DNA of 58,562 nucleotides, taken from assembly GCA_903897715.1 (NCBI GenBank), contig CAIUCS010000034.1:1-58562 (forward strand), read 5' to 3'. The DNA comes from an uncultured Synechococcales cyanobacterium (GTDB taxonomy: Bacteria > Cyanobacteriota > Cyanobacteriia > CAIUCS01). The notes under the pieces are model-generated. The model made no database searches, was not told the DNA's origin, and was given only the letters and a program-made list of their open reading frames with translations. The position numbers were made by a program, and so were the translations under genes. Shown here piece after piece: positions 1-58,562 of the stretch (positions are counted from its first letter, which is position 1; each line of letters opens with the position of its first letter).

Positions 1-186
1 CTTGAACTGCGATTCCGGCACGGTGAGGCGTTCACTGTCCATCACATAGGCGTTGCCCAACACCTGCCGATAGACGGCTCGAATGATGGTTTCGGCTTCT
101 TCTTGTGAGCGACCGGGCACCCACTCAACGGGAGGGGTTTCGTCAAATAAGCTCACCCCTAGGCGCGACGCTGGTCCAAATGGCAT
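1..186 (-). CDS. cpeC: Phycoerythrin-associated rod linker, N-terminal part (CpeC-like), runs off the window
   Basis: This is the first 62 codons of a phycobilisome rod linker; the rest lies beyond base 1. The start [14 protein letters not shown], followed by [15 protein letters not shown] and [16 protein letters not shown], is the opening of the PBS linker domain in PE-type linkers. These proteins sit in the cavity of PE hexamers and set rod order and energy flow. The ATG is at 186-184. CpeC, CpeD and CpeE share this opening, so the exact paralogue is inferred. In chromatically acclimating cyanobacteria it usually heads a cpeCDE-type operon that would continue to the left. Confidence 0.85.
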
Positions 187-583
187 TACTAAAGTATCTC
201 CTAGTTAACAACAGAATTTAAGAAACACGTTACGAGATATTAAGAGAATCTCAGATTGCTCAGGCACCTTGATTGAACAGATAGATTGAGTAGAAGATTC
301 AACAAATCTGCACTGACTTGCTCAAACGCCTACTGCCTGGATGCTTCAATCTCCACAAGCGGTTTAACCCTTACCCCAGAGTAACCCGAAGTTTTCCTCG
401 GAAAAACCATGGATCGCTAAAACAATGGTGTTTATACGCTTTGTTATGATTGATTCTCCTATAAGCTCGTACCACTGATTGTCAATTTTTATAAACTGTA
501 ATGAATTTGTTCAAATTGGACATCAGCAGCATAGGCTATTCTGCTCAATTGATGGGTCTCGGTCTTCATTCTGCCTTCGCGGG
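187..583. other. Intergenic region upstream of the PE linker
   Basis: About 400 bases with no convincing ORF. It lies between the end of the CpcS/CpeS-like lyase and the start of the linker gene, both on the minus strand. It is AT-rich in the middle and carries a plausible sigma-70 promoter for the linker, listed separately. I found no L-box (TTGCACA repeat) of the kind described for the Cgi system. Confidence 0.5.
458..485 (-). promoter_or_regulatory. Candidate promoter for the PE linker operon
   Basis: On the minus strand, TTGACA (485-480) is separated by 16 bases from TATAGG (463-458). This is a good -35 match and a fair -10. Transcription would start near 450, giving a leader of about 260 bases before the linker ATG at 186. 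It is judged by eye only. Confidence 0.35.
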
Positions 584-1135
584 CTATTCTGAGTCCTTTT
601 GCTCAACCCCAAACCCTACCAAGACAACCTCTTGCAGTGATTCGCCCTCTGCGGGGCGGCGATAATTAAGAATTTTGCGGATTCGGAGCGTCGGGTTGAT
701 TAGGGTGATGGAATCTACGGAGACAACCCGGCTATAGGTCGTGGTCATCAGCAGTTCGCGGCTTACGGGGTTGAACTGGAATTGGGAGACAATCGGTCGT
801 GCTTCTTCGTAGGCCCGATCGCGCAGATAGTCTCCCACAATCATTGGTCCATCCTGTTGACGTGGCACAAAGAGCAGATTCAGGGATTGGTTGACCCGAT
901 CGCCCTTGTCGGAAACTGTCACAAACTCCATATGATATCCCGGTAGCTGGTCTAAATCCGGCACTGCGGGGTATTGGTTGTCTGCCAGTACCTGGGCTTT
1001 GCCTTCTACCGTGACGGGCTGGATCGCAAATTCAGTGTGCGATCGCTCCACCTCTTGAAGAGTTAAGTAATGGTAGGTTCGTTCCGTCGTCCAGGTGCCA
1101 ACACAGGCGTCAAAAAACTCTTGAAATGGGGACAT
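584..1135 (-). CDS. CpcS/CpeS-family phycobiliprotein lyase
   Basis: A 183-residue protein of the CpcS/CpeS (lipocalin-like) bilin lyase clan, whose members attach bilins mainly to the Cys82-type site of beta subunits. The N-terminus FFDACVGTWTTERTYHYL matches the family's F-x-x-S/C-x-G-x-W-x-(S/T)-(Q/E)-R-T signature. VSVDSITLINPTLRIRKI lies near residues 140-160. The ATG at 1135 is preferred over an upstream codon at 1180 because it places the signature close to the N-terminus. It is last in a tight minus-strand cluster with a HEAT and an ankyrin gene. Which S/U/V subtype it is cannot be decided by eye; the lack of a typical RTRQTI tail separates it from the pseudogene at 10.7 kb. Confidence 0.8.
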   Translation of the reverse strand: MSPFQEFFDACVGTWTTERTYHYLTLQEVERSHTEFAIQPVTVEGKAQVLADNQYPAVPDLDQLPGYHMEFVTVSDKGDRVNQSLNLLFVPRQQDGPMIVGDYLRDRAYEEARPIVSQFQFNPVSRELLMTTTYSRVVSVDSITLINPTLRIRKILNYRRPAEGESLQEVVLVGFGVEQKDSE

Positions 1136-1188
1136 ATCTGATTCAGTAAGCGTAGTGAACAAATGGAGAAAACCGCCCAAGGGAATAC

Positions 1189-1863
1189 TTATGGCTTGGG
1201 TAGACTGGCTTCCAAGGCAGCAGCCACGACATAGTGGTTTTCATCCTGCTGCAATTTTGTCAGGATGGCAGCAGCATCTGGGTCAGAGGCACAGGTCAGG
1301 GCGGTAGCAGTACGCCAGCGATCGCGCCAAAAGTCGGCTATGGCTAGCTCGCCCAGTAAAGCCATAGCCTCTGACTGCAAATCACCTTTGAGTACCCGCC
1401 CCAATGCCAGGATAGCCGTTTCTCTCACCGTCTGAGTCTCATCTTGTAAAGCTTCCCGAATGACAGCCAGCAACACGTCATCCTGATTAGACTCCATCAA
1501 GATCGACAAAATTGTCTGTCGGGTAAGCCAGTGCTGATTGCGGATGAATAAGCTCTGGAGCAGTGGCACCGAGCGATCACCAAATTCAAACAGAGAATTA
1601 GCAATTTCTGCCATCACATTCTGATCTTGTTCTTGCTCTAACAAGACTTTCAGTATCTGGAACGAAGCCTCGGTGCGGTGATTACCCAAGCCCATAGCCA
1701 CAAACCGACGACAAATAAAGTCTGGATCCGTTGCCAGTCGTTGCAATATTGGGATCGCAATATCAGATGGGCAGGTTGCCAGTTCATCGATCGCCCGCTT
1801 GCGCTGGTCGATTGCACTTGAACGGAGCCAGGATTCTAGTTGAGCTAAACGATTGGCATTCAT
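1189..1863 (-). CDS. HEAT-repeat protein of the phycobilisome lyase E/F-like clan
   Basis: A protein of about 224 residues built of HEAT (PBS-lyase-type) helical repeats. Repeating units such as IPILQRLATDPDFICRRFVA and VRETAILALGRVL run through its length, and it ends with the repeat DENHYVVAAALEA. It is visibly similar in layout to the HEAT protein at 9517-10176 (DPDFICRRFVAMGLG against DPEFLVRTFVARELG; DENHYVVAAALEA against DEDHRVVGAAMED). The family includes CpcE/F and NblB, so a role in phycobiliprotein maturation or turnover is likely, but the substrate is unknown. ATG 1863 overlaps by a frame-shifted edge the stop of the ankyrin gene (1865), which suggests translational coupling. Confidence 0.75.
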   Translation of the reverse strand: MNANRLAQLESWLRSSAIDQRKRAIDELATCPSDIAIPILQRLATDPDFICRRFVAMGLGNHRTEASFQILKVLLEQEQDQNVMAEIANSLFEFGDRSVPLLQSLFIRNQHWLTRQTILSILMESNQDDVLLAVIREALQDETQTVRETAILALGRVLKGDLQSEAMALLGELAIADFWRDRWRTATALTCASDPDAAAILTKLQQDENHYVVAAALEASLPKP

Positions 1864-1864
1864 A

Positions 1865-2569
1865 CTATTCAATTGCTCCTGCTCGGATTAGCAACTTAGA
1901 GGCTTGAGCCGAACGAAAAGATTTGCGCGCTTCACTCAATGCCGTGGCTCCCCAACGGTTAATAGGGCGAAAATCCGCACCATGCTCTAATAACAACGCA
2001 ATCATTTCCACCGTGCCTTGTGCTGCTGCCATCATCAGAGGAGTCCACCCACCCAAGTTTGCCGTATTTATGTCAGACCCCAAGTCGATCAATGCTTTCA
2101 CCGTGTAAGCATGCCCCCGTTCTGTAGCAAGGTAGAGGGCGGTGTTGCCAATTTTGTTCGTTGCATGGATTTCCGCACCCAGACTCACTAAACGCTGCAC
2201 AAGGTCGGTTTGGCCATGTCGCGCCATTGCCATGAGCACGGTTTCTGCATAGGAATTGCGATCGCCAATGTCAGCCCCATGATCCAACAAGACCGAAACG
2301 ATCTCACGGCGATCGCCCTCCGCTGCAAACATCAGGGCCGTATACCCAGCCGCATTTTTAGCATTCACCTCAGCACCCTGTGCCAACAGTTGCTGCACAA
2401 TATCCAAATAGCCTTCGGCGGCGGCCCACATCAGAGCCGTATTGCTGGCACCCACTGCTGTCACACCACCGGTGGTATTGGCATCAGCCCCTTGCTCCAG
2501 CAAGGTTTTGACAGTGTTTGCATCGCCTCGAATAATCACCCGGATCAGGTCTTGATTGAGTGCAGTCAT
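1865..2569 (-). CDS. Ankyrin-repeat protein
   Basis: A 234-residue protein that is almost all ankyrin repeats, about six or seven units. Each has the (A/T)ALMWAAAEGYLDIVQ...LL..GA.VN pattern with consensus TPLMMAAAQG and GADFRPINRWG. Ankyrin proteins are protein-binding scaffolds. There is no signal peptide or membrane segment. It sits between the HEAT protein and an unknown gene with gaps of a few bases, so it is probably co-transcribed with the lyase downstream. A chaperone or assembly role in PE biogenesis is a guess from context only. Confidence 0.85.
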   Translation of the reverse strand: MTALNQDLIRVIIRGDANTVKTLLEQGADANTTGGVTAVGASNTALMWAAAEGYLDIVQQLLAQGAEVNAKNAAGYTALMFAAEGDRREIVSVLLDHGADIGDRNSYAETVLMAMARHGQTDLVQRLVSLGAEIHATNKIGNTALYLATERGHAYTVKALIDLGSDINTANLGGWTPLMMAAAQGTVEMIALLLEHGADFRPINRWGATALSEARKSFRSAQASKLLIRAGAIE

Positions 2570-2572
2570 AGT

Positions 2573-3055
2573 TCAGGCTTCCTTCCATTCAACCTTGAAG
2601 ACGCTGTCTGGCGATCGCTGAGCAACGGTGGACTCCCAGGCAATTGATTGCAAAAAAGCTGCCCCAGAGGAAGTCTCAACCACATCCACGCCCCAATCTC
2701 CCGGTTGTAGTGCATCAGGAGAGTCACTGGTGGGAGGCGTGGTTTTGATGCCCCCCAGGATCAATATTTTTGGAAACACAGTGGGGCTAATCTGTTGAGT
2801 ACGACGTTGATCGGCGAGGGCTTTGGCACAGCTTTCCCCAACCTGAGAGGGTGTAACTCCATCCACAGGAAACCGAATTTCGACTATCCAATGGGGATGA
2901 TCGACCAATCGGCACTGCAAGCCCTCCTGCTCACCCAACCCAACTTGAAACACCGATGCAAACTCCTCTCGGCTCAAGGCTGGAACCAGATCCGGTGAGA
3001 CATCAAAGTTGTGCGAGAGCAACATACGTCCCTGGGGTACAGTATGGACAGTCAT
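2573..3055 (-). CDS. Unknown protein heading the lyase-HEAT-ankyrin cluster
   Basis: A 160-residue protein that I do not recognise. It starts MTVHTVPQGRMLLSHNFDVS, has no membrane segment or signal peptide, and is mildly acidic, with a centre rich in P, T and D (TTPPTSDSPDALQPGDWGVDVVE). Its stop at 2573 is 3 bases from the ankyrin ATG, so the four minus-strand genes 3055-584 look like one transcript. Codon use resembles its neighbours. The context suggests a link to phycobiliprotein maturation, but no motif supports a specific function. Confidence 0.6.
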   Translation of the reverse strand: MTVHTVPQGRMLLSHNFDVSPDLVPALSREEFASVFQVGLGEQEGLQCRLVDHPHWIVEIRFPVDGVTPSQVGESCAKALADQRRTQQISPTVFPKILILGGIKTTPPTSDSPDALQPGDWGVDVVETSSGAAFLQSIAWESTVAQRSPDSVFKVEWKEA

Positions 3056-3120
3056 TAATTTTGGTAATAAAAGGTTGCTTGGATTACTTTAGACTACCAT
3101 AAATCCTTGTTCTGTGAATA

Positions 3121-3495
3121 CTAGGTTAGGTGGAGCCGTAAAAAACTTGGTGGCACGACTGCAAGATTAAGCCCCTGAATTTGCTCAATTGCCGTGACTA
3201 CATTGCTAACCTGAATCACGACGCCAATCCGGTGGGGCGGAGTGGGCGGTGGTCAATCAACCCCTTTGACTTTGGTGAGGGCGATCCCACGAGGTTCGTG
3301 ATCGGTGCTTAAGGCTGCAAAGGTTAGTTTCCCGTGGGGTGGAATCTTAAAAACAGTGTAGAGATAGGAATTCGCTGAGGCTTCGCCGACATAATCTAGC
3401 TTGAAGCCCAGAATCTGCTGGTAAATGGTTAGGCTCTGCTTTAAATCAGCAATAACCAGGCAGGGACGTTTGAGATGGAGACCTCGCTTGGTCAC
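3121..3495 (-). pseudogene. Broken VOC/glyoxalase-family protein
   Basis: The N-terminal 80 residues (KRPCLVIADLKQSLTIYQQ, LGFKLDYVGEAS) match the first beta-alpha-beta unit of VOC-superfamily (glyoxalase/bleomycin-resistance) proteins. A TGA at 3255-3253 interrupts the frame. The same frame then continues with VOC-like sequence PPTPPHRIGVVIQVSNVVTA up to a TAG at 3123-3121. The terminal metal-ligand strand (the usual DPDGH region) is missing. A nonsense change plus 3'-end loss makes a functional product unlikely. Confidence 0.7.
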
Positions 3496-3698
3496 TGGAC
3501 CAGCCTTGGATAATGGCTCTGGGAATGGGTTATCAGCATGATAAGGTGGCAGGGTAAACTCAACGGATATACAGTGATCTCAAATTTGTTTAACTTTTTT
3601 TAAAAAAGTAGGCTTTACGATTGATTGCCCACCCAAGAATTGTATGGTTGAAAACAGTTGCAAACTATGGATTGTATAAATAGGGGTGGGCAATTAGT

Positions 3699-4862
3699 AT
3701 GGGACGAGTAGGAGTCTTGCTGCTAAACCTGGGGGGACCAGACAAATTAGAAGATGTTCGCCCTTTTTTATATAACTTATTTGCTGATCCAGAAATTATT
3801 CGGTTGCCCTCTCCTTTGTTACAAGCCCCGTTAGCCTGGCTGATTTCCACGTTGCGGGCTAAAAAGTCCCAGGAGAATTATCAGAAAATTGGGGGTGGGT
3901 CGCCGCTGCGGCGAATTACGGAAGCCCAAGCTCAGGCGCTACAACAGCAGTTGCAACAGGAAGGACAGGAGGTTAAGGTTTACGTAGCCATGCGCTACTG
4001 GCATCCGTTCACAGAAGCTGCGATCGGCCATATCAAACGAGATAAAATTGCCCAGTTGGTAATTTTGCCTCTGTATCCCCAGTTTTCAATCAGCACCAGT
4101 GGTTCCAGTTTCCGATTGCTAGAAAGGCTCTGGAATGCGGATCCGGAGTTGCAAAAAATTCAATACACGGTAGTTCCCTCCTGGTACAAGCATGGGGGCT
4201 ACCTGCAAGCCATGGCCGATCTGATCGAACGCACGATCGCCCAAGTTTCTCATCCCAGTCAGGCTCATATCTTTTTCAGTGCTCATGGAGTGCCCGTCAG
4301 CTACGTTGAAGAAGCGGGCGACCCCTACCAGCAAGAGATTGAAGACTGCGCCGCCTTGATCATGAAACGGCTGAATCGTCCCCATGCCTATACGCTGGCG
4401 TATCAAAGTCGAGTGGGACCCGTAGAATGGTTGCAACCTTATACAGATGAGGCGATGGAACGCCTTGCCCACAACGGAGTCAAAGAATTGGTAGTAGTGC
4501 CAATTAGTTTTGTCTCAGAACACATCGAAACACTCGAAGAAATCGATATGGAGTATCGGGAGCTGGCAGAAGCCGCAGGGATTGAAACCTTTGCGCGAGT
4601 ACCCGCTCCCGATGCTGATCCAGCCTTCATTCAAGCGTTGGCAGATCTCGTGCTCAAGGCGCTTAACGAACCGCCGATTTCCTTCTCTGACACGATGCAC
4701 CCACAACCAAACTTGAAACATTATCCCCAAAGTCCCTGGGCCTGGGGTCTAACCCCTTCTGCCGAAGTCTGGAATGGTCGTCTAGCCATGCTAGGGCTAG
4801 TGTCCGTACTGCTTGAACTGTGGTTGGGGCAGGGACCTTTACATGCTGTTGGGTTGCTATGA
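3699..4862 (+). CDS. hemH: Ferrochelatase with C-terminal chlorophyll-binding (CAB/HLIP) segment
   Basis: A 387-residue HemH, which inserts Fe2+ into protoporphyrin IX to make protoheme. It has [12 protein letters not shown] at the N-terminus, [15 protein letters not shown], the [18 protein letters not shown] motif with the catalytic His, and [13 protein letters not shown] near residue 275. The C-terminus carries [12 protein letters not shown] followed by a hydrophobic stretch. This is the CAB/HLIP motif typical of cyanobacterial and plastid type II ferrochelatases, anchored in thylakoids. The ATG at 3699 begins directly with the family's N-terminal strand. It lies 145 bases upstream of heme oxygenase on the same strand, so heme supply and bilin synthesis are physically linked here. 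Confidence 0.96.
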
Positions 4863-5007
4863 TTCCATCGAATAAATATTGGCATAGTGGCAATTTACTT
4901 CTTGGGTGCTTCTCGCAAGGAATTTTAATAAAGACTCTCATCCGATTCAAATTACGATGAGTAGGTTAGATGGTTTGCAGATTTTTATTTGACTAAGGTA
5001 ATGCACC

Positions 5008-5724
5008 ATGAGCAGTAATTTAGCAGTCAAGCTGCGTGAGGGAACCAAGAAAGCTCACACGATGGCAGAGAATGTCGGGTTTGTAAAATGTTTCTTAAAA
5101 GGCGTTGTGGAGAAAACGTCTTACCGAAAGTTAGTTGCCAATCTCTACTTCGTCTATGCGGCAATGGAAGCAGAGATGGAGTGTCACCGCAATCATCCGA
5201 TTGTGTCCAAGATTTACTTTCCTGAACTGAACCGCAAGACTAGCTTAGAGCAGGATCTTTACTATTACTACGGTGGCAACTGGCAAGATGAAATTGCTCC
5301 TTCGATCGCAGCGCAAGCTTATGTAGAACGCATTCATGAAATCGCTGCTACGGCACCTGAGTTATTGATTGCTCACTCCTACACCCGTTACTTAGGTGAC
5401 CTGTCGGGGGGGCAAATTTTGAAGGGAATTGCCCAACGAGGAATGAATTTGGCCAACGGTGCAGGAACAGCGTTTTATGAATTCGATGCCATCTCTGATG
5501 AAAAGGCATTCAAAAATGCTTACCGTCAAGCGATGAACGATCTGCCACTTGACGATGCGACTGCAGCTCAGATCGTGGATGAAGCCAATGCTGCTTTTGG
5601 CATGAATATGGCGATGTTTAATGAGTTGGAAGGTAACTTGATTAAGGCGATCGGAACCATGCTTTTCAACACCCTGACCCAGCGACGTGCCCAGGGCAGC
5701 ACAGAACTGACGACAGCAGAATAA
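5008..5724 (+). CDS. ho1: Heme oxygenase (biliverdin-forming)
   Basis: A 238-residue ferredoxin-dependent heme oxygenase that opens heme to biliverdin IXalpha, CO and Fe2+, the entry point to all bilins. It shows LREGTKKAHTMAENVGFVK near the N-terminus with the proximal His, and RYLGDLSGGQILKGIAQR around residues 130-147, the distal-helix signature. Length and both motifs match the cyanobacterial HO family. Its stop is 13 bases before pcyA. Cyanobacteria often have a second, micro-oxic HO; the pairing with pcyA and pigment genes favours the housekeeping HO1 type, but that is inference. Confidence 0.94.
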   Translation: MSSNLAVKLREGTKKAHTMAENVGFVKCFLKGVVEKTSYRKLVANLYFVYAAMEAEMECHRNHPIVSKIYFPELNRKTSLEQDLYYYYGGNWQDEIAPSIAAQAYVERIHEIAATAPELLIAHSYTRYLGDLSGGQILKGIAQRGMNLANGAGTAFYEFDAISDEKAFKNAYRQAMNDLPLDDATAAQIVDEANAAFGMNMAMFNELEGNLIKAIGTMLFNTLTQRRAQGSTELTTAE

Positions 5725-5737
5725 ACCCGCCTATCCA

Positions 5738-6475
5738 ATGTTTATGCAAACATCATTGCGAACTCGTCAAAATCCTCTGATTCGCCAGTTGGCAGACTGC
5801 ATTGAAGAAGTTTGGCACAATCACCTGGAACTTTCACCTTTCTCCGTTCCAGAGGGTTTGGGCTATGTTGAAGGTGCTCTGGAAGGAGAAAAGCTGGTGA
5901 TCGAAAATCACTGTTACCAGACGCCGCAATTTCGTAAACTGCATCTGGAACTGGCTCAGGTTGGAACTGGTTTAGATATTTTGCACTGTGTCATGTTCCC
6001 CAACCCTGAATATGCTCTTCCCATCTTTGGAGCCGATCTGGTGGGTGGGCGGGGTGGAGCCATTAGCGCCGCGGTTGCGGATTTGTCTCCGGTCAATGCC
6101 GATCGATCGCTGCCAGAACATTATCATCAAGCTCTTTTGGCACTACCTGATCTGCAATTTTCCCAGCCCCGCGCCTTACCCGAATGGGCAGATATCTTTT
6201 CCGAATTTTGCATATTTGTCCGTCCCATCGGATCTCAGGAAGAAGAAGCATTTCTTCTACGCGTGCGGGAGTTTGTGAGTATCCATTGTCAAATGGCTTG
6301 CATAGAAGCACCCCTGACATCTGATCTAGCGGTTGCTCAAGTGATCGCAGGGCAGCAATACTATTGCACCAAGCAACAGCAAAATGATAAGACCCGCCGG
6401 GTTCTGGAAAAGTCCTTTGGCACCGAGTGGGCTGACCGCTACATGACGACCATGTTGTTTGATGCGGTCACCTGA
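5738..6475 (+). CDS. pcyA: Phycocyanobilin:ferredoxin oxidoreductase
   Basis: A 245-residue ferredoxin-dependent bilin reductase that carries out the four-electron reduction of biliverdin to phycocyanobilin. The catalytic residues known for Synechocystis PcyA (Glu76, His88, Asp105) are present here as Glu71 in KLHLELAQVG, His83 in DILHCVMFP and Asp100 in FGADLVGG. KTRRVLEKSFGTEWADRYM near the C-terminus is also characteristic. It lies 13 bases after heme oxygenase and overlaps the ORF of the following HEAT gene, so they probably share one transcript. Its product is the chromophore for the cpcBA subunits 9 kb downstream. Confidence 0.96.
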   Translation: MFMQTSLRTRQNPLIRQLADCIEEVWHNHLELSPFSVPEGLGYVEGALEGEKLVIENHCYQTPQFRKLHLELAQVGTGLDILHCVMFPNPEYALPIFGADLVGGRGGAISAAVADLSPVNADRSLPEHYHQALLALPDLQFSQPRALPEWADIFSEFCIFVRPIGSQEEEAFLLRVREFVSIHCQMACIEAPLTSDLAVAQVIAGQQYYCTKQQQNDKTRRVLEKSFGTEWADRYMTTMLFDAVT

Positions 6476-6506
6476 CCTTTCTACGAACAATGGCCAAATG
6501 GACAGT

Positions 6507-7199
6507 ATGAGTCAACCCAGCCTGGAACACATTGGGACCCTGTTACAAAGCCCAGATGTCAAAGACCGGGTTTTAGGGATGATTGAACTGCAAAAAGAAA
6601 CAATGCCCATTGAGACAGCACTGCCCTTGATCAAGCGAGCGTTGGCAGATAAGAATGTTCAGGTGCGGGGCATGGCAGCGTTTTCATTAGGAATTAAGCC
6701 ATCGCCTGTAAATCTGGACATGCTGGTGCAGATTCTGGACACTTACTCGGATCACACTATGCGGGCGATCGCCGCCGGGGCATTGGGCTATTTAAAAGAC
6801 AAGCAGGCACTCCCATCCCTCCGCCATGGGTTCTACGAAGACATCCACTGGTTAGTACAATTTAGTGACGCCGTGGGGTTGGGAAATTTATGGGATCATC
6901 GAGCAAAAGCCGTATTACTGGAAGCCCTTGATAGTACCAATGCCCTGTTACAGGAAGCCGGTATCATGGCATTGGGGGAAATTGGAGCCATAGACGTGCT
7001 GGATTGCCTTTTGCCCTTTGCCCAGCCCAAAGACTGGATAATCCGGAAGCATTTAGCCGAAGGGTTGGGGAATCTTGGCGAGGTTCGCAGTCAAACCGCA
7101 CTCAAAACTCTAGGCAGCGATAGCAATCCCCATGTTGCCGAAGCTCTTCAGCAATCGCTGCAACATTTAGAGAACTCCATAGAAGAGACAATCCCATAG
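6507..7199 (+). CDS. NblB-like HEAT-repeat protein
   Basis: A protein of about 230 residues made of HEAT repeats, with the block HGFYEDIHWLVQFSDAVGLG and then LLQEAGIMALGEIGAIDVL. The x-W-L-V-Q-F-S element is what I recall for NblB, the HEAT protein needed with NblA for phycobilisome breakdown. It is related to CpcE but is not a lyase. The frame opens at 6459 inside pcyA; ATGs at 6498 and 6507 are more likely starts. It follows pcyA directly. The alternative is an E/F-clan lyase of unknown specificity. Confidence 0.6.
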   Translation: MSQPSLEHIGTLLQSPDVKDRVLGMIELQKETMPIETALPLIKRALADKNVQVRGMAAFSLGIKPSPVNLDMLVQILDTYSDHTMRAIAAGALGYLKDKQALPSLRHGFYEDIHWLVQFSDAVGLGNLWDHRAKAVLLEALDSTNALLQEAGIMALGEIGAIDVLDCLLPFAQPKDWIIRKHLAEGLGNLGEVRSQTALKTLGSDSNPHVAEALQQSLQHLENSIEETIP

Positions 7200-7272
7200 T
7201 CAAATTGGTCTACCGATAATTTTCGAGCAACCACTTCGACGCTCCTTCTCAAACAAACTGAATTCCATAGCG

Positions 7273-8220
7273 TCAAACAAGGAACTGGGGGTGAATGAGA
7301 TCGTATCCTGCTGCTTTAAGCTTCTGGTTACTGACCCGTAAGCTCTTGCGCTGAAAGCTCAATTTAGAAGAGTCCCAATGCACTGGTGGTAGACCGTAGC
7401 GAAAACAGACCCGTTTGACCTGTTCTTTGATGGTGAGTTGGCTGTCATCAACCAGATTGTAAACGCCTTCAAGCTCGTTTAATCGCAGAAATTCGATGGC
7501 TCCGATGATGTCATCCCGGTGAATCCAATTGATAAAGCGATCCCCCTTCCCTGGAATGGTCGTACCAGCCAAACCGCCAAACATATCTACCAGCTCTCTG
7601 TCGGGACCATAGATTCCCCCCAACCTCAACACACAGACTCTTTGACGATCGTTCGCTGCCTGCAAGATTGTTTGTTCAGCCTCATAAAGCACTTGGCTTC
7701 TGTGATCCACAGGGTCAATGTGGGCAGTCTCATCGACCCATTCACCCTGGCGATCGCCATAGACAGAGCAGCTACTCAAATAGATGACTTGCGTCACACT
7801 AGGAGTCTGACTCAAGGCTTTGACCAAATGCTTCGTAGTGGTGATATAAGTGGTTTCATAAGTCGCTGTATCTGCTTGTCGGAAACCCGTGGGAGCAACG
7901 CTGACGACCAAAGTATCTTGACCTTGCAGCAGGGAATGCACAGCCGTGAAGTCATCCCCTTTCATTAAGACGGCTTTAGAGACAGTTTTTGCAAGTGAAG
8001 CCACTCGTTCTCTGCTTGTGGTTGTACCCGTAACAAAGTGTCCTCGCTCTTGCCAATAATCGGCTAAGGCGCTGCCCACATAGCCACAACCAAGAATCGC
8101 AATATTCTCAAAGATTGAGCGCTTCTGAGCCTGCTGACGGATCAACTGACTGAGGAGATCCATGTTTAGCGTAGGAGCAACCTCGTCAAAAGGATTGTTT
8201 CTGTCAATGGAGTTGTTCAT
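7273..8220 (-). CDS. NAD-dependent epimerase/dehydratase (SDR family)
   Basis: A 315-residue extended short-chain dehydrogenase-like protein. The nucleotide-binding motif IAILGCGYVGSALADYW is near residue 42 and SSCSVYGDRQGEWVDE near residue 150. The Y-x-x-x-K pair is not obvious (LYEAEQTI lies in its place), so it may be an atypical member of the kind often annotated as a sugar epimerase. An alternative ATG at 8163 starts just before the Rossmann fold. It is convergent with the NblB-like gene and has no clear pigment role. Substrate unknown. Confidence 0.75.
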   Translation of the reverse strand: MNNSIDRNNPFDEVAPTLNMDLLSQLIRQQAQKRSIFENIAILGCGYVGSALADYWQERGHFVTGTTTSRERVASLAKTVSKAVLMKGDDFTAVHSLLQGQDTLVVSVAPTGFRQADTATYETTYITTTKHLVKALSQTPSVTQVIYLSSCSVYGDRQGEWVDETAHIDPVDHRSQVLYEAEQTILQAANDRQRVCVLRLGGIYGPDRELVDMFGGLAGTTIPGKGDRFINWIHRDDIIGAIEFLRLNELEGVYNLVDDSQLTIKEQVKRVCFRYGLPPVHWDSSKLSFQRKSLRVSNQKLKAAGYDLIHPQFLV

Positions 8221-8758
8221 TGTGCCTTTTCAGTGTTTGTTGAACTTGGGTACAGGCAGAAGATGAGCCTTTAGCTCCCATGAGCAATCGACTCAGTAAA
8301 TGACGATGGCAGCTTGGCAAAAGCAATTGAGCTTGCCCTTGACATCCCTCGATTGATGCCAGCCGACTTGCGTCAACCTGTCCTGTTACAAATCTTAACA
8401 TTAATTTTCTTAACAATCCATTGACAATCTATCCGCTTTATTTTTTCAGCGATAAGTGTAAAAATCCTTGAAGCCCAGCCCTGGCAAGCCTTTTATAAAT
8501 TTCATGGAAAAAACCTTGAAAAGCGATTATTTTCAGGGTTTTCAGGGCTTTTGATTCCTATTTCCCAGCCGTCCTAATTATGAAGCAAAGGACGGATAAC
8601 CGTCATCGCGACTCGCGGGAGTGCCGAGCGGCTTTTGTATGGCGTTTGTATAGCTGGTAGAGGATGTAAAGATCAGAGGCAGATTCAGATTGAATTGCTC
8701 CCAGATCAATTTTTTTTGTGGAGCTTTCTGAGCAGCGATCGCTGCTCACAACCTGCGC
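8221..8758. other. Intergenic region, no gene recognised
   Basis: About 540 bases between the divergent SDR gene and the end of the AplA-like gene. It contains short near-repeats around TTTTCAGGGTTTTCAGGGCTTTT (8530-8555 area) and a GC-rich stretch near 8590-8650, but no ORF with family features and no tRNA. It probably holds the SDR promoter. Confidence 0.4.
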
Positions 8759-9340
8759 CTAGTGAAACTGCTTTAATTGATCAATCAGGTGATCAAAATA
8801 GGGAGCAATGATGGCTTGTTGTTCTAATTCCACCCGCTTTAAGCTGGCGGCTTTGATGCCTTCCAGACCTACCACCATGGCATCTAACGGGACCTGCAAT
8901 TCTTGATAGAGCAGTTGCATATAATGCAAGCCTTCGGCGCTGGTGTAATCGATGTGCTGTCCAGCCATGCCGTAGGTGATGCAGCGTAAAAAGTGCCAGA
9001 AATCTCGCCAGCAAGCATCTGCCCGCTCAGGGGGATAAAGTCCGCCCCCAGGCTGAGTAATAGTGGGAAAGGTTTCTAATACCTGGCTTCTGGCTTCGTC
9101 TACAATGTCGCTGATACGATCACGCAATTGCTGCACCACGGTCATGAGTTGGGTGGTCGCAGGAACAATCTGCTGAATCTGCTGCACATCTTCATCAGTC
9201 AGATAGCGCCCCTCGTCGTCTGCCACCTGAAAGTGCTGAATAACCTCCGCTGAGTGGGTATCTTGCCAGGTGGCAAAACTGACAATTCTGGCTTTTTGAA
9301 TTAATTCGCGAACGTTGTCACTCAATTGTGCGTTAGGCAT
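8759..9340 (-). CDS. aplA: AplA-like phycobiliprotein (allophycocyanin-related)
   Basis: A 193-residue member of the globin-like phycobilisome protein family, longer than the 160-184 residues of rod and core subunits. The chromophore motif is kept as ERADACWRDFWHFLRCITYG, with Cys110 at the place of the bilin-binding Cys82/84 and the following R-D pair intact. Sequence outside this block is far from ApcA/B, CpcA/B and CpeA/B. It recalls the AplA class described in Fremyella, which binds bilin without an evident light-harvesting role. A good ribosome site (AGAGGTAA) precedes the ATG. The assignment to AplA is from memory of the family; that it is a divergent phycobiliprotein is firm. Confidence 0.7.
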   Translation of the reverse strand: MPNAQLSDNVRELIQKARIVSFATWQDTHSAEVIQHFQVADDEGRYLTDEDVQQIQQIVPATTQLMTVVQQLRDRISDIVDEARSQVLETFPTITQPGGGLYPPERADACWRDFWHFLRCITYGMAGQHIDYTSAEGLHYMQLLYQELQVPLDAMVVGLEGIKAASLKRVELEQQAIIAPYFDHLIDQLKQFH

Positions 9341-9516
9341 TGCTAAGTGTTACCTCTGGATTACTCTGGTTGGCAGATAGGTTTCATTTTCCCATTCTTT
9401 ATTTACGATTGCGAATCAATTTGATTTTCTGTCACGAGCATTACACGCTCAACTGATCGCCTGTAGATCTATCGCCTTTAGATCTATAGTGGAGAAAAGC
9501 TTGACTACTGATCATC

Positions 9517-10176
9517 ATGGAACTCAGTCAAATCGAAACCGACTTGCAAAACCCGGATTTTCAATACCGGATTAAGGCGATCGTTGCCCTTAAAAATTAT
9601 CTACCTGAAATCGCGGTCCCCATTCTGATCCAGCACATCCAGGATCCAGAGTTTCTGGTGCGGACCTTTGTGGCAAGAGAATTAGGCAGGCAAAAAACCT
9701 CCGAGTCCTTTGCTGCCTTGCTTCAAATCATGCGGTTCGACAACACCCCCAATGTGCGGGCAGAAGCCGCCAATTCTCTGTCCTTGTTTGGTAGAGTCTC
9801 TGCCTCCCATTTGGTAGAGACCTTTTTTAGAGACGACCACTGGCTAGTGCGCCGCAGCATCCTGGCCGCTTTGGTCGAAATGGAATGTCCTGAAGAAGTT
9901 TTGGAAGTGTGTGGTTTTGGACTAGAAGGCGACGATGCCGCTGTCCAGGAAGCATCGGTTGATGGCTTGGGAGCGTTGGCAAATTCCCGCCAGTCTGAAG
10001 CCGCTCTAGCCCAACTCCTAACGCTAAAAAATTCAGCGGCTGAATATATCCGAGTTCGGGTTGCATATGCCCTGAAACATTTTGACACCCTCGAAGCAAA
10101 GGAAGCACTTGCTCAACTGAGGCAGGATGAGGATCATCGGGTAGTTGGGGCAGCCATGGAAGATTTGATTTCGTAA
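9517..10176 (+). CDS. HEAT-repeat protein of the phycobilisome lyase/NblB clan
   Basis: A 219-residue all-helical repeat protein: VPILIQHIQDPEFLVRTFVA, TPNVRAEAANSLSLFG, DHWLVRRSILAALVEM, QEASVDGLGAL and a closing DEDHRVVGAAMED. Spacing of the repeats matches the HEAT protein at 1189-1863, and the two look like paralogues. Family members act as lyase subunits, chaperone-like factors or NblB-type degradation factors; no motif decides between these. It is divergent from the AplA-like gene. Confidence 0.75.
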   Translation: MELSQIETDLQNPDFQYRIKAIVALKNYLPEIAVPILIQHIQDPEFLVRTFVARELGRQKTSESFAALLQIMRFDNTPNVRAEAANSLSLFGRVSASHLVETFFRDDHWLVRRSILAALVEMECPEEVLEVCGFGLEGDDAAVQEASVDGLGALANSRQSEAALAQLLTLKNSAAEYIRVRVAYALKHFDTLEAKEALAQLRQDEDHRVVGAAMEDLIS

Positions 10177-10398
10177 AGCAAGATACATTTCCGTCGATGG
10201 CCCTATCCAAAAAAGTACCCCTTTGTGGTAGGGCTTCCTGATTGTGGGAAACCTATACTGTATATACGCTTTACAGTAACACGGCAAAATTGTCTACCAT
10301 TAATGTAGTAATATTTACAGAATTTAATAACCAAGCTGACAGAATTGGGAAAATCAAATCATTGCTCAATCGTTTTGGTCAAATGACAGGAGGAACCT

Positions 10399-10605
10399 AT
10401 GGCGGATATACCAACCAGTGGTCAAATGCTCTGGAAGCTAGAGGGAGAGGATCGGGTCTTGCACCTACGGCATAACGACTTAGAACCGTGGCTTCCCTAC
10501 GAGGAGTTTCCCCAGTATGTTCTACCCGATCCGGAGGGGTTCTCTAAAGGGATCGCTACCTTTATGGCGTTGCTGAAAAAGAATTGGACAGCGATGAAAT
10601 CCTAG
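10399..10605 (+). CDS. Small unknown protein with strong ribosome site
   Basis: A 68-residue soluble protein, not recognised: MADIPTSGQMLWKLEGEDRV, then LHLRHNDLEPWLPYEEFPQY and VLPDPEGFSKGIATFMALLK. The ATG is preceded by an excellent Shine-Dalgarno (AGGAGGAA, 10388-10395), which argues it is real despite its size. It sits between a HEAT gene and a dead CpcS-type lyase. It is rich in Trp, Pro and acidic residues, with no membrane segment. Function unknown. Confidence 0.6.
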   Translation: MADIPTSGQMLWKLEGEDRVLHLRHNDLEPWLPYEEFPQYVLPDPEGFSKGIATFMALLKKNWTAMKS

Positions 10606-10676
10606 ATAAGTACAGGTCGATCAACTGATTTAGTTAGCCTCTGCTAAGACAACAATTCCAAAGGCAACGATTCCTT

Positions 10677-10990
10677 ATGACTTTTTTCCCTCAATTCGTT
10701 CAATTTTCTACTGATGCCCTAGTTTCTACTAATGTTTTGGTAAGAAGTTTTTTCCAGCAATCAGTAGGCAACTGGCGATCGCAGCGGCGCTATTCCACTC
10801 TGAAGGACAGTGCCCAGTTCGCCATGGGGGAGACCCTAACGCCATGGTGTTGCGCAGCGAGTACAGTGGAAATGCGTTTGAAGAAGAAGTGAAATTGATT
10901 GGCACCCAATATCGCACTCGCCAGACCATCATTTCTTGCGCTGGGGAAGAACAAATGATCGAGCAATATTTAGAAACAAGAACAGGCTAA
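10677..10990 (+). pseudogene. Remnant of a CpcS-type bilin lyase with the middle deleted
   Basis: The first 40 codons (with FFQQSVGNWRSQRRYSTL) are the N-terminal signature of CpcS-family lyases. The C-terminal signature (MVLRSEYSGNAFEEEVKLIG, then TQYRTRQTIISCAGEEQM and IEQYLETR) follows in another frame from about 10843 to the TAA at 10990. Roughly half of a normal 180-200 residue lyase is missing between them, and the two ends are out of frame. A once complete gene has lost its centre. The RTRQTI tail identifies a different subtype from the lyases at 584 and 12598. Confidence 0.8.
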
Positions 10991-10993
10991 GGC

Positions 10994-11788
10994 TTACGAC
11001 AATGGACTGAGACTTTCCCGTGTGGTTATGAGTGTTACTGGGTGCATAGTTTCCAGTTGTGCGGCGGGATGGCTGAGTAGGCGCGATCGCATCCCATCGC
11101 TGAGTCCCTGAACCAGGGTGAAATCTGCTCCAGCAATACTTTCAAATTGCTCAAACTCAACCCCTGTTAGATCTGCTGCTCGCAAATCGGCTCCCGCTAA
11201 ATTTGCCCCATTCAAGCGCGCGCTGCGTAAAAAAACGCCCGTCAATATGGCTGTGCGTAAGTCTGCCTGCACTAGGCGTGCCCCTCGCAGATTTGCGCCC
11301 GTCAAATCCGCACCGCTCAGGTATGCCCCCAACAAATTGATCTCTTGTAAATCGGCATGACGTAGATTTGCGGTGTTCAAGGGTGCCCCATTCAGATTCG
11401 CCCCTGGACCGATCGCCCCAGAAGATTTGTAGGCAAAGACTTCTGGAAAAATCGTTAGGCTATCGTACCGCGCCCATTGCAGTTGGGTGCTGGTCAAATT
11501 TGCACCGCTCAGATCGGCTCCAGTCAGATCAGCGCGATATAAACAGGCTCCGGTTAGATTGGCTTGTTGCAATAGGGCTTGATGTAAATTGGCTCCTCGC
11601 AAATCCGCCGCTTGTAAATCTGCCTGACTCAGGTTGGCTCGACTCAGATTGGCTCGCAGCAACGTCGCCCTGTTAAATGTAGCGCTTTGCAGATCTAGAC
11701 CGCTGAGATTGAACTGGTACAAATCTGACTGGCTTAACGACAGTCCTGCTTTGAGTCGAGTTAAAATGTCTTGAGGGGTTTTCAGCAT
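10994..11788 (-). CDS. Pentapeptide-repeat protein
   Basis: A 264-residue protein made of A(D/N)LXX pentapeptide repeats (LRANLSRANLSQADLQAADL and on to about residue 220), predicted to fold as a right-handed beta helix. The repeat runs are interrupted near residues 110-130 by a non-repeat segment (YDSLTIFPEVFAYKSS). There is no signal peptide, so it is probably cytoplasmic. These proteins are abundant in cyanobacteria and mostly of unknown role. It is convergent with the lyase remnant. Confidence 0.88.
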   Translation of the reverse strand: MLKTPQDILTRLKAGLSLSQSDLYQFNLSGLDLQSATFNRATLLRANLSRANLSQADLQAADLRGANLHQALLQQANLTGACLYRADLTGADLSGANLTSTQLQWARYDSLTIFPEVFAYKSSGAIGPGANLNGAPLNTANLRHADLQEINLLGAYLSGADLTGANLRGARLVQADLRTAILTGVFLRSARLNGANLAGADLRAADLTGVEFEQFESIAGADFTLVQGLSDGMRSRLLSHPAAQLETMHPVTLITTRESLSPLS

Positions 11789-11860
11789 TTCTCAATGGCG
11801 TGAAGCACTAAAGTTACAGTATATTCATTATGCACAGATATTGCATTGTCTCTGGAACTC

Positions 11861-12543
11861 ATGACGACACTCACCGAATTCCCACCTCAATTAATTGAAT
11901 ATCCTGAAGCAGATGGTTTACCAATGGCAGAAAGCGACCAAACTCGTGACTACCTAGTGTACGCAACGAAGGTACTCTCTGCCTTTTTTGGGCAACGACT
12001 GGATGTTTACCATCGGGCAATCTCTTCATTTACTATGAACAGGGAAACCCCGAGGCGGTTGTGGCTCCCGATGTATTTGTTGTGTTTGGGGTGGAAAATC
12101 GCCAGCGTCGCATTTATACGGTGTGGGAAGAGGGCGATCGCCCTCCTAATTTTGTCTTAGAAATCACCTCGAAAACGACCCTGAGCAAGGATCAGGGGGC
12201 AAAAAAAGGAATTTATGCCTTTCTCGGCGTAGAAGAGTATTATCAGTATGACCCAACTGGAGACTATCTCACCCCGACTTTACAGGGTTTGCGTTTAGTG
12301 GATGGAAACTATCTGACGGTGCCCACCAGCACCCTGTCAGATGGCACGATGGTGTTGCCCAGTGCTGTTTTGAGTTTAGAGTTGCATCTGAAAGGACAGG
12401 TGATGCGGTTTTATAACCCTGCTACCCAACAATATTTACTGACCCATGAAGAAGAGACAGCAGCTCGGCAAACCGCTGAAGAACGGGCACAAAGGCTTGC
12501 AGCGAAACTGCGAGAACTGAATATTGATCCGGATGCGGTTTGA
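11861..12543 (+). pseudogene. Uma2-family (DUF820) nuclease-fold protein, frameshifted
   Basis: The opening frame runs from ATG 11861 (MTTLTEFPPQLIEYPEADGL). It shifts at about 12012-12018, where one base appears to be missing, since the expected GNLFIYYEQGNPEAVVAPDV is encoded in the next frame. That frame continues through PDVFVVFGVENR and FVLEITSKTT (PD-(D/E)XK-like acidic residues) to the TGA at 12543. The tail is a short coiled coil (EEETAARQTAEERAQRLAAK). Uma2 proteins are very common in cyanobacteria and poorly understood. A single-base sequencing error is an alternative to true inactivation. Confidence 0.75.
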
Positions 12544-12597
12544 AGGGTATTATCTTGGATGTACCCTGTAATTGAAACTAGAGGAAATCCTACGCCG

Positions 12598-13188
12598 ATG
12601 GTGCCACCGATGACGATGATGGACTTTTTTCGCAAAAGCGAAGGAGTGTGGTTTACCCAACGCAGCGTGCATCACTTCGATACCGTTGCCGATCAATCGG
12701 GAGAATCGAAGCTTCATGTGCAAGTGGTCGAATCAGAGGACCCTCGGGTGAAACTGGTTTGTGAATCGCAGGGCATTGATCCAGCGATCGCATCCGGTGG
12801 AGCCAGTTTTATGTGGCAAGAACATGAGGATAAGGAGGCACCGAATCCCGATCATGCGGCGGTGTTGATTGATGTGCCCGATGATGCAACGGGGCGATCG
12901 GGTCGGCTATTGCGTAACCAGGGTTATGTAGAAAAGATTCCCGTGGTCAGTCGTTACTGGTTTGGTCAAGACGGTATTTTGACGATCGATACGGACTATG
13001 AGCAAAATCAGGGGCAAGAGCGCTGTTGGTTCATCACCGATGATTTTCGGGTGCGGGTGAGTACCATTCGCATGACGGGCGGGGTTTATTTGATGACCTA
13101 TTGCTCTGAACGACGCTGGGTGTCTGAGCAAGATTTAGCGGCTATGATACACCATAATCTGGCTAGAGCTTCTGGAGCGAGGGCATAA
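12598..13188 (+). CDS. cpeS: CpeS-type phycobiliprotein lyase
   Basis: A CpcS/CpeS-clan bilin lyase of about 196 residues. The N-terminal motif MMDFFRKSEGVWFTQRSVHH has the family F-F-x-x-S-x-G-x-W pattern. The core GIDPAIASGGASFMWQEHED and the C-terminal WFITDDFRVRVSTIRM and CSERRW match S-type lyases that load PEB or PCB on beta-Cys82. It lies 112 bases upstream of pebA, so the enzyme that attaches PEB is probably made with the enzymes that synthesise it. The start at 12598 has an AGAGGA element upstream; the frame opens earlier at 12559. CpeS rather than CpcS is inferred from the pebAB context. Confidence 0.78.
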   Translation: MVPPMTMMDFFRKSEGVWFTQRSVHHFDTVADQSGESKLHVQVVESEDPRVKLVCESQGIDPAIASGGASFMWQEHEDKEAPNPDHAAVLIDVPDDATGRSGRLLRNQGYVEKIPVVSRYWFGQDGILTIDTDYEQNQGQERCWFITDDFRVRVSTIRMTGGVYLMTYCSERRWVSEQDLAAMIHHNLARASGARA

Positions 13189-13300
13189 GGAATACGCCTC
13201 TCCAAAACATTAAGGATTGTTTCTTTGTTTCTCTCATTTGAGAAGATGAGTTTCAAAGTCCCTTAAGCTGAGAAATTAAGACAGATCAGTTTATAAATCC

Positions 13301-14035
13301 ATGTATAAACCTTTTCTTCAGCATCTGGAGCAAGCCCTGAAACAGCGCTTTGACTTACAAAGTCGTCCAATTCCAAGGGATCTAGAGTCTCAGGTCAGTG
13401 AGCGGGGTAAGCATCCTGCCACGATTCAAAGCTGGTGTTATGAATGTCCTGAGTTTCGCAAAATCCGCTATACGTACATTGATGCGAGTGCCAGTGCCCA
13501 GATCCTCAATAGTGTCATTTACCCCAGTCACTGTTACGAGTTGCCATTGATCGGGATTGATTTTCTGTCATTTGGGCAAGTCAAAAATTTGATTGTGATG
13601 GACTTTCAACCGTTATTCCAAGATGAAGCCTATCTGGAAAAGTACATCCACCCCTTGAAAGGATTGCACGATCGCTACCCCGACCTGGCACAAGGTTTAG
13701 AAATGAAATTTTACGATGCCAACCAGTACTTTTCCAAGTACTTATTATTTGCCAAAACCGATGCGGAAACCGTCAGAACGCGGGTTTTTGAAGCCTTCAA
13801 AGATTATTTGAATCTGTACTGGCAGATGTTAGGCGAAGCTGAACCGCTAACCGATCCATCTGATATTCAGCGGATTGTCAAAGCTCAAAAAGATTACGAC
13901 CAATACAGCGCTGACCGTGACCCAGCATCGGGTTTATTCAGCAGCTATTTTGGGCATGAATGGTCTGAAAAGTTTTTGTATGGATTTTTATTTGAAGATG
14001 CGATGCCCCTGGCGGCTGGAGTTGCCTCAAAATAG
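13301..14035 (+). CDS. pebA: 15,16-dihydrobiliverdin:ferredoxin oxidoreductase
   Basis: A 244-residue ferredoxin-dependent bilin reductase that reduces the C15-C16 bond of biliverdin to 15,16-dihydrobiliverdin. YECPEFRKIRYTYIDA is near residues 47-62, and Asp87 lies in LIGIDFLSFG at the position of the central proton-donating Asp of the family. MKFYDANQYFSKYLLFAKT and DRDPASGLFSSYFGHEW are PebA-type signatures. The adjacent second reductase matches PebB, so the canonical pebA-pebB order is kept. Some risk of A/B mislabelling remains, since both were assigned from memory of family features. Confidence 0.88.
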   Translation: MYKPFLQHLEQALKQRFDLQSRPIPRDLESQVSERGKHPATIQSWCYECPEFRKIRYTYIDASASAQILNSVIYPSHCYELPLIGIDFLSFGQVKNLIVMDFQPLFQDEAYLEKYIHPLKGLHDRYPDLAQGLEMKFYDANQYFSKYLLFAKTDAETVRTRVFEAFKDYLNLYWQMLGEAEPLTDPSDIQRIVKAQKDYDQYSADRDPASGLFSSYFGHEWSEKFLYGFLFEDAMPLAAGVASK

Positions 14036-14047
14036 CCTGGATTTACC

Positions 14048-14800
14048 ATGACGCTTTATCAACCCTTTTTAGACTACGCGATCGCCCTTTTACAAGAACG
14101 TCTTGACTTGCAGCCCTATCCCATTCCAGTGGGGTTTGAGTCTAAATCAGCGGTGGTCGGCAAGGGCAAACATCAAGATCAAGTCCTGACCACCAGTTAT
14201 GGATACCAGGCTCCTAAACTGCGACAAATTCGGGCGGCCCATGTGCAAGGGGGCAACGTGCTGCAAGTTTTGAACTTTGTCATTTTTCCTCACCTGAATT
14301 ACGATCTGCCTTTTTTTGGTGCGGATCTGGTGACCTTACCCGGAGGGCATCTGATTGCGCTGGATATGCAACCTCTGTTTCGGGATGACCCAGCCTATCA
14401 GGAAAAATATACCAAACCGATTCTGCCAATCTTTCAGGCGTATCAGCCCCAATTGCCTTGGGGCGGAGACTTTCCCGAAGAAGCTCGCCCGTTTTTCTCT
14501 CCGGCCTTTCTCTGGACTCGACCGCAAGCTACTGAGGCGGTAGAAAATGATGTCTTTGCAGCATTTCAAGACTATCTCCAGGCTTACCTCGATTTTGTTG
14601 ACCAGGCAGAACCTGCAACCGATGCTCAAGCCCTGCGGGAGATAGAGGAGGCTCAACTCCGTTACCTGCGCTATCGGGCTGAAAAAGACCCCGCCCGGGG
14701 GATGTTTACTCGGTTCTATGGCACGGAGTGGACAGAAGAATATATCCACGGCTTCTTGTTTGATCTGGAACGAAAATTGTCAGGTGTCGCCGATCATTAG
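14048..14800 (+). CDS. pebB: Phycoerythrobilin:ferredoxin oxidoreductase
   Basis: A 250-residue ferredoxin-dependent bilin reductase that turns 15,16-dihydrobiliverdin into phycoerythrobilin. Signatures are SAVVGKGK near residue 35, [15 protein letters not shown], and [19 protein letters not shown] with Asp93 at the catalytic Asp position, then [16 protein letters not shown] and [20 protein letters not shown]. The start is 12 bases after pebA, so intermediate channelling between the two enzymes (known for PebA/PebB) is supported by co-expression. With CpeS upstream this forms a PEB synthesis-and-attachment unit. Confidence 0.9.
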
Positions 14801-15305
14801 AGATTGCAGCGTGCCCCCTAAACAGGACGCAAGCTTGGAATTGGTCTTTGTTCTCTTTACTCATAATTTTGTTGTCTAAATCGAGTCATTCAAATTGTCA
14901 TTCTGGCGATATGGGCTAATACTCAAGACTGAGTCACGCTTCCAGCCTCCATTTGTTCTACTCTGCACAACAAATCTGTTCATCAAGTGTAGATATCATT
15001 CTTAATTTTAAGTCTTTAATAATTTGTAACGAACAGCGATCCAACGACATAGTATAAATATAAATATTGGGAGATTTACAAAGACTTGAAGCGATTCCAC
15101 CAAGCATCTAGATGAAGTCTCCCAGTTTTTTAAGAAATGTAAATTCCTCAAGCCTTCCGCTGGAGGAACTAGGAGACATTTCATCGGTCTTGATCTGTTG
15201 GTTTTGTCTGCCTCAATCTGCCTCGGCGTATTGATTTTTGAGCTTAACCTAGTCTGATTGTGACCTCAGCCATCCCCAACTAAATCTATTAGGAGATTAG
15301 AGTTT
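14801..15305. other. cpcBA upstream region, no gene
   Basis: About 500 bases without a coding frame of note, between pebB and cpcB on the same strand. It contains an AT-rich block near 15045-15070 with TATAAA elements that could be the cpc promoter, and a structured leader (listed separately). A ribosome site AGGAGA (15291-15296) precedes the cpcB ATG. I could not match an L-box or an NtcA site. Confidence 0.45.
15134..15182 (+). promoter_or_regulatory. Long stem-loop in the cpcBA leader
   Basis: An outer stem GAAATGT (15134-15140) pairs with ACATTTC (15176-15182), and an inner stem TTCCTC (15144-15149) pairs with GAGGAA (15163-15168), closing a 13-base loop. It lies about 125 bases before the cpcB start. 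Phycobiliprotein mRNAs are very abundant and leader structures often stabilise them; that role here is inference. Confidence 0.4.
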
Positions 15306-15824
15306 ATGTTCGACGCATTTGCAAAAGTGGTTTCTCAGGCGGACGCACGGGGCGCGTACCTCAGCGCTGCTCAGATTGATGCCCTAAGCGCAATGGTTGC
15401 TGATGGCAACAAGCGTATGGATGTTGTGAACCGGATTACCAGCAATGCTTCCGCGATTGTCGCAAATGCTGCTCGCGCTCTGTTTGCAGAGCAGCCTGGG
15501 CTGATCGCCCCCGGTGGAAATGCTTATACCAGCCGTCGCATGGCTGCTTGCCTGCGTGATATGGAAATCATCCTACGCTACGTCACCTATGCTATTTATG
15601 CGGGTGATTCCAGCATTTTAGACGATCGTTGCCTCAATGGATTGAAAGAGACCTATCTGGCTCTGGGCACCCCCGGTGCATCTGTAGCTGTCGGTGTTAA
15701 TAAAATGAAAGATGCTGCCCTCGCGATTGCTGGTGATTCCAGCGGGATTACCCGTGGTGACTGCGCTTCTTTGATGTCTGAAGTGGGTAGTTACTTTGAT
15801 AAAGCAGCGGCTTCAATCGCTTAA
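15306..15824 (+). CDS. cpcB: C-phycocyanin beta subunit
   Basis: A 172-residue beta-PC, the normal length. Bilin sites are Cys82 in [16 protein letters not shown] and Cys153 in [13 protein letters not shown]. Asn72 in [10 protein letters not shown] is the residue gamma-N-methylated by CpcM. The residues upstream, [17 protein letters not shown], are typical of CpcB rather than PecB, since phycoerythrocyanin has a different block before the Cys82 region. It is followed by cpcA after 104 bases. It forms the alpha-beta monomer of rod hexamers. Confidence 0.97.
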
Positions 15825-15928
15825 ATTGTCAATTTGCCTCAAACTCTTTTTGATTTGGTATCTGTAGCCCCAAGGGCTCGCCTGCAACAGGTTAGATAAA
15901 CATAATGTATTTTGGAGATGATTAATCA

Positions 15929-16417
15929 ATGAAGACCCCTCTGACCGAAGCCATTTCGACTGCTGATTCCCAAGGTCGCTTCCTCAGCTCTACTGAAATT
16001 CAGACTGCTTTTGGTCGTTTCCGTCAGGCGACAGCTGGTTTAGAAGCAGCCAAGGCTTTAAGTTCAAAAGCTTCAACCTTGGCTTCTGGAGCAGCCAACG
16101 CAGTGTACAGCAAGTTCCCCTACACCACCAGCATGACAGGACCGAACTTTGCCTCTACCCAGGTGGGTAAGGACAAGTGCGTTCGGGACATTGGCTACTA
16201 TCTCCGCATGGTGACCTACTGCTGTGTTGTGGGTGGTACAGGTCCGATGGATGATTACCTCGTTGGTGGCATTGCTGAAATCAACCGCACCTTTGATTTG
16301 TCTCCCAGTTGGTACATTGAAGCGCTCAAGTACATCAAAGCCAACCACGGTTTAAGTGGTGACGCTGCGGTAGAAGCCAATTCCTACCTCGACTATGCCA
16401 TCAATGCTCTGAGCTAG
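15929..16417 (+). CDS. cpcA: C-phycocyanin alpha subunit
   Basis: A 162-residue alpha-PC with the single bilin site Cys84 in [16 protein letters not shown] and the standard end [29 protein letters not shown] is the strongly conserved C-terminal block. A ribosome site (GGAGAT) precedes the ATG. Cys84 normally needs the CpcE/CpcF lyase pair. cpcE follows intact but cpcF is truncated (see 17382), so how this subunit is chromophorylated is open. Confidence 0.97.
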
Positions 16418-16430
16418 TCGTTGACGGATT

Positions 16431-16488
16431 TGCTTGGGGAGGGACACAATTTCTGACTCAGGTTAGTTGTTGTTTGCTTCCCCAAGCA
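16431..16488 (+). terminator. Hairpin with T-run between cpcA and cpcE
   Basis: TGCTTGGGGA (16431-16440) pairs perfectly with TCCCCAAGCA (16479-16488) across a 38-base loop and is followed by TTATTTTTG. This fits partial termination or a processing/stability hairpin that keeps cpcBA mRNA far above cpcEF mRNA, as known for cpc operons. Confidence 0.5.
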
Positions 16489-16505
16489 TTATTTTTGTAA
16501 AGCCA

Positions 16506-17333
16506 ATGGACGACGAATTGACGATACAAAGTGACAGTTCCCTCACGGTGGAGCAGGCGATCGTCAATCTTCAGGGGCAAGATTTGGGATTGCGAGTCTA
16601 TGCTGCCTGGTGGTTAGGGCGGTTTCGCGTTGATGCTCCAGAAGCGATTGACGTGTTGATCGCGGCGCTAGAAGACGAAGACGATCGGACTCATGTGGGT
16701 GGCTATCCGCTTCGGCGTAATGCTGCAAGGGCATTAGGTAAGTTGGGACATCATCGAGCGGTTCCAGTCTTGATCCAAGCGCTGGAATGCTCTGACTTTT
16801 ATGTGCGGGAAGCCGCTGCCCAGTCTTTGGAAATGCTAGAAGACTTGAGCTGCATTCCCAGGTTGATTGAGCTACTCAATGACCAAGTGCCTGGAACCCT
16901 CCCCGCAACTGAACCGCCCCACATGGCTCAGCCTTTTGATGCTATCCTTGAAGCTTTGGGAACCCTAGGTGCCATGGATGCCGTACCTGACATTCTGCCA
17001 TTTTTAGATCACGATATTCCGCGGATTCAATTTGCTGCAGCCCGAGCGATGTACCAGCTCACGCCCAATCCTCAGATTGCTAGCCAATATGGCGAGCGCC
17101 TCGTACAAGCCCTCTCCCATGAAGATTTGCAACTCCGACGAGCGACGCTGGCAGATTTAGGAGCGATCGGGTATTTACCAGCCGCCGAGGCGATCGCTCA
17201 AACCCTGGCAGAAAACAGCCTCAAATTGATTGCCCTGAAAGGGTTACTGGAAAAACAACTCCTGTACACGACTCCTCTAGAACTATCGGATGGAGCGATC
17301 AAAGTCATGGGATTAATGGATGACTTGTTGTAG
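16506..17333 (+). CDS. cpcE: Phycocyanin alpha-subunit phycocyanobilin lyase, CpcE subunit
   Basis: A 275-residue HEAT-repeat lyase subunit, the normal length. Diagnostic blocks are YAAWWLGRFRV, DDRTHVGGYPLRRNAARALG, CSDFYVREAAAQSLEML, QFAAARAMYQLT and SLKLIALKGLLE. CpcE forms a heterodimer with CpcF that attaches PCB to alpha-PC Cys84 and can also remove it. The ATG at 16506 is chosen over an upstream TTG at 16467 because CpcE proteins start just before the TVEQAI helix. It is intact, while its partner gene 48 bases downstream is broken. Confidence 0.93.
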   Translation: MDDELTIQSDSSLTVEQAIVNLQGQDLGLRVYAAWWLGRFRVDAPEAIDVLIAALEDEDDRTHVGGYPLRRNAARALGKLGHHRAVPVLIQALECSDFYVREAAAQSLEMLEDLSCIPRLIELLNDQVPGTLPATEPPHMAQPFDAILEALGTLGAMDAVPDILPFLDHDIPRIQFAAARAMYQLTPNPQIASQYGERLVQALSHEDLQLRRATLADLGAIGYLPAAEAIAQTLAENSLKLIALKGLLEKQLLYTTPLELSDGAIKVMGLMDDLL

Positions 17334-17381
17334 CAGAAAGAGTGTGAATAGTAGAAATAGAACCTGCTGGCACCTCCTCCC

Positions 17382-17591
17382 ATGACTGACCAACTTTCTT
17401 CCTTGATTCAAGCGGTAGAAGACGCGGATTCTTCCAGTCTTTTACTGGAAGCAGTACAGAATCTGGCTGCGGCTCGTTTGGAAGGAGCCATCCCCGTCTT
17501 AATTGCGGCTCTCAGCTACAACAATCCGGGGGCGGCAGTCTCAGCAGTAGATGGACTCATTCAATTGGGTGAACCTGCTGTGTCTCCACTG
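17382..17591 (+). pseudogene. cpcF: CpcF lyase subunit, 5' part only
   Basis: The first 70 codons match CpcF: SLLLEAVQNLAAARLEGAIP, then VLIAALSYNNPGAAVSAVDG and LIQLGEPAVSPL. CpcF normally continues with more HEAT repeats (an S/DYNYGARA-type block, then SVRRAAA...) to about 200-215 residues. Here, after residue 70, the frame passes without a stop into TnpB-like sequence (QAKVGVSIQGRYIRIPGLGK) and ends at 17753, giving a 123-residue chimera. I could not find the missing CpcF repeats in any frame downstream. The lyase partner is presumably inactive unless a second copy exists. Confidence 0.8.
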
Positions 17592-18160
17592 ACTCTGGCG
17601 ACCTCTCAAGCGAAAGTAGGAGTTTCGATTCAGGGTCGCTATATTCGGATTCCAGGGTTAGGAAAACTACTGGTGAAAGGGTTGGATACTCGCCTGCCCA
17701 AAGGTGTTCGGACTGCGACCCTAAGCATTTGTAAGGTTGCATCTGGAGACTAACTGCAACTTGGTGTGGAATTACCAGAAGTGCTATTGCCAGATTCCGA
17801 CCTTACCTGCGGTGTTGATGTGGGGGTCGAGTATCTCTATGCCACCGATCATGGTCGATTGGTGGAACCGCCCAGCTACTTTAAGCAATCGGCATATACC
17901 AGCTGGGACTGTCCCCGTTGTGGACACCGTAACCAACTTGATGTAAACCAATGGATATTTTGTTGTGAACAGTGTGGCTATCAATCTCAGCTAAAGCACG
18001 CGGCAGCAAACGTAATCCATCAGAGTGCAGTCTTCGCAAGAAGCTACCGGGGTTGTCACCGGGACGTAATGCCTATGGAGTCTCCTTTAGTGGAGACGAT
18101 GAAGCAGGAATCCCAACTCGAGAGGGTAGGAACTGTACCCACCAATGAACAGGTCGATAG
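17592..18160 (+). mobile_element. IS200/IS605-type tnpB remnant inserted in cpcF
   Basis: Three TnpB pieces follow in order. First is the strand segment before RuvC-I (VSIQGRYIRIPGLGKLLVKG, ending near 17750). Second, in another frame, is the RuvC-I block TCGVDVGVEYLYATDHG with EPPSYFKQSA (about 17800-17890). Third is the zinc ribbon CPRCGHRN...FCCEQCGYQ (17910-17975), followed in yet another frame by RNAYGVSFSGDDEAGIPT (about 18065-18120). RuvC-II and the start of the protein are missing, so it is a dead internal fragment. No tnpA (Y1 transposase) is seen. Confidence 0.8.
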
Positions 18161-18573
18161 ACCTGTCGATCACCTAATTTCTCAGACCTCTCCCACGGTT
18201 TTACCGTCAAGCCCTAAACCTCCTTCCAATTCCGACTCAACTGGGCAAAGCCCGAGACTGTGCCTCCAAAACCACCGTGAGGGAAGGCTTAGAGGGAAGA
18301 CGATCTCAACCGTACCTGATTGCTGGTTAATAAATATTTCGCCAATGACCATTGAGGCTCAGTTTAATGTGCTATGGGCGAGATATGTTCCACAATAATC
18401 CTGCAAATCCTTTACTACTATCCTGACCTAACTTCTCTATCGCTACTGTGAACATTAGAATGATAGATTAAAATTAGTCCATAGGCATTTGATCACCGTG
18501 CCCAACGATGGGCAAGATCTGCAAAGATCGAACATAGACCCAGATAAATTTACGTTTAGGAAACACAGCAGAT

Positions 18574-18813
18574 ATGACAGATCTACAAGAACTTACTCCA
18601 ATCGATCAGGCAACCCCTGAAGAATTGACTGAAATCATTGCTGAGTTGGAAGAATATCGGGAACGCTTGGTGAACGATACCCTGTCTATGGCTCAACGGG
18701 CTAAAATCATGAAAGTACAAGCAATGGCTAATCTGGAGCCTCGGCTCGCTGAAATTGATGCCCAACTCCAGGTACTCCGCCAGCGGCAACCAGTGCTAAC
18801 GGCTGGTAACTAG
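18574..18813 (+). CDS. Small helical protein upstream of the CpeF-like lyase
   Basis: A 79-residue acidic, helix-rich protein with coiled-coil-like spacing: TPEELTEIIAELEEYRERLV, then NDTLSMAQRAKIMKVQAMAN and EPRLAEIDAQLQVLRQRQ. It has no Cys, membrane segment or signal peptide. It ends 34 bases before the HEAT lyase gene on the same strand, so co-expression is likely. I do not recognise a family. Given its neighbours it could be a small partner or chaperone for a lyase, which is a guess. Confidence 0.65.
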   Translation: MTDLQELTPIDQATPEELTEIIAELEEYRERLVNDTLSMAQRAKIMKVQAMANLEPRLAEIDAQLQVLRQRQPVLTAGN

Positions 18814-18847
18814 AGATTGAACCATAACGGCAAATAGGAAATTTGTG

Positions 18848-19759
18848 ATGAGTCCCTCGCTAAACTCCGATGCTCCGGTAGCTAATGATCCGGTCTTGCA
18901 AATTCAAGCCGAGAATGATGCTTTGATTCAGCAAGTCAATGAGCAAATTACCCTGGACAGCTTTGACTCAACGGATCAGCAAGTGCTTCAACGATTGGTG
19001 GAAGGGCTGGGAGATCCCCGTGGATTGGTGCGATTGCGCTTTGCTGAAACCTTAGGTGAAATTGGTGAACCAGCAACGCCCTTCCTAGAGGAAGCCCTGA
19101 CCCACCATGAGAATGTGGTCGTGCGGCGAGCCGCAGCTAAAACCCTGACGCTGATTGCAGACTCTAGCGCTGTGCCAACGTTGCTCCATTCGTTCCTCAA
19201 TGATGAAGATACAGTCGTCAGAAGTTCATCGGCTGGCGCCCTGGCAAGAACTGGCGAAGCGGCTGTCCCGGCGTTGCTGGATATTCTGGCATCGACGGAT
19301 CAGCCTGAGGACATTAAAGGTCATGCTGCGTGGGCACTGGCTTTTATTGGCTCGGAAGCGGCTGATTATTTGTATCAGGCTTTGAATAATGCATCACTGG
19401 ATGTGCGTTGTGCCGTCATTGGGGCATTAGGGCATGTGGCACAGGAGCAGTCCGATGAAAAGTCTTGCAATCTTCTGGTGGTTGCCCTCACCGATCTGGA
19501 ACCCTTAATCCGGACTGAGGCGGCAGCCGCCTTGGCGCAGGTGAATTATCCACCGGCAGTGCCGCATTTGATTTTGGCTGTTCAAGATGCCGACTTAGAT
19601 GTGAGAAAAGCCGCCATTAATGCCCTCGGCAAAATTGGCGATCGCTCAGCACTGAAATCACTGCAAGCCCTACTCAACGATGAAGAGAATGTGATCCGGG
19701 TGCTGGCTAAGTTGGCGATCGCTCACATTGAGCGCCAATCTGAAGCTGATGATTGGTAG
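18848..19759 (+). CDS. cpeF: HEAT-repeat bilin lyase, CpeF-like
   Basis: A protein of about 303 residues with at least six PBS-lyase HEAT repeats after a 40-residue N-terminal arm: GLVRLRFAETLGEIGEPATP, VVVRRAAAKTLTLIADSSA, DIKGHAAWALAFIG, DVRCAVIGALGHVA, DVRKAAINALGKIG. Length and layout fit CpeF/MpeV-type E/F-clan lyases. CpeF attaches the doubly linked PEB to beta-PE Cys48/59, and cpeB in this window has both cysteines. The start at ATG 18848 has AGGAAA upstream. The exact specificity cannot be read from sequence alone; another E/F lyase or chaperone is possible. Confidence 0.6.
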   Translation: MSPSLNSDAPVANDPVLQIQAENDALIQQVNEQITLDSFDSTDQQVLQRLVEGLGDPRGLVRLRFAETLGEIGEPATPFLEEALTHHENVVVRRAAAKTLTLIADSSAVPTLLHSFLNDEDTVVRSSSAGALARTGEAAVPALLDILASTDQPEDIKGHAAWALAFIGSEAADYLYQALNNASLDVRCAVIGALGHVAQEQSDEKSCNLLVVALTDLEPLIRTEAAAALAQVNYPPAVPHLILAVQDADLDVRKAAINALGKIGDRSALKSLQALLNDEENVIRVLAKLAIAHIERQSEADDW

Positions 19760-19844
19760 GAGCTTTGAGGGGGCTTCTCCGCTCTGGGAATTTGGGCATG
19801 TAGACGCTGAGGCACCGTGCCGCAGGGTAATCGCCAGAAGCACT

Positions 19845-21116
19845 CTACCAAGGTAAAAGATGAGCGTTGGAGATTCCTTTAATTCGACATCCAACGCCGC
19901 CCAGTTCTTGTAAGCTTTTTTGCGCAGCTGCGATTGGACTAAAGATTACGTCTGTCACAATTTTCCACTCTTTCACCATCAAAGCCGCAAATTGCTCCTC
20001 TTGCTCTAGGGGTCCACCATTGGTGATGTAGTAGTTCAGTCCATTTTTCCCCGTTACAAACTCACCATTAAAGAAGTTAAACGTAACGCTATCTTCTAAC
20101 TTCTTGCGGATTACTTTTATCCCTGCTGCTTGTAAATCCCTTGCAGCTTCTTCTTCTAATGCAAGTTGTAACGTCAGCTTCGCGGCTGCGGTTTTAGTCG
20201 TCAGGCAAGGAACCGCCTCTGCCATTTCTATGGCATCTTTGCAGGCGATACTGCTGTTGTTCAGCACCACTACACCATGACCGATAAACAGGATCGCCAG
20301 ATCCAAATGAAATTGACCGGGCTGCTCTACACAGATGATTTGGTCGATCGTATCCAGCCCGAAATCTTCACAAATAATTTCTCGCGCCTGTTCTCTTGTG
20401 AACTGATAAATACGGGCTGTCGCATCGATCGCATCTTTGCCGATCAGGATGACAGGTTTTCCTGCGGCATCCTCTCCGGCAATCATATTCCCTCCTTCGA
20501 TATAGGCTCGAATGTGCCCAACGCCATGCTGCTTTACTACAGCAAAAGATTCCACTACGCCACCTATTTCACTGGCGTTGACTCTAACCCCTAGCGGAAT
20601 CCACAAATGATCATCCTGGAGTGCGGCTTCTAAAATTTCTGATGAGACCTTGTCTTGCCAGCGGGATCGTCTGCCTGACTTCATCGCCCATTCTAAAAGC
20701 TGGCTATCAAAGGATTTGAGTACAGCAATCTTGCCATTCTCCAGATATTCCAGACCGTCCTCTGCCCACTTCGTGATCGGCTGAGAACTCTCAATGACAC
20801 GGTACATAGCCTCCCGACAGTGGTCTTGACTCAATTCTTGTTCGACATCGCTTCGGCTATCCCGATCGGTCAAAATGTTTAATTGCAAGCCTAGCGCTCT
20901 GACGACAGTTGCAAAGAATCGCAAATGCGCCCTTTCTGCCTCAGTTTGCCTTTCTGTATATCCCCGAACGTAATTCATGTGAAGAATCTGCGTGTTGCCG
21001 CTGGGAGTTTTCTTGTGTGGCATTGCCCCTCCCGTATCGAAAGGTGGCAGCAATGGCTGAGAATCGGTTGTCAGCCGTTCCATACTGGTGGGTTGGGTCT
21101 GATGATTCACTTCCAC
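19845..21116 (-). CDS. Pentein-fold guanidino-group enzyme (deiminase/amidinotransferase-like)
   Basis: A 423-residue protein with the full set of catalytic landmarks of the guanidino-modifying (pentein) superfamily: Glu207 in YIEGGNMIAG, the His270-Leu-Asp272 pair in FHLDLAILFIGHG, and a nucleophile Cys410 in LGGVGCRIKGISNAHLLPW. Members include arginine deiminase, agmatine deiminase, amidinotransferases and protein-arginine deiminases. About 100 residues precede the fold's clear motifs. The gene starts 12 bases after the CpcM-like gene and is last in the cpeYZ strand series, so it is probably co-expressed with PE maturation genes. Its substrate is unknown. Free arginine or agmatine is the conservative guess; arginine residues of phycobiliproteins are the bolder one. 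Confidence 0.7.
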   Translation of the reverse strand: MEVNHQTQPTSMERLTTDSQPLLPPFDTGGAMPHKKTPSGNTQILHMNYVRGYTERQTEAERAHLRFFATVVRALGLQLNILTDRDSRSDVEQELSQDHCREAMYRVIESSQPITKWAEDGLEYLENGKIAVLKSFDSQLLEWAMKSGRRSRWQDKVSSEILEAALQDDHLWIPLGVRVNASEIGGVVESFAVVKQHGVGHIRAYIEGGNMIAGEDAAGKPVILIGKDAIDATARIYQFTREQAREIICEDFGLDTIDQIICVEQPGQFHLDLAILFIGHGVVVLNNSSIACKDAIEMAEAVPCLTTKTAAAKLTLQLALEEEAARDLQAAGIKVIRKKLEDSVTFNFFNGEFVTGKNGLNYYITNGGPLEQEEQFAALMVKEWKIVTDVIFSPIAAAQKSLQELGGVGCRIKGISNAHLLPW

Positions 21117-21128
21117 TTTGCGGCATTC

Positions 21129-22331
21129 TCAGTCAGTAGGGCTTAATAGAATAATTTGTTGATGTTGCAGCGATCGCACATCCGCCAAGCTGGCTTCTGT
21201 ACTCTGCAAAATCTGCTCCACAGTTTTCTGCGCCGCAGGATTTCCAGCACAACCTTTTAGGAATTGCCACTTTGAGTCACTGAGGCGAACGATTTGATAG
21301 TCAAAATTGAGAAACTGTTGACTCTCTTGCCATCCTTGAATACAAGGACTTGGTTCCGGTGTGGCGGCGAGCAGCAGGGTATCTGACGACCAATCCTGTC
21401 GGACAATGGGGCTGCGTCCCAGGAAAAACTCATAGTGGGTAATTGCTTGCGGATCCAGCAGTTCAATCAGGCGATAGTGCTGGCGATCGCTCAACTGCTT
21501 GGCACGCTCCATCAATTCTGGTGCTTGCCCCATTAATCGATCTAACGTCCAAATCTGTGGATTAGAAAAACCAATAAATTCCAACCCCGACGCATCAATC
21601 AATTCAAACACGGTCTTGATGTTGTAATCAATCTCTTGCGGATGCACGTACATATCGGCAAAGTAAGCATCGCGATGATTTTCCCAAGACCACCGTTCCT
21701 CTTCCCGTTTTCGTAGACGGTTGTCTTCAGGCAACGCTGCAAATAGTTGTCGCCCAATGGCAACACCATCGGTATAATCACCTCGTTGTTCGCCTTGTAA
21801 TAGGGCGATCGCCTCCTGCATCAACTGAATCTCCCAGCGACCCAACTCGCCATAGACAAAAATATGGAGCAGTCCCCCTGGTGCCAGTTTTTTAGCCAAA
21901 GCCTGAATGCCGCCAATCGGATCGGGAGTATGGTGCAACACTCCCACGCAGTTAATCAGATCAAACTCACCTGGTAGTTGATCAACATCAAACAAACTGA
22001 GGTGATGAAACTCTACTCCCTTTGCCCCTGACTTCTGGCACCGCTCCTTTGCTACCGCCAACGCGACCGCACTCAGATCAATTCCCATTACTGTTGCATC
22101 CGGATTCAAATGCACCAGATATTCCGTTCCAACTCCTGTGCCACAGCCCGCATCCAGAATCCGAGCGTTCTGCCGTGCTGGTTTTTGACCGGTGCAAAAG
22201 TTGTAGGCACTTAGCCAATGCCAGCGCCAGTTATAACCTGGAGGGGGTTCGTCCAGCATCGGTTCGGGTGGAAAGGGATAGGTGTTGTAGAGCTGGGCAA
22301 CGGCGGCATTAATAGACTGGGAATCTGACAT
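21129..22331 (-). CDS. cpcM: SAM-dependent methyltransferase, probable phycobiliprotein Asn methylase CpcM
   Basis: A 400-residue class I methyltransferase. The N-terminus AAVAQLYNTYPFPPEPML leads into the SAM site ILDAGCGTGVGTEYLVHLNP (about residues 57-77), acidic motif II in VMGIDLSAVAL, and VGVLHHTPDPIGGIQALAK. The size, the NTYPFP opening and the position next to cpeZ fit CpcM, which methylates Asn72 of phycobiliprotein beta subunits. The target Asn is present in both cpcB (Asn72) and cpeB (Asn70 by this numbering). It starts 11 bases after cpeZ. The fold is certain; CpcM identity is inferred from recalled features and context. Confidence 0.68.
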   Translation of the reverse strand: MSDSQSINAAVAQLYNTYPFPPEPMLDEPPPGYNWRWHWLSAYNFCTGQKPARQNARILDAGCGTGVGTEYLVHLNPDATVMGIDLSAVALAVAKERCQKSGAKGVEFHHLSLFDVDQLPGEFDLINCVGVLHHTPDPIGGIQALAKKLAPGGLLHIFVYGELGRWEIQLMQEAIALLQGEQRGDYTDGVAIGRQLFAALPEDNRLRKREEERWSWENHRDAYFADMYVHPQEIDYNIKTVFELIDASGLEFIGFSNPQIWTLDRLMGQAPELMERAKQLSDRQHYRLIELLDPQAITHYEFFLGRSPIVRQDWSSDTLLLAATPEPSPCIQGWQESQQFLNFDYQIVRLSDSKWQFLKGCAGNPAAQKTVEQILQSTEASLADVRSLQHQQIILLSPTD

Positions 22332-22342
22332 AATCGCTAAGG

Positions 22343-22954
22343 CTATTGGGGCGGCTGGTTCTTGATCAATAGTTCCAGGCGAGATAGGGCGCTAACTGTT
22401 GCTTCGCGCACATAGGAGTCAGTGGATTCATCCTGGCTCAAAGCCTTCAATACTTCAACTCCCCGCTCATCGCCGATCGACCCCAAAGCATTGACAATCG
22501 AAATTGCCAGAGCCGGATTGTCTGTGGCTTGCAATGCTTTAATCAAAGCATCGACAACGGAAGTGCCAATCTCTCCCATGGCCATCACTGCGGCAATATG
22601 GACAACTGGATTGGGGTCATGCAGTGCTGTTGACAAGCCTTGCACCCCCTCCGCAGGAAACGGATCATCCGGATAATTAATCGCAACCTGTGCTAGGGCT
22701 TTAGCCGCGCTCCCGCGAACCGTCACATTGTCACTATTGAGCAACGCCTCGACCAGGGGTGGCACGGCATCAAACCCGATCGCTCCTAAGGCTTTCACCG
22801 CCGCCCGTCGATAGGTAGTATCTTCCTCATCCAAAATGCTCATCAGGCGCGGAATCGTGGTTTCGTCTGGGTTTTCTGCCAGTTCCCACATTGCCTGGTC
22901 GCGGAGGTTGGGATTAGGATGCTTCAGTCGTTGAAAAAGTTCATCAGTTGACAT
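22343..22954 (-). CDS. cpeZ: Phycoerythrin lyase chaperone CpeZ (HEAT repeat)
   Basis: A 203-residue HEAT protein opening LFQRLKHPNPNLRDQAMWEL, with TTYRRAAVKALGAIGFDAVP, VTVRGSAAKALAQVAINYPD, PVVHIAAVMAMGEIG and YVREATVSALSRLE. These are the repeats expected of CpeZ, the E/F-clan factor that stabilises PE subunits and helps CpeY load PEB on alpha-PE Cys82. Length is normal. It lies 102 bases after cpeY and 11 before the methyltransferase, all minus strand. Confidence 0.88.
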   Translation of the reverse strand: MSTDELFQRLKHPNPNLRDQAMWELAENPDETTIPRLMSILDEEDTTYRRAAVKALGAIGFDAVPPLVEALLNSDNVTVRGSAAKALAQVAINYPDDPFPAEGVQGLSTALHDPNPVVHIAAVMAMGEIGTSVVDALIKALQATDNPALAISIVNALGSIGDERGVEVLKALSQDESTDSYVREATVSALSRLELLIKNQPPQ

Positions 22955-23056
22955 AGTTGAGAATGGAGTAGAGGAGTTAGAGAAGGAGGAACAAGTGATT
23001 GTCGTTGTTGCATCCTCTTGTCATTGCGTTATCCCATCTTTAAGTCAATGGAACAA

Positions 23057-24337
23057 TCAATGAACAGTCACCAGTTTTGTATTCGCCTTTTCTCGGATTA
23101 ACCAATCATCGTCATGGGTGATTTTGGCATAACCACCGATGTCGCCAAAGGTTTCCAACGCCATCAACGCGGCATATTTCAGATCCCAGATTTTGCTATC
23201 CAAACAAGCGTGTAGGTGGGGAATCGCACGTGGATCTCCCAGTTCTGCTAGGGCGATCGCCGCCGCTGCCCGCGATTTCTGAAACTGCGGTTGTTTGTTA
23301 TACAGGGACTCAATCAACAGATCATAGGCTGGAACATGTTTGAGCCAACCAAATAGCTTCATCACATGAAAGTGTGCCCCATAGTCATTTTTGCCTTCTT
23401 CAGCGTAGGTTGCAAATAGGGCATCTGGCGCGGCTTCAGCATGATGCTCCAGAATTGTCTTGGTTGCTAAATAGCAGCGTCCAAAGTCAGTCTCATACAA
23501 TTCCTGAATCAGAAAGGGTAAGGTAGGAGGCTGATCATAGGTATGAACTAAGTCCAGATCCCCGGGATGATCGCGGAGGGATTGTTCCAAGTAGGGTTGA
23601 ATGGCGGTAAAGGGAATGGCTCCAACAGGAACTCCAGACTCAGCCAACATCCGAATTCCACGCAGGCGGAACACCAGCGAGACAGGACATCTGGCAATCT
23701 GGGGAATGGCATCGTAGTACTGGGAATCAATCAAATCCTGAATGGATAAGCGTCGAGCCAGCACATTCGAGTTTTGTAACATCCCCACCACTTTGTCCAT
23801 CTGGGAATAATCCCTGGTAAAGCGGCAAACAGTTGTAATGGCAGCGCTTGCGGTTGGCAAGTCAGCATTATCCGTAAAACGGCGAATGCGTTCTAGAGCG
23901 GGCTGATAATGTAACTTTGCCAGGGTGTGGATAATCACCCGATAGGTTTGCCCTGGCTTGTGGAGTAATTGAGCCACATCTTCCAAAATGACTGGGTCGT
24001 GGGTGCCAATCTCACCGATGGCCCAGACCGCATTTTCGACGGTGTACCTGTCGTCATCGCTCAGACACGAGTGGATCACCGGCAAAGCTTGCACTGCTTC
24101 TAATCGCCCCAGGGTTTCCACCGACTTGCGCCGCACAATCCGGTTCTCCATAGCTGGATCGGTTTGCTGGATCGCTCGTATCAGGGCAGCGATCGCCTGC
24201 TCCGTCGGGAAATTGACCAAATGGGAAGCCGCGATATAACGCGAATCGTCCTCGCTGATCTGATCTTGAGGGGTATCTAAAAGGGCGATCGCCTGATCTT
24301 CCGTGAGATTGAAAAGATTAAAAAAACGTTTATCCAT
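23057..24337 (-). CDS. cpeY: Phycoerythrin alpha-subunit lyase CpeY (HEAT repeat)
   Basis: A 426-residue E/F-clan lyase opening MDKRFFNLFNLTEDQAIALL. Repeat blocks include ENRIVRRKSVETLGRLEAVQ, YTVENAVWAIGEIGTHDPV, VIIHTLAKLHYQPALERIRR and KSRAAAAIALAELGDPRAIP. CpeY attaches PEB to alpha-PE Cys82, assisted by CpeZ, and both target and helper are adjacent (cpeA upstream, cpeZ downstream). Length matches the family. A 274-base gap separates it from cpeA, enough for attenuation between the abundant cpeBA mRNA and the scarce lyase mRNA. Confidence 0.92.
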   Translation of the reverse strand: MDKRFFNLFNLTEDQAIALLDTPQDQISEDDSRYIAASHLVNFPTEQAIAALIRAIQQTDPAMENRIVRRKSVETLGRLEAVQALPVIHSCLSDDDRYTVENAVWAIGEIGTHDPVILEDVAQLLHKPGQTYRVIIHTLAKLHYQPALERIRRFTDNADLPTASAAITTVCRFTRDYSQMDKVVGMLQNSNVLARRLSIQDLIDSQYYDAIPQIARCPVSLVFRLRGIRMLAESGVPVGAIPFTAIQPYLEQSLRDHPGDLDLVHTYDQPPTLPFLIQELYETDFGRCYLATKTILEHHAEAAPDALFATYAEEGKNDYGAHFHVMKLFGWLKHVPAYDLLIESLYNKQPQFQKSRAAAAIALAELGDPRAIPHLHACLDSKIWDLKYAALMALETFGDIGGYAKITHDDDWLIREKANTKLVTVH

Positions 24338-24611
24338 GTCTGTGTCAGCATTCCCCTAAGGAACGTGGATTCAATAACCTGTATTTCTGTTATTGTGAGC
24401 GTTAGCGAAGAATCTCCAAAGATGCTTCCCTCAGCATGACAAGTTCAGGTTAATCTAACCACAATCCTAAACACTTTTTTAATTTCAAACAAAACAAACC
24501 TGGAAATTCTTTACCAGCTACTCAACCTTAACAGGTCAGCAAATTGCTAAGAATCTCCAGGCTTGTCCAGGAGGAATCTATCCCCTTAAACAATTACACA
24601 GTGGTAATTGA

Positions 24612-25109
<498 letters not shown>

Positions 25110-25185
25110 TTAAAATCTCCAAAATTGGTTTTGTACTGTGAGCTGAAGTTTCAATTTTCCTGAGCGAATTGCGCGGGGCAATTGA

Positions 25186-25818
<633 letters not shown>

Positions 25819-25894
25819 TCAAGAATATAAAAGATGGGAGTGACTCTAGTCTCAGTTATGAGAAACAAAGCAATAATCCGTAACATCCAAAAAC

Positions 25895-25926
25895 TATCCC
25901 CACTCAGTTAAGTCTGAATGGGGATA
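25895..25926 (-). terminator. Hairpin downstream of nblA
   Basis: TATCCCCACTCAG (25895-25907) pairs with CTGAATGGGGATA (25914-25926) with one mismatch and a 6-base loop. It lies just past the nblA stop on the minus strand and before the cpeB leader, so it can end the nblA transcript or separate it from cpeBA. Confidence 0.5.
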
Positions 25927-25983
25927 ATCCAGTTGCAGCTAATTGGATGCCCAACGGCAAAGTCGCCAGCGAAAGATAGAGCG

Positions 25984-26154
25984 TTAGCTCACCTGCTTCA
26001 TAACATGCTTGAGTATATTATCTTTCACCATTAGCTGACGCAAAACCTCAAGCAAAAACTCTTGTGATTCCTCATAGCTCAACGATTTAACCTGCTCTTG
26101 GTACATCTTGAGGTTAAACTTCTGCTCCAAAGTAAGCTCCATTGGAAAATCCAT
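25984..26154 (-). CDS. nblA: Phycobilisome degradation protein NblA
   Basis: A 56-residue ORF, short but clearly NblA: MDFPMELTLEQKFNLKMYQE, then QVKSLSYEESQEFLLEVLRQ and LMVKDNILKHVMK. The (P)-x-E-L-(S/T)-L-E-Q-x-F opening and the central S-x-(E/D)-x-(A/S)-x-(E/D)-F-L helix are the family hallmarks. NblA binds phycobiliproteins and brings Clp protease to them during nutrient starvation. It is about 245 bases upstream of cpeB on the same strand, so the adaptor for rod breakdown is encoded beside PE. It is also 97 bases from an IS982 end. Confidence 0.85.
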   Translation of the reverse strand: MDFPMELTLEQKFNLKMYQEQVKSLSYEESQEFLLEVLRQLMVKDNILKHVMKQVS

Positions 26155-26250
26155 ATCTGTTTACTCTCCACAGCTTTGCAAGAACACCTAACTAAACTTA
26201 TGTTAACATAGGTTACAAGTGGTTGACAAGAGTGGCGTTTTATACACTTC

Positions 26251-27178
26251 ACGTCAGTTATGGATAAGCCTGGGGGAGCAAGTTTGAGTCAAGCGCAATC
26301 GAGGGTTTTTCGGTTGGTGGCAGTAGGCAAGTAATCCCCCCGACCAGGTTGACCAGAAAGTTGACCGGGGAGGGATGCCAGGAGTGCTCGATGGGAGAGA
26401 TGTTTTTCAACTGGGCAATGATGGTTTCGATGATGGATCCCTTTCGCAATAGCAAGGGATTCTTCATAGTGCGCCGCAGTTTGGTGATGAGTTGTACTCC
26501 AGTCTGCTGCCAGAGTTGTTTTGCTAACTTTTGCGAAACATAGCCTTTGTCGGCGAAGACCTTGCCGAAGATCTGCTGCCATAGCCTGGGCACAGGAGTT
26601 CGGTCATCGGTGTTACCAGGAGTCAGGGTAAAGTTGACCAATTCCCCCTGGTCATTGACGACCAAATGGAGTGTGAAGCCGAAGAACCAGTCCACTGATG
26701 TCTGCCCCGCTCAGTTAACAAATCAAACACTTTGTGCTGATTGATGGGGTGATTGTGGCACAAGACTGGTCGAGTCCATGAAGCTAATCCCACTGCCCAA
26801 AGCAGGAGCGCAGGTAAGCACACAACGGCATAACACTGAAGGCACCAACTGATAAAGCGGGGATAGTTCACCAAATGGGGGAATGCCTTGTGCCAGTAGC
26901 GGCAACGTGTTTGGTGTAGTAGTCCTTGAACGTGGGGTAGCCCTGTTGATGAAAAGCAATCACAATCGTTATGATTTCCCTCAGGCAAAGTTATCGGCTC
27001 CGATTCTGGGTTTGCAGCCCGCTCTGCAAAAGTTGCGGTTGCCACAGGGGTTCAAAGCGTTGGCAGAAGTCATCGACTGAGCAGAAGAGGTCTTCTAAGC
27101 TAGACATAGGGGGGACTTGCTGAATGGTTTGTTTATTTCAGCCTACGGCTCCCGCCTTTTCTTATCCAGAACTCACGT
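26251..27178. mobile_element. IS982-type insertion sequence, decayed
   Basis: About 928 bases bounded by imperfect terminal inverted repeats: ACGTCAGTTATGGATAAG at 26251-26268 and its counterpart CTTATCCAGAACTCACGT at 27161-27178, 16 of 18 pairs matching. The interior is a single transposase gene in broken frames on the minus strand. I see no convincing target duplication. It stands at the boundary between the pigment island and the housekeeping region. Confidence 0.8.
26258..27107 (-). pseudogene. IS982-family DDE transposase, frameshifted with an in-frame stop
   Basis: Reading from ATG 27107: SSLEDLFCSVDDFCQRFEPL, an in-frame stop at about 26989 within NRSR-stop-LCLREI, then fragments in other frames (LREIITIVIAFHQQGYP; CHNHPINQHKVFD). 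Finally comes a long C-terminal frame 26695-26258 with DWFFGFTLHLVVNDQGELVN, FADKGYVSQKLAKQLW, QLITKLRRTMKNPLL and SIIETIIAQLKNISPIEHSW. These are the IS982 DDE motifs. At least two frameshifts and one stop make it inactive. Confidence 0.85.
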
Positions 27179-27708
27179 TAGTTTAAGATAAGTTGGATGA
27201 TCCTAGGTTATCTGTTAACAGCAATTCATCAAAGGATTCGTTGGATTGAAGAACACTAGGAGTATGATGATCTCCAATCTGGGCATTTCCGATGGTTCAT
27301 CTTTGTCAGAAGTGGTTTATTCCGTCAAGATGAATGACTGATTGAGTATGGAGAATAATTTTGATCGGATTCTTTAAAGAACTCGCAACTATGGTAAAGT
27401 AGAAAAAGTTAACGACGTGATGTGTGAGAGAATTGGTTAAAATGTAATATTTGAAAGTTATACTTTGTTAAATTTTAAATTACTTATACTTTGGCTTATT
27501 CAATAAATTGTAAATGTTCATACCCATTACAAAATTACTTTAGAAAATAATGAAGTTAATCTATTTAAGCTTTTTTGTCACCTCAATCTCTAAGGTTAAC
27601 TATAACAATGCGCTTTATCTGAAATGATGCGAGTATACCTAGCATCTTCTTTTTTTGTTAATCACACAGTCAATACTGTACTGAATCTAGTCGGAGGTCT
27701 TCTCAAAT
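27179..27708. other. AT-rich leader of the RNA-binding protein gene
   Basis: About 530 bases with no ORF of substance. It is AT-rich with several TTAA-rich tracts, and ends in GGAGG (27691-27695) about 14 bases before the rbp ATG. Cyanobacterial rbp genes often have long cold-responsive leaders; that is family knowledge, not something the sequence proves. Confidence 0.4.
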
Positions 27709-28191
27709 ATGTCTATTCGTCTTTACATTGGCAATCTACCTAAAGAGTTGGAGCGTCAAGAACTGGAAACCTTGTTTGCTGATGAATCTGAAACCGTTTC
27801 TACTAAAGTGATTACCGATCGCAAGACTGGTAAATGTAGGGGTTTTGGCTTTGTAACGGTGAAGACTGATGAGCAAGCCGATGACTTGATTGCCAAGTAT
27901 AATGGGTTGGTTCTCAAAGATAGCACCATCAAACTTGAAAAGGCATTGCCTCGAACTAAGGGTAAGTCGGGGGAAGATGAAGGGGGTGTGCAAGAAGCTG
28001 AATCCGCCATTCCCACTGCCACCCCTTCCAGTAATGGAGGTGGTAATCGCCGGAAGCAGAAGTCTAAGAAGCCCCACTCTGTGGGAAGTAGTCCTTCACC
28101 TGCTCCTGAAAATCATCAACCAGACCCTCGCTGGGCACAAGAATTAGAGAAACTGAAGCAGTTATTGGCTGCTCAGCCCACCGCTCCATAG
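27709..28191 (+). CDS. rbp: RNA-binding protein with one RRM
   Basis: A 160-residue protein. One RRM spans residues 1-80, with RNP2 LYIGNLP at residues 5-11 and RNP1 KCRGFGFVTV near residues 43-52. A low-complexity Ser/Pro/Asn/Gly and Lys-rich tail follows (SNGGGNRRKQKSKKPHSVG) and ends in a short helix (WAQELEKLKQLLAAQ). Cyanobacterial Rbp proteins are usually 90-110 residues with a Gly tail; this one has a longer tail and C-terminal helix. Likely roles are mRNA binding and cold response. Confidence 0.9.
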   Translation: MSIRLYIGNLPKELERQELETLFADESETVSTKVITDRKTGKCRGFGFVTVKTDEQADDLIAKYNGLVLKDSTIKLEKALPRTKGKSGEDEGGVQEAESAIPTATPSSNGGGNRRKQKSKKPHSVGSSPSPAPENHQPDPRWAQELEKLKQLLAAQPTAP

Positions 28192-28370
28192 GGTTACCAA
28201 CCTAAGTGCATACAACAACCTAAGTCCATACAATACAGTAAGATGGGTTAGGCATTAAGCCTTAACCCATTATTTCTGCTTTATTTTCAAGCTTACTCTT
28301 AGGAAAATAAAACGATACCAAAAACAGTGAATAAACTATCTAAATGGGGTTAGATGTTCCGGAGACTACT

Positions 28371-29801
28371 ATGAACTTGGGGTTAAATCTAATTTCAGCA
28401 CTAGGGATTGTACTGCTTTGTGGAATTGCATGGTTGGGTTCGGAGGATCGCAGCCGACCCCCTTGGCGTGTAATTGCCTGGGGCATTGGTATCCAGTTTG
28501 TTTTAGCACTCCTGGTATTTACTGTACCGCCAACTCGTATCCTATTTTCTGCATTGAATAATGGTGTCAATGCAGTTTTAGATTCAGCAGAGGCTGGTTC
28601 GCGATTTGTCTTTGGCTCTCTATTGGTTCCTAATCCAACTATTACCCCTGGTCCAGTTTTAGCAGGTCGGTGGATTGCTCGAGCCTTGACCTCCCCTTAT
28701 GTACCCATTCCGGGCGATCGCCTCAGCCCAGATCACATTAGTTTAGGTTATATTTTTGCATTTAGAGCACTGCCGTCCGTTATCTTTTTTTCCTCTTTCA
28801 TTGCGTTGCTCTATCATTTGAGGGTCATACAACCCATCATTAATTTTTTTGCCCGTTTATTTTGTCGTTCAATGTACTTAAGCGGGGCAGAATCATTGAG
28901 TGGAGCAGCGAATATTTTTGTTGGTATTGAATCAGTCTTAGTCGTCAGACCATTTTTATCTGCCATGACCCGTAGTGAATTATGCACCATTTTAGCATCT
29001 GGCATGGGAAGCATCGCCTCTACAGTGTTGGCACTTTATTCAAGTATTTTAAGACCGGTGTTTCCCGGAATTACTGGACATTTAATATCTGCTTCATTTA
29101 TGGCGATACCTGCCTGTTTTGTCATGTCTAAACTATTAGTACCAGAACGAGAGCTGCCTCAAACATTGGGAAGTTTACCACCAGAAATTGATGAAGACAG
29201 TTTGGATACTCTACGGATAAGCCCCATGGACAGTGTCATTGAAGGAGCCATGGAAGGAGTTAAACTGGCTGTTACAATCGCCGCCATTTTGATTGCAGTC
29301 CTTGGATTGGTGTCCTTAGTCAATCTGGTTTTTCTTAACTTTGCTTCCTTAGCACAAAGCCCTAACGTAGGGTTACAGTTCATCGGTAATTTTTTCCAAG
29401 TAGTTAGCATTCAAAACATATTGGGGGTTTTCTTTTTACCCTTGACCTTTTGTCTAGGAATCTCATTCCAATGGACTGAACTTTGGGCTGGGGCTGTGTT
29501 ACTAGGACAAAGGGTATTAGAAACTGAAATCCCTGCTTATTTACAATTGGCTAATTTGTCCAATCAAGGGGTATTGAGTCATCGCGCCCTATTAATCTTG
29601 AGTTATGCCCTTTGCGGTTTTACCCATATTCCTTCGGTTGGTATATTTGTGGGGGGGCTGGTAGGGTTGGTTCCTCAACGTAAGTCTGAAATAGTTGAAA
29701 TTGGATGGAAAGCTCTGTGGGCAGCAACTTTAGCTACATTAATGATTGGTTGTATGGCTGGTCTTTTTGACATTGGTAACCCGGCTATACTCGGTTTATA
29801 G
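28371..29801 (+). CDS. Concentrative nucleoside transporter (NupC/CNT family)
   Basis: A polytopic membrane protein of about 476 residues. CNT signatures are FVLALLVFTVPPTRILFSAL, FAFRALPSVIFFSSFIALLY, the substrate-site stretch YLSGAESLSGAANIFVGIES, and FMAIPACFVMSKLL. About ten hydrophobic segments are visible. It should import nucleosides with Na+ or H+. ATG 28371 is chosen because GGAG lies 6 bases upstream; the frame also has an ATG at 28344. It stands alone between rbp and a transposase remnant. Confidence 0.9.
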   Translation: MNLGLNLISALGIVLLCGIAWLGSEDRSRPPWRVIAWGIGIQFVLALLVFTVPPTRILFSALNNGVNAVLDSAEAGSRFVFGSLLVPNPTITPGPVLAGRWIARALTSPYVPIPGDRLSPDHISLGYIFAFRALPSVIFFSSFIALLYHLRVIQPIINFFARLFCRSMYLSGAESLSGAANIFVGIESVLVVRPFLSAMTRSELCTILASGMGSIASTVLALYSSILRPVFPGITGHLISASFMAIPACFVMSKLLVPERELPQTLGSLPPEIDEDSLDTLRISPMDSVIEGAMEGVKLAVTIAAILIAVLGLVSLVNLVFLNFASLAQSPNVGLQFIGNFFQVVSIQNILGVFFLPLTFCLGISFQWTELWAGAVLLGQRVLETEIPAYLQLANLSNQGVLSHRALLILSYALCGFTHIPSVGIFVGGLVGLVPQRKSEIVEIGWKALWAATLATLMIGCMAGLFDIGNPAILGL

Positions 29802-29818
29802 CAGGGCAAGCGCACACA

Positions 29819-30140
29819 TATCTTAACAGAAATGGAACTACTTCCACTGAATATCGCTACTATCTACTTAGTTTTGAGTATGATGTTCAGAAGTTTGCCG
29901 AATCTGTTAGAAATCATTGGAGTATTGAAAATCAACTGCATTGGGTTCTTGATGGTGGTTTTAATCAAGATGCTTCCCGCTGTTGTCGGGGCTATAGTGC
30001 TGAGAATCTAGTAGTGATTCGTCATATTGGCTTAAATTTGGGCGATGGACAAAAAAACAAAGGTTGGGGTTAAGGCGAAAAGACTGAAGGTTGGCTGGAA
30101 TAACAACTATCTCAGGACAATCCTTGAGGCTTTAATATAG
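29819..30140 (+). pseudogene. C-terminal remnant of an ISAs1-family transposase
   Basis: Translated from 29819: EYRYYLLSFEYDVQKFAESV, then RNHWSIENQLHWVLDGGF, DASRCCRGYSAENLVVIRHI and GLNLG. This is the C-terminal YYISSL...RGHWGIEN.LHWVLD block of ISAs1 transposases. After a stop near 30072, a second frame gives AKRLKVGWNNNYLRTILEAL to a TAG at 30140, the expected family end, so at least one frameshift is present. The N-terminal two thirds are absent. Confidence 0.85.
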
Positions 30141-30460
30141 TCATTGCTTGGTTTTTTGCCGATTGTTGTGAAATATTTACTTGCGTGTTAAAAAATGTAT
30201 GCAGTTGTCCTCCTCGATCTATCAGAGCAACCGCACGCGTTTCTTAACACGCTATAGGTACTGCCTTTCATTAAAAACACTAGATTAGAAGATGTTTATT
30301 CTCAATAAGTCTTAACTAATAAGAATTTTTGCAATAAGTCACTGGAAATTGGTTCTTATTGATATATTAAGTTTTGTGTGCGGTTGCCCTGCGGTTTATA
30401 GGTCATATTTTACAGGTTACTATCATTCATTTTATGGGTAAATTAGTATTTGGGAGCTGA
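30141..30460. other. AT-rich gap between the transposase remnant and a TIR element
   Basis: About 320 AT-rich bases with no gene seen. An inverted repeat GCGTGTTAA (about 30183) / TTAACACGC (about 30243) is present. GCAACCGCAC near 30227 and GTGCGGTTGC near 30378 are also inverted to each other. These may be leftover IS ends; nothing else is recognised. Confidence 0.35.
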
Positions 30461-30605
30461 TTGACTGACAAAACTTCTCAGCCAAAACCCCGCAAGCCCT
30501 CACCCTAGCCTCTCCCGATGGGAGAGGGAACCGGAGGGGTGGATCGGCTCCCCTCGCCCCCTGGGAGAGGGGTTGGGGGTGAGGGCGTACAACTTTTGTC
30601 AGTTA
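30461..30605. repeat. TIR element family A, copy 1
   Basis: A 145-base element with ends TTGACTGACAAAACTT and (reverse complement) TTAACTGACAAAAGTT. Its core is CCCTCACCC...GGTGAGGG inverted sequence. The same element recurs at 37213-37314 and 54714-54850. It encodes nothing and behaves like a MITE. Its right end lies inside the end of trhO. Confidence 0.8.
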
Positions 30606-31348
30606 ACCAGATTTGGGAGGCTACTTACCCCAAACCAAGTTGACCTATGCTCAAGATTAAGATGATTGCGCTGGTCGAACACGAAACAATCCCCGTGCCA
30701 AAGACTGTCTGATTTTGAGACTGTTTGTAAATAATGAATAATGCCACCGTCTAATTGATACACCTGTTTAAAACCTTCCTTCAATAAATAGGACGAAGCC
30801 TTTTCACACCGGATTCCTCCAGTACAAAACATAGCAACTTTCTTTGACTGCAACGGCATTAACTGTTGCTTAGCATACTGGGGAAACTGACGAAAACAAA
30901 ACATTTGTGGATTGATTGCCCCAAAAAAAGTACCCATTTCCACTTCATGGATATTACGAGTATCAACCACGGTGACAGTTGGATCAGTCAAAATAGTATT
31001 CCAATCTGAAGGATGAACAAACTCACCGGTGCCTTGACTAGGATCAACTGTGGGCATTCCTAAGGTAACAATTTCTTGTTTAAACTTAACCTTTAACTGA
31101 TCAAAGGGATGAACATTCCAAACACTTTCCTGATGCTTTAATGTACTTAAACCGGGATGGCTGCAAATATACTGAAGCACCTGATTGATTGCATCACGAC
31201 TTCCTGAAATAGTGGCATTAATCCCCTCCGGAGCCATGAGGATGGTACCCCGAATCTGTTGAACCTGACAGTAGGCGAGCCAAGCGGATCTGAGGTGAAT
31301 GGAGTCAGGAAAGGGGAAAAATTTGTAAAAGCTGGCTACGATAACCAT
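30599..31348 (-). CDS. trhO: tRNA uridine-34 hydroxylase (rhodanese-domain), C-terminus cut by a TIR element
   Basis: A 249-residue TrhO/YceA-family enzyme, which hydroxylates U34 of some tRNAs (first step of cmo5U/mo5U). An N-terminal domain opens VIVASFYKFFPFPDSIHLRS with LMAPEGINATISGS. The rhodanese domain has VVDTRNIHEVEMGTF and the active loop FCTGGIRCEKASSYLL with the catalytic Cys. It ends FDQRNHLNLEHR...NLVN. The last codons and the TGA are supplied by the inverted-repeat end of element A, so the Cys-rich tail that many homologues carry after FDQR is missing. The catalytic parts are intact. Confidence 0.88.
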   Translation of the reverse strand: MVIVASFYKFFPFPDSIHLRSAWLAYCQVQQIRGTILMAPEGINATISGSRDAINQVLQYICSHPGLSTLKHQESVWNVHPFDQLKVKFKQEIVTLGMPTVDPSQGTGEFVHPSDWNTILTDPTVTVVDTRNIHEVEMGTFFGAINPQMFCFRQFPQYAKQQLMPLQSKKVAMFCTGGIRCEKASSYLLKEGFKQVYQLDGGIIHYLQTVSKSDSLWHGDCFVFDQRNHLNLEHRSTWFGVSSLPNLVN

Positions 31349-31518
31349 GGGTTTTATGATAAGACAAGGACTAAAGGGCTTTAAGACAAAGACTAAGTAT
31401 TACCGTCTTTCATGGAGGGGAAAGGGAATCAAAGGGTACCGACAAATTTTTTTCAAATTTTTTTCAAGAAAATTGTTAATTCTCATCGCTTAGGATTACT
31501 ATAGTATTTAGGGGAGGC

Positions 31519-31591
31519 GGGGGTTTAGCTCAGTTGGTAGAGCGCCTGCTTTGCAAGCAGGATGTCAGCGGTTCGAGTCCGCTAACCTCCA
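31519..31591 (+). tRNA. tRNA-Ala (anticodon TGC)
   Basis: 73 bases folding as a full cloverleaf. The acceptor stem is GGGGGTT with AACCTCC, then TA, the D arm GCTCAGTTGGTAGAGC, the anticodon arm CCTGCTTTGCAAGCAGG with TGC, and the T arm AGCGGTTCGAGTCCGCT. The discriminator is A73. CCA is not encoded. Confidence 0.97.
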
Positions 31592-31627
31592 TTTTTGTTT
31601 ATAGTTATAATTGGGTCATTCAATCTA

Positions 31628-32167
31628 TTAACCCTGATCCACAGGGTCATTCATAGTTACGGAACGAGCTGCATGATTTGCTAATTGATCAACTTCTTCG
31701 TTTAATGAAACCCCTGCATGACCTTTAACCCAATGCCATGTGACCGTCTGACTGAATTGATGTCGTTCTAGGGCACATAGTAATCGTTCCCATAGGTCTC
31801 GGTTTTTAACCTGTTGTTTATTCGCAGTTCGCCAACCATTTTTCTTCCACCCTTTAATCCATCGGGTAATTCCATCCCGAACATAGGAACTATCGGTGTA
31901 AAGGTCAATGTTGCAAGGCTGGGTAAGAACTTCCAATGCTGCGATCGCCCCCCAAAGTTCCATGCGGTTGTTAGTTGTTTCCCTGAACCGTCCGCTAATT
32001 TCACGACGATGGGAACCCCATTGTAAAATTGCTGCCCATCCCCCCGGACCAGGATTTCCAATACAACTGCCGTCAGTATGAATGACAACATGAGTAGAAT
32101 GATGGGGGTTAGATGGATGATCTTCTTCAGCGAAACGTTCAGGCAAAATAGTTTTGATGTTGGACAT
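31628..32167 (-). CDS. rnhA: Ribonuclease HI
   Basis: A 179-residue RNase HI that cleaves RNA in RNA-DNA hybrids. Catalytic acids lie in [34 protein letters not shown] and [12 protein letters not shown], and the DEDD set is completed by the Asp in [32 protein letters not shown] is the substrate-handle region. A 25-residue N-terminal arm precedes the fold, slightly longer than in E. coli. Confidence 0.95.
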
Positions 32168-32544
32168 AATTGCACTTGTTTGACTCAGATTTCTCGAGAA
32201 AGGCTACATAGCGGGGGATGTATTCAACAAGATAGGATGATAAATCATGCCTTACAACGAGGAAAAACCATCGATTACCAAAAATAATGGGTTGAAAGCT
32301 CTGCCCTTTAGGGCATAAGAAGCTACACTAAGAATACATTGTCGAGGGATTGATCGTTCGGTTCGATACTGTAAGACGGGCTACGCCACAATCACCCTTT
32401 GGCGTTAGAATCCTCTCGGCTTTAGCCAAGGAAATGGGTGAATTATTTTTTAGCCTATATTATATTATCATTCACTTCTCTGATTCTTGAAATGGTGGTA
32501 ATACCTCCATTAACTTGTTTAGCTTTCCTATTCATGTTGAAGTT
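32168..32544. other. Intergenic region with orphan IS605-like end
   Basis: About 375 bases between divergent rnhA and proA. It contains GCCCTTTAGGGC (32303-32314) and, 100 bases on, CTCGGCTTTAGCCAAG (32414-32429) following TTAGAATC. These resemble the left hairpin and the guide-RNA/right-end hairpin of IS200/IS605 (TnpB) elements, but no tnpB lies between them. It may be a PATE/MITE derivative. Nothing else is seen. Confidence 0.35.
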
Positions 32545-33804
32545 ATGAAGGCAGATTTTACTGTAGGGTCAGAAGTCATTGCCAGTGTGACTCGTACCGC
32601 CTACGAAACCGCTACGGATTTAGCTAAAAGTAAAGGAGTGGATCGTAACCATGCCTTACATCTAATGGCATCAGCGATTAAGAAGCATCAGAATGCCATT
32701 CTAGAAGCAAATACGCTAGACCTAGAAGCTAGTCGGGAGATGGCAGTGCCTGAACTGTTGGTTGATTGGTTAAAGTTGACCCCAGAACGAATCCAGGCAA
32801 CAGTTCAAATTTTGCAGCGATTGGGTGAATTATCGGATCCAACTCAACCGATTATGAACTCCATCTATCAGGTGGATCAATGTCAAACATATACTCAATT
32901 AGTACCACTGGGGGTTATTGCCCTCATTTATGAATCTTTTCCTGAACTGGGGGCGATTGTTGCAGGTCTTTGCCTTAAAACAGGTAATAGCGTGATCCTA
33001 CGGGGTGGAACAGAGGCTGCCCATACTAACGGGATAATTGCTGAAATTTTACAAACTAGTTTGGATGGGGCAGGATTTTCTCCAACCTGTTTGCAATTGT
33101 TGACCACCGAACAAGGTACTTCCACCCGAGATTTGATTATCCAGGATCAGTATATTAACCTAGTAATTCCCTATGGTCGTCCTAGTCTAGTTCAACAGGT
33201 GATGCGTCAAGCGGCTACTCCGGTCTTAAAACCTGGTATTGGAAACTGTTATCTTTATTGGTCAGCTTCAGCTAGTTTTGATTTGGTTCGTTTTATGATT
33301 TTGGATAGTCACCAAGGAGAACCCGACCGGGTCAATGCAATTGAAAAAGTTTTACTCGATCCCACCCTCAACCATACTGTTTTATCTATGTTATGGAATA
33401 GTCTAAGGGAAAAAGGCTTTGTAATTCGGGGAGATGAGGAGTTGGTATCGGAATTTCCTGATGTATCCCTGACCAAGACTCATGAATGGACGGAGCCCTA
33501 CTTTAAAAAGATAGTTGCCTTTAAGTGGATTGACTCATTAGATGGGGCTATCGCTTGGATGAACTCCCATAGTAGCGGTCATGCTGATTGTTTAGCAACA
33601 GAGTCTTATCAGGAAAGTCGTCAATTTGCAACTGGAATAATCGCTGCATTTTCCTATATTAATGCGTCTCCGCGGTTTTATCGTAACCCTAAGGGTGGAC
33701 GAGCCATCGCGTTAGGTATTTCTAATCAGAAAGGATACCGTAGGGGATTAATTGGATTAGAGGCTTTAACCACCGTTAAGTACATCTTGCAAGGAAATGG
33801 TTAG
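32545..33804 (+). CDS. proA: Gamma-glutamyl phosphate reductase
   Basis: An NADPH-dependent ALDH-fold enzyme of 419 residues that converts gamma-glutamyl phosphate to glutamate semialdehyde in proline synthesis. It has LVPLGVIALIYESFPELGAIVAGLCLKTG in its cofactor region and SVILRGGTEAAHTN. The segment VLKPGIGNCYLYW occupies the place where ProA usually reads GxGxCHxYVD; the usual His after the Cys is Tyr here, so activity deserves a check. ATG 32545 is preferred over the TTG at 32515. It is a divergent homologue but full length. Confidence 0.88.
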   Translation: MKADFTVGSEVIASVTRTAYETATDLAKSKGVDRNHALHLMASAIKKHQNAILEANTLDLEASREMAVPELLVDWLKLTPERIQATVQILQRLGELSDPTQPIMNSIYQVDQCQTYTQLVPLGVIALIYESFPELGAIVAGLCLKTGNSVILRGGTEAAHTNGIIAEILQTSLDGAGFSPTCLQLLTTEQGTSTRDLIIQDQYINLVIPYGRPSLVQQVMRQAATPVLKPGIGNCYLYWSASASFDLVRFMILDSHQGEPDRVNAIEKVLLDPTLNHTVLSMLWNSLREKGFVIRGDEELVSEFPDVSLTKTHEWTEPYFKKIVAFKWIDSLDGAIAWMNSHSSGHADCLATESYQESRQFATGIIAAFSYINASPRFYRNPKGGRAIALGISNQKGYRRGLIGLEALTTVKYILQGNG

Positions 33805-33827
33805 TTTTGTCAGATGTGCTTGGTTCG

Positions 33828-34592
33828 TTACAACTTTTCCGATGGAGAAATCACTGAAGACGTGGTCGTCCGACCGATGGAAGTCAATTCAAACTTATAC
33901 CCCACTCCGCGCACGGTATGAATCATCGAAGGCTGTGCCAAATTCTCTTCAATTTTTTTACGGATTTGACCAATATGTACATCCACTACCCGTTGGTCAT
34001 TCCCTACATAATCAAACTTCCATACTTTTTCAATTAGTTCTGACCGCTGCCAAACTCGCCCCGGTTCACTGGCTAAGAAATACAATAAATTAAATTCAAG
34101 GGCAGTTAAACCAATCAATTGATTATCTAAGGTTACTTCCCGTCGGACTGGATCAATGGCTAAAGAACCATATCTGAGGCATTGGGGTTCAGACGGGGCA
34201 ATCATTCGTTGTCGTTTCAGAATTGCTTCAACCCTGTACTTTAATTCTTCTAGGTCAAATGGTTTGGTAAAATAATCGTCTGCCCCTTTGGAAAAACCAG
34301 TCACCTTATCGGATGAATCTGTGCGACTGGTTAACATTAGAACAAAAACCCCCGTGCGTCTTTGCATTTCTTCACATAATAGATAGCCATTGCCATCCGG
34401 CAGGTTCACATCCAATATGACCAGATCCGGGTTAAATTGTTCAAAAACAATCAACGCAGTAGTACTATCTTTAGCAGATTCAACCTGATACTTTAGTTCA
34501 CCCGATTCTTCTGACTGTTTTGACAGAAAACGTTGTATCAGATTAAGAATTGCCGGCTCATCGTCAACAATTAGGATTTTGGCAGAAGGCAT
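33828..34592 (-). CDS. OmpR/PhoB-type response regulator
   Basis: A 254-residue regulator. The receiver domain has acidic DDEP, the phospho-acceptor in VILDVNLPDGNGYLL, the Thr/Ser in LMLTSRTDSSDK and Lys in FTKPFDLEEL. The winged-helix domain has LTALEFNLLYFLASEPGRVW and DVHIGQIRKKIEEN, ending MIHTVRGVGYKFE. The insertion SEESGELKY at residues 28-36 lengthens the first helix-strand region. No cognate kinase is adjacent; the nearest, at 37450, is on the other strand. Confidence 0.9.
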   Translation of the reverse strand: MPSAKILIVDDEPAILNLIQRFLSKQSEESGELKYQVESAKDSTTALIVFEQFNPDLVILDVNLPDGNGYLLCEEMQRRTGVFVLMLTSRTDSSDKVTGFSKGADDYFTKPFDLEELKYRVEAILKRQRMIAPSEPQCLRYGSLAIDPVRREVTLDNQLIGLTALEFNLLYFLASEPGRVWQRSELIEKVWKFDYVGNDQRVVDVHIGQIRKKIEENLAQPSMIHTVRGVGYKFELTSIGRTTTSSVISPSEKL

Positions 34593-34770
34593 GGGAATAA
34601 CCTGTGTCTAATTGACACCATTAGCATAACTGGTTCTTCTAGTTTTGTGATGAGTTGCCTTATACCAAACCATTGAAACAGGACTCAAATCCTGGCAACC
34701 TGATTTATAGGTAATACTTTAATCCTTCACTGACCGTTCAGTAACGAATCAATCATTAAGTTGTGTTAAG

Positions 34771-35361
34771 TTATGAGGCTGAACCTGGGATAAATCCTGA
34801 TGACAATTGTGTTGTATTGTCGTGGTGAGATAAAAAATTTCCAGGAGCGATCGCCTGATTATCAGCCATGGAGTGATTTGGAAGTTGACGAATCTGGCGC
34901 ATCAAAGTCCCCATTTCAATTGCATTCATGGCATATTCCCACCCTAGATTTGACTTAATTCCAGCCCGTTCCAATGCCTGCTGCAGTGAGTCAACCGTAA
35001 GCACTCCAAAAATAACTGGTACTCCTGTTTGAAAACCGGCTGCTGCCACTCCTTTTGCCACTTCGGCTGACACATAGTCAAAATGGGGAGTTTGTCCACG
35101 GATGACTGCACCTAAGCAAATAATGGCATCATAACGATGGGTTAGGGCAAGCTGTCGAGCAACCAAGGGAATCTCAAAACTTCCTGGCACCCAAGCATAG
35201 TCTACTTGATTACCATGGGGGTTTGGGTCTACACCATGCCGACGCAAACAATCCTGACATGCTTCTAATAATTTGTTAGTGACTAGGTCGTTAAATCGAC
35301 CAATGACTAGGGCAAATCGTAAAGATTCTGGGGATAAAAAAGTTCCTTCAAAGACAGACAT
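34771..35361 (-). CDS. ribH: 6,7-dimethyl-8-ribityllumazine synthase
   Basis: A RibH of about 196 residues that catalyses the penultimate step of riboflavin synthesis. It has [49 protein letters not shown] (with the proton-shuttle His) and [17 protein letters not shown] non-conserved tail of about 35 residues follows [11 protein letters not shown] 35361 (MSVFEGTF) is preferred over a GTG at 35409. It lies 84 bases after psbZ. ribF is encoded further upstream on the same strand. Confidence 0.94.
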
Positions 35362-35445
35362 GGGGGATTGGGGGTAGGACTGGGAAATATGATGGTGGGG
35401 ATTACCCACACCATTCTGTAACGGCTCAATCTGGAGTAACTGCCT

Positions 35446-35634
35446 CTAGACCACTAAGAAGTTAAGGGCGCCAACAATGACCACTAGCCCAACCCAAATA
35501 CCCGAGCCAAGAAAAATTAAACGTTTGGACTGTTCCCAGTTTTCGGTTGAAGCATAGGCAACGGGTACACCAACAACCATGGCAAAAGACATAACAACCA
35601 ATGCAAATAAAGCAAGTTGAAAAATAAATGTCAT
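35446..35634 (-). CDS. psbZ: Photosystem II protein PsbZ
   Basis: A 62-residue protein with two transmembrane helices: [20 protein letters not shown], then a lumen/stroma loop with [13 protein letters not shown], then [17 protein letters not shown]. It is the peripheral PSII subunit that stabilises supercomplexes. Length and W-x-x-S-K loop match the family. The psbZ-ribH neighbourhood is common in cyanobacteria. Confidence 0.95.
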
Positions 35635-35844
35635 TCTATTTCTCCCAGTGGACTCACTAAACCTAGATTAATATTTTTAACTGAAGATATATTCTACGCT
35701 ACCAGATAAAGGGTGCGATGATCCCACTTTATCTTCTGAATCTGCCAGATTTTATGAATGAAGAATGATGATTAATGGATACATCAGGATGTCCAATGGG
35801 TCTCCATTGCAAATACTTTTCTATAGTTTGGTTGTAACCGCTTA

Positions 35845-36891
35845 TTACCGAGAAGAAAGCGAAAAAAAATGACGGGCAATGTGGCAATCAACCGCAATTT
35901 GATCCTGAAGAGCGGGTAATGATGACAACGTTTGTTCTGGGCGCAAAAACTTTTCTAAACTCAATACCAATGTTTTTCCGTATAAGTCTCCAGTCCAATC
36001 TAATAAATGAACTTCAATACTCTGTTGCGTTCCCCCTAGGGTGGGACGATATCCAATATTCATCACCCCTGGTCGTCGTTCCCACCCATCCGTTGCCATG
36101 GTGTGATAAGGAATAGAGAAAGAATCACCTTGGTGCCATGCTGTGGTTAGATTCATCAACTCCCATACCCAAACACAATATACCCCTGAGCATGGTAAAA
36201 ACTTTTCCGATGGGATTTCCAGGTTTGCGGTGGGGAAGCCTAAAGTGCGCCCAATTTGTTTTCCTGGTATTACTTGTCCTTGAATGGTATAAGAACGCCC
36301 TAAAAGGGAGTTTACCCTTTCCAATTGACCAGATTCAAGTGCTGCTCGGATTTCAGAACTACTAATTCGTTCTTGATTGTGGGTATGGAGCGGAACAAGG
36401 GTAACTGGAATACCAAAACGTTCCGCGATCGCCCTTAAATCTGCTGCTGTTCCTGTCCGTTGATACCCAAATCTAAAGTCTTCTCCAATGGAAATTTTTT
36501 GACACTTAAGCAAATCCAATAAAATAGTTTCCACAAAGGCTTGGGGAGTCAGGTTGGATAACTCTTGATTGAAGGGGAGTAATACCAATTGTTCCACGCC
36601 AAGGAATGCCAGTTGCCTTATTTTCTCAGTCAACGGTGATAAAAGTAACCGGGGTTTTCCGGAGAAAAACTCTTGGGGATGGGGCGAAAATGTAAGAACA
36701 GTGGAGTAAGGGGGCTCACCAATGGACTCAGGAACACTATTTTTCCCGTCTCCCCACCGTTGATCAGGATTGAGATCAGGGGGCAGGACTGGCTGAATAA
36801 CTTGGCGATGTCCTAGATGGATACCATCAAAATTTCCCAGTGCTGTAATGGTAGGAACCCGAATGTTATTGAAAGAAGAAGTAACCCACAC
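35845..36891 (-). CDS. ribF: Bifunctional riboflavin kinase / FAD synthetase
   Basis: A RibF of about 348 residues. The N-terminal FMN adenylyltransferase domain has TALGNFDGIHLGHRQVI, and FSPHPQEFFSG lies before residue 95. IGEDFRFGYQRTGTAADLR and ISSSEIRAALESGQLERVNS precede the riboflavin kinase domain with GKQIGRTLGFPTANLEIP, VMNIGYRPTLGGTQQSIEVH and LVLSLEKFLRPEQ. A GTG at 36891 (VWVTSSFNN) fits the family start; the open frame extends back to 37005 with poor sequence. Confidence 0.93.
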   Translation of the reverse strand: MWVTSSFNNIRVPTITALGNFDGIHLGHRQVIQPVLPPDLNPDQRWGDGKNSVPESIGEPPYSTVLTFSPHPQEFFSGKPRLLLSPLTEKIRQLAFLGVEQLVLLPFNQELSNLTPQAFVETILLDLLKCQKISIGEDFRFGYQRTGTAADLRAIAERFGIPVTLVPLHTHNQERISSSEIRAALESGQLERVNSLLGRSYTIQGQVIPGKQIGRTLGFPTANLEIPSEKFLPCSGVYCVWVWELMNLTTAWHQGDSFSIPYHTMATDGWERRPGVMNIGYRPTLGGTQQSIEVHLLDWTGDLYGKTLVLSLEKFLRPEQTLSSLPALQDQIAVDCHIARHFFSLSSR

Positions 36892-37212
36892 CTCTGAGTA
36901 CCGATAATGGTTTGAACTCTTTTTCTTGATTATATCCTGATACTCTTCATTTCCAAGGTATAGGTTGGCAACGAACCACAGGTGTATCCTACCATTTCCT
37001 TCCATGGAGTTTAGTACCAGTTATGGGGACATACAATCAAGGACGAAGGAGAGTGGTGATATGCCCCCAAAAGAAAAGTACAGGGAACCTAACCCTATGG
37101 TTCCATTCCCAGAGGGAATGAACGATCCCTTGGGAGTTTTTCTAATCGGTAAAGACTGGGTTCACTAAGATTGGTATCATTTAATTACCCATTCCTTTAG
37201 TTTGGCAACTGA

Positions 37213-37314
37213 TTGACTGACAAAACTTCTGAGTCAAAACCCCGAAACCCCTCACCCTAGCCCTCTCCCATCGGGAGAGGGCTAGGGTGAGGGCGTACAA
37301 CTTTTGTCAGTCAA
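37213..37314. repeat. TIR element family A, copy 2 (short form)
   Basis: Ends TTGACTGACAAAACTT and AACTTTTGTCAGTCAA match copy 1. It is 102 bases long and lacks the second hairpin unit of the longer copies. The core CCCTAGCCCTCTCCC / GGGAGAGGGCTAGGG is a perfect hairpin. It lies just upstream of the histidine kinase gene. Confidence 0.8.
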
Positions 37315-37449
37315 CTAGGTTTGGCAATCATTCACCATGGATTGATAGGGAAAGTATGGGATTCAGGACGGAGAATCACATTTCATCCCATCCTTATACC
37401 CATCTTCCCTACTGACTTTAATGATTTACCCCTTTTCTTCCTCATTCCC

Positions 37450-38946
37450 ATGCTACTGACCCCCAGCCCGGAATTTATTTCCCTATGCCGATCGCAAGTT
37501 ATCCTGGCTCAAGGATTGGGGGCTTCGTTCAGTATTGTTTATTTAGCGAAAGACCTTGTCAATGGAGGGGATACCGAATTAATTCCATTGATCGTCCATC
37601 CTGAATCTGCTGTTGAGTGGTCAGTGACCCATCCTTGGATCCCCCCCAACTTACCGTCCCCTGTCTCCCGTCCCCTTCCCCCTGCCCCGTCCACCCATTC
37701 ATTATCGGGAAGTTCCCCTGTCTCCCTCCAAAGGGCAGTGGATTCAATTTTACCCACCTCTGCCTGGAATCGGGAACAGTCAGTGAACCCTGAATCAGGC
37801 TCCTCATTAGATTCTGAACAACCAGTTTATTTAGAATCAGTGGAGCCCCTTTCTGGGTCAACTCTGACCTACCTGAATGAATCCGTGAATCCTGACCACC
37901 AGATCGTACTCCCTTTAGTACACGAGGGTACCGCCATAGGACTACTGGTCTGTTGCCGAAATGACCGACCCTGGAACCCTACTGAACGGAAGGAAGTAGA
38001 CCATATTGCCCGTACTTTAGCCCTTGGATATGTTTTGGAACAGCGTACCCAGTGGCTCATGGAAATCCGAGATCAACGGCAGTCACAAGAACGCCACCAT
38101 CGTTTTTTAATGGATGCCTTGTTACATCAATTTCGGAATCCTCTCACTGCTTTACGCACCTTTGGCAAGCTGTTGATGAAGCGATTGGTGAGTTATGACC
38201 CCAACCAGGAAGTGGCGGTAAGTATTGTACGGGAAAGTGAACGTTTGCAAGAACTACTGACCCAAATTGAGCATGTCACTAAAGAAGCAGTGGATATCAA
38301 ATCTTCATTGCGGCTCAATCCGTCACTCCAAAATTATTCCAACTTTCTAGACCCGCTGCCATCCTCACCTGAACGGGAGCAGTCAGAAGAAAATCCTGAT
38401 TTAGTGACTGATTGGCTGAGTGGCAATTCTCTGACTACGATGCCCATCAATCTGGATAGTGTGTTATCTCCCCTGTTGATGACTGCCGGTGCCATCGCCC
38501 AAGAACGGGGGGTAACCTTAGAAATTGGTCTGTCCCAAGGTTTGCCCGATGTGCAGGTAAATGGTAAAGCCTTGGGTGAGGTACTGAACAATCTGATAGA
38601 AAATGCCTTAAAATATACCCCCACTAATGGTCTAATCCAAATCCAATCTGCATCTGGTCATCCTGATGGATTATCTGGCAAAAATAGCCCCCTCTTTCTG
38701 GCAGTGGCCATTAGTGATACCGGTCCTGGGATTCCACCGGAAGACCTCCCCCATTTATTTGAGCCCTATTATCGGGGTATACAGTCTCAAGGTAATATTC
38801 CAGGTACTGGTTTGGGGATGGCGATCGCCCACCAACTCTTGAGCCGAATGGGGGGCACGTTACAAGTTTTTAGTCCCGGCAAACTTTGTTGTTCCACTGC
38901 TCCCGGCACCACTGTTGTAACCTGGCTACCCACCTCATCCCAGTGA
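37450..38946 (+). CDS. Sensor histidine kinase with GAF-like input, Hik2/CSK-type candidate
   Basis: A kinase of about 498 residues. N-terminal MLLTPSPEFISLCRSQVILA begins a GAF-like domain with a Pro/Ser-rich insertion (about residues 70-125), ending VLPLVHEGTAIGLLVCC. HisKA has LLHQFRNPLTALRTFGKLLM with the phospho-His. HATPase boxes are LNNLIENALKYTP (N), DTGPGIPPEDLPHLF (G1) and GTGLGMAIAHQLL (G2). The soluble GAF-kinase layout recalls Hik2, the cyanobacterial relative of chloroplast sensor kinase, but this is from memory. It lies 34 bases before the HAL2-like gene. Confidence 0.85.
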   Translation: MLLTPSPEFISLCRSQVILAQGLGASFSIVYLAKDLVNGGDTELIPLIVHPESAVEWSVTHPWIPPNLPSPVSRPLPPAPSTHSLSGSSPVSLQRAVDSILPTSAWNREQSVNPESGSSLDSEQPVYLESVEPLSGSTLTYLNESVNPDHQIVLPLVHEGTAIGLLVCCRNDRPWNPTERKEVDHIARTLALGYVLEQRTQWLMEIRDQRQSQERHHRFLMDALLHQFRNPLTALRTFGKLLMKRLVSYDPNQEVAVSIVRESERLQELLTQIEHVTKEAVDIKSSLRLNPSLQNYSNFLDPLPSSPEREQSEENPDLVTDWLSGNSLTTMPINLDSVLSPLLMTAGAIAQERGVTLEIGLSQGLPDVQVNGKALGEVLNNLIENALKYTPTNGLIQIQSASGHPDGLSGKNSPLFLAVAISDTGPGIPPEDLPHLFEPYYRGIQSQGNIPGTGLGMAIAHQLLSRMGGTLQVFSPGKLCCSTAPGTTVVTWLPTSSQ

Positions 38947-38980
38947 ACTATCCACCCTAAAAACACTGCCAATCCTTCCT

Positions 38981-39976
38981 ATGTCACCCCTCTCCTACGA
39001 TTTAGAACAAACCATTGCCCTATCCGCCGTAAAGTCAGCGGTGACTATTTGTGAAAGAGTACGAATGGAACGACCAGGACAAGCAATTACCAAACCAGAT
39101 AGCAGTCCAGTCACTATCGCTGATTTTGCGGCTCAAGCTGTGATTTGTCAGATTATCCATGACCATTTTCCCGATGACCCTATTGTGGGAGAAGAAAGTG
39201 GGGCTTTATTGCTCCAACCGGAAATGGCAGAACACTGGCAACAGGTAACGAACTATGTGCAATTGGTATTTCCAAGTATTGCTCCATCTACCGTGGTTGA
39301 ATCCATTAATTTGGGACGAGCCCAAGTACAGGAACGATTTTGGACGTTAGACCCAATCGACGGAACCAAGGGCTACCTTCGGGGTGACCAATATGCCATC
39401 GCTTTAGCGTTGATAGAGGGAGGAGAAGTTAAAGTTGGCATATTGGGTTGTCCGGCACTCTCCATCCCCCACCCTGTCAGTCCCAGACTAGGGTTAGTCC
39501 ATGGGGTTATTTTTGTGGCTGTCCGGGGGCAAGGTACCCGGGTATTCACCCTAACTGATCACCAAACCTATCCGGTTGGAGCATCTGCTGATTTGCAAGG
39601 AGTTATACTACGACTGACAGAAAGTATTGAAACAGAGCATGGTGATTTACCACGACAACGGGCACTGGCTAAGGCAGTTGGGCTGGGAGAACCCCCTTTA
39701 CAGTTAGACAGTCAGGTAAAATATGGGGCTGTCGCCTGTGGAGAGGCCGCCCTCTACACCAGATTAATTTGGAAAAAAGAACCTAACTATCGGGAAAATA
39801 TCTGGGATCATGCTGCTGGAGCCATCGTTGTTGAAGAAGCTGGAGGAATTGTAACTGATGCACGGGGAAACCAGTTGGACTTTGGGTGTAGCTCCAAGTT
39901 AGTCAATAATTCTGGAATTGTGGCTTGCAACCGTGCCATCCATGGCGCTGTGTTGGATGCACTAAATCGGATTTGA
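38981..39976 (+). CDS. 3'(2'),5'-bisphosphate nucleotidase (HAL2/CysQ-like, inositol-phosphatase fold)
   Basis: A 331-residue Mg2+-dependent, Li+-sensitive phosphatase fold that probably removes the 3'-phosphate of PAP from sulfate assimilation. Metal ligands are in VGEESGA (Glu pair) and FWTLDPIDGTKGYLRGDQYA (the DPIDGT motif), with the terminal NIWDHAAGAIVVEEAGGIVTD. Length matches the eukaryote-like HAL2 branch rather than the shorter CysQ. It follows the histidine kinase closely. Confidence 0.9.
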   Translation: MSPLSYDLEQTIALSAVKSAVTICERVRMERPGQAITKPDSSPVTIADFAAQAVICQIIHDHFPDDPIVGEESGALLLQPEMAEHWQQVTNYVQLVFPSIAPSTVVESINLGRAQVQERFWTLDPIDGTKGYLRGDQYAIALALIEGGEVKVGILGCPALSIPHPVSPRLGLVHGVIFVAVRGQGTRVFTLTDHQTYPVGASADLQGVILRLTESIETEHGDLPRQRALAKAVGLGEPPLQLDSQVKYGAVACGEAALYTRLIWKKEPNYRENIWDHAAGAIVVEEAGGIVTDARGNQLDFGCSSKLVNNSGIVACNRAIHGAVLDALNRI

Positions 39977-39992
39977 CAGACCTCTGTCAATC

Positions 39993-40050
39993 AGGGTGCA
40001 TCCCAATTTTGAGGGCAAACGTACAACATGGGGATACTCTCGTCAATCAT
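39993..40050. repeat. TIR element family B, minimal copy
   Basis: GGGTGCATCCCAATTTTG at the left and GGGATACTCTC at the right are separated by a short core with GGGCAAACGTACAAC. It shares its ends with the longer copies at 47449 and 58299. It is about 58 bases long, the internal hairpin being lost. Confidence 0.6.
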
Positions 40051-40099
40051 CAACTGCCATTGAGACTCATTATTATCAGCTCTTTTCTCCATTCCAAAT

Positions 40100-40867
40100 A
40101 TGTCCCAGATTTTCCATGAATTTATCGCAGCGATCGCCTTCTATAGCACCCTACCCATGCCCCATGGATGGTGTAAAGATTTTCGGTGGGCGGCGCGATG
40201 GGTGGTGGCAGTGGGACTGGTTTTAGGCAGTATTCTAACTAGTCTGGATTTTGGACTCAGTTGGTTGGGAATGTCGTCTTTGTCCAGGAGTAGTTTAGTT
40301 GTGGCAGTATGGGTAGGGCTTACTGGGGGGTTGCACTTAGACGGAGCAATGGATGCAGCCGACGGGTTAGCGGTACAAGACCCCTCCAGACGATTAGCTG
40401 TGATGGCAGATAGTGCTACGGGAGCATTTGGAGCCATGAGTGCAATTATTATTTTATTACTGAAAACATCCGCATTAAATGACCTCAACCAATCTCGGTG
40501 GTTAATTTTGGTATTGGTTATGGGTTGGAGTAGATGGGGACAAATGGTGGCGATCGCCCGCTATTCGTACCTAAAGCCTACAGGTAAGGGAGCCTTCCAT
40601 CACCATGCCGTTAATTCCTTCAGGGATACCATACCCAGTGGGTTAATACTACTATTATTGAGCGGCATGACCCTTCTCATTCATGGATCCCAATGGTGGC
40701 TAGGAGTGCCATTGGCACTGGGACTGATGATACTAGGTCCGGGAGTAGCTTATATCATTGGGGCGTGGTTTAACCATCAACTAGGAGGACATACTGGGGA
40801 TACCTACGGAGCGGTGGTAGAATGGACAGAATCATTACTCCTAATAGGGCTAACCCTGATAGATTAG
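40100..40867 (+). CDS. cobS: Adenosylcobinamide-GDP ribazoletransferase
   Basis: A 255-residue integral membrane CobS that joins adenosylcobinamide-GDP and alpha-ribazole in the last steps of B12 synthesis. FIAAIAFYSTLPMP is at the N-terminus. The metal-binding block GGLHLDGAMDAADGLA is near residue 75, with ATGAFGAMSAIIILLLK following and GHTGDTYGAVVEWTESLLL at the C-terminus. About six hydrophobic segments are visible. Its end overlaps by 4 bases the convergent barrel gene. Confidence 0.95.
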   Translation: MSQIFHEFIAAIAFYSTLPMPHGWCKDFRWAARWVVAVGLVLGSILTSLDFGLSWLGMSSLSRSSLVVAVWVGLTGGLHLDGAMDAADGLAVQDPSRRLAVMADSATGAFGAMSAIIILLLKTSALNDLNQSRWLILVLVMGWSRWGQMVAIARYSYLKPTGKGAFHHHAVNSFRDTIPSGLILLLLSGMTLLIHGSQWWLGVPLALGLMILGPGVAYIIGAWFNHQLGGHTGDTYGAVVEWTESLLLIGLTLID

Positions 40868-41841
40868 TCTAAGGAAGGTAGCCATTCCACCATAATTCCC
40901 AGACGAGTATCCTGCCGTAGTTTAGAGCTTTGTTCTTGTAAATCTGCCGAAAGTCTCACTTGACGGGTGAGGGCATATCCGACTGAAAATGTAAATACAC
41001 CAACCTCATTATCAGTGGCAACCCCTACCCAGTTTTGGCTAATAGATAGGTCTGCAGCCCCTCCCCGGGATAGGGCTAACATAAACCGTAAACCCAGATT
41101 CAGTCCTTCGGTGGAATAAGTGGGGGTACTGATGCTGCGATACCCAATGGTAGGGGCTACATTCCCATACCATCCCAACGGTAGAAAATAGTATCTTAAA
41201 TCCACCCCGCCCCCCGTCTGACGTCCATCAAATGTTTCGTTGTAATCGGTACTCACCGTTAAGGGAGTACGGGCAATAAAAACATCTTCAATGCCCAAGG
41301 ACCATCCATCTAGGTCCTGGGCATTGGGGAAATAAGTATAACCAAATCTGACCCTAGGGCGAAAAGCCGGATCCCAGTCAATCTCCTCTAAAACATTGGG
41401 TGTTTTTTGCTGCCAACGCTGTAACACTGGACTTTGTTCTACCACTTGGGCAGGTACGTCAATTTTAGACTGGGCTAGTTTAAGGGGAAGGGTGGTTACA
41501 GAGATGTCACTCAAGCCCGAGAAAACCCCAGATTTTTCTCCATGTTGAGGCGTTGTTTCCAAGGATTGAGCAAAAGACGGAACTGTAAGATGGGTGGGGA
41601 ACGAGAAAGAATTAAGGACTTGGACATTAACAGAGGAATTTATCCCATTGGATTGGGTAGATGTTGGCTCCAATGGTAAAGGGGTGTTTGGACTGACAGA
41701 GCTAACAACAGAACCATGGGGAGGTTCTGCTAGGGATGGAACCCCGCTCCACCCTGCCACTAAACACGAAATCGAAAAGACTCTAAAGCCCACTTTTGGC
41801 AATGTGTGAACCGGGTTGCTCAGCCAGTTGATAATTCCCAT
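40864..41841 (-). CDS. Probable outer-membrane beta-barrel protein, unknown
   Basis: A 325-residue protein with a plausible signal peptide (FRVFSISCLVAGWSGVPSLA, cleavage near residue 38), a Ser/Thr/Pro-rich linker to about residue 140, then a C-terminal domain of alternating amphipathic strands (RFGYTYFPN, VDLRYYFLPLGWYG, LGLRFMLALSRG, VFTFSVGYALT, LGIMVEWLPSLD). The pattern fits a small outer-membrane barrel, though the last residue is not the usual aromatic. No family is recognised. Confidence 0.65.
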   Translation of the reverse strand: MGIINWLSNPVHTLPKVGFRVFSISCLVAGWSGVPSLAEPPHGSVVSSVSPNTPLPLEPTSTQSNGINSSVNVQVLNSFSFPTHLTVPSFAQSLETTPQHGEKSGVFSGLSDISVTTLPLKLAQSKIDVPAQVVEQSPVLQRWQQKTPNVLEEIDWDPAFRPRVRFGYTYFPNAQDLDGWSLGIEDVFIARTPLTVSTDYNETFDGRQTGGGVDLRYYFLPLGWYGNVAPTIGYRSISTPTYSTEGLNLGLRFMLALSRGGAADLSISQNWVGVATDNEVGVFTFSVGYALTRQVRLSADLQEQSSKLRQDTRLGIMVEWLPSLD

Positions 41842-41989
41842 CCGCTTACCTAAATAACAATTGATTCGTACAATGGTTTAATTTTAAGTCAATTATTCCC
41901 AAACTATGTTGAGGGCAATCTATTGTCAACCATCCGAGAGTATCTCGGTGTTGTGGCATACAGTTCAACCCCCAATAATAGCCCCTTCC

Positions 41990-42646
41990 TCAAAATTGAT
42001 AGTAGCGATCGCCAATCCATAAACGAATTGGGACTCCCTTTCCCCTCCCATCCACCTTGACTTCCATCACCAAAGCTTGGAAGTTTCGTTGTTGGGTATC
42101 ATTGATGGTTTTATTGATTTCGTCCCGTTGATCAGCGGGGATATAGTACTGTTCCACCCCATAGGTTACCTGCCCATCTTGGATAAAACCCGCCAAAGCC
42201 ACCTGGTTGAAAGCAAGGTTAACCGGGTATGACGGGCTGATGGCAATGGGCTTCCATGGATAGGGTGGTTGGATGGATGTGGGAACCTCTTCTAATATGA
42301 CATAGATGTTCGTTGGTTTAGGTCGAGGTGTTGTCAGCCAGGAGCCAGCACCAGGCAATTTCTGTAATTGCTCCACCATTGAAATATCATAACTGAGTAC
42401 CTGGTAGTAACCCCTAAGTACATCATAGGGATCCACGGGTACGGTTTGTAAAATGACCGTTCGTCCAAATGTCACCGTATAGGCATTTTGAACCGGAATC
42501 AGCAAAACTAAGAAACCCTGAAGTACTAGGGGAATGAAAAATCGCCACGGGGGGATAGACCTTTCCTCTCCCTGTTGGTGGACTTTAGGAGGATGGGGAG
42601 GGGGGGAGGGCGGGTGTACGGTAGACGGGGAAGTTGGGTCAGTCAT
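41990..42646 (-). CDS. GDYXXLXY-type membrane-anchored protein
   Basis: A 218-residue protein: a Pro-rich cytosolic start, one transmembrane helix (FFIPLVLQGFLVLLIPV, about residues 32-49), and an outer domain with PVDPYDVLRGYYQVLSYD, the GDYxxLxY motif with Gly-Asp changed to Gly-Tyr. It lies 22 bases after the DUF2157 gene, the usual partner of this family. Function unknown. Confidence 0.85.
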   Translation of the reverse strand: MTDPTSPSTVHPPSPPPHPPKVHQQGEERSIPPWRFFIPLVLQGFLVLLIPVQNAYTVTFGRTVILQTVPVDPYDVLRGYYQVLSYDISMVEQLQKLPGAGSWLTTPRPKPTNIYVILEEVPTSIQPPYPWKPIAISPSYPVNLAFNQVALAGFIQDGQVTYGVEQYYIPADQRDEINKTINDTQQRNFQALVMEVKVDGRGKGVPIRLWIGDRYYQF

Positions 42647-42667
42647 GGGAACGATTGGGTAGGGAGT

Positions 42668-44068
42668 TTAGGAGACGGATTTTGGTTTAGTTTTGATGAG
42701 GGTTTGCTCAAACCACCAACCACCTGCCATCATTCCCAGCCCACAAAGAATGAAGACGATGGACTTGAGAATCAGGTCAGTATTATATTCCACCATCCGG
42801 CTGAGGATGATCATGATTAATAAAACCATACCACCCCAAAATCGGGGACGTTCACTACACAATAAGCCGTCACGGATAAGAGCGATCGCCATTAAAGCCA
42901 GTAGAACATTAAATGCCAAGGGTGCGAGGACGGGAAGGGGATTGATTGTGGTATGCCAGACAGAAATCGTGGCAGTGGTGATTAAACAACCTAAAATCAA
43001 ACCGCTGTTGATAAATTGAACCGGTAATTGACGGGAAGTAAGGTGCTTTAAACCCAAGGATATCCATCCTAACAGGGTAAACACAAAGCATATAAAGACA
43101 TTAAACCAACTCCATACTCCAAATGCCGGACTGATAGACTCGGTTAATACAGGATTGGACACGCCATTGGATGCCCACACCCAATGGAACGAAAATCCAT
43201 AGTATAGTAAACAAATAAACCAAATAGTGACCCATCGTGCAATTTGTTGGTATGGATCAGCCATTGGATGGGATGATTTGCGGAACCACTTACGCCAGTA
43301 GGGATGGGACGAATAGACCCATAGTAATGCGGGTGGTAACGTGATGGCAATGGTGAGCCATGGGTGAACCGGACGGGGAGTGGTGAGAAATGTGGTGGCG
43401 AAAGTGATGGCAATTAGACCAAAAACCGTGGAGGAACGGCACCAATAGACCAATGGGAGAAGACCCGTTGCAATGAGTAAGGGGAGTCCGTGGAGGAGCC
43501 AACCAGTAAAACTTTCATCTGAAATAGAACTCCACGGTTGAGAACCCCAGTAGGCTAAATTAACTACAATCAAACCAAATACCCCTAGGGAAGGGAGACG
43601 TAATCCATAGGACATCCCTAAGACACCCAGCCCCCAAAACCCAAACAGATGGGCAATGGATCCGGATTGATGGTACATCTGAGATAGAAGCCCCAAATTG
43701 GCTCCTAAAACCACCCCTCCCAGCAGTAATAACCCTAAACCATACCGCCGAACAATTCGTTTCGGCGATCGCCAAAGATAAAACCCACTAACATTGACCC
43801 CCACAAATAAACTGAATAACAATAAGACGCGGAGTAGGCGGGACCAACCTTGCCAATTCGCAGCAACAAATGTCAATACCCCCAAGCCAAGGAGAACCCC
43901 GCCTAACCCTATGAGAATGGAAAGAAAACGGTTATTGGCATCTCCCTCTAATTCATTAAATTGGTAACGTTCCGTAAGTAACTGATGAAAACGAGTATCG
44001 ATTAAACCTTCCTGGAGCCAAGTTTGAGATTCCTGGCGTAATTGATGACGAAACTTTTCAGTACTCAT
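42668..44068 (-). CDS. DUF2157-type polytopic membrane protein
   Basis: A protein of about 466 residues. The soluble N-terminus FRHQLRQESQTWLQEGLI is the DUF2157 opening and is followed by 12 or so hydrophobic segments starting at FLSILIGLGGVLLGLGVLTFV. It pairs with the downstream GDYXXLXY gene, as in many bacteria. The frame opens at 44089; ATG 44068 (MSTEKFRHQ) fits the family start better. The role of the pair is unknown. Confidence 0.85.
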   Translation of the reverse strand: MSTEKFRHQLRQESQTWLQEGLIDTRFHQLLTERYQFNELEGDANNRFLSILIGLGGVLLGLGVLTFVAANWQGWSRLLRVLLLFSLFVGVNVSGFYLWRSPKRIVRRYGLGLLLLGGVVLGANLGLLSQMYHQSGSIAHLFGFWGLGVLGMSYGLRLPSLGVFGLIVVNLAYWGSQPWSSISDESFTGWLLHGLPLLIATGLLPLVYWCRSSTVFGLIAITFATTFLTTPRPVHPWLTIAITLPPALLWVYSSHPYWRKWFRKSSHPMADPYQQIARWVTIWFICLLYYGFSFHWVWASNGVSNPVLTESISPAFGVWSWFNVFICFVFTLLGWISLGLKHLTSRQLPVQFINSGLILGCLITTATISVWHTTINPLPVLAPLAFNVLLALMAIALIRDGLLCSERPRFWGGMVLLIMIILSRMVEYNTDLILKSIVFILCGLGMMAGGWWFEQTLIKTKPKSVS

Positions 44069-44655
44069 GGATGAAAAATTGGTAACCATTCCTGTTGATT
44101 GTTAGGGCACCTTGAGGGTAGCAAACAACGGTTCAAATTTAATCTGGTGGGAAATAGACGGCTCCAACTGTTCCCTCTCCCCTAGGGGAAAAACAACCAT
44201 CGGGCATAGCCCGCAACCCACTTTACCGGAGGGAGTGTAACGGTTATGGACGGTTACTATTAACGTTTAATAATTTAATCGCCATAGGGAACCTTGCTAA
44301 AACTAGACGGAGTAATGGTTTGAAAATTTAAGGCGTTGGGATACGGCTTATAATAAACACGTTATAATAAAGTTTTATACAGCAAATCAAACGGAAGTTC
44401 GTTTATTTTGTACCATGAATTAAACTGTCTCCTCTGGCATCGGGCTACGAATCATCTATTGTAAGGTTTGTATTTCTTAGGAAGAACCAAACAAATCACC
44501 CCTTATCAGGGAGCATGGATGAAGTAATCCTATTCATGGCGAATTCGTTGCTCAACAGACCTAGTTTAGGCTGCCAGAATATAGCACCCTTTTTTTAGTC
44601 GGGAATGGCTTAGGTTTATAATTAATAAGTAGGGATAGGGAAACTCTGGGAGGTT
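44069..44655. other. Intergenic region, no gene recognised
   Basis: About 570 bases between divergent genes. It holds a tandem TTATAATAA motif (about 44350-44370) and a GC-rich GGGCATAGCCCGCAACCC stretch (44198-44218), which may be hairpin remnants. GGGAGGTT just before 44656 is the ribosome site of the next gene. Promoters for both flanking genes must lie here but are not clear. Confidence 0.4.
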
Positions 44656-45273
44656 ATGTCAATGACTCAACTCAACCCTTATACGCAACTCGGAGTCACC
44701 GAGGATGCTTCTTTTGAAGAAATTCAGCAAGCGAAGGCTCGCCTGTTTATACAATATAGCGGCGATCCTCACATTTTAGAAAGTATTGAAGCAGCTTATG
44801 ATGCAGTATTAATGGATCGTCTCCGCCTGCGACAAACCGGGAAAATCAAGATTCCTGACGGTATTCGGTTTCCTGAACAAGCCATTCAGACGATGACCAA
44901 GCCATTGGTTGAAGTAGATGCCAAATCCCCAGCCTGGTTAGTTCGTTGTCTTGATAATCCTAGTCGGCAGGAAGTATTGGCATCTGTAGGTGTCTTTTTA
45001 CCCTTATCAGTCTTCACCCTACTACCTGGAAATCCTCCTTTATTGCCATTAATCATGGCTTTGGGGTGTGGTTGTAGCCTTTACTTTTTGAACCGTAAAG
45101 AAAATAAATTCGGCAGGTCAGTTCTTTTGTCCCTGGGAGGGTTAATTTTAGGCTTAACCTTGGGGAGTTTACTCAGTGGACTGGTTCCACCTCCTATGTA
45201 TTTCAATCCAGATAACTTTATCGCCCTGATGACATTGTTGATCGTCTGGTTAGTTTCGACGTTTCTAAAATAA
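44656..45273 (+). CDS. CPP1-like J-domain-like membrane protein
   Basis: A 205-residue protein. N-terminal residues 5-75 resemble a J domain without the HPD (NPYTQLGVTEDASFEEIQQA, SIEAAYDAVLMDRLRLRQTG). The C-terminal half has three or four hydrophobic segments (VFLPLSVFTLLPGNPPLLPL, SVLLSLGGLILGLTLGSLLS, FIALMTLLIVWLVSTFL). This is the cyanobacterial/plastid CPP1 (DUF3353) layout. The plastid homologue assists protochlorophyllide oxidoreductase and protein import; the bacterial role is less clear. Confidence 0.85.
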   Translation: MSMTQLNPYTQLGVTEDASFEEIQQAKARLFIQYSGDPHILESIEAAYDAVLMDRLRLRQTGKIKIPDGIRFPEQAIQTMTKPLVEVDAKSPAWLVRCLDNPSRQEVLASVGVFLPLSVFTLLPGNPPLLPLIMALGCGCSLYFLNRKENKFGRSVLLSLGGLILGLTLGSLLSGLVPPPMYFNPDNFIALMTLLIVWLVSTFLK

Positions 45274-45404
45274 GCATCTTGGTTGGTGCCAGTAGTCTTC
45301 TTGGTTCTCGTTAACAGAAAGCAGGGATTGCTGAATACCACCTTACATAAGATCTGATGCATTGAGGGGGTAGGAAACCATTACATCGGAGAACTGGTCA
45401 GAAA

Positions 45405-46607
45405 ATGCAGCTAAGCCTATGTATGATTGTTAAAAACGAGGCGGAGTTACTTCCTGATTGTTTATCCAGCGTTCAAGGGTTAGCGGATGAAGTGATACTG
45501 GTGGATACGGGTTCCACTGATGCCACCATTGAAATTGGTCAACAATGGGGTGTACAGGTTTATTCCTACCCTTGGCGGTCTGACTTTGCCGCTGCCCGTA
45601 ACCACTCCCTCAGTTATGCAAAAGGGGATTGGGTATTAGTACTTGATGCCGATGAAGTGGTGGTGCCTGATGTGATTCCGGTACTGCGTCAGGCTATGCA
45701 ACAAGATGATTACCTGCTGATTAACTTACTCCGCCATGAATTGGGTTCCCATCAAAGTCCCTATTCTCTAGTGTCACGGCTATTCCGCAACAGAACTGAT
45801 ATATTTTTTCATCGACCCTACCATGAACTGGTAGATGATAGCATTCAAGTGATTTTGAACCGGGAGCCCCACTGGCGGGTGGGCTGCATTCAGGACGTTG
45901 CTTTACTTCATAAAGGTTATGAACCCGAACGCATCAATCGTAAGGATAAGTTTAATCGGGCAAAGGATATTTTAGAACAGGCTTTAATCGATAACCCCAA
46001 TGATGCTTATCTCTACAGTAAATTTGGAGCCTTATGCTGGGAAATGGGAAATCGGGAAAGGGGATTAGGATTGTTACATCGGGGGCTGGAATTGGTTTCC
46101 GTTGCTGATTCTGCTGTTCAGTATGAATTACATTTTCATTTGGGCACCTTCTACAGTGAATTAAACCAATTTGATTCAGCCTTATTTCACTACCAGATGG
46201 CTTGGAAACAACCGATTCCCCCCCGCCTACGGTTAGGATCCCTCAATAACTGGGCTAATTTACTTCAGGGGAAGGGAGATTTGCCTGAAGCTTGTATGTT
46301 GTATGAAAAGGTGGTTGCCATTGCACCGGATTTTGCAGTGGGTTATTTTAATTTGGGGGCTGCTCTTAAAGCTATGGGGCTACTTCCAGAGTCGATAGTC
46401 CAGTATCGTAAGGCGATCGCCCTACAGCCTGAATATGCTGAGGCTTACCAAAACTTGGGGGTTGTTCTTTTTAAACAAGGTAAGGTTAGAGATAGTTTTT
46501 TGGCTTTTAAGCAGGCCATTAGTTTATATGAAACTCAGCGGTCGCCAGAAGGACAGTTATTGCGAGAGAAGTTAGGAGTTTTTGGGTTTTCGTGGGATGG
46601 GGTGTAG
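45405..46607 (+). CDS. Family 2 glycosyltransferase with TPR repeats
   Basis: A 400-residue protein. The GT-A domain has LSLCMIVKNEAELLPDCLSS, DEVILVDTGSTDATIEIG and the D-x-D-like VLVLDADEVV. After residue 190 come TPR units (NPNDAYLYSKFGALCWEMGN, VGYFNLGAALKAMGLLPESI, AEAYQNLGVVLFKQGKVRDS). This SunS-like GT2-TPR architecture is common in cyanobacteria and may modify proteins or surface glycans. Acceptor unknown. Confidence 0.88.
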   Translation: MQLSLCMIVKNEAELLPDCLSSVQGLADEVILVDTGSTDATIEIGQQWGVQVYSYPWRSDFAAARNHSLSYAKGDWVLVLDADEVVVPDVIPVLRQAMQQDDYLLINLLRHELGSHQSPYSLVSRLFRNRTDIFFHRPYHELVDDSIQVILNREPHWRVGCIQDVALLHKGYEPERINRKDKFNRAKDILEQALIDNPNDAYLYSKFGALCWEMGNRERGLGLLHRGLELVSVADSAVQYELHFHLGTFYSELNQFDSALFHYQMAWKQPIPPRLRLGSLNNWANLLQGKGDLPEACMLYEKVVAIAPDFAVGYFNLGAALKAMGLLPESIVQYRKAIALQPEYAEAYQNLGVVLFKQGKVRDSFLAFKQAISLYETQRSPEGQLLREKLGVFGFSWDGV

Positions 46608-46780
46608 GGGCATGATTCCTGCCTACTGTCCCATACAACTTGTTAAGGTTCATGTTTCAGATTCCAGCTTCACTACTGAAAACCAAATGGAAAATCAATC
46701 TAAGAATTGGACTCTCTGTCATCGGTTGTTGCTGAACCAATGGTAAAATCTATCCAATTGGTTTGGATGGGAGTTTAGTT

Positions 46781-47425
46781 TTGGGTATAGAACTACGAAG
46801 TTATGTCTATTTAGATAATTTACAACCTCAGCACGCAGCCTACCTGGGAACGGTATGTGTGGGATTCTTACCCCTACCTGGTGATACATCATTATGGATT
46901 GAAATTTCACCGGGTATAGAGATTAATCGAATCATGGATATTGCATTAAAGGCGGCTGTAGTGCGACCAGGTGTACAAGTTGTGGAACGTTTATATGGCT
47001 TACTTGAGATACATTCTAGCAAACAAGGGGAAGCCCAGGCAGCAGGTCGGGCAATTTTAGAATCATTAGGGGTTAAACGGTCTGATGGACTTAAGCCTTC
47101 CATTGTCTCCAGCCAGATTATTCGCAATATTGATCCTCACCATACCCAATTAATTAATCGCACCCGTCGGGGACAAATGCTTCTTTCTGGACAAACCCTT
47201 TATGTATTTGAAGTAACCCCGGCTGCCTATGCAGCACTCGCTGCGAATCAAGCTGAGAAAGCAGCACTCATTAATATTTTAGAAATCCAGGCAGTAGGCA
47301 GTTTTGGACGGTTATACCTGGGAGGAGAAGAAAGAGATATTTTAGCAGCCGCCTCTGCTGTTGTGGATACAATTAGCCATATCCCCGGAAGAGTTTTGTC
47401 TATTTCTTCTCAACGGGAAGAATAA
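46781..47425 (+). CDS. ccmP: Carboxysome shell protein CcmP (tandem BMC domains)
   Basis: A protein of about 214 residues with two BMC domains: [55 protein letters not shown], then [40 protein letters not shown] and [14 protein letters not shown]. CcmP forms a stacked, gated double trimer in the beta-carboxysome shell. Homologues start M-G-I-E-L-R-S-Y; here that Met position is TTG at 46781, so a TTG start is proposed. It stands apart from a ccmKLMN cluster, as is usual for ccmP. Confidence 0.9.
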
Positions 47426-47448
47426 AATAAAGACCATATGAGCCTTTA

Positions 47449-47549
47449 CGGGTGCATCCCAATTTTGCAGCCCCCACCCTAGCCCCCTCTCCCAAAACGG
47501 GAGAAGGGGCTAGGGTGGGGGGGAAACTTGCACCATTGGGATACTCTCG
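47449..47549. repeat. TIR element family B, copy 2
   Basis: It begins CGGGTGCATCCCAATTTTGC and ends ATTGGGATACTCTCG, with an internal perfect hairpin of the CCCTAGCCCC / GGGGCTAGGG type. About 100 bases, no coding capacity. It lies between convergent ccmP and the hydrolase gene. Confidence 0.75.
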
Positions 47550-47585
47550 GAGCAATTCCACTCCTTAGGAAATTGGGAATCTGGT

Positions 47586-48470
47586 TCACCCATTGGAGCC
47601 AAGTTGGTATTGGTGGGATAAAAAAGAATCAATGAGTTGCAGGTAGGTTTCTGGGTCTTCTAACATGGGGAAATGACCTGTTTTTGTCAATACCTGAAAC
47701 TGGATGTTTGGGTTAAGGTTGGCAGCCTGTTGTCCCATTGGAGTTGGGATAATCTGGTCATACTCTCCACATACCAACAGGGTAGGCATGGAAATTTGGG
47801 TAAATTCTTGGGGCATTGTCTCTGCTGCTCTTTGACTTACAGCGGTATAAATTGTACCCAGAGCAGCATTATCATCAGCCATTAAAAAATCTTCTAAAAA
47901 ATTTCGTTGTTGAGAAAGTGGAATTGGTTGGTGGAGAAATCGCGCCATAAATAATCGTTCAACAAACGGAATAGATAATAGCCAATGGGGACGAAATTTC
48001 ACCACATAGCCGCCAAATTTGTGGAAAGCAGAAAAGGCTTTTGGGTCATAAGGAAATATACCATTACAGGTTAGAATTGCCCGGTTTACCCGATGGGGAT
48101 AACGGTTTAAAAAAAGAACCGCAATGGATGCTCCAGTGGAATGGGCATTGATAGTTATTTGGTTAATCCCTAAGGTGTCTAGTAAAAGAGCTAGGTCATC
48201 GGCATAGGTATGGAGTTCATAGTCAAGATCCCTATGGGGAGATTTGGGTAATCGGGTGCGTCCAAACCCCCTTAAGTCATAGAGTAGACAATCAAATTCA
48301 TGGGTAAGGGCGATCGCCGTACTTTCCCAGTAGCGAGCAGAACCAGCCCACCCATGTACAAAAACCAATATTGGTTTGCCGGTCGGATAGTGTTCTCCTG
48401 AGGCATTTAGTTGGGACTGGGTAATCCATTGATAATAGTGTTCAACTCCACGAACTGAAGAATAGGGCAT
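47586..48470 (-). CDS. Alpha/beta-hydrolase
   Basis: A 294-residue alpha/beta-hydrolase. The oxyanion loop is VFVHGWAGSARYWE, the nucleophile elbow INAHSTGASIAVLF (Ser in A-H-S-T-G), the acid Asp in LLVCGEYDQIIPT and the His in LTKTGHFPMLEDPE. DLRGFGRTRLP follows strand 4. The triad is complete. The substrate is unknown; relatives include haloperoxidase/esterase-like enzymes. It lies 29 bases after clpX on the same strand. Confidence 0.85.
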   Translation of the reverse strand: MPYSSVRGVEHYYQWITQSQLNASGEHYPTGKPILVFVHGWAGSARYWESTAIALTHEFDCLLYDLRGFGRTRLPKSPHRDLDYELHTYADDLALLLDTLGINQITINAHSTGASIAVLFLNRYPHRVNRAILTCNGIFPYDPKAFSAFHKFGGYVVKFRPHWLLSIPFVERLFMARFLHQPIPLSQQRNFLEDFLMADDNAALGTIYTAVSQRAAETMPQEFTQISMPTLLVCGEYDQIIPTPMGQQAANLNPNIQFQVLTKTGHFPMLEDPETYLQLIDSFLSHQYQLGSNG

Positions 48471-48499
48471 GGATTCAGCAATAGTTAAGGAATAAAACG

Positions 48500-49834
48500 T
48501 TAGGCAGATTCCGGCTTGGGTAATGAAGCTGGATGGACTAATAGTTCAGCCGTTGACCGGTTTTCTACCATTTCTTTGGTGACGACACAACGGGTTACAT
48601 CTTTACGGGAAGGAAGCTCATACATAACATCCAACATTAATTCTTCCACAATACCCCGTAATGCCCGGGCACCGGTTTTACGACGATAAGCCTCCTTGGC
48701 GATCGCTCGCACGGCATCAGGACGAAAATCCAACTGAACATTATCCATCTTTAGTAACTTTTGATATTGTTTAACGATGGCACTGCGGGGTTCAGTGAGA
48801 ATAGCAACCAATGCGTCCTCATCCAGTGGCTCAATAACAGCTGTCACGGGAACCCGTCCTATAAATTCCGGAATCAAACCAAATTTCACTAAATCATCGG
48901 GTTCAGTATGCTTAAGAACATCAGCCGCCCGTTTCTCCCTTGGTTGTCCATCAGATTGGATAAAACCAATGGACTTTTTGCCAATTCGTTGTTCTATTAC
49001 TTTTTCTAAGCCAACAAATGCCCCACCACAAATAAACAAAATATTAGAAGTATCAATTTGGATGCAGTCTTGATAGGGATGTTTCCGTCCACCTTGGGGA
49101 GGAACATTGGCGACCGTGCCTTCCAACATTTTGAGCAATGCTTGCTGCACCCCTTCACCTGAAACATCCCTCGTTATGGAAGTATTTTCACTCTTACGAG
49201 CAATCTTATCAATCTCATCAATGTAAATGATTCCCCTCTGGGCATCTTCCACATTCAAGTTCGCTACTTGCAACAGGCGTAATAATATATTTTCCACATC
49301 CTCTCCCACGTATCCGGCTTCGGTTAGGGTCGTGGCATCGGCAACGGCAAAGGGTACATCTAATAATTCAGCTAAGGTTTGAGCAAGTAAGGTTTTACCA
49401 CATCCAGTTGGACCCATTAATAGTACATTAGACTTTTGCAGTACAATGATTTCATCTCCCCGTCCAGTTGACTTCGATTCAAGATGGGTCAATCGCTTGT
49501 AATGGTTATAGACTGCAACTGATAAAATCTTTTTAGCTTCATCCTGTCCCACCACATGTTCATCCAAAAATTTTTTTATTTCCCGTGGCTTGGGGACTTG
49601 CTTCATGGAAATAGAAGTTGCCCGAGTTTGACGTTGTTCTGAAGGTTGATCCCGACGGGGATCAGATTGGGAACCCGTAGAGTTTGAATCTAGGAATTCT
49701 TCGTCTAGGATTTCATTGCATAAATCGACACACTCGTCACAAATATACACCCCTGGACCCGCAATTAATTTCCGCACTTGTTCCTGGGACTTTCCGCAAA
49801 AGGAACATTTGAGATGGGAATCATATCTGGACAT
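48500..49834 (-). CDS. clpX: ATP-dependent Clp protease unfoldase ClpX
   Basis: A 444-residue AAA+ unfoldase. The N-terminal zinc-binding domain is [19 protein letters not shown]...CDECVDLC. Walker A is [19 protein letters not shown], Walker [14 protein letters not shown], pore loop GYVGEDVE, sensor region [18 protein letters not shown]. It is co-transcribed with tig and clpP, the standard order. ClpX delivers tagged proteins to ClpP; in cyanobacteria it is ClpC, not ClpX, that is known to work with NblA. Confidence 0.97.
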
Positions 49835-49844
49835 GAAAGCCTCT

Positions 49845-50540
49845 TTAATGGGTTGCTGTTCCTAAAACATTAACCGACGGAGAAAGTTCGCGGCGGCGGA
49901 TAACCTGATCAATTAGACCATACTCCTTAGCTTCCTCGGCGGACATGAAGAAATCCCGCTCTGTGTCAGCTTCAATGCGGGTGAGTGGCTGTTGGGTGTG
50001 GGTTGCCAAGAGTTCATTTAATTTTTGCTTATGATATAAAATCTCCTTGGCTTGGATTTCAATATCAACTGCTTGACCTTGGGCTCCACCTAGGGGTTGA
50101 TGAATCATAATCCGAGAACTGGGGAGGGACATTCGTTTTCCAGGGGTTCCCCCAGACAACAGGAAGGCTCCCATGCTGGCGGCTAATCCAAAACAAATGG
50201 TAACCACGTTAGGTCGAATTTGCTGCATCGTATCATAGATCGCCATGCCCGCAGTGACTGATCCACCCGGAGAATTGATATAAAGCTGGACATCTTTTTC
50301 AGGGTCTTCTGCATCCAAAAATAGTAACTGAGCTACTATGGAGTCAGCTACTCCATCATCTACTTGAGTTCCCAGAAAAATAATACGTTCCCGTAATAAC
50401 CTGGAATAAATATCAAAGGAACGCTCCCCCCTGCCAGATTGCTCTACAACCATGGGAACCACACTACGGGGTGATGGAACATTGCCTGGAGAAACTAAGC
50501 TGGAAATTTGATAATGGAAAGACTGAGACAATACATCCAT
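49845..50540 (-). CDS. clpP: ATP-dependent Clp protease proteolytic subunit
   Basis: A ClpP of about 231 residues. Catalytic Ser in [19 protein letters not shown], His in [20 protein letters not shown] and Asp in [39 protein letters not shown] opens the core. About 35 residues precede the normal start, so a Met near [11 protein letters not shown] may be the mature or true start. It lies between tig and clpX, the position of clpP2 in other cyanobacteria. Confidence 0.95.
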
Positions 50541-50708
50541 GGTTTTACGAGGAAGATACCCTTCAAAATGACTGTTAATAACTACTTCAATTACTACCAA
50601 CTCATATTCTATTATGACCTATTGGAAAAAAAATGTACGCTTTTTCCAGGTGAAGTGGAATCAAGCCCCTTTGCTTTTGTGCAAGGGGAACCAATAGACC
50701 GGGTTAAA

Positions 50709-52211
50709 TTAAACATCAGTTTTTTTAACCCTATCCATTTCACCATCAGGTTCCGGTAGCCTAAGTTCTTGGGTAATAGGGTCAGAAATGGTTTCAGCCG
50801 TTGTCTCTATGGTGGTCAAGTCATCTGTAGCCATGGGGTGAGAAAAGGGCATCCCTAATGGGGGGGATGATTCTGGATAAGTCTCAGGGATATATTCAAT
50901 GGTGGATTGGTTAGCCAACCAGTCCAAAACGGCATCCTGCCGCATTTCCTTCACAATCAACTTCTGTAGCATACCCCAGTCAATTTGATGTTTTGATCCG
51001 TTGTTGCGCTGTCGATACATATCAATTTCCTCTTCAACGGCTGCCTGACTCACTTGAATCGATTCACGTTTGGCAATTTCGCTAATTCCCATTGATATTT
51101 TTACTTTAGAAATTGCCTCAGGGCGATAGGATTCGAACAATGGCTCCATAATGGATTTCTCAGTTAATCCTTTGGTGCTGATACCAGATTCTTCTAATCT
51201 ATTGAGCGCGAAATTGATCATCAAGTAAATTTGTTCTTTAATTAAAACTTCCGGGGGATCAATGGTTATCAGTTCTTCAATTTTCTTGAGTAATGCCGTG
51301 TTGCGATTACTTTGGGTGGTGGACTCAGCCTCTGACTGGATCCGTTTTTCCACCGACTCTCGCAATACATCCATTGAGTCTAGATCACTTACTTTCCGAG
51401 CAAATTCGTCATCTAGGGGGTGTAATTCCACCTCTTTCAGCTCATTCAACGTTACCTTAGCAATTAAATTCTTATTGAGCCATTGAGGCTCTAATCCACT
51501 TTCAAAGCAAACTGGTACTTCTTTCGTTTCCCCAATGGTCATCCCCAAAATTCCTTGAACCAAACCCGACCATTGCTTGCCATCCGAGTCCCGCTCGATT
51601 AAATCGAGACTGAAGTTTTTGACATCCGAGTTAGCAATGATGTCCAACTCGCCAGTTTCTTCGTTGGGAAAATACAAGACAAAGTCAATTTCTCCCACAT
51701 CTTGTAGTTGGGCGGGACGGGGGGTACTGACTGGGATCAAAGTGGCGAGGCGACGACGATAGGTGTACAAGAAATCATCGACCTTGTGGGGTTGATAAAC
51801 CGATTTAGGGACTTGCAATTCCCATCCGGTGTACTCCCCTATCTCCAAGTCGGGGAGTATGTCCACGGAAACGGAGAAGGTAAAGACCTCGCCGGGCTTA
51901 AACCGTTGGATTAAGTCAGCGGGTTCAGTTAAAATGTGAATGTTGCCTAAACTATCAATTTGTTCTTGCTGAATTGCTTCTTCAACTGAGGCATTAAGAA
52001 GATCATCGATTGAGGTAGCTTTAATTTGTGCTAACCCAAAGTGCTGGATGAGAATTGGTCGAGGCACCTTACCTTTACGAAATCCAGGAATGGAAGCTCC
52101 ACGAGTCATGTCCCGAAGGACTTTTTCATAGGCTTCCTTGGTCTGTTCGGCAGACACTTCAATTTCAAGTTTAAGGCGACTGTCAGCCAATTTTTCCTGG
52201 GTAACTCTCAT
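50709..52211 (-). CDS. tig: Trigger factor
   Basis: A ribosome-associated chaperone of about 500 residues. The N-terminal ribosome-binding signature is SIPGFRKGKVPRPILIQHFG, followed by a PPIase-like domain (VQGILGMTIGETKEVPVCFE) and a helical arm domain to about residue 440. An extra Pro/Thr/acidic tail of about 50 residues follows. ATG 52211 (MRVTQEKLADSRL) is the family start; the frame opens further upstream at 52298. First gene of tig-clpP-clpX. Confidence 0.93.
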   Translation of the reverse strand: MRVTQEKLADSRLKLEIEVSAEQTKEAYEKVLRDMTRGASIPGFRKGKVPRPILIQHFGLAQIKATSIDDLLNASVEEAIQQEQIDSLGNIHILTEPADLIQRFKPGEVFTFSVSVDILPDLEIGEYTGWELQVPKSVYQPHKVDDFLYTYRRRLATLIPVSTPRPAQLQDVGEIDFVLYFPNEETGELDIIANSDVKNFSLDLIERDSDGKQWSGLVQGILGMTIGETKEVPVCFESGLEPQWLNKNLIAKVTLNELKEVELHPLDDEFARKVSDLDSMDVLRESVEKRIQSEAESTTQSNRNTALLKKIEELITIDPPEVLIKEQIYLMINFALNRLEESGISTKGLTEKSIMEPLFESYRPEAISKVKISMGISEIAKRESIQVSQAAVEEEIDMYRQRNNGSKHQIDWGMLQKLIVKEMRQDAVLDWLANQSTIEYIPETYPESSPPLGMPFSHPMATDDLTTIETTAETISDPITQELRLPEPDGEMDRVKKTDV

Positions 52212-52491
52212 GGGGTATGGTTGATAAAACGGGTCTAAATCTATGTAGTCTTTAATGATACCCCATTGGATGAACGATTGAATAGTTTTGCAATGCACTG
52301 ATTTTTTATGACTATAGAGAGCAGATGATTACACCTACCACAGTCTTTCATCCGGTGTGGGCACACATTTTCCTAATAGTTTTATCTCTGTCAAATTAAA
52401 TGGCTTCCCAGGAAAGAAAGAAAGTTAAATGAAGGGTTGATTCACCCTCCCTGTGAGGGTCATGTCTTTTTTAGGTTGAAATCAATAGGCT

Positions 52492-54432
52492 ATGAATGTC
52501 TCCCAACTCCTACCCCTATTAAAAGATCCAGAGCGATTGGCAACTCGGTTAAAGGAGATTCCCGCTGAGCCGGGAGTTTACTTTATGCGGGATGACACGG
52601 ATCGTATCCTCTATATTGGCAAATCTAAAACGTTGCGATCGCGAGTGCGGAGTTATTTTCGTGATTTGAGTACCCTTTCTCCACGAATAGAATTAATGGT
52701 ACGGCAGATTGTTGAAATTGAATTTATCGTCACCGACACCGAGACAGAAGCTTTGACCTTAGAAGCCAACCTAGTTAAGCAACATCAACCCCATTTCAAT
52801 GTATTACTGAAAGATGATAAGAAATATCCATATTTATGTATTACTTGGTCTGAAGACTATCCCCGTATCTTCATTACCCGTAAACGATTCCTCAACCAAC
52901 CAAAGGATCGATATTACGGTCCTTATGTGGACGTGTTCCTGCTCCGCAGTACCCTCCATTTGGTCAAGCGTTTATTCCCACTCCGTCAACGCCCTCAACC
53001 ATTATTCAAAGACCGTCCCTGCTTAAATTATGACATCGGTCGTTGTCCTGGTGTGTGTCAGCAATTAATCTCACCGGAAGAATACCGCCGTACTGTCATG
53101 AAGGTGGCAATGGTGTTCCAAGGACGCACAAAAGAATTAGTGGATATTTTAACCCCACAAATGCATAGAGCGGCGGCAGATTTAAACTTTGAGTTGGCTG
53201 CTCAACTACGAGACCGCATCCGGGGTATGGAGGGGTTGGGTGCTGACCAAAAGGTGCAATTGCCCAATGATAGTGTATCCCAAGATGCCATCGCCTTTGC
53301 CGCTGATCACCACCATGCCTGTATTCAATTATTTCAAATTCGGGCAGGACGACTGGTGGGACGCCTTGGCTTCTTAGCGGATGCCCAGTCGGGGGATGGG
53401 GGTGCTATTTTACAACGGGCGTTGGAAGAACATTATCGAGGGGTTGATCCGGTGGAAATTCCCACTGAAATAGTGGTTCAACATCCATTAACTGATATGG
53501 AATTCCTGGAAGCTTATCTCAGTGAACGGAAGGGTAGAAAAGTTTCTATCCTAGTTCCCCAACGTCAGCTTAAAGCAAATTTGATCGAAATGGTGGAACG
53601 GAATGCTGAATTAGAATTATCTCGTACCCGTCGATTTGCGGAGCGTAACCATCAAGCTTTGATTGATTTAGCTGAATTATTAGATTTACCTGATATTCCC
53701 CATCGAATTGAAGGATATGATATTTCCCATATCCAAGGTTCGGATGCTGTTGCTTCTCAAGTAGTCTTCATTGACGGACTGCCAGCTAAGCAGTATTACC
53801 GTCACTATAAAATCAAAAATCCTACGGTTAAAATCGGGCATTCCGATGATTTTGCCAGTATGGCTGAGGTGATTACCCGGCGTTTTCGTCGTCACTTGCG
53901 GGATAGGGCTGTACCCCCTCCCTCCTCCATCCCCCCATCTCCGTTAACCACAACAGTCGATCAGCCCAATTGGCCAGATTTAATTTTAATTGATGGAGGA
54001 AAGGGACAGTTATCTGCGGTTGTTGGGGCTTTAAGGGAAATGAACCTGATGGAAGACCTTCGGGTAATTGGTTTGGCTAAACAGCATGAAGAGGTTTTTT
54101 TGCCCAATGAGTCAGTACCATTGGTCACTGACCCTGACCAACCAGGGGTGCAGTTATTACGCCGTCTGCGGGATGAAGCCCATCGTTTTGCTGTGAGTTT
54201 TCACCGGCAGCAACGGAGCGATCGCATGAAACGATCTCGCCTCAGTGAAATTCCCGGACTTGGGCACCATCGACAAAAGCAACTCTTGGCTCATTTCCGT
54301 TCCGTAGATTACATTCGAGAGGCGAGTCTCCAACAATTAGCAGAAGTGAATGGCATTGGTTTACACCTAGCGCAACACATTTTCAATTATTTTCATCCCC
54401 AATCTGACAGTGAAATTGATTCAATCCATTAA
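52492..54432 (+). CDS. uvrC: Excinuclease ABC subunit C
   Basis: A 646-residue UvrC. The GIY-YIG nuclease domain has [20 protein letters not shown] and [13 protein letters not shown] motif lies near residue 225 ([19 protein letters not shown]). The RNase H-like second nuclease domain has [20 protein letters not shown] and [14 protein letters not shown]. The HhH pair is [18 protein letters not shown] and [16 protein letters not shown] Pro-rich insertion ([11 protein letters not shown]) lies near residue 475. Complete. Confidence 0.97.
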
Positions 54433-54558
54433 AACTTCAAAGGTTTTAATTTGTACACCAGTCCATAACGCGTAGCATTTTCCGCTAGTAATGCCCAAGC
54501 TGGAACCTATATCGATTTGCTCTCTACAATTTTTTCTTTATTTACCGAAAAATTGGGT

Positions 54559-54584
54559 CTAAAGCCCCGCCGTTTTAGGGCGGC
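54559..54584 (+). terminator. Candidate terminator after uvrC
   Basis: AAAG(CC)CCGCC (from 54561) pairs with GGCGGCTTT, closing a GTTTTAG loop and followed by TTATT. It lies 130 bases past the uvrC stop. It may instead be an IS605-type end hairpin. Confidence 0.4.
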
Positions 54585-54713
54585 TTTTATTGGGCTTTAG
54601 TTTGGCATTTTATCTATAGCTAATTCAGAGAACAGATTCTATACTGTAGAAATGATAGTGAGAGAAGCCAAGTGAAAACACGGAACAGCAGAGCAATATC
54701 TGATTGACTGACA

Positions 54714-54850
54714 AAACTTCTCAGCCAAAACCCCGAAAGCCCTCACCCTAGCCCTCTCCCGATGGGAGAGGGAACCGGAGGAGTGGATCATCTCCCCTCG
54801 CCCCCTGGAAGAGGGGTTGGGGGTGAGGGCGTACAACTTTTGTCAGTCAA
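54714..54850. repeat. TIR element family A, copy 3
   Basis: Ends TTGACTGACAAAACTT and AACTTTTGTCAGTCAA, 137 bases, nearly the same interior as copy 1 including the GGGAACCGGAGG(A/G)GTGGATC segment. The surrounding 54433-55027 holds no gene that I can support. Confidence 0.8.
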
Positions 54851-55027
54851 CCAAGTCTCATTGTGAGAGTACTTTTTCCTAATTAATCTAGATTCTTTAA
54901 TTTTTTGGTAGTCCTAAACAAGTAAGGATTGAATTAGTTGAGGGCAAAGCCCCTACGACCCCTCTTAAATCCTTACCTTTTTACCACCTCCAATTTTTTA
55001 AGATTTTTTAATTACGTGACCATAATA

Positions 55028-55897
55028 ATGATTTATTTTTTAACTGTAAATTATTTTTCAACTAATTTTATATTTAAGCTCATACCCTCCATTTTACAAC
55101 AACATTTTGAAAGTAACATTATCATTATCAATAATTCTCCTGAAGATGAAGACTTAATTGATTTAGTTAATCAATATCCACAAATTAAAGTTATTTGTTC
55201 TCCTAGTAATTTAGGATTTGGTTCAGCTTGTAATCTCGGCATTACCCATGTTTATCAAATTGATCCTAAAGCACTAATTTGGTTGATTAACCCTGACGCA
55301 GTTCTAAAAACAATAGCGATCGCTACAATCTTAAATTATTTTAAAGAGGATGCTGAAATAGCTATTTTAGGAACAAATATTGAAGACTCAAATGGTAACC
55401 CTTGGTTTGAGTTAGGACGTTTTAATCCATGGTTAGGTTCTGTAACCCACAGAGCTTATAATCCCCTACAAATTGATGGTTTTACAAAAATCCCTAGTCG
55501 TTGGGTATCTGGATGTAGTATGGTACTAAATTTATCTCAATTTGATCATTGTCCTCAATTTGATCCATTTTATTTTTTGTACTATGAAGATGTCGATCTA
55601 TGTGAAAAATATTTTCGGAAGAATTATAAAATTGTAGTAACTTCCATGGCATTAGTTATCCATTCAGTTTCATCTATAACTAGTCAAAATCCTTCAACAA
55701 AGTTGAAAGTAGAAATGATGAGTAAATTATATTTTTTAGATAAGTATGGTAAATTTTCTGCAATATGGTTTAACATAATTCGCTATCTGATAATAATTGC
55801 TATCGAACTATGTTTTAATCAAAAACGAGCTTTAGTGCGATGGGAAGGATTATTAGATTTCATCAAATGGAAAACAAAGGTTTACTTTATCTATTAG
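55028..55897 (+). CDS. Family 2 glycosyltransferase, rhamnosyltransferase-like, AT-rich
   Basis: A GT-A glycosyltransferase of about 289 residues: MIYFLTVNYFSTNFIFKLIP, IIIINNSPEDEDL, CSPSNLGFGSACNLGI, WLINPDAVLKT (D-x-D equivalent N-P-D), SRWVSGCSMVLN and FYFLYYEDVDLCEKYF. The N-N-x and Y-E-D-x-D-L motifs match dTDP-rhamnosyltransferase-like GT2 enzymes of cell-surface polysaccharide. Base composition is markedly more AT-rich than its neighbours, which suggests transfer. It lies 9 bases before the ECF ATPase, with no functional link known. Confidence 0.85.
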   Translation: MIYFLTVNYFSTNFIFKLIPSILQQHFESNIIIINNSPEDEDLIDLVNQYPQIKVICSPSNLGFGSACNLGITHVYQIDPKALIWLINPDAVLKTIAIATILNYFKEDAEIAILGTNIEDSNGNPWFELGRFNPWLGSVTHRAYNPLQIDGFTKIPSRWVSGCSMVLNLSQFDHCPQFDPFYFLYYEDVDLCEKYFRKNYKIVVTSMALVIHSVSSITSQNPSTKLKVEMMSKLYFLDKYGKFSAIWFNIIRYLIIIAIELCFNQKRALVRWEGLLDFIKWKTKVYFIY

Positions 55898-55906
55898 GGG
55901 GCTAAA

Positions 55907-56689
55907 ATGCAGTATCCATTGGTTTCCATTCGGAATTTGTCCTACTGCTACTCAGATGGAACCCTTGCCCTCAATGGAATTAACTTGGATATTTTCCCAG
56001 GAGAGCGATTAGCTTTAGTAGGAGCCAATGGTTCTGGTAAGTCAACATTACTACTGCATTTGAATGGATTATTATTACCACAACAGGGAACTATAACCGT
56101 AGACAACTATCCAATTACTTGCAAAAATTTGCAAGTAATTCGTAACAATGTAGGCTTGGTATTTCAAAATCCTGATGATCAGTTGTTTATGCCAACGGTA
56201 TGGGAAGACTTGGCATTTGGACCGATGAATCAACAACTATCGGGACAACTACTTGACGAACGTTTGGAAAAAGCAATGGATGATGTAGGTCTTGATTTAT
56301 CCTGCTATCGTGAGCGGCTGACGAATAATTTATCGGGGGGAGAAAAAAAACGAATTGCCATCGCTGGAGTTTTAGCCATGCAACCTAAAATTCTTATATT
56401 AGACGAACCCTCTGCTCAGTTGGATCCCAATTCACGTCGTCAATTAATCCGACTGCTGGAACGCCTTAATCTAACTCAATTGATTGCTACCCATGATTTA
56501 GACTTGGCGTTAGAACTATGTAATCGTGTCATCATTCTGAATCAAGGAAAGATTGTCAATGATGACTGTACAGTTAATAGTTTAAGTAACTCCACCCTAT
56601 TAGAAAAAAATTCCTTAGAATTACCTCTAAGCTACAGTCGCCCTTATTGTCGAATAAACGACAATAACTTATATGCTGATGGGAACTAA
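55907..56689 (+). CDS. ECF/cobalt-type ABC transporter ATPase (CbiO-like)
   Basis: A 260-residue ATPase. Walker A is LVGANGSGKSTLLLHLNGLL, Q-loop VFQNPDDQLFMPTVWEDLAFGP (the N-P-D-D-Q form typical of CbiO/EcfA), signature NLSGGEKKRIAIAGVL, Walker B ILILDEPSAQLDP and H-loop IATHDLDLALE. It energises uptake of Co/Ni or a vitamin with T and S components that are not in this window. The last codons overlap a gene fragment on the other strand. Confidence 0.9.
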   Translation: MQYPLVSIRNLSYCYSDGTLALNGINLDIFPGERLALVGANGSGKSTLLLHLNGLLLPQQGTITVDNYPITCKNLQVIRNNVGLVFQNPDDQLFMPTVWEDLAFGPMNQQLSGQLLDERLEKAMDDVGLDLSCYRERLTNNLSGGEKKRIAIAGVLAMQPKILILDEPSAQLDPNSRRQLIRLLERLNLTQLIATHDLDLALELCNRVIILNQGKIVNDDCTVNSLSNSTLLEKNSLELPLSYSRPYCRINDNNLYADGN

Positions 56690-56980
56690 ACCTGTGGAGG
56701 AATAAAAGTCAGGGGCGGATAGGTTAGCCATCATATTTGAATAAGTGAGGTCAATTCGTCCTTGACTGGTTCCATCTTCGGGTTGTAAATCCAATCCCAA
56801 AGCGGCAAAATGACTATAGAAAACACTGGCATAATATCCCTCATAATCCCCCAAATGATTCTTGGTATACCATTGGTGGGGAATACTGGCAAATAAGGAA
56901 CGGAAATGGTGTTCCAATCCATCCGAATCTCTTGGAAAGTCTGAATGCCAATGGGTAGTTTCTGGTTCACGATGACTCAA
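56669..56980 (-). pseudogene. Fragment of an AAA-ATPase-like / PD-(D/E)XK protein (DUF1703 type)
   Basis: A 103-residue ORF with HHFRSLFASIPHQWYTKNHL, GDYEGYYASVFYSHFAALGL and DLQPEDGTSQGRIDLTY. This is the nuclease-fold C-terminal block of the AAA-ATPase_like/DUF1703 proteins, which are normally 500 or more residues. The ATPase part upstream and the final E-x-K strand downstream are missing. The end overlaps the CbiO-like gene. It is a remnant. Confidence 0.65.
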
Positions 56981-56983
56981 TTG

Positions 56984-57094
56984 ATGGCATATAAACCCCT
57001 TAGCCTGGTTTTTCTGTTAATGGTAATAATTGGTTTAGTCGTACAACTATTCCTGCTTTATCTAACCAAAGTTCGGGTTAAGCCAAGGGCTTGA
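56984..57094 (+). CDS. Possible 36-residue single-helix membrane peptide
   Basis: ATG at 56984 opens MAYKPLSLVFLLMVIIGLVV, then QLFLLYLTKVRVKPRA to a TGA at 57094: one hydrophobic helix of about 20 residues with a basic C-terminal tail, like small photosynthetic or respiratory subunits. It does not match psbX, psbM, psaM, petG or petM as I recall them, and no clear ribosome site precedes it. It could be chance. Confidence 0.3.
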   Translation: MAYKPLSLVFLLMVIIGLVVQLFLLYLTKVRVKPRA

Positions 57095-57128
57095 ATCGTT
57101 AGAAACCTGGTTCTGATTCCAATGCTGA

Positions 57129-57177
57129 CCCTCACCCTAAATCCCTCTTTCCAAGGGAGAGGGATTTAGGGTGAGGG
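57129..57177. repeat. Perfect 20-bp hairpin
   Basis: CCCTCACCCTAAATCCCTCT (57129-57148) is the exact reverse complement of 57158-57177, with a 9-base loop. The same CCCTCACCC / GGGTGAGGG core is found in element family A, so this is probably a related repeat without the terminal repeats. It may also terminate the GT9 gene, which ends at 57227. Confidence 0.6.
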
Positions 57178-57226
57178 CTAACGACTGAGTTTAACCCAAA
57201 CTATGGAGTTCTCCCCAGAATAAGAT

Positions 57227-58189
57227 TTATCCTCCCCACACCTTGGCAAGCACCGTATCGGGTGAAAGCTCCTTCAGGTCTGCATGGGGTGATTGAAGGG
57301 CTATCAATCGATTACTTGGGGGTAAAATCACCGCTGGATTTGTTTTACCCAATAGAGCCAGGGTGAAAATTTGGGTGGCCACCCCGAACTGGAGGGGTAG
57401 GCTGTCCACACTAAGGAGTAAACTGGCTCCCGCCACTAAGGCAGCTATTTTCCCCGTATCCCCAGGATTATTTACTTTCAATCCATTTGGGTTTGCCTGA
57501 ACCAGGCTTTGTATCCAACCCCGGTTATGGTCATCATTGAGTAACACAATGGGTAATGCAGGTTGACGTTTTTGAAAGTCCTCCACAATCGCCTGCCAAT
57601 TTTCGATGGGATAAGTACTAACTGGGTGGTCAACGGTTGGGCTATGGGAATAGTCGTACAAAAGGACGTATCCAGTTCCATTAATCCCTAAGCGCTGTTG
57701 TTCGTTTTTAGCCCATTCCACATCCTTGGCAGGGATGGAAATAGACAGTTCCGGACAAGGGGGGATAATACCCAATGAGCTTAATAAGGTGTAATATTGG
57801 TGGGGACGATACCCCTCAGAAGGGGAGGGGACGGAATCTGTCAAGAAAGGGTGTACTGGGGTACCGGCAAAGCCAATCCGACGGGGAATTCCCGCCAACC
57901 ATAGAAAAAAGCCACTAATCCAACGGGAATCAAGGGTGAGGACAATTTCATATTCCCGATCGCGGATAATTCCCAGAAAATTCGTCCAGTCCGCTAAACT
58001 ATTATTCCCTTGGTAGTCAAACTTGATGGTTCGAGTGACTGACTTGGAAACCCGATAAGCAGGAATGGAGGCGGGTTCCACCACTACTTCTATTTGGGCA
58101 TGGGGATACAGTTCTTTCAGTTTGTCAAATGTCGGGAATAGGGCGATTTGGTCGCCAATTTCCCCAGGGATAAGAGCCAGAACACGCAT
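57227..58189 (-). CDS. Family 9 glycosyltransferase (heptosyltransferase-like)
   Basis: A 320-residue GT-B enzyme of the ADP-heptose:LPS heptosyltransferase family: MRVLALIPGEIGDQIALFPT, LKELYPHAQIEVVVEP, GIPRRIGFAG, LLYDYSHSPTVDHPV, and LVAGASLLLSVDSLPLQFGV (the S-x-D-S-x-x-x-x donor loop). Cyanobacteria lack classical heptose cores, so the donor may differ. It is likely involved in cell-surface glycan assembly. Confidence 0.88.
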   Translation of the reverse strand: MRVLALIPGEIGDQIALFPTFDKLKELYPHAQIEVVVEPASIPAYRVSKSVTRTIKFDYQGNNSLADWTNFLGIIRDREYEIVLTLDSRWISGFFLWLAGIPRRIGFAGTPVHPFLTDSVPSPSEGYRPHQYYTLLSSLGIIPPCPELSISIPAKDVEWAKNEQQRLGINGTGYVLLYDYSHSPTVDHPVSTYPIENWQAIVEDFQKRQPALPIVLLNDDHNRGWIQSLVQANPNGLKVNNPGDTGKIAALVAGASLLLSVDSLPLQFGVATQIFTLALLGKTNPAVILPPSNRLIALQSPHADLKELSPDTVLAKVWGG

Positions 58190-58298
58190 GATTTAATACC
58201 CAGCTAAAAAAATGAATACTCCAATACACCATATGGAATGGGGTGTACAGCCCTAACCCTAACCCCCTACTTCCGTTTTGGAAAGAGGGATGATTTAA

Positions 58299-58439
58299 CG
58301 GGTGCATCCCAATTTTGCAGCACTCATCCCCAATCCCTCTTTCCAGAACCCCAGAGGAACTGTGAATCAGGTTCCTCTTCCCCAAAAAGGGAGAAGGGGT
58401 TAGGGGATGAGGGCAAACGTGCAAAATTGGGATACTCTC
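58299..58439. repeat. TIR element family B, copy 3
   Basis: It starts ACGGGTGCATCCCAATTTTGC and ends GCAAAATTGGGATACTCTC, so ATCCCAATTTTGC forms a 13-bp perfect inverted repeat at the ends. The 140-base interior holds diverged hairpin arms. ORFs through it are repeat artefacts. Confidence 0.75.
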
Positions 58440-58562
58440 CACTTGACTCCCCTATTCCATCTTGGGAAAATAAATTAGGGCAATTTTTCAAAATGAGATG
58501 CTCTCGTAAGATTGAACGACAAAACTTTACCTTATCACCCTATTGAGGATGTCACCCCATCC

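Follow-up and report, generated by a model that had tools for sequence, protein, structure and literature searches.

Phycobilisome biogenesis is usually described as the work of lyases, chaperones, linkers, and one methyltransferase. The closest described guanidino enzymes belong to the pentein superfamily, namely agmatine deiminase and the Porphyromonas-type PPAD (PF04371), DDAH (PF19420), and the peptidylarginine deiminases of the PADI family (PF03068). Citrullination of proteins is known for the PADI family, and the peptidylarginine deiminases known from cyanobacteria are multi-domain PADI proteins (PMC8826395). Phycobiliproteins themselves are modified by CpcM, which is described as an asparagine methyltransferase of their beta subunits (PMC10070481). 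A search of openly available papers returned no report of citrulline in phycobiliproteins or of a pentein among phycobilisome genes.

The window, i.e., the whole stretch of DNA that was analyzed, measures 58.6 kb and is one of the 207 contigs of a 2.86 Mb cyanobacterial genome, the sole representative of its order among the genomes compared. It carries a phycoerythrin gene series on the minus strand, in the order cpeB-cpeA-cpeY-cpeZ-methyltransferase-pentein. The beta subunit CpeB (25186-25740; the frame is readable from 25818, with an ATG at 25740) and the alpha subunit CpeA (24612-25106) match solved phycoerythrin beta and alpha chains, respectively. CpeY, the phycoerythrobilin lyase (23057-24337), is certain from its sequence, as it scores 757.7 bits against NF058505, for which the cut-off is 600 bits. 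It is followed by a CpeZ-type HEAT-repeat protein (22343-22954), and homologous loci, together with phycoerythrin chains in the PDB, make the identities of CpeZ, CpeA, and CpeB clear. Next come a CpcM-like class I SAM methyltransferase (21129-22331) and a 423-residue pentein-fold protein of an unnamed family (19845-21116), two genes which the first-pass annotation had treated together as one interval (19845-22331). The gap from cpeZ to the methyltransferase measures 11 bases, and that from the methyltransferase to the pentein gene 12 bases. The latter opens with GTG, a plausible start since a close homologue in the carrier genome G165 begins with the identical MEVN. The next gene (18845-19759) lies on the plus strand and converges on the pentein gene, which therefore closes the series, as the first-pass annotation had it. 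This convergent gene encodes a HEAT-repeat protein of the E/F lyase type, probably CpeF, the doubly-linked bilin lyase, and it is retained next to cpe loci in carriers and non-carriers of the pentein alike. Upstream of cpeB, a remnant of a DDE transposase is present (26258-26695).

Searched with the pentein ORF and its relatives, the sequence databases (Pfam, NCBIfam, PHROGs, and PDB sequences) were uninformative; in Pfam, none of 12 family members had a match. Structure prediction was more informative. An AlphaFold model built with 12 relatives (pLDDT 73.9) matched 13 PDB chains at E <= 0.001, all of them penteins: twelve agmatine deiminase chains, followed by human DDAH-1. A second model, built with 13 relatives after trimming (pLDDT 70), was no better than the first, yet it gave the same fold match, with 11 PDB chains at E <= 0.001, all agmatine deiminases. 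The top matches to agmatine deiminases had E-values of 6e-8 to 5e-7, and DDAH came second (7ut0, E 2.6e-4). Model confidence is moderate, the matches reach modest TM-scores of 0.34-0.50, and both models have low confidence in the active-site loops. On these predicted structures, the assignment to the pentein fold is firm, and the structural details are less so. The fold had earlier been judged by eye, and both models now point to penteins alone.

The active-site residues fit this assignment. The first-pass annotation had proposed Glu207, His270-x-Asp272, and Cys410 as the catalytic set; the residues are as stated, and they are invariant in all 13 sequences, as is Asp120, which adds a fifth active-site candidate. 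The corresponding codons lie at 20757-20759 (D120), 20496-20498 (E207), 20307-20309 (H270), 20301-20303 (D272), and 19887-19889 (C410). The homologues are 53-75% identical to the query. The motifs W..D, EGG, H-x-D, and a C-terminal GG..C recall agmatine deiminase, and each residue's probable equivalent in that enzyme was mapped by motif order rather than by superposition. Judged by its sequence and the models, the protein is a member of the pentein superfamily that looks catalytically intact. By analogy with agmatine deiminase, Cys410 would attack the guanidinium carbon, His270 would serve as acid/base, and Asp120, Glu207, and Asp272 would hold the guanidinium group. The reaction would then be hydrolysis of a guanidino group, which, on an arginine side chain of phycoerythrin or of a linker, would yield citrulline. 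A binding or regulatory protein, e.g., an assembly factor that has kept the pentein fold and lost the chemistry, has some precedent, as several phycobilisome lyase-type proteins are chaperones, CpeZ among them (PMC7948978). The pentein also diverges faster than CpeY within genus g95. Nevertheless, the invariance of all five residues, including Cys410, makes such a loss of chemistry unlikely.

How far the family departs from the described enzymes differs from case to case. With the agmatine deiminase/PPAD family (PF04371), it shares the fold found by structure search and the succession of motifs (Asp, Glu-Gly-Gly, His-x-Asp, and C-terminal Gly-Gly...Cys). It is, however, only 11-15% identical to that family in fold alignments, has no match to the PF04371 profile, and is linked to phycoerythrin genes. 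A comparison by hhalign with cyanobacterial agmatine deiminases was not significant, both alignments being shallow (Neff ~2). DDAH shares the pentein fold and the Cys/His chemistry, but the pentein ORF is longer, and DDAH is only the second-best fold match; the DDAH profile (PF19420) matched neither the ORF nor anything else in the window's genome. The PADI family has the superfamily in common with the new protein, which is nonetheless of single-domain size, and PAD_M and PAD_C were not detected in the 12 members searched. The family is a real, conserved, and unnamed group tied to phycoerythrin, within the known pentein superfamily.

In an even sample of the cyanobacterial class, the family was found in 13 of 390 genomes. 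The carriers span six genera in four families, and eight of them come from one genus. A profile search of 65 genomes from the main family revealed no additional carriers, and, at the sensitivity used, plasmids, phages, and viral contigs contained no relative.

The occurrence of the family follows phycoerythrin. CpeY above the cut-off is present in 77 of the 390 genomes, i.e., in 9 of 13 carriers versus 68 of 377 others (Fisher p 1e-4, a test that exaggerates the association, as genomes are treated as independent and relatedness is uncorrected). CpeB at >= 86% identity was detected in 11 carriers. In the remaining two, G216 and G372, whose assemblies are fragmented, the pentein gene is located at a contig end next to a phycobilisome linker; in G216, even phycocyanin beta was not found. 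The family is therefore restricted to phycoerythrin-bearing genomes in the 11 of 13 carriers that can be judged. The gene is absent from most phycoerythrin producers, and phycoerythrin as such can therefore be made without the pentein.

The linkage is also physical. In nine genomes of 2.9-9.4 Mb, the pentein gene lies 1.2, 2.0, 3.3, 2.4, 2.6, 5.6, 4.7, 0.4, and 25.7 kb from the nearest cpe gene, i.e., within 0.4-5.6 kb in eight of them and at 25.7 kb in one. At least four local arrangements near cpe genes were observed. In G000 and G165, the pentein gene is the last of the cpeBAYZ-methyltransferase series. In genus g95, it stands head-to-head with a long phycobilisome linker that has three PF00427 domains. 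G329 has it between cpeZ and cpeY, and G286 next to linkers and a further phycobilisome subunit gene; in G003, it lies upstream of cpeB at a distance of 368 bases. Homologues scattered with no link to phycoerythrin genes were looked for; the neighborhood survey found the linkage in several lineages and gene orders instead. A gene of unrelated function could travel passively with phycoerythrin islands, and the patchy distribution, with eight of only 13 carriers in one genus, would suit such passive linkage. Hitch-hiking as one block does not account for the different arrangements, though, and this explanation appears quite improbable. Since the neighbors are kept despite rearrangements, a function shared with the cpe genes is well supported, and the evidence for a phycoerythrin-dedicated function is strong.

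A closer tie to CpcM, as suggested in the first-pass annotation, did not hold up. The neighbor at 21129-22331 is a class I methyltransferase by sequence, and no curated CpcM model matched it. Of 60 cpe loci from genomes without the pentein, at least ten have a member of this methyltransferase family behind cpeZ. Among the 13 carriers, the best CpcM-like match is on a different contig or distant from the pentein gene in ten and directly adjoins it in two (G000 and G165). These two have two CpcM-like copies each, one within the cpe series and one elsewhere; in the window's genome, the second homologue is 64% identical to the gene at 21129-22331. G329 has a single CpcM-like gene, about 5.8 kb from the pentein. 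The specific association of the pentein with CpcM is hence weak. CpcM is an established modifier of phycobiliproteins, and a CpcM-like gene adjoins the pentein gene in G000 and G165; its fold and chemistry are unlike those of the pentein. This bears on the idea of a DDAH-like hydrolysis of a methylated or otherwise modified group on phycobiliproteins, carried out jointly with the neighboring methyltransferase. Such a partnership would be in line with DDAH being the second group by fold and with the CpcM-like gene lying directly upstream in those two genomes. The methyltransferase is nevertheless distant in most carriers and stands alone behind cpeZ in many non-carriers, and asparagine, the reported target of CpcM, is not a pentein substrate class; the partnership is therefore very improbable.

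A small guanidino substrate is the other option to be weighed. The enzyme might act on arginine, agmatine, or a derivative, e.g., in nitrogen recycling during phycoerythrin synthesis or degradation, and be co-regulated with the pigment genes. By fold, the protein comes closest to agmatine deiminases, which are small-molecule enzymes, and no PF04371 agmatine deiminase was found elsewhere in the window's genome. The family is, however, confined to phycoerythrin genomes and repeatedly linked to cpe assembly genes rather than to arginine genes. Moreover, a true agmatine deiminase co-occurs with the pentein in three carriers (G168, G242, and G351). Orthology to agmatine or arginine deiminase was specifically looked for and, in view of this coexistence, orthology to agmatine deiminase was rejected. 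A small-molecule role is accordingly regarded as rather unlikely.

The gene tracks phycoerythrin and not arginine metabolism, and three carriers also possess a true agmatine deiminase; the likeliest substrate is therefore an arginine of phycoerythrin or of a linker. The small-molecule nature of the closest folds was counted against this choice. We infer catalysis in vivo, deiminase activity, and a protein substrate. Modification of arginine is a plausible hypothesis overall. That the protein is an active pentein enzyme for phycoerythrin biogenesis, most likely deiminating arginine in phycoerythrin or its linkers, is the preferred reading, with a probability somewhat short of even. The narrower version, a phycoerythrin-dedicated protein arginine deiminase that would convert a defined arginine of phycoerythrin or of a rod linker to citrulline during antenna assembly, is possible and is put forward tentatively.

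The presence of a conserved, catalytically intact-looking enzyme of another chemical class, which has followed the phycoerythrin genes through rearrangements, suggests that a step is missing from the usual list of phycobilisome biogenesis. If citrullination of phycoerythrin or a linker proved true, a light-harvesting complex would carry a dedicated modification of arginine.

Candidate targets and partners were sought by comparing carriers with non-carriers. In CpeA and CpeZ, no arginine separates the two groups. In CpeB, only one does, R148, located in the loop preceding the last bilin cysteine; it is present in 9 of 10 copies from carriers and in 17 of 50 from non-carriers (p 0.0015, uncorrected for several hundred columns). 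Being common among non-carriers, it may serve as a lead only for the target site. The long linker adjoining the pentein gene in one genus ends in a C-terminal LNKWR helix; the linker at L029:10029-12368 has three PF00427 domains, an LNKWR-type helix, and no CpcD domain. Linkers with a helix of this type occur in 62 of 390 genomes, mostly without the pentein, and the subtype was consequently rejected as a specific partner. An LNKWR-type linker is also encoded on contig C37 of the window's genome.

Two further features of the window were noted. At 17382-18398, cpcF is broken off after about 70 codons and is followed by a TnpB-like zinc-ribbon remnant; the remainder of cpcF was not found within the window. 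At 11729-12540, a frame-broken version of a 270-residue ORF is present, of which G165 carries the intact form.
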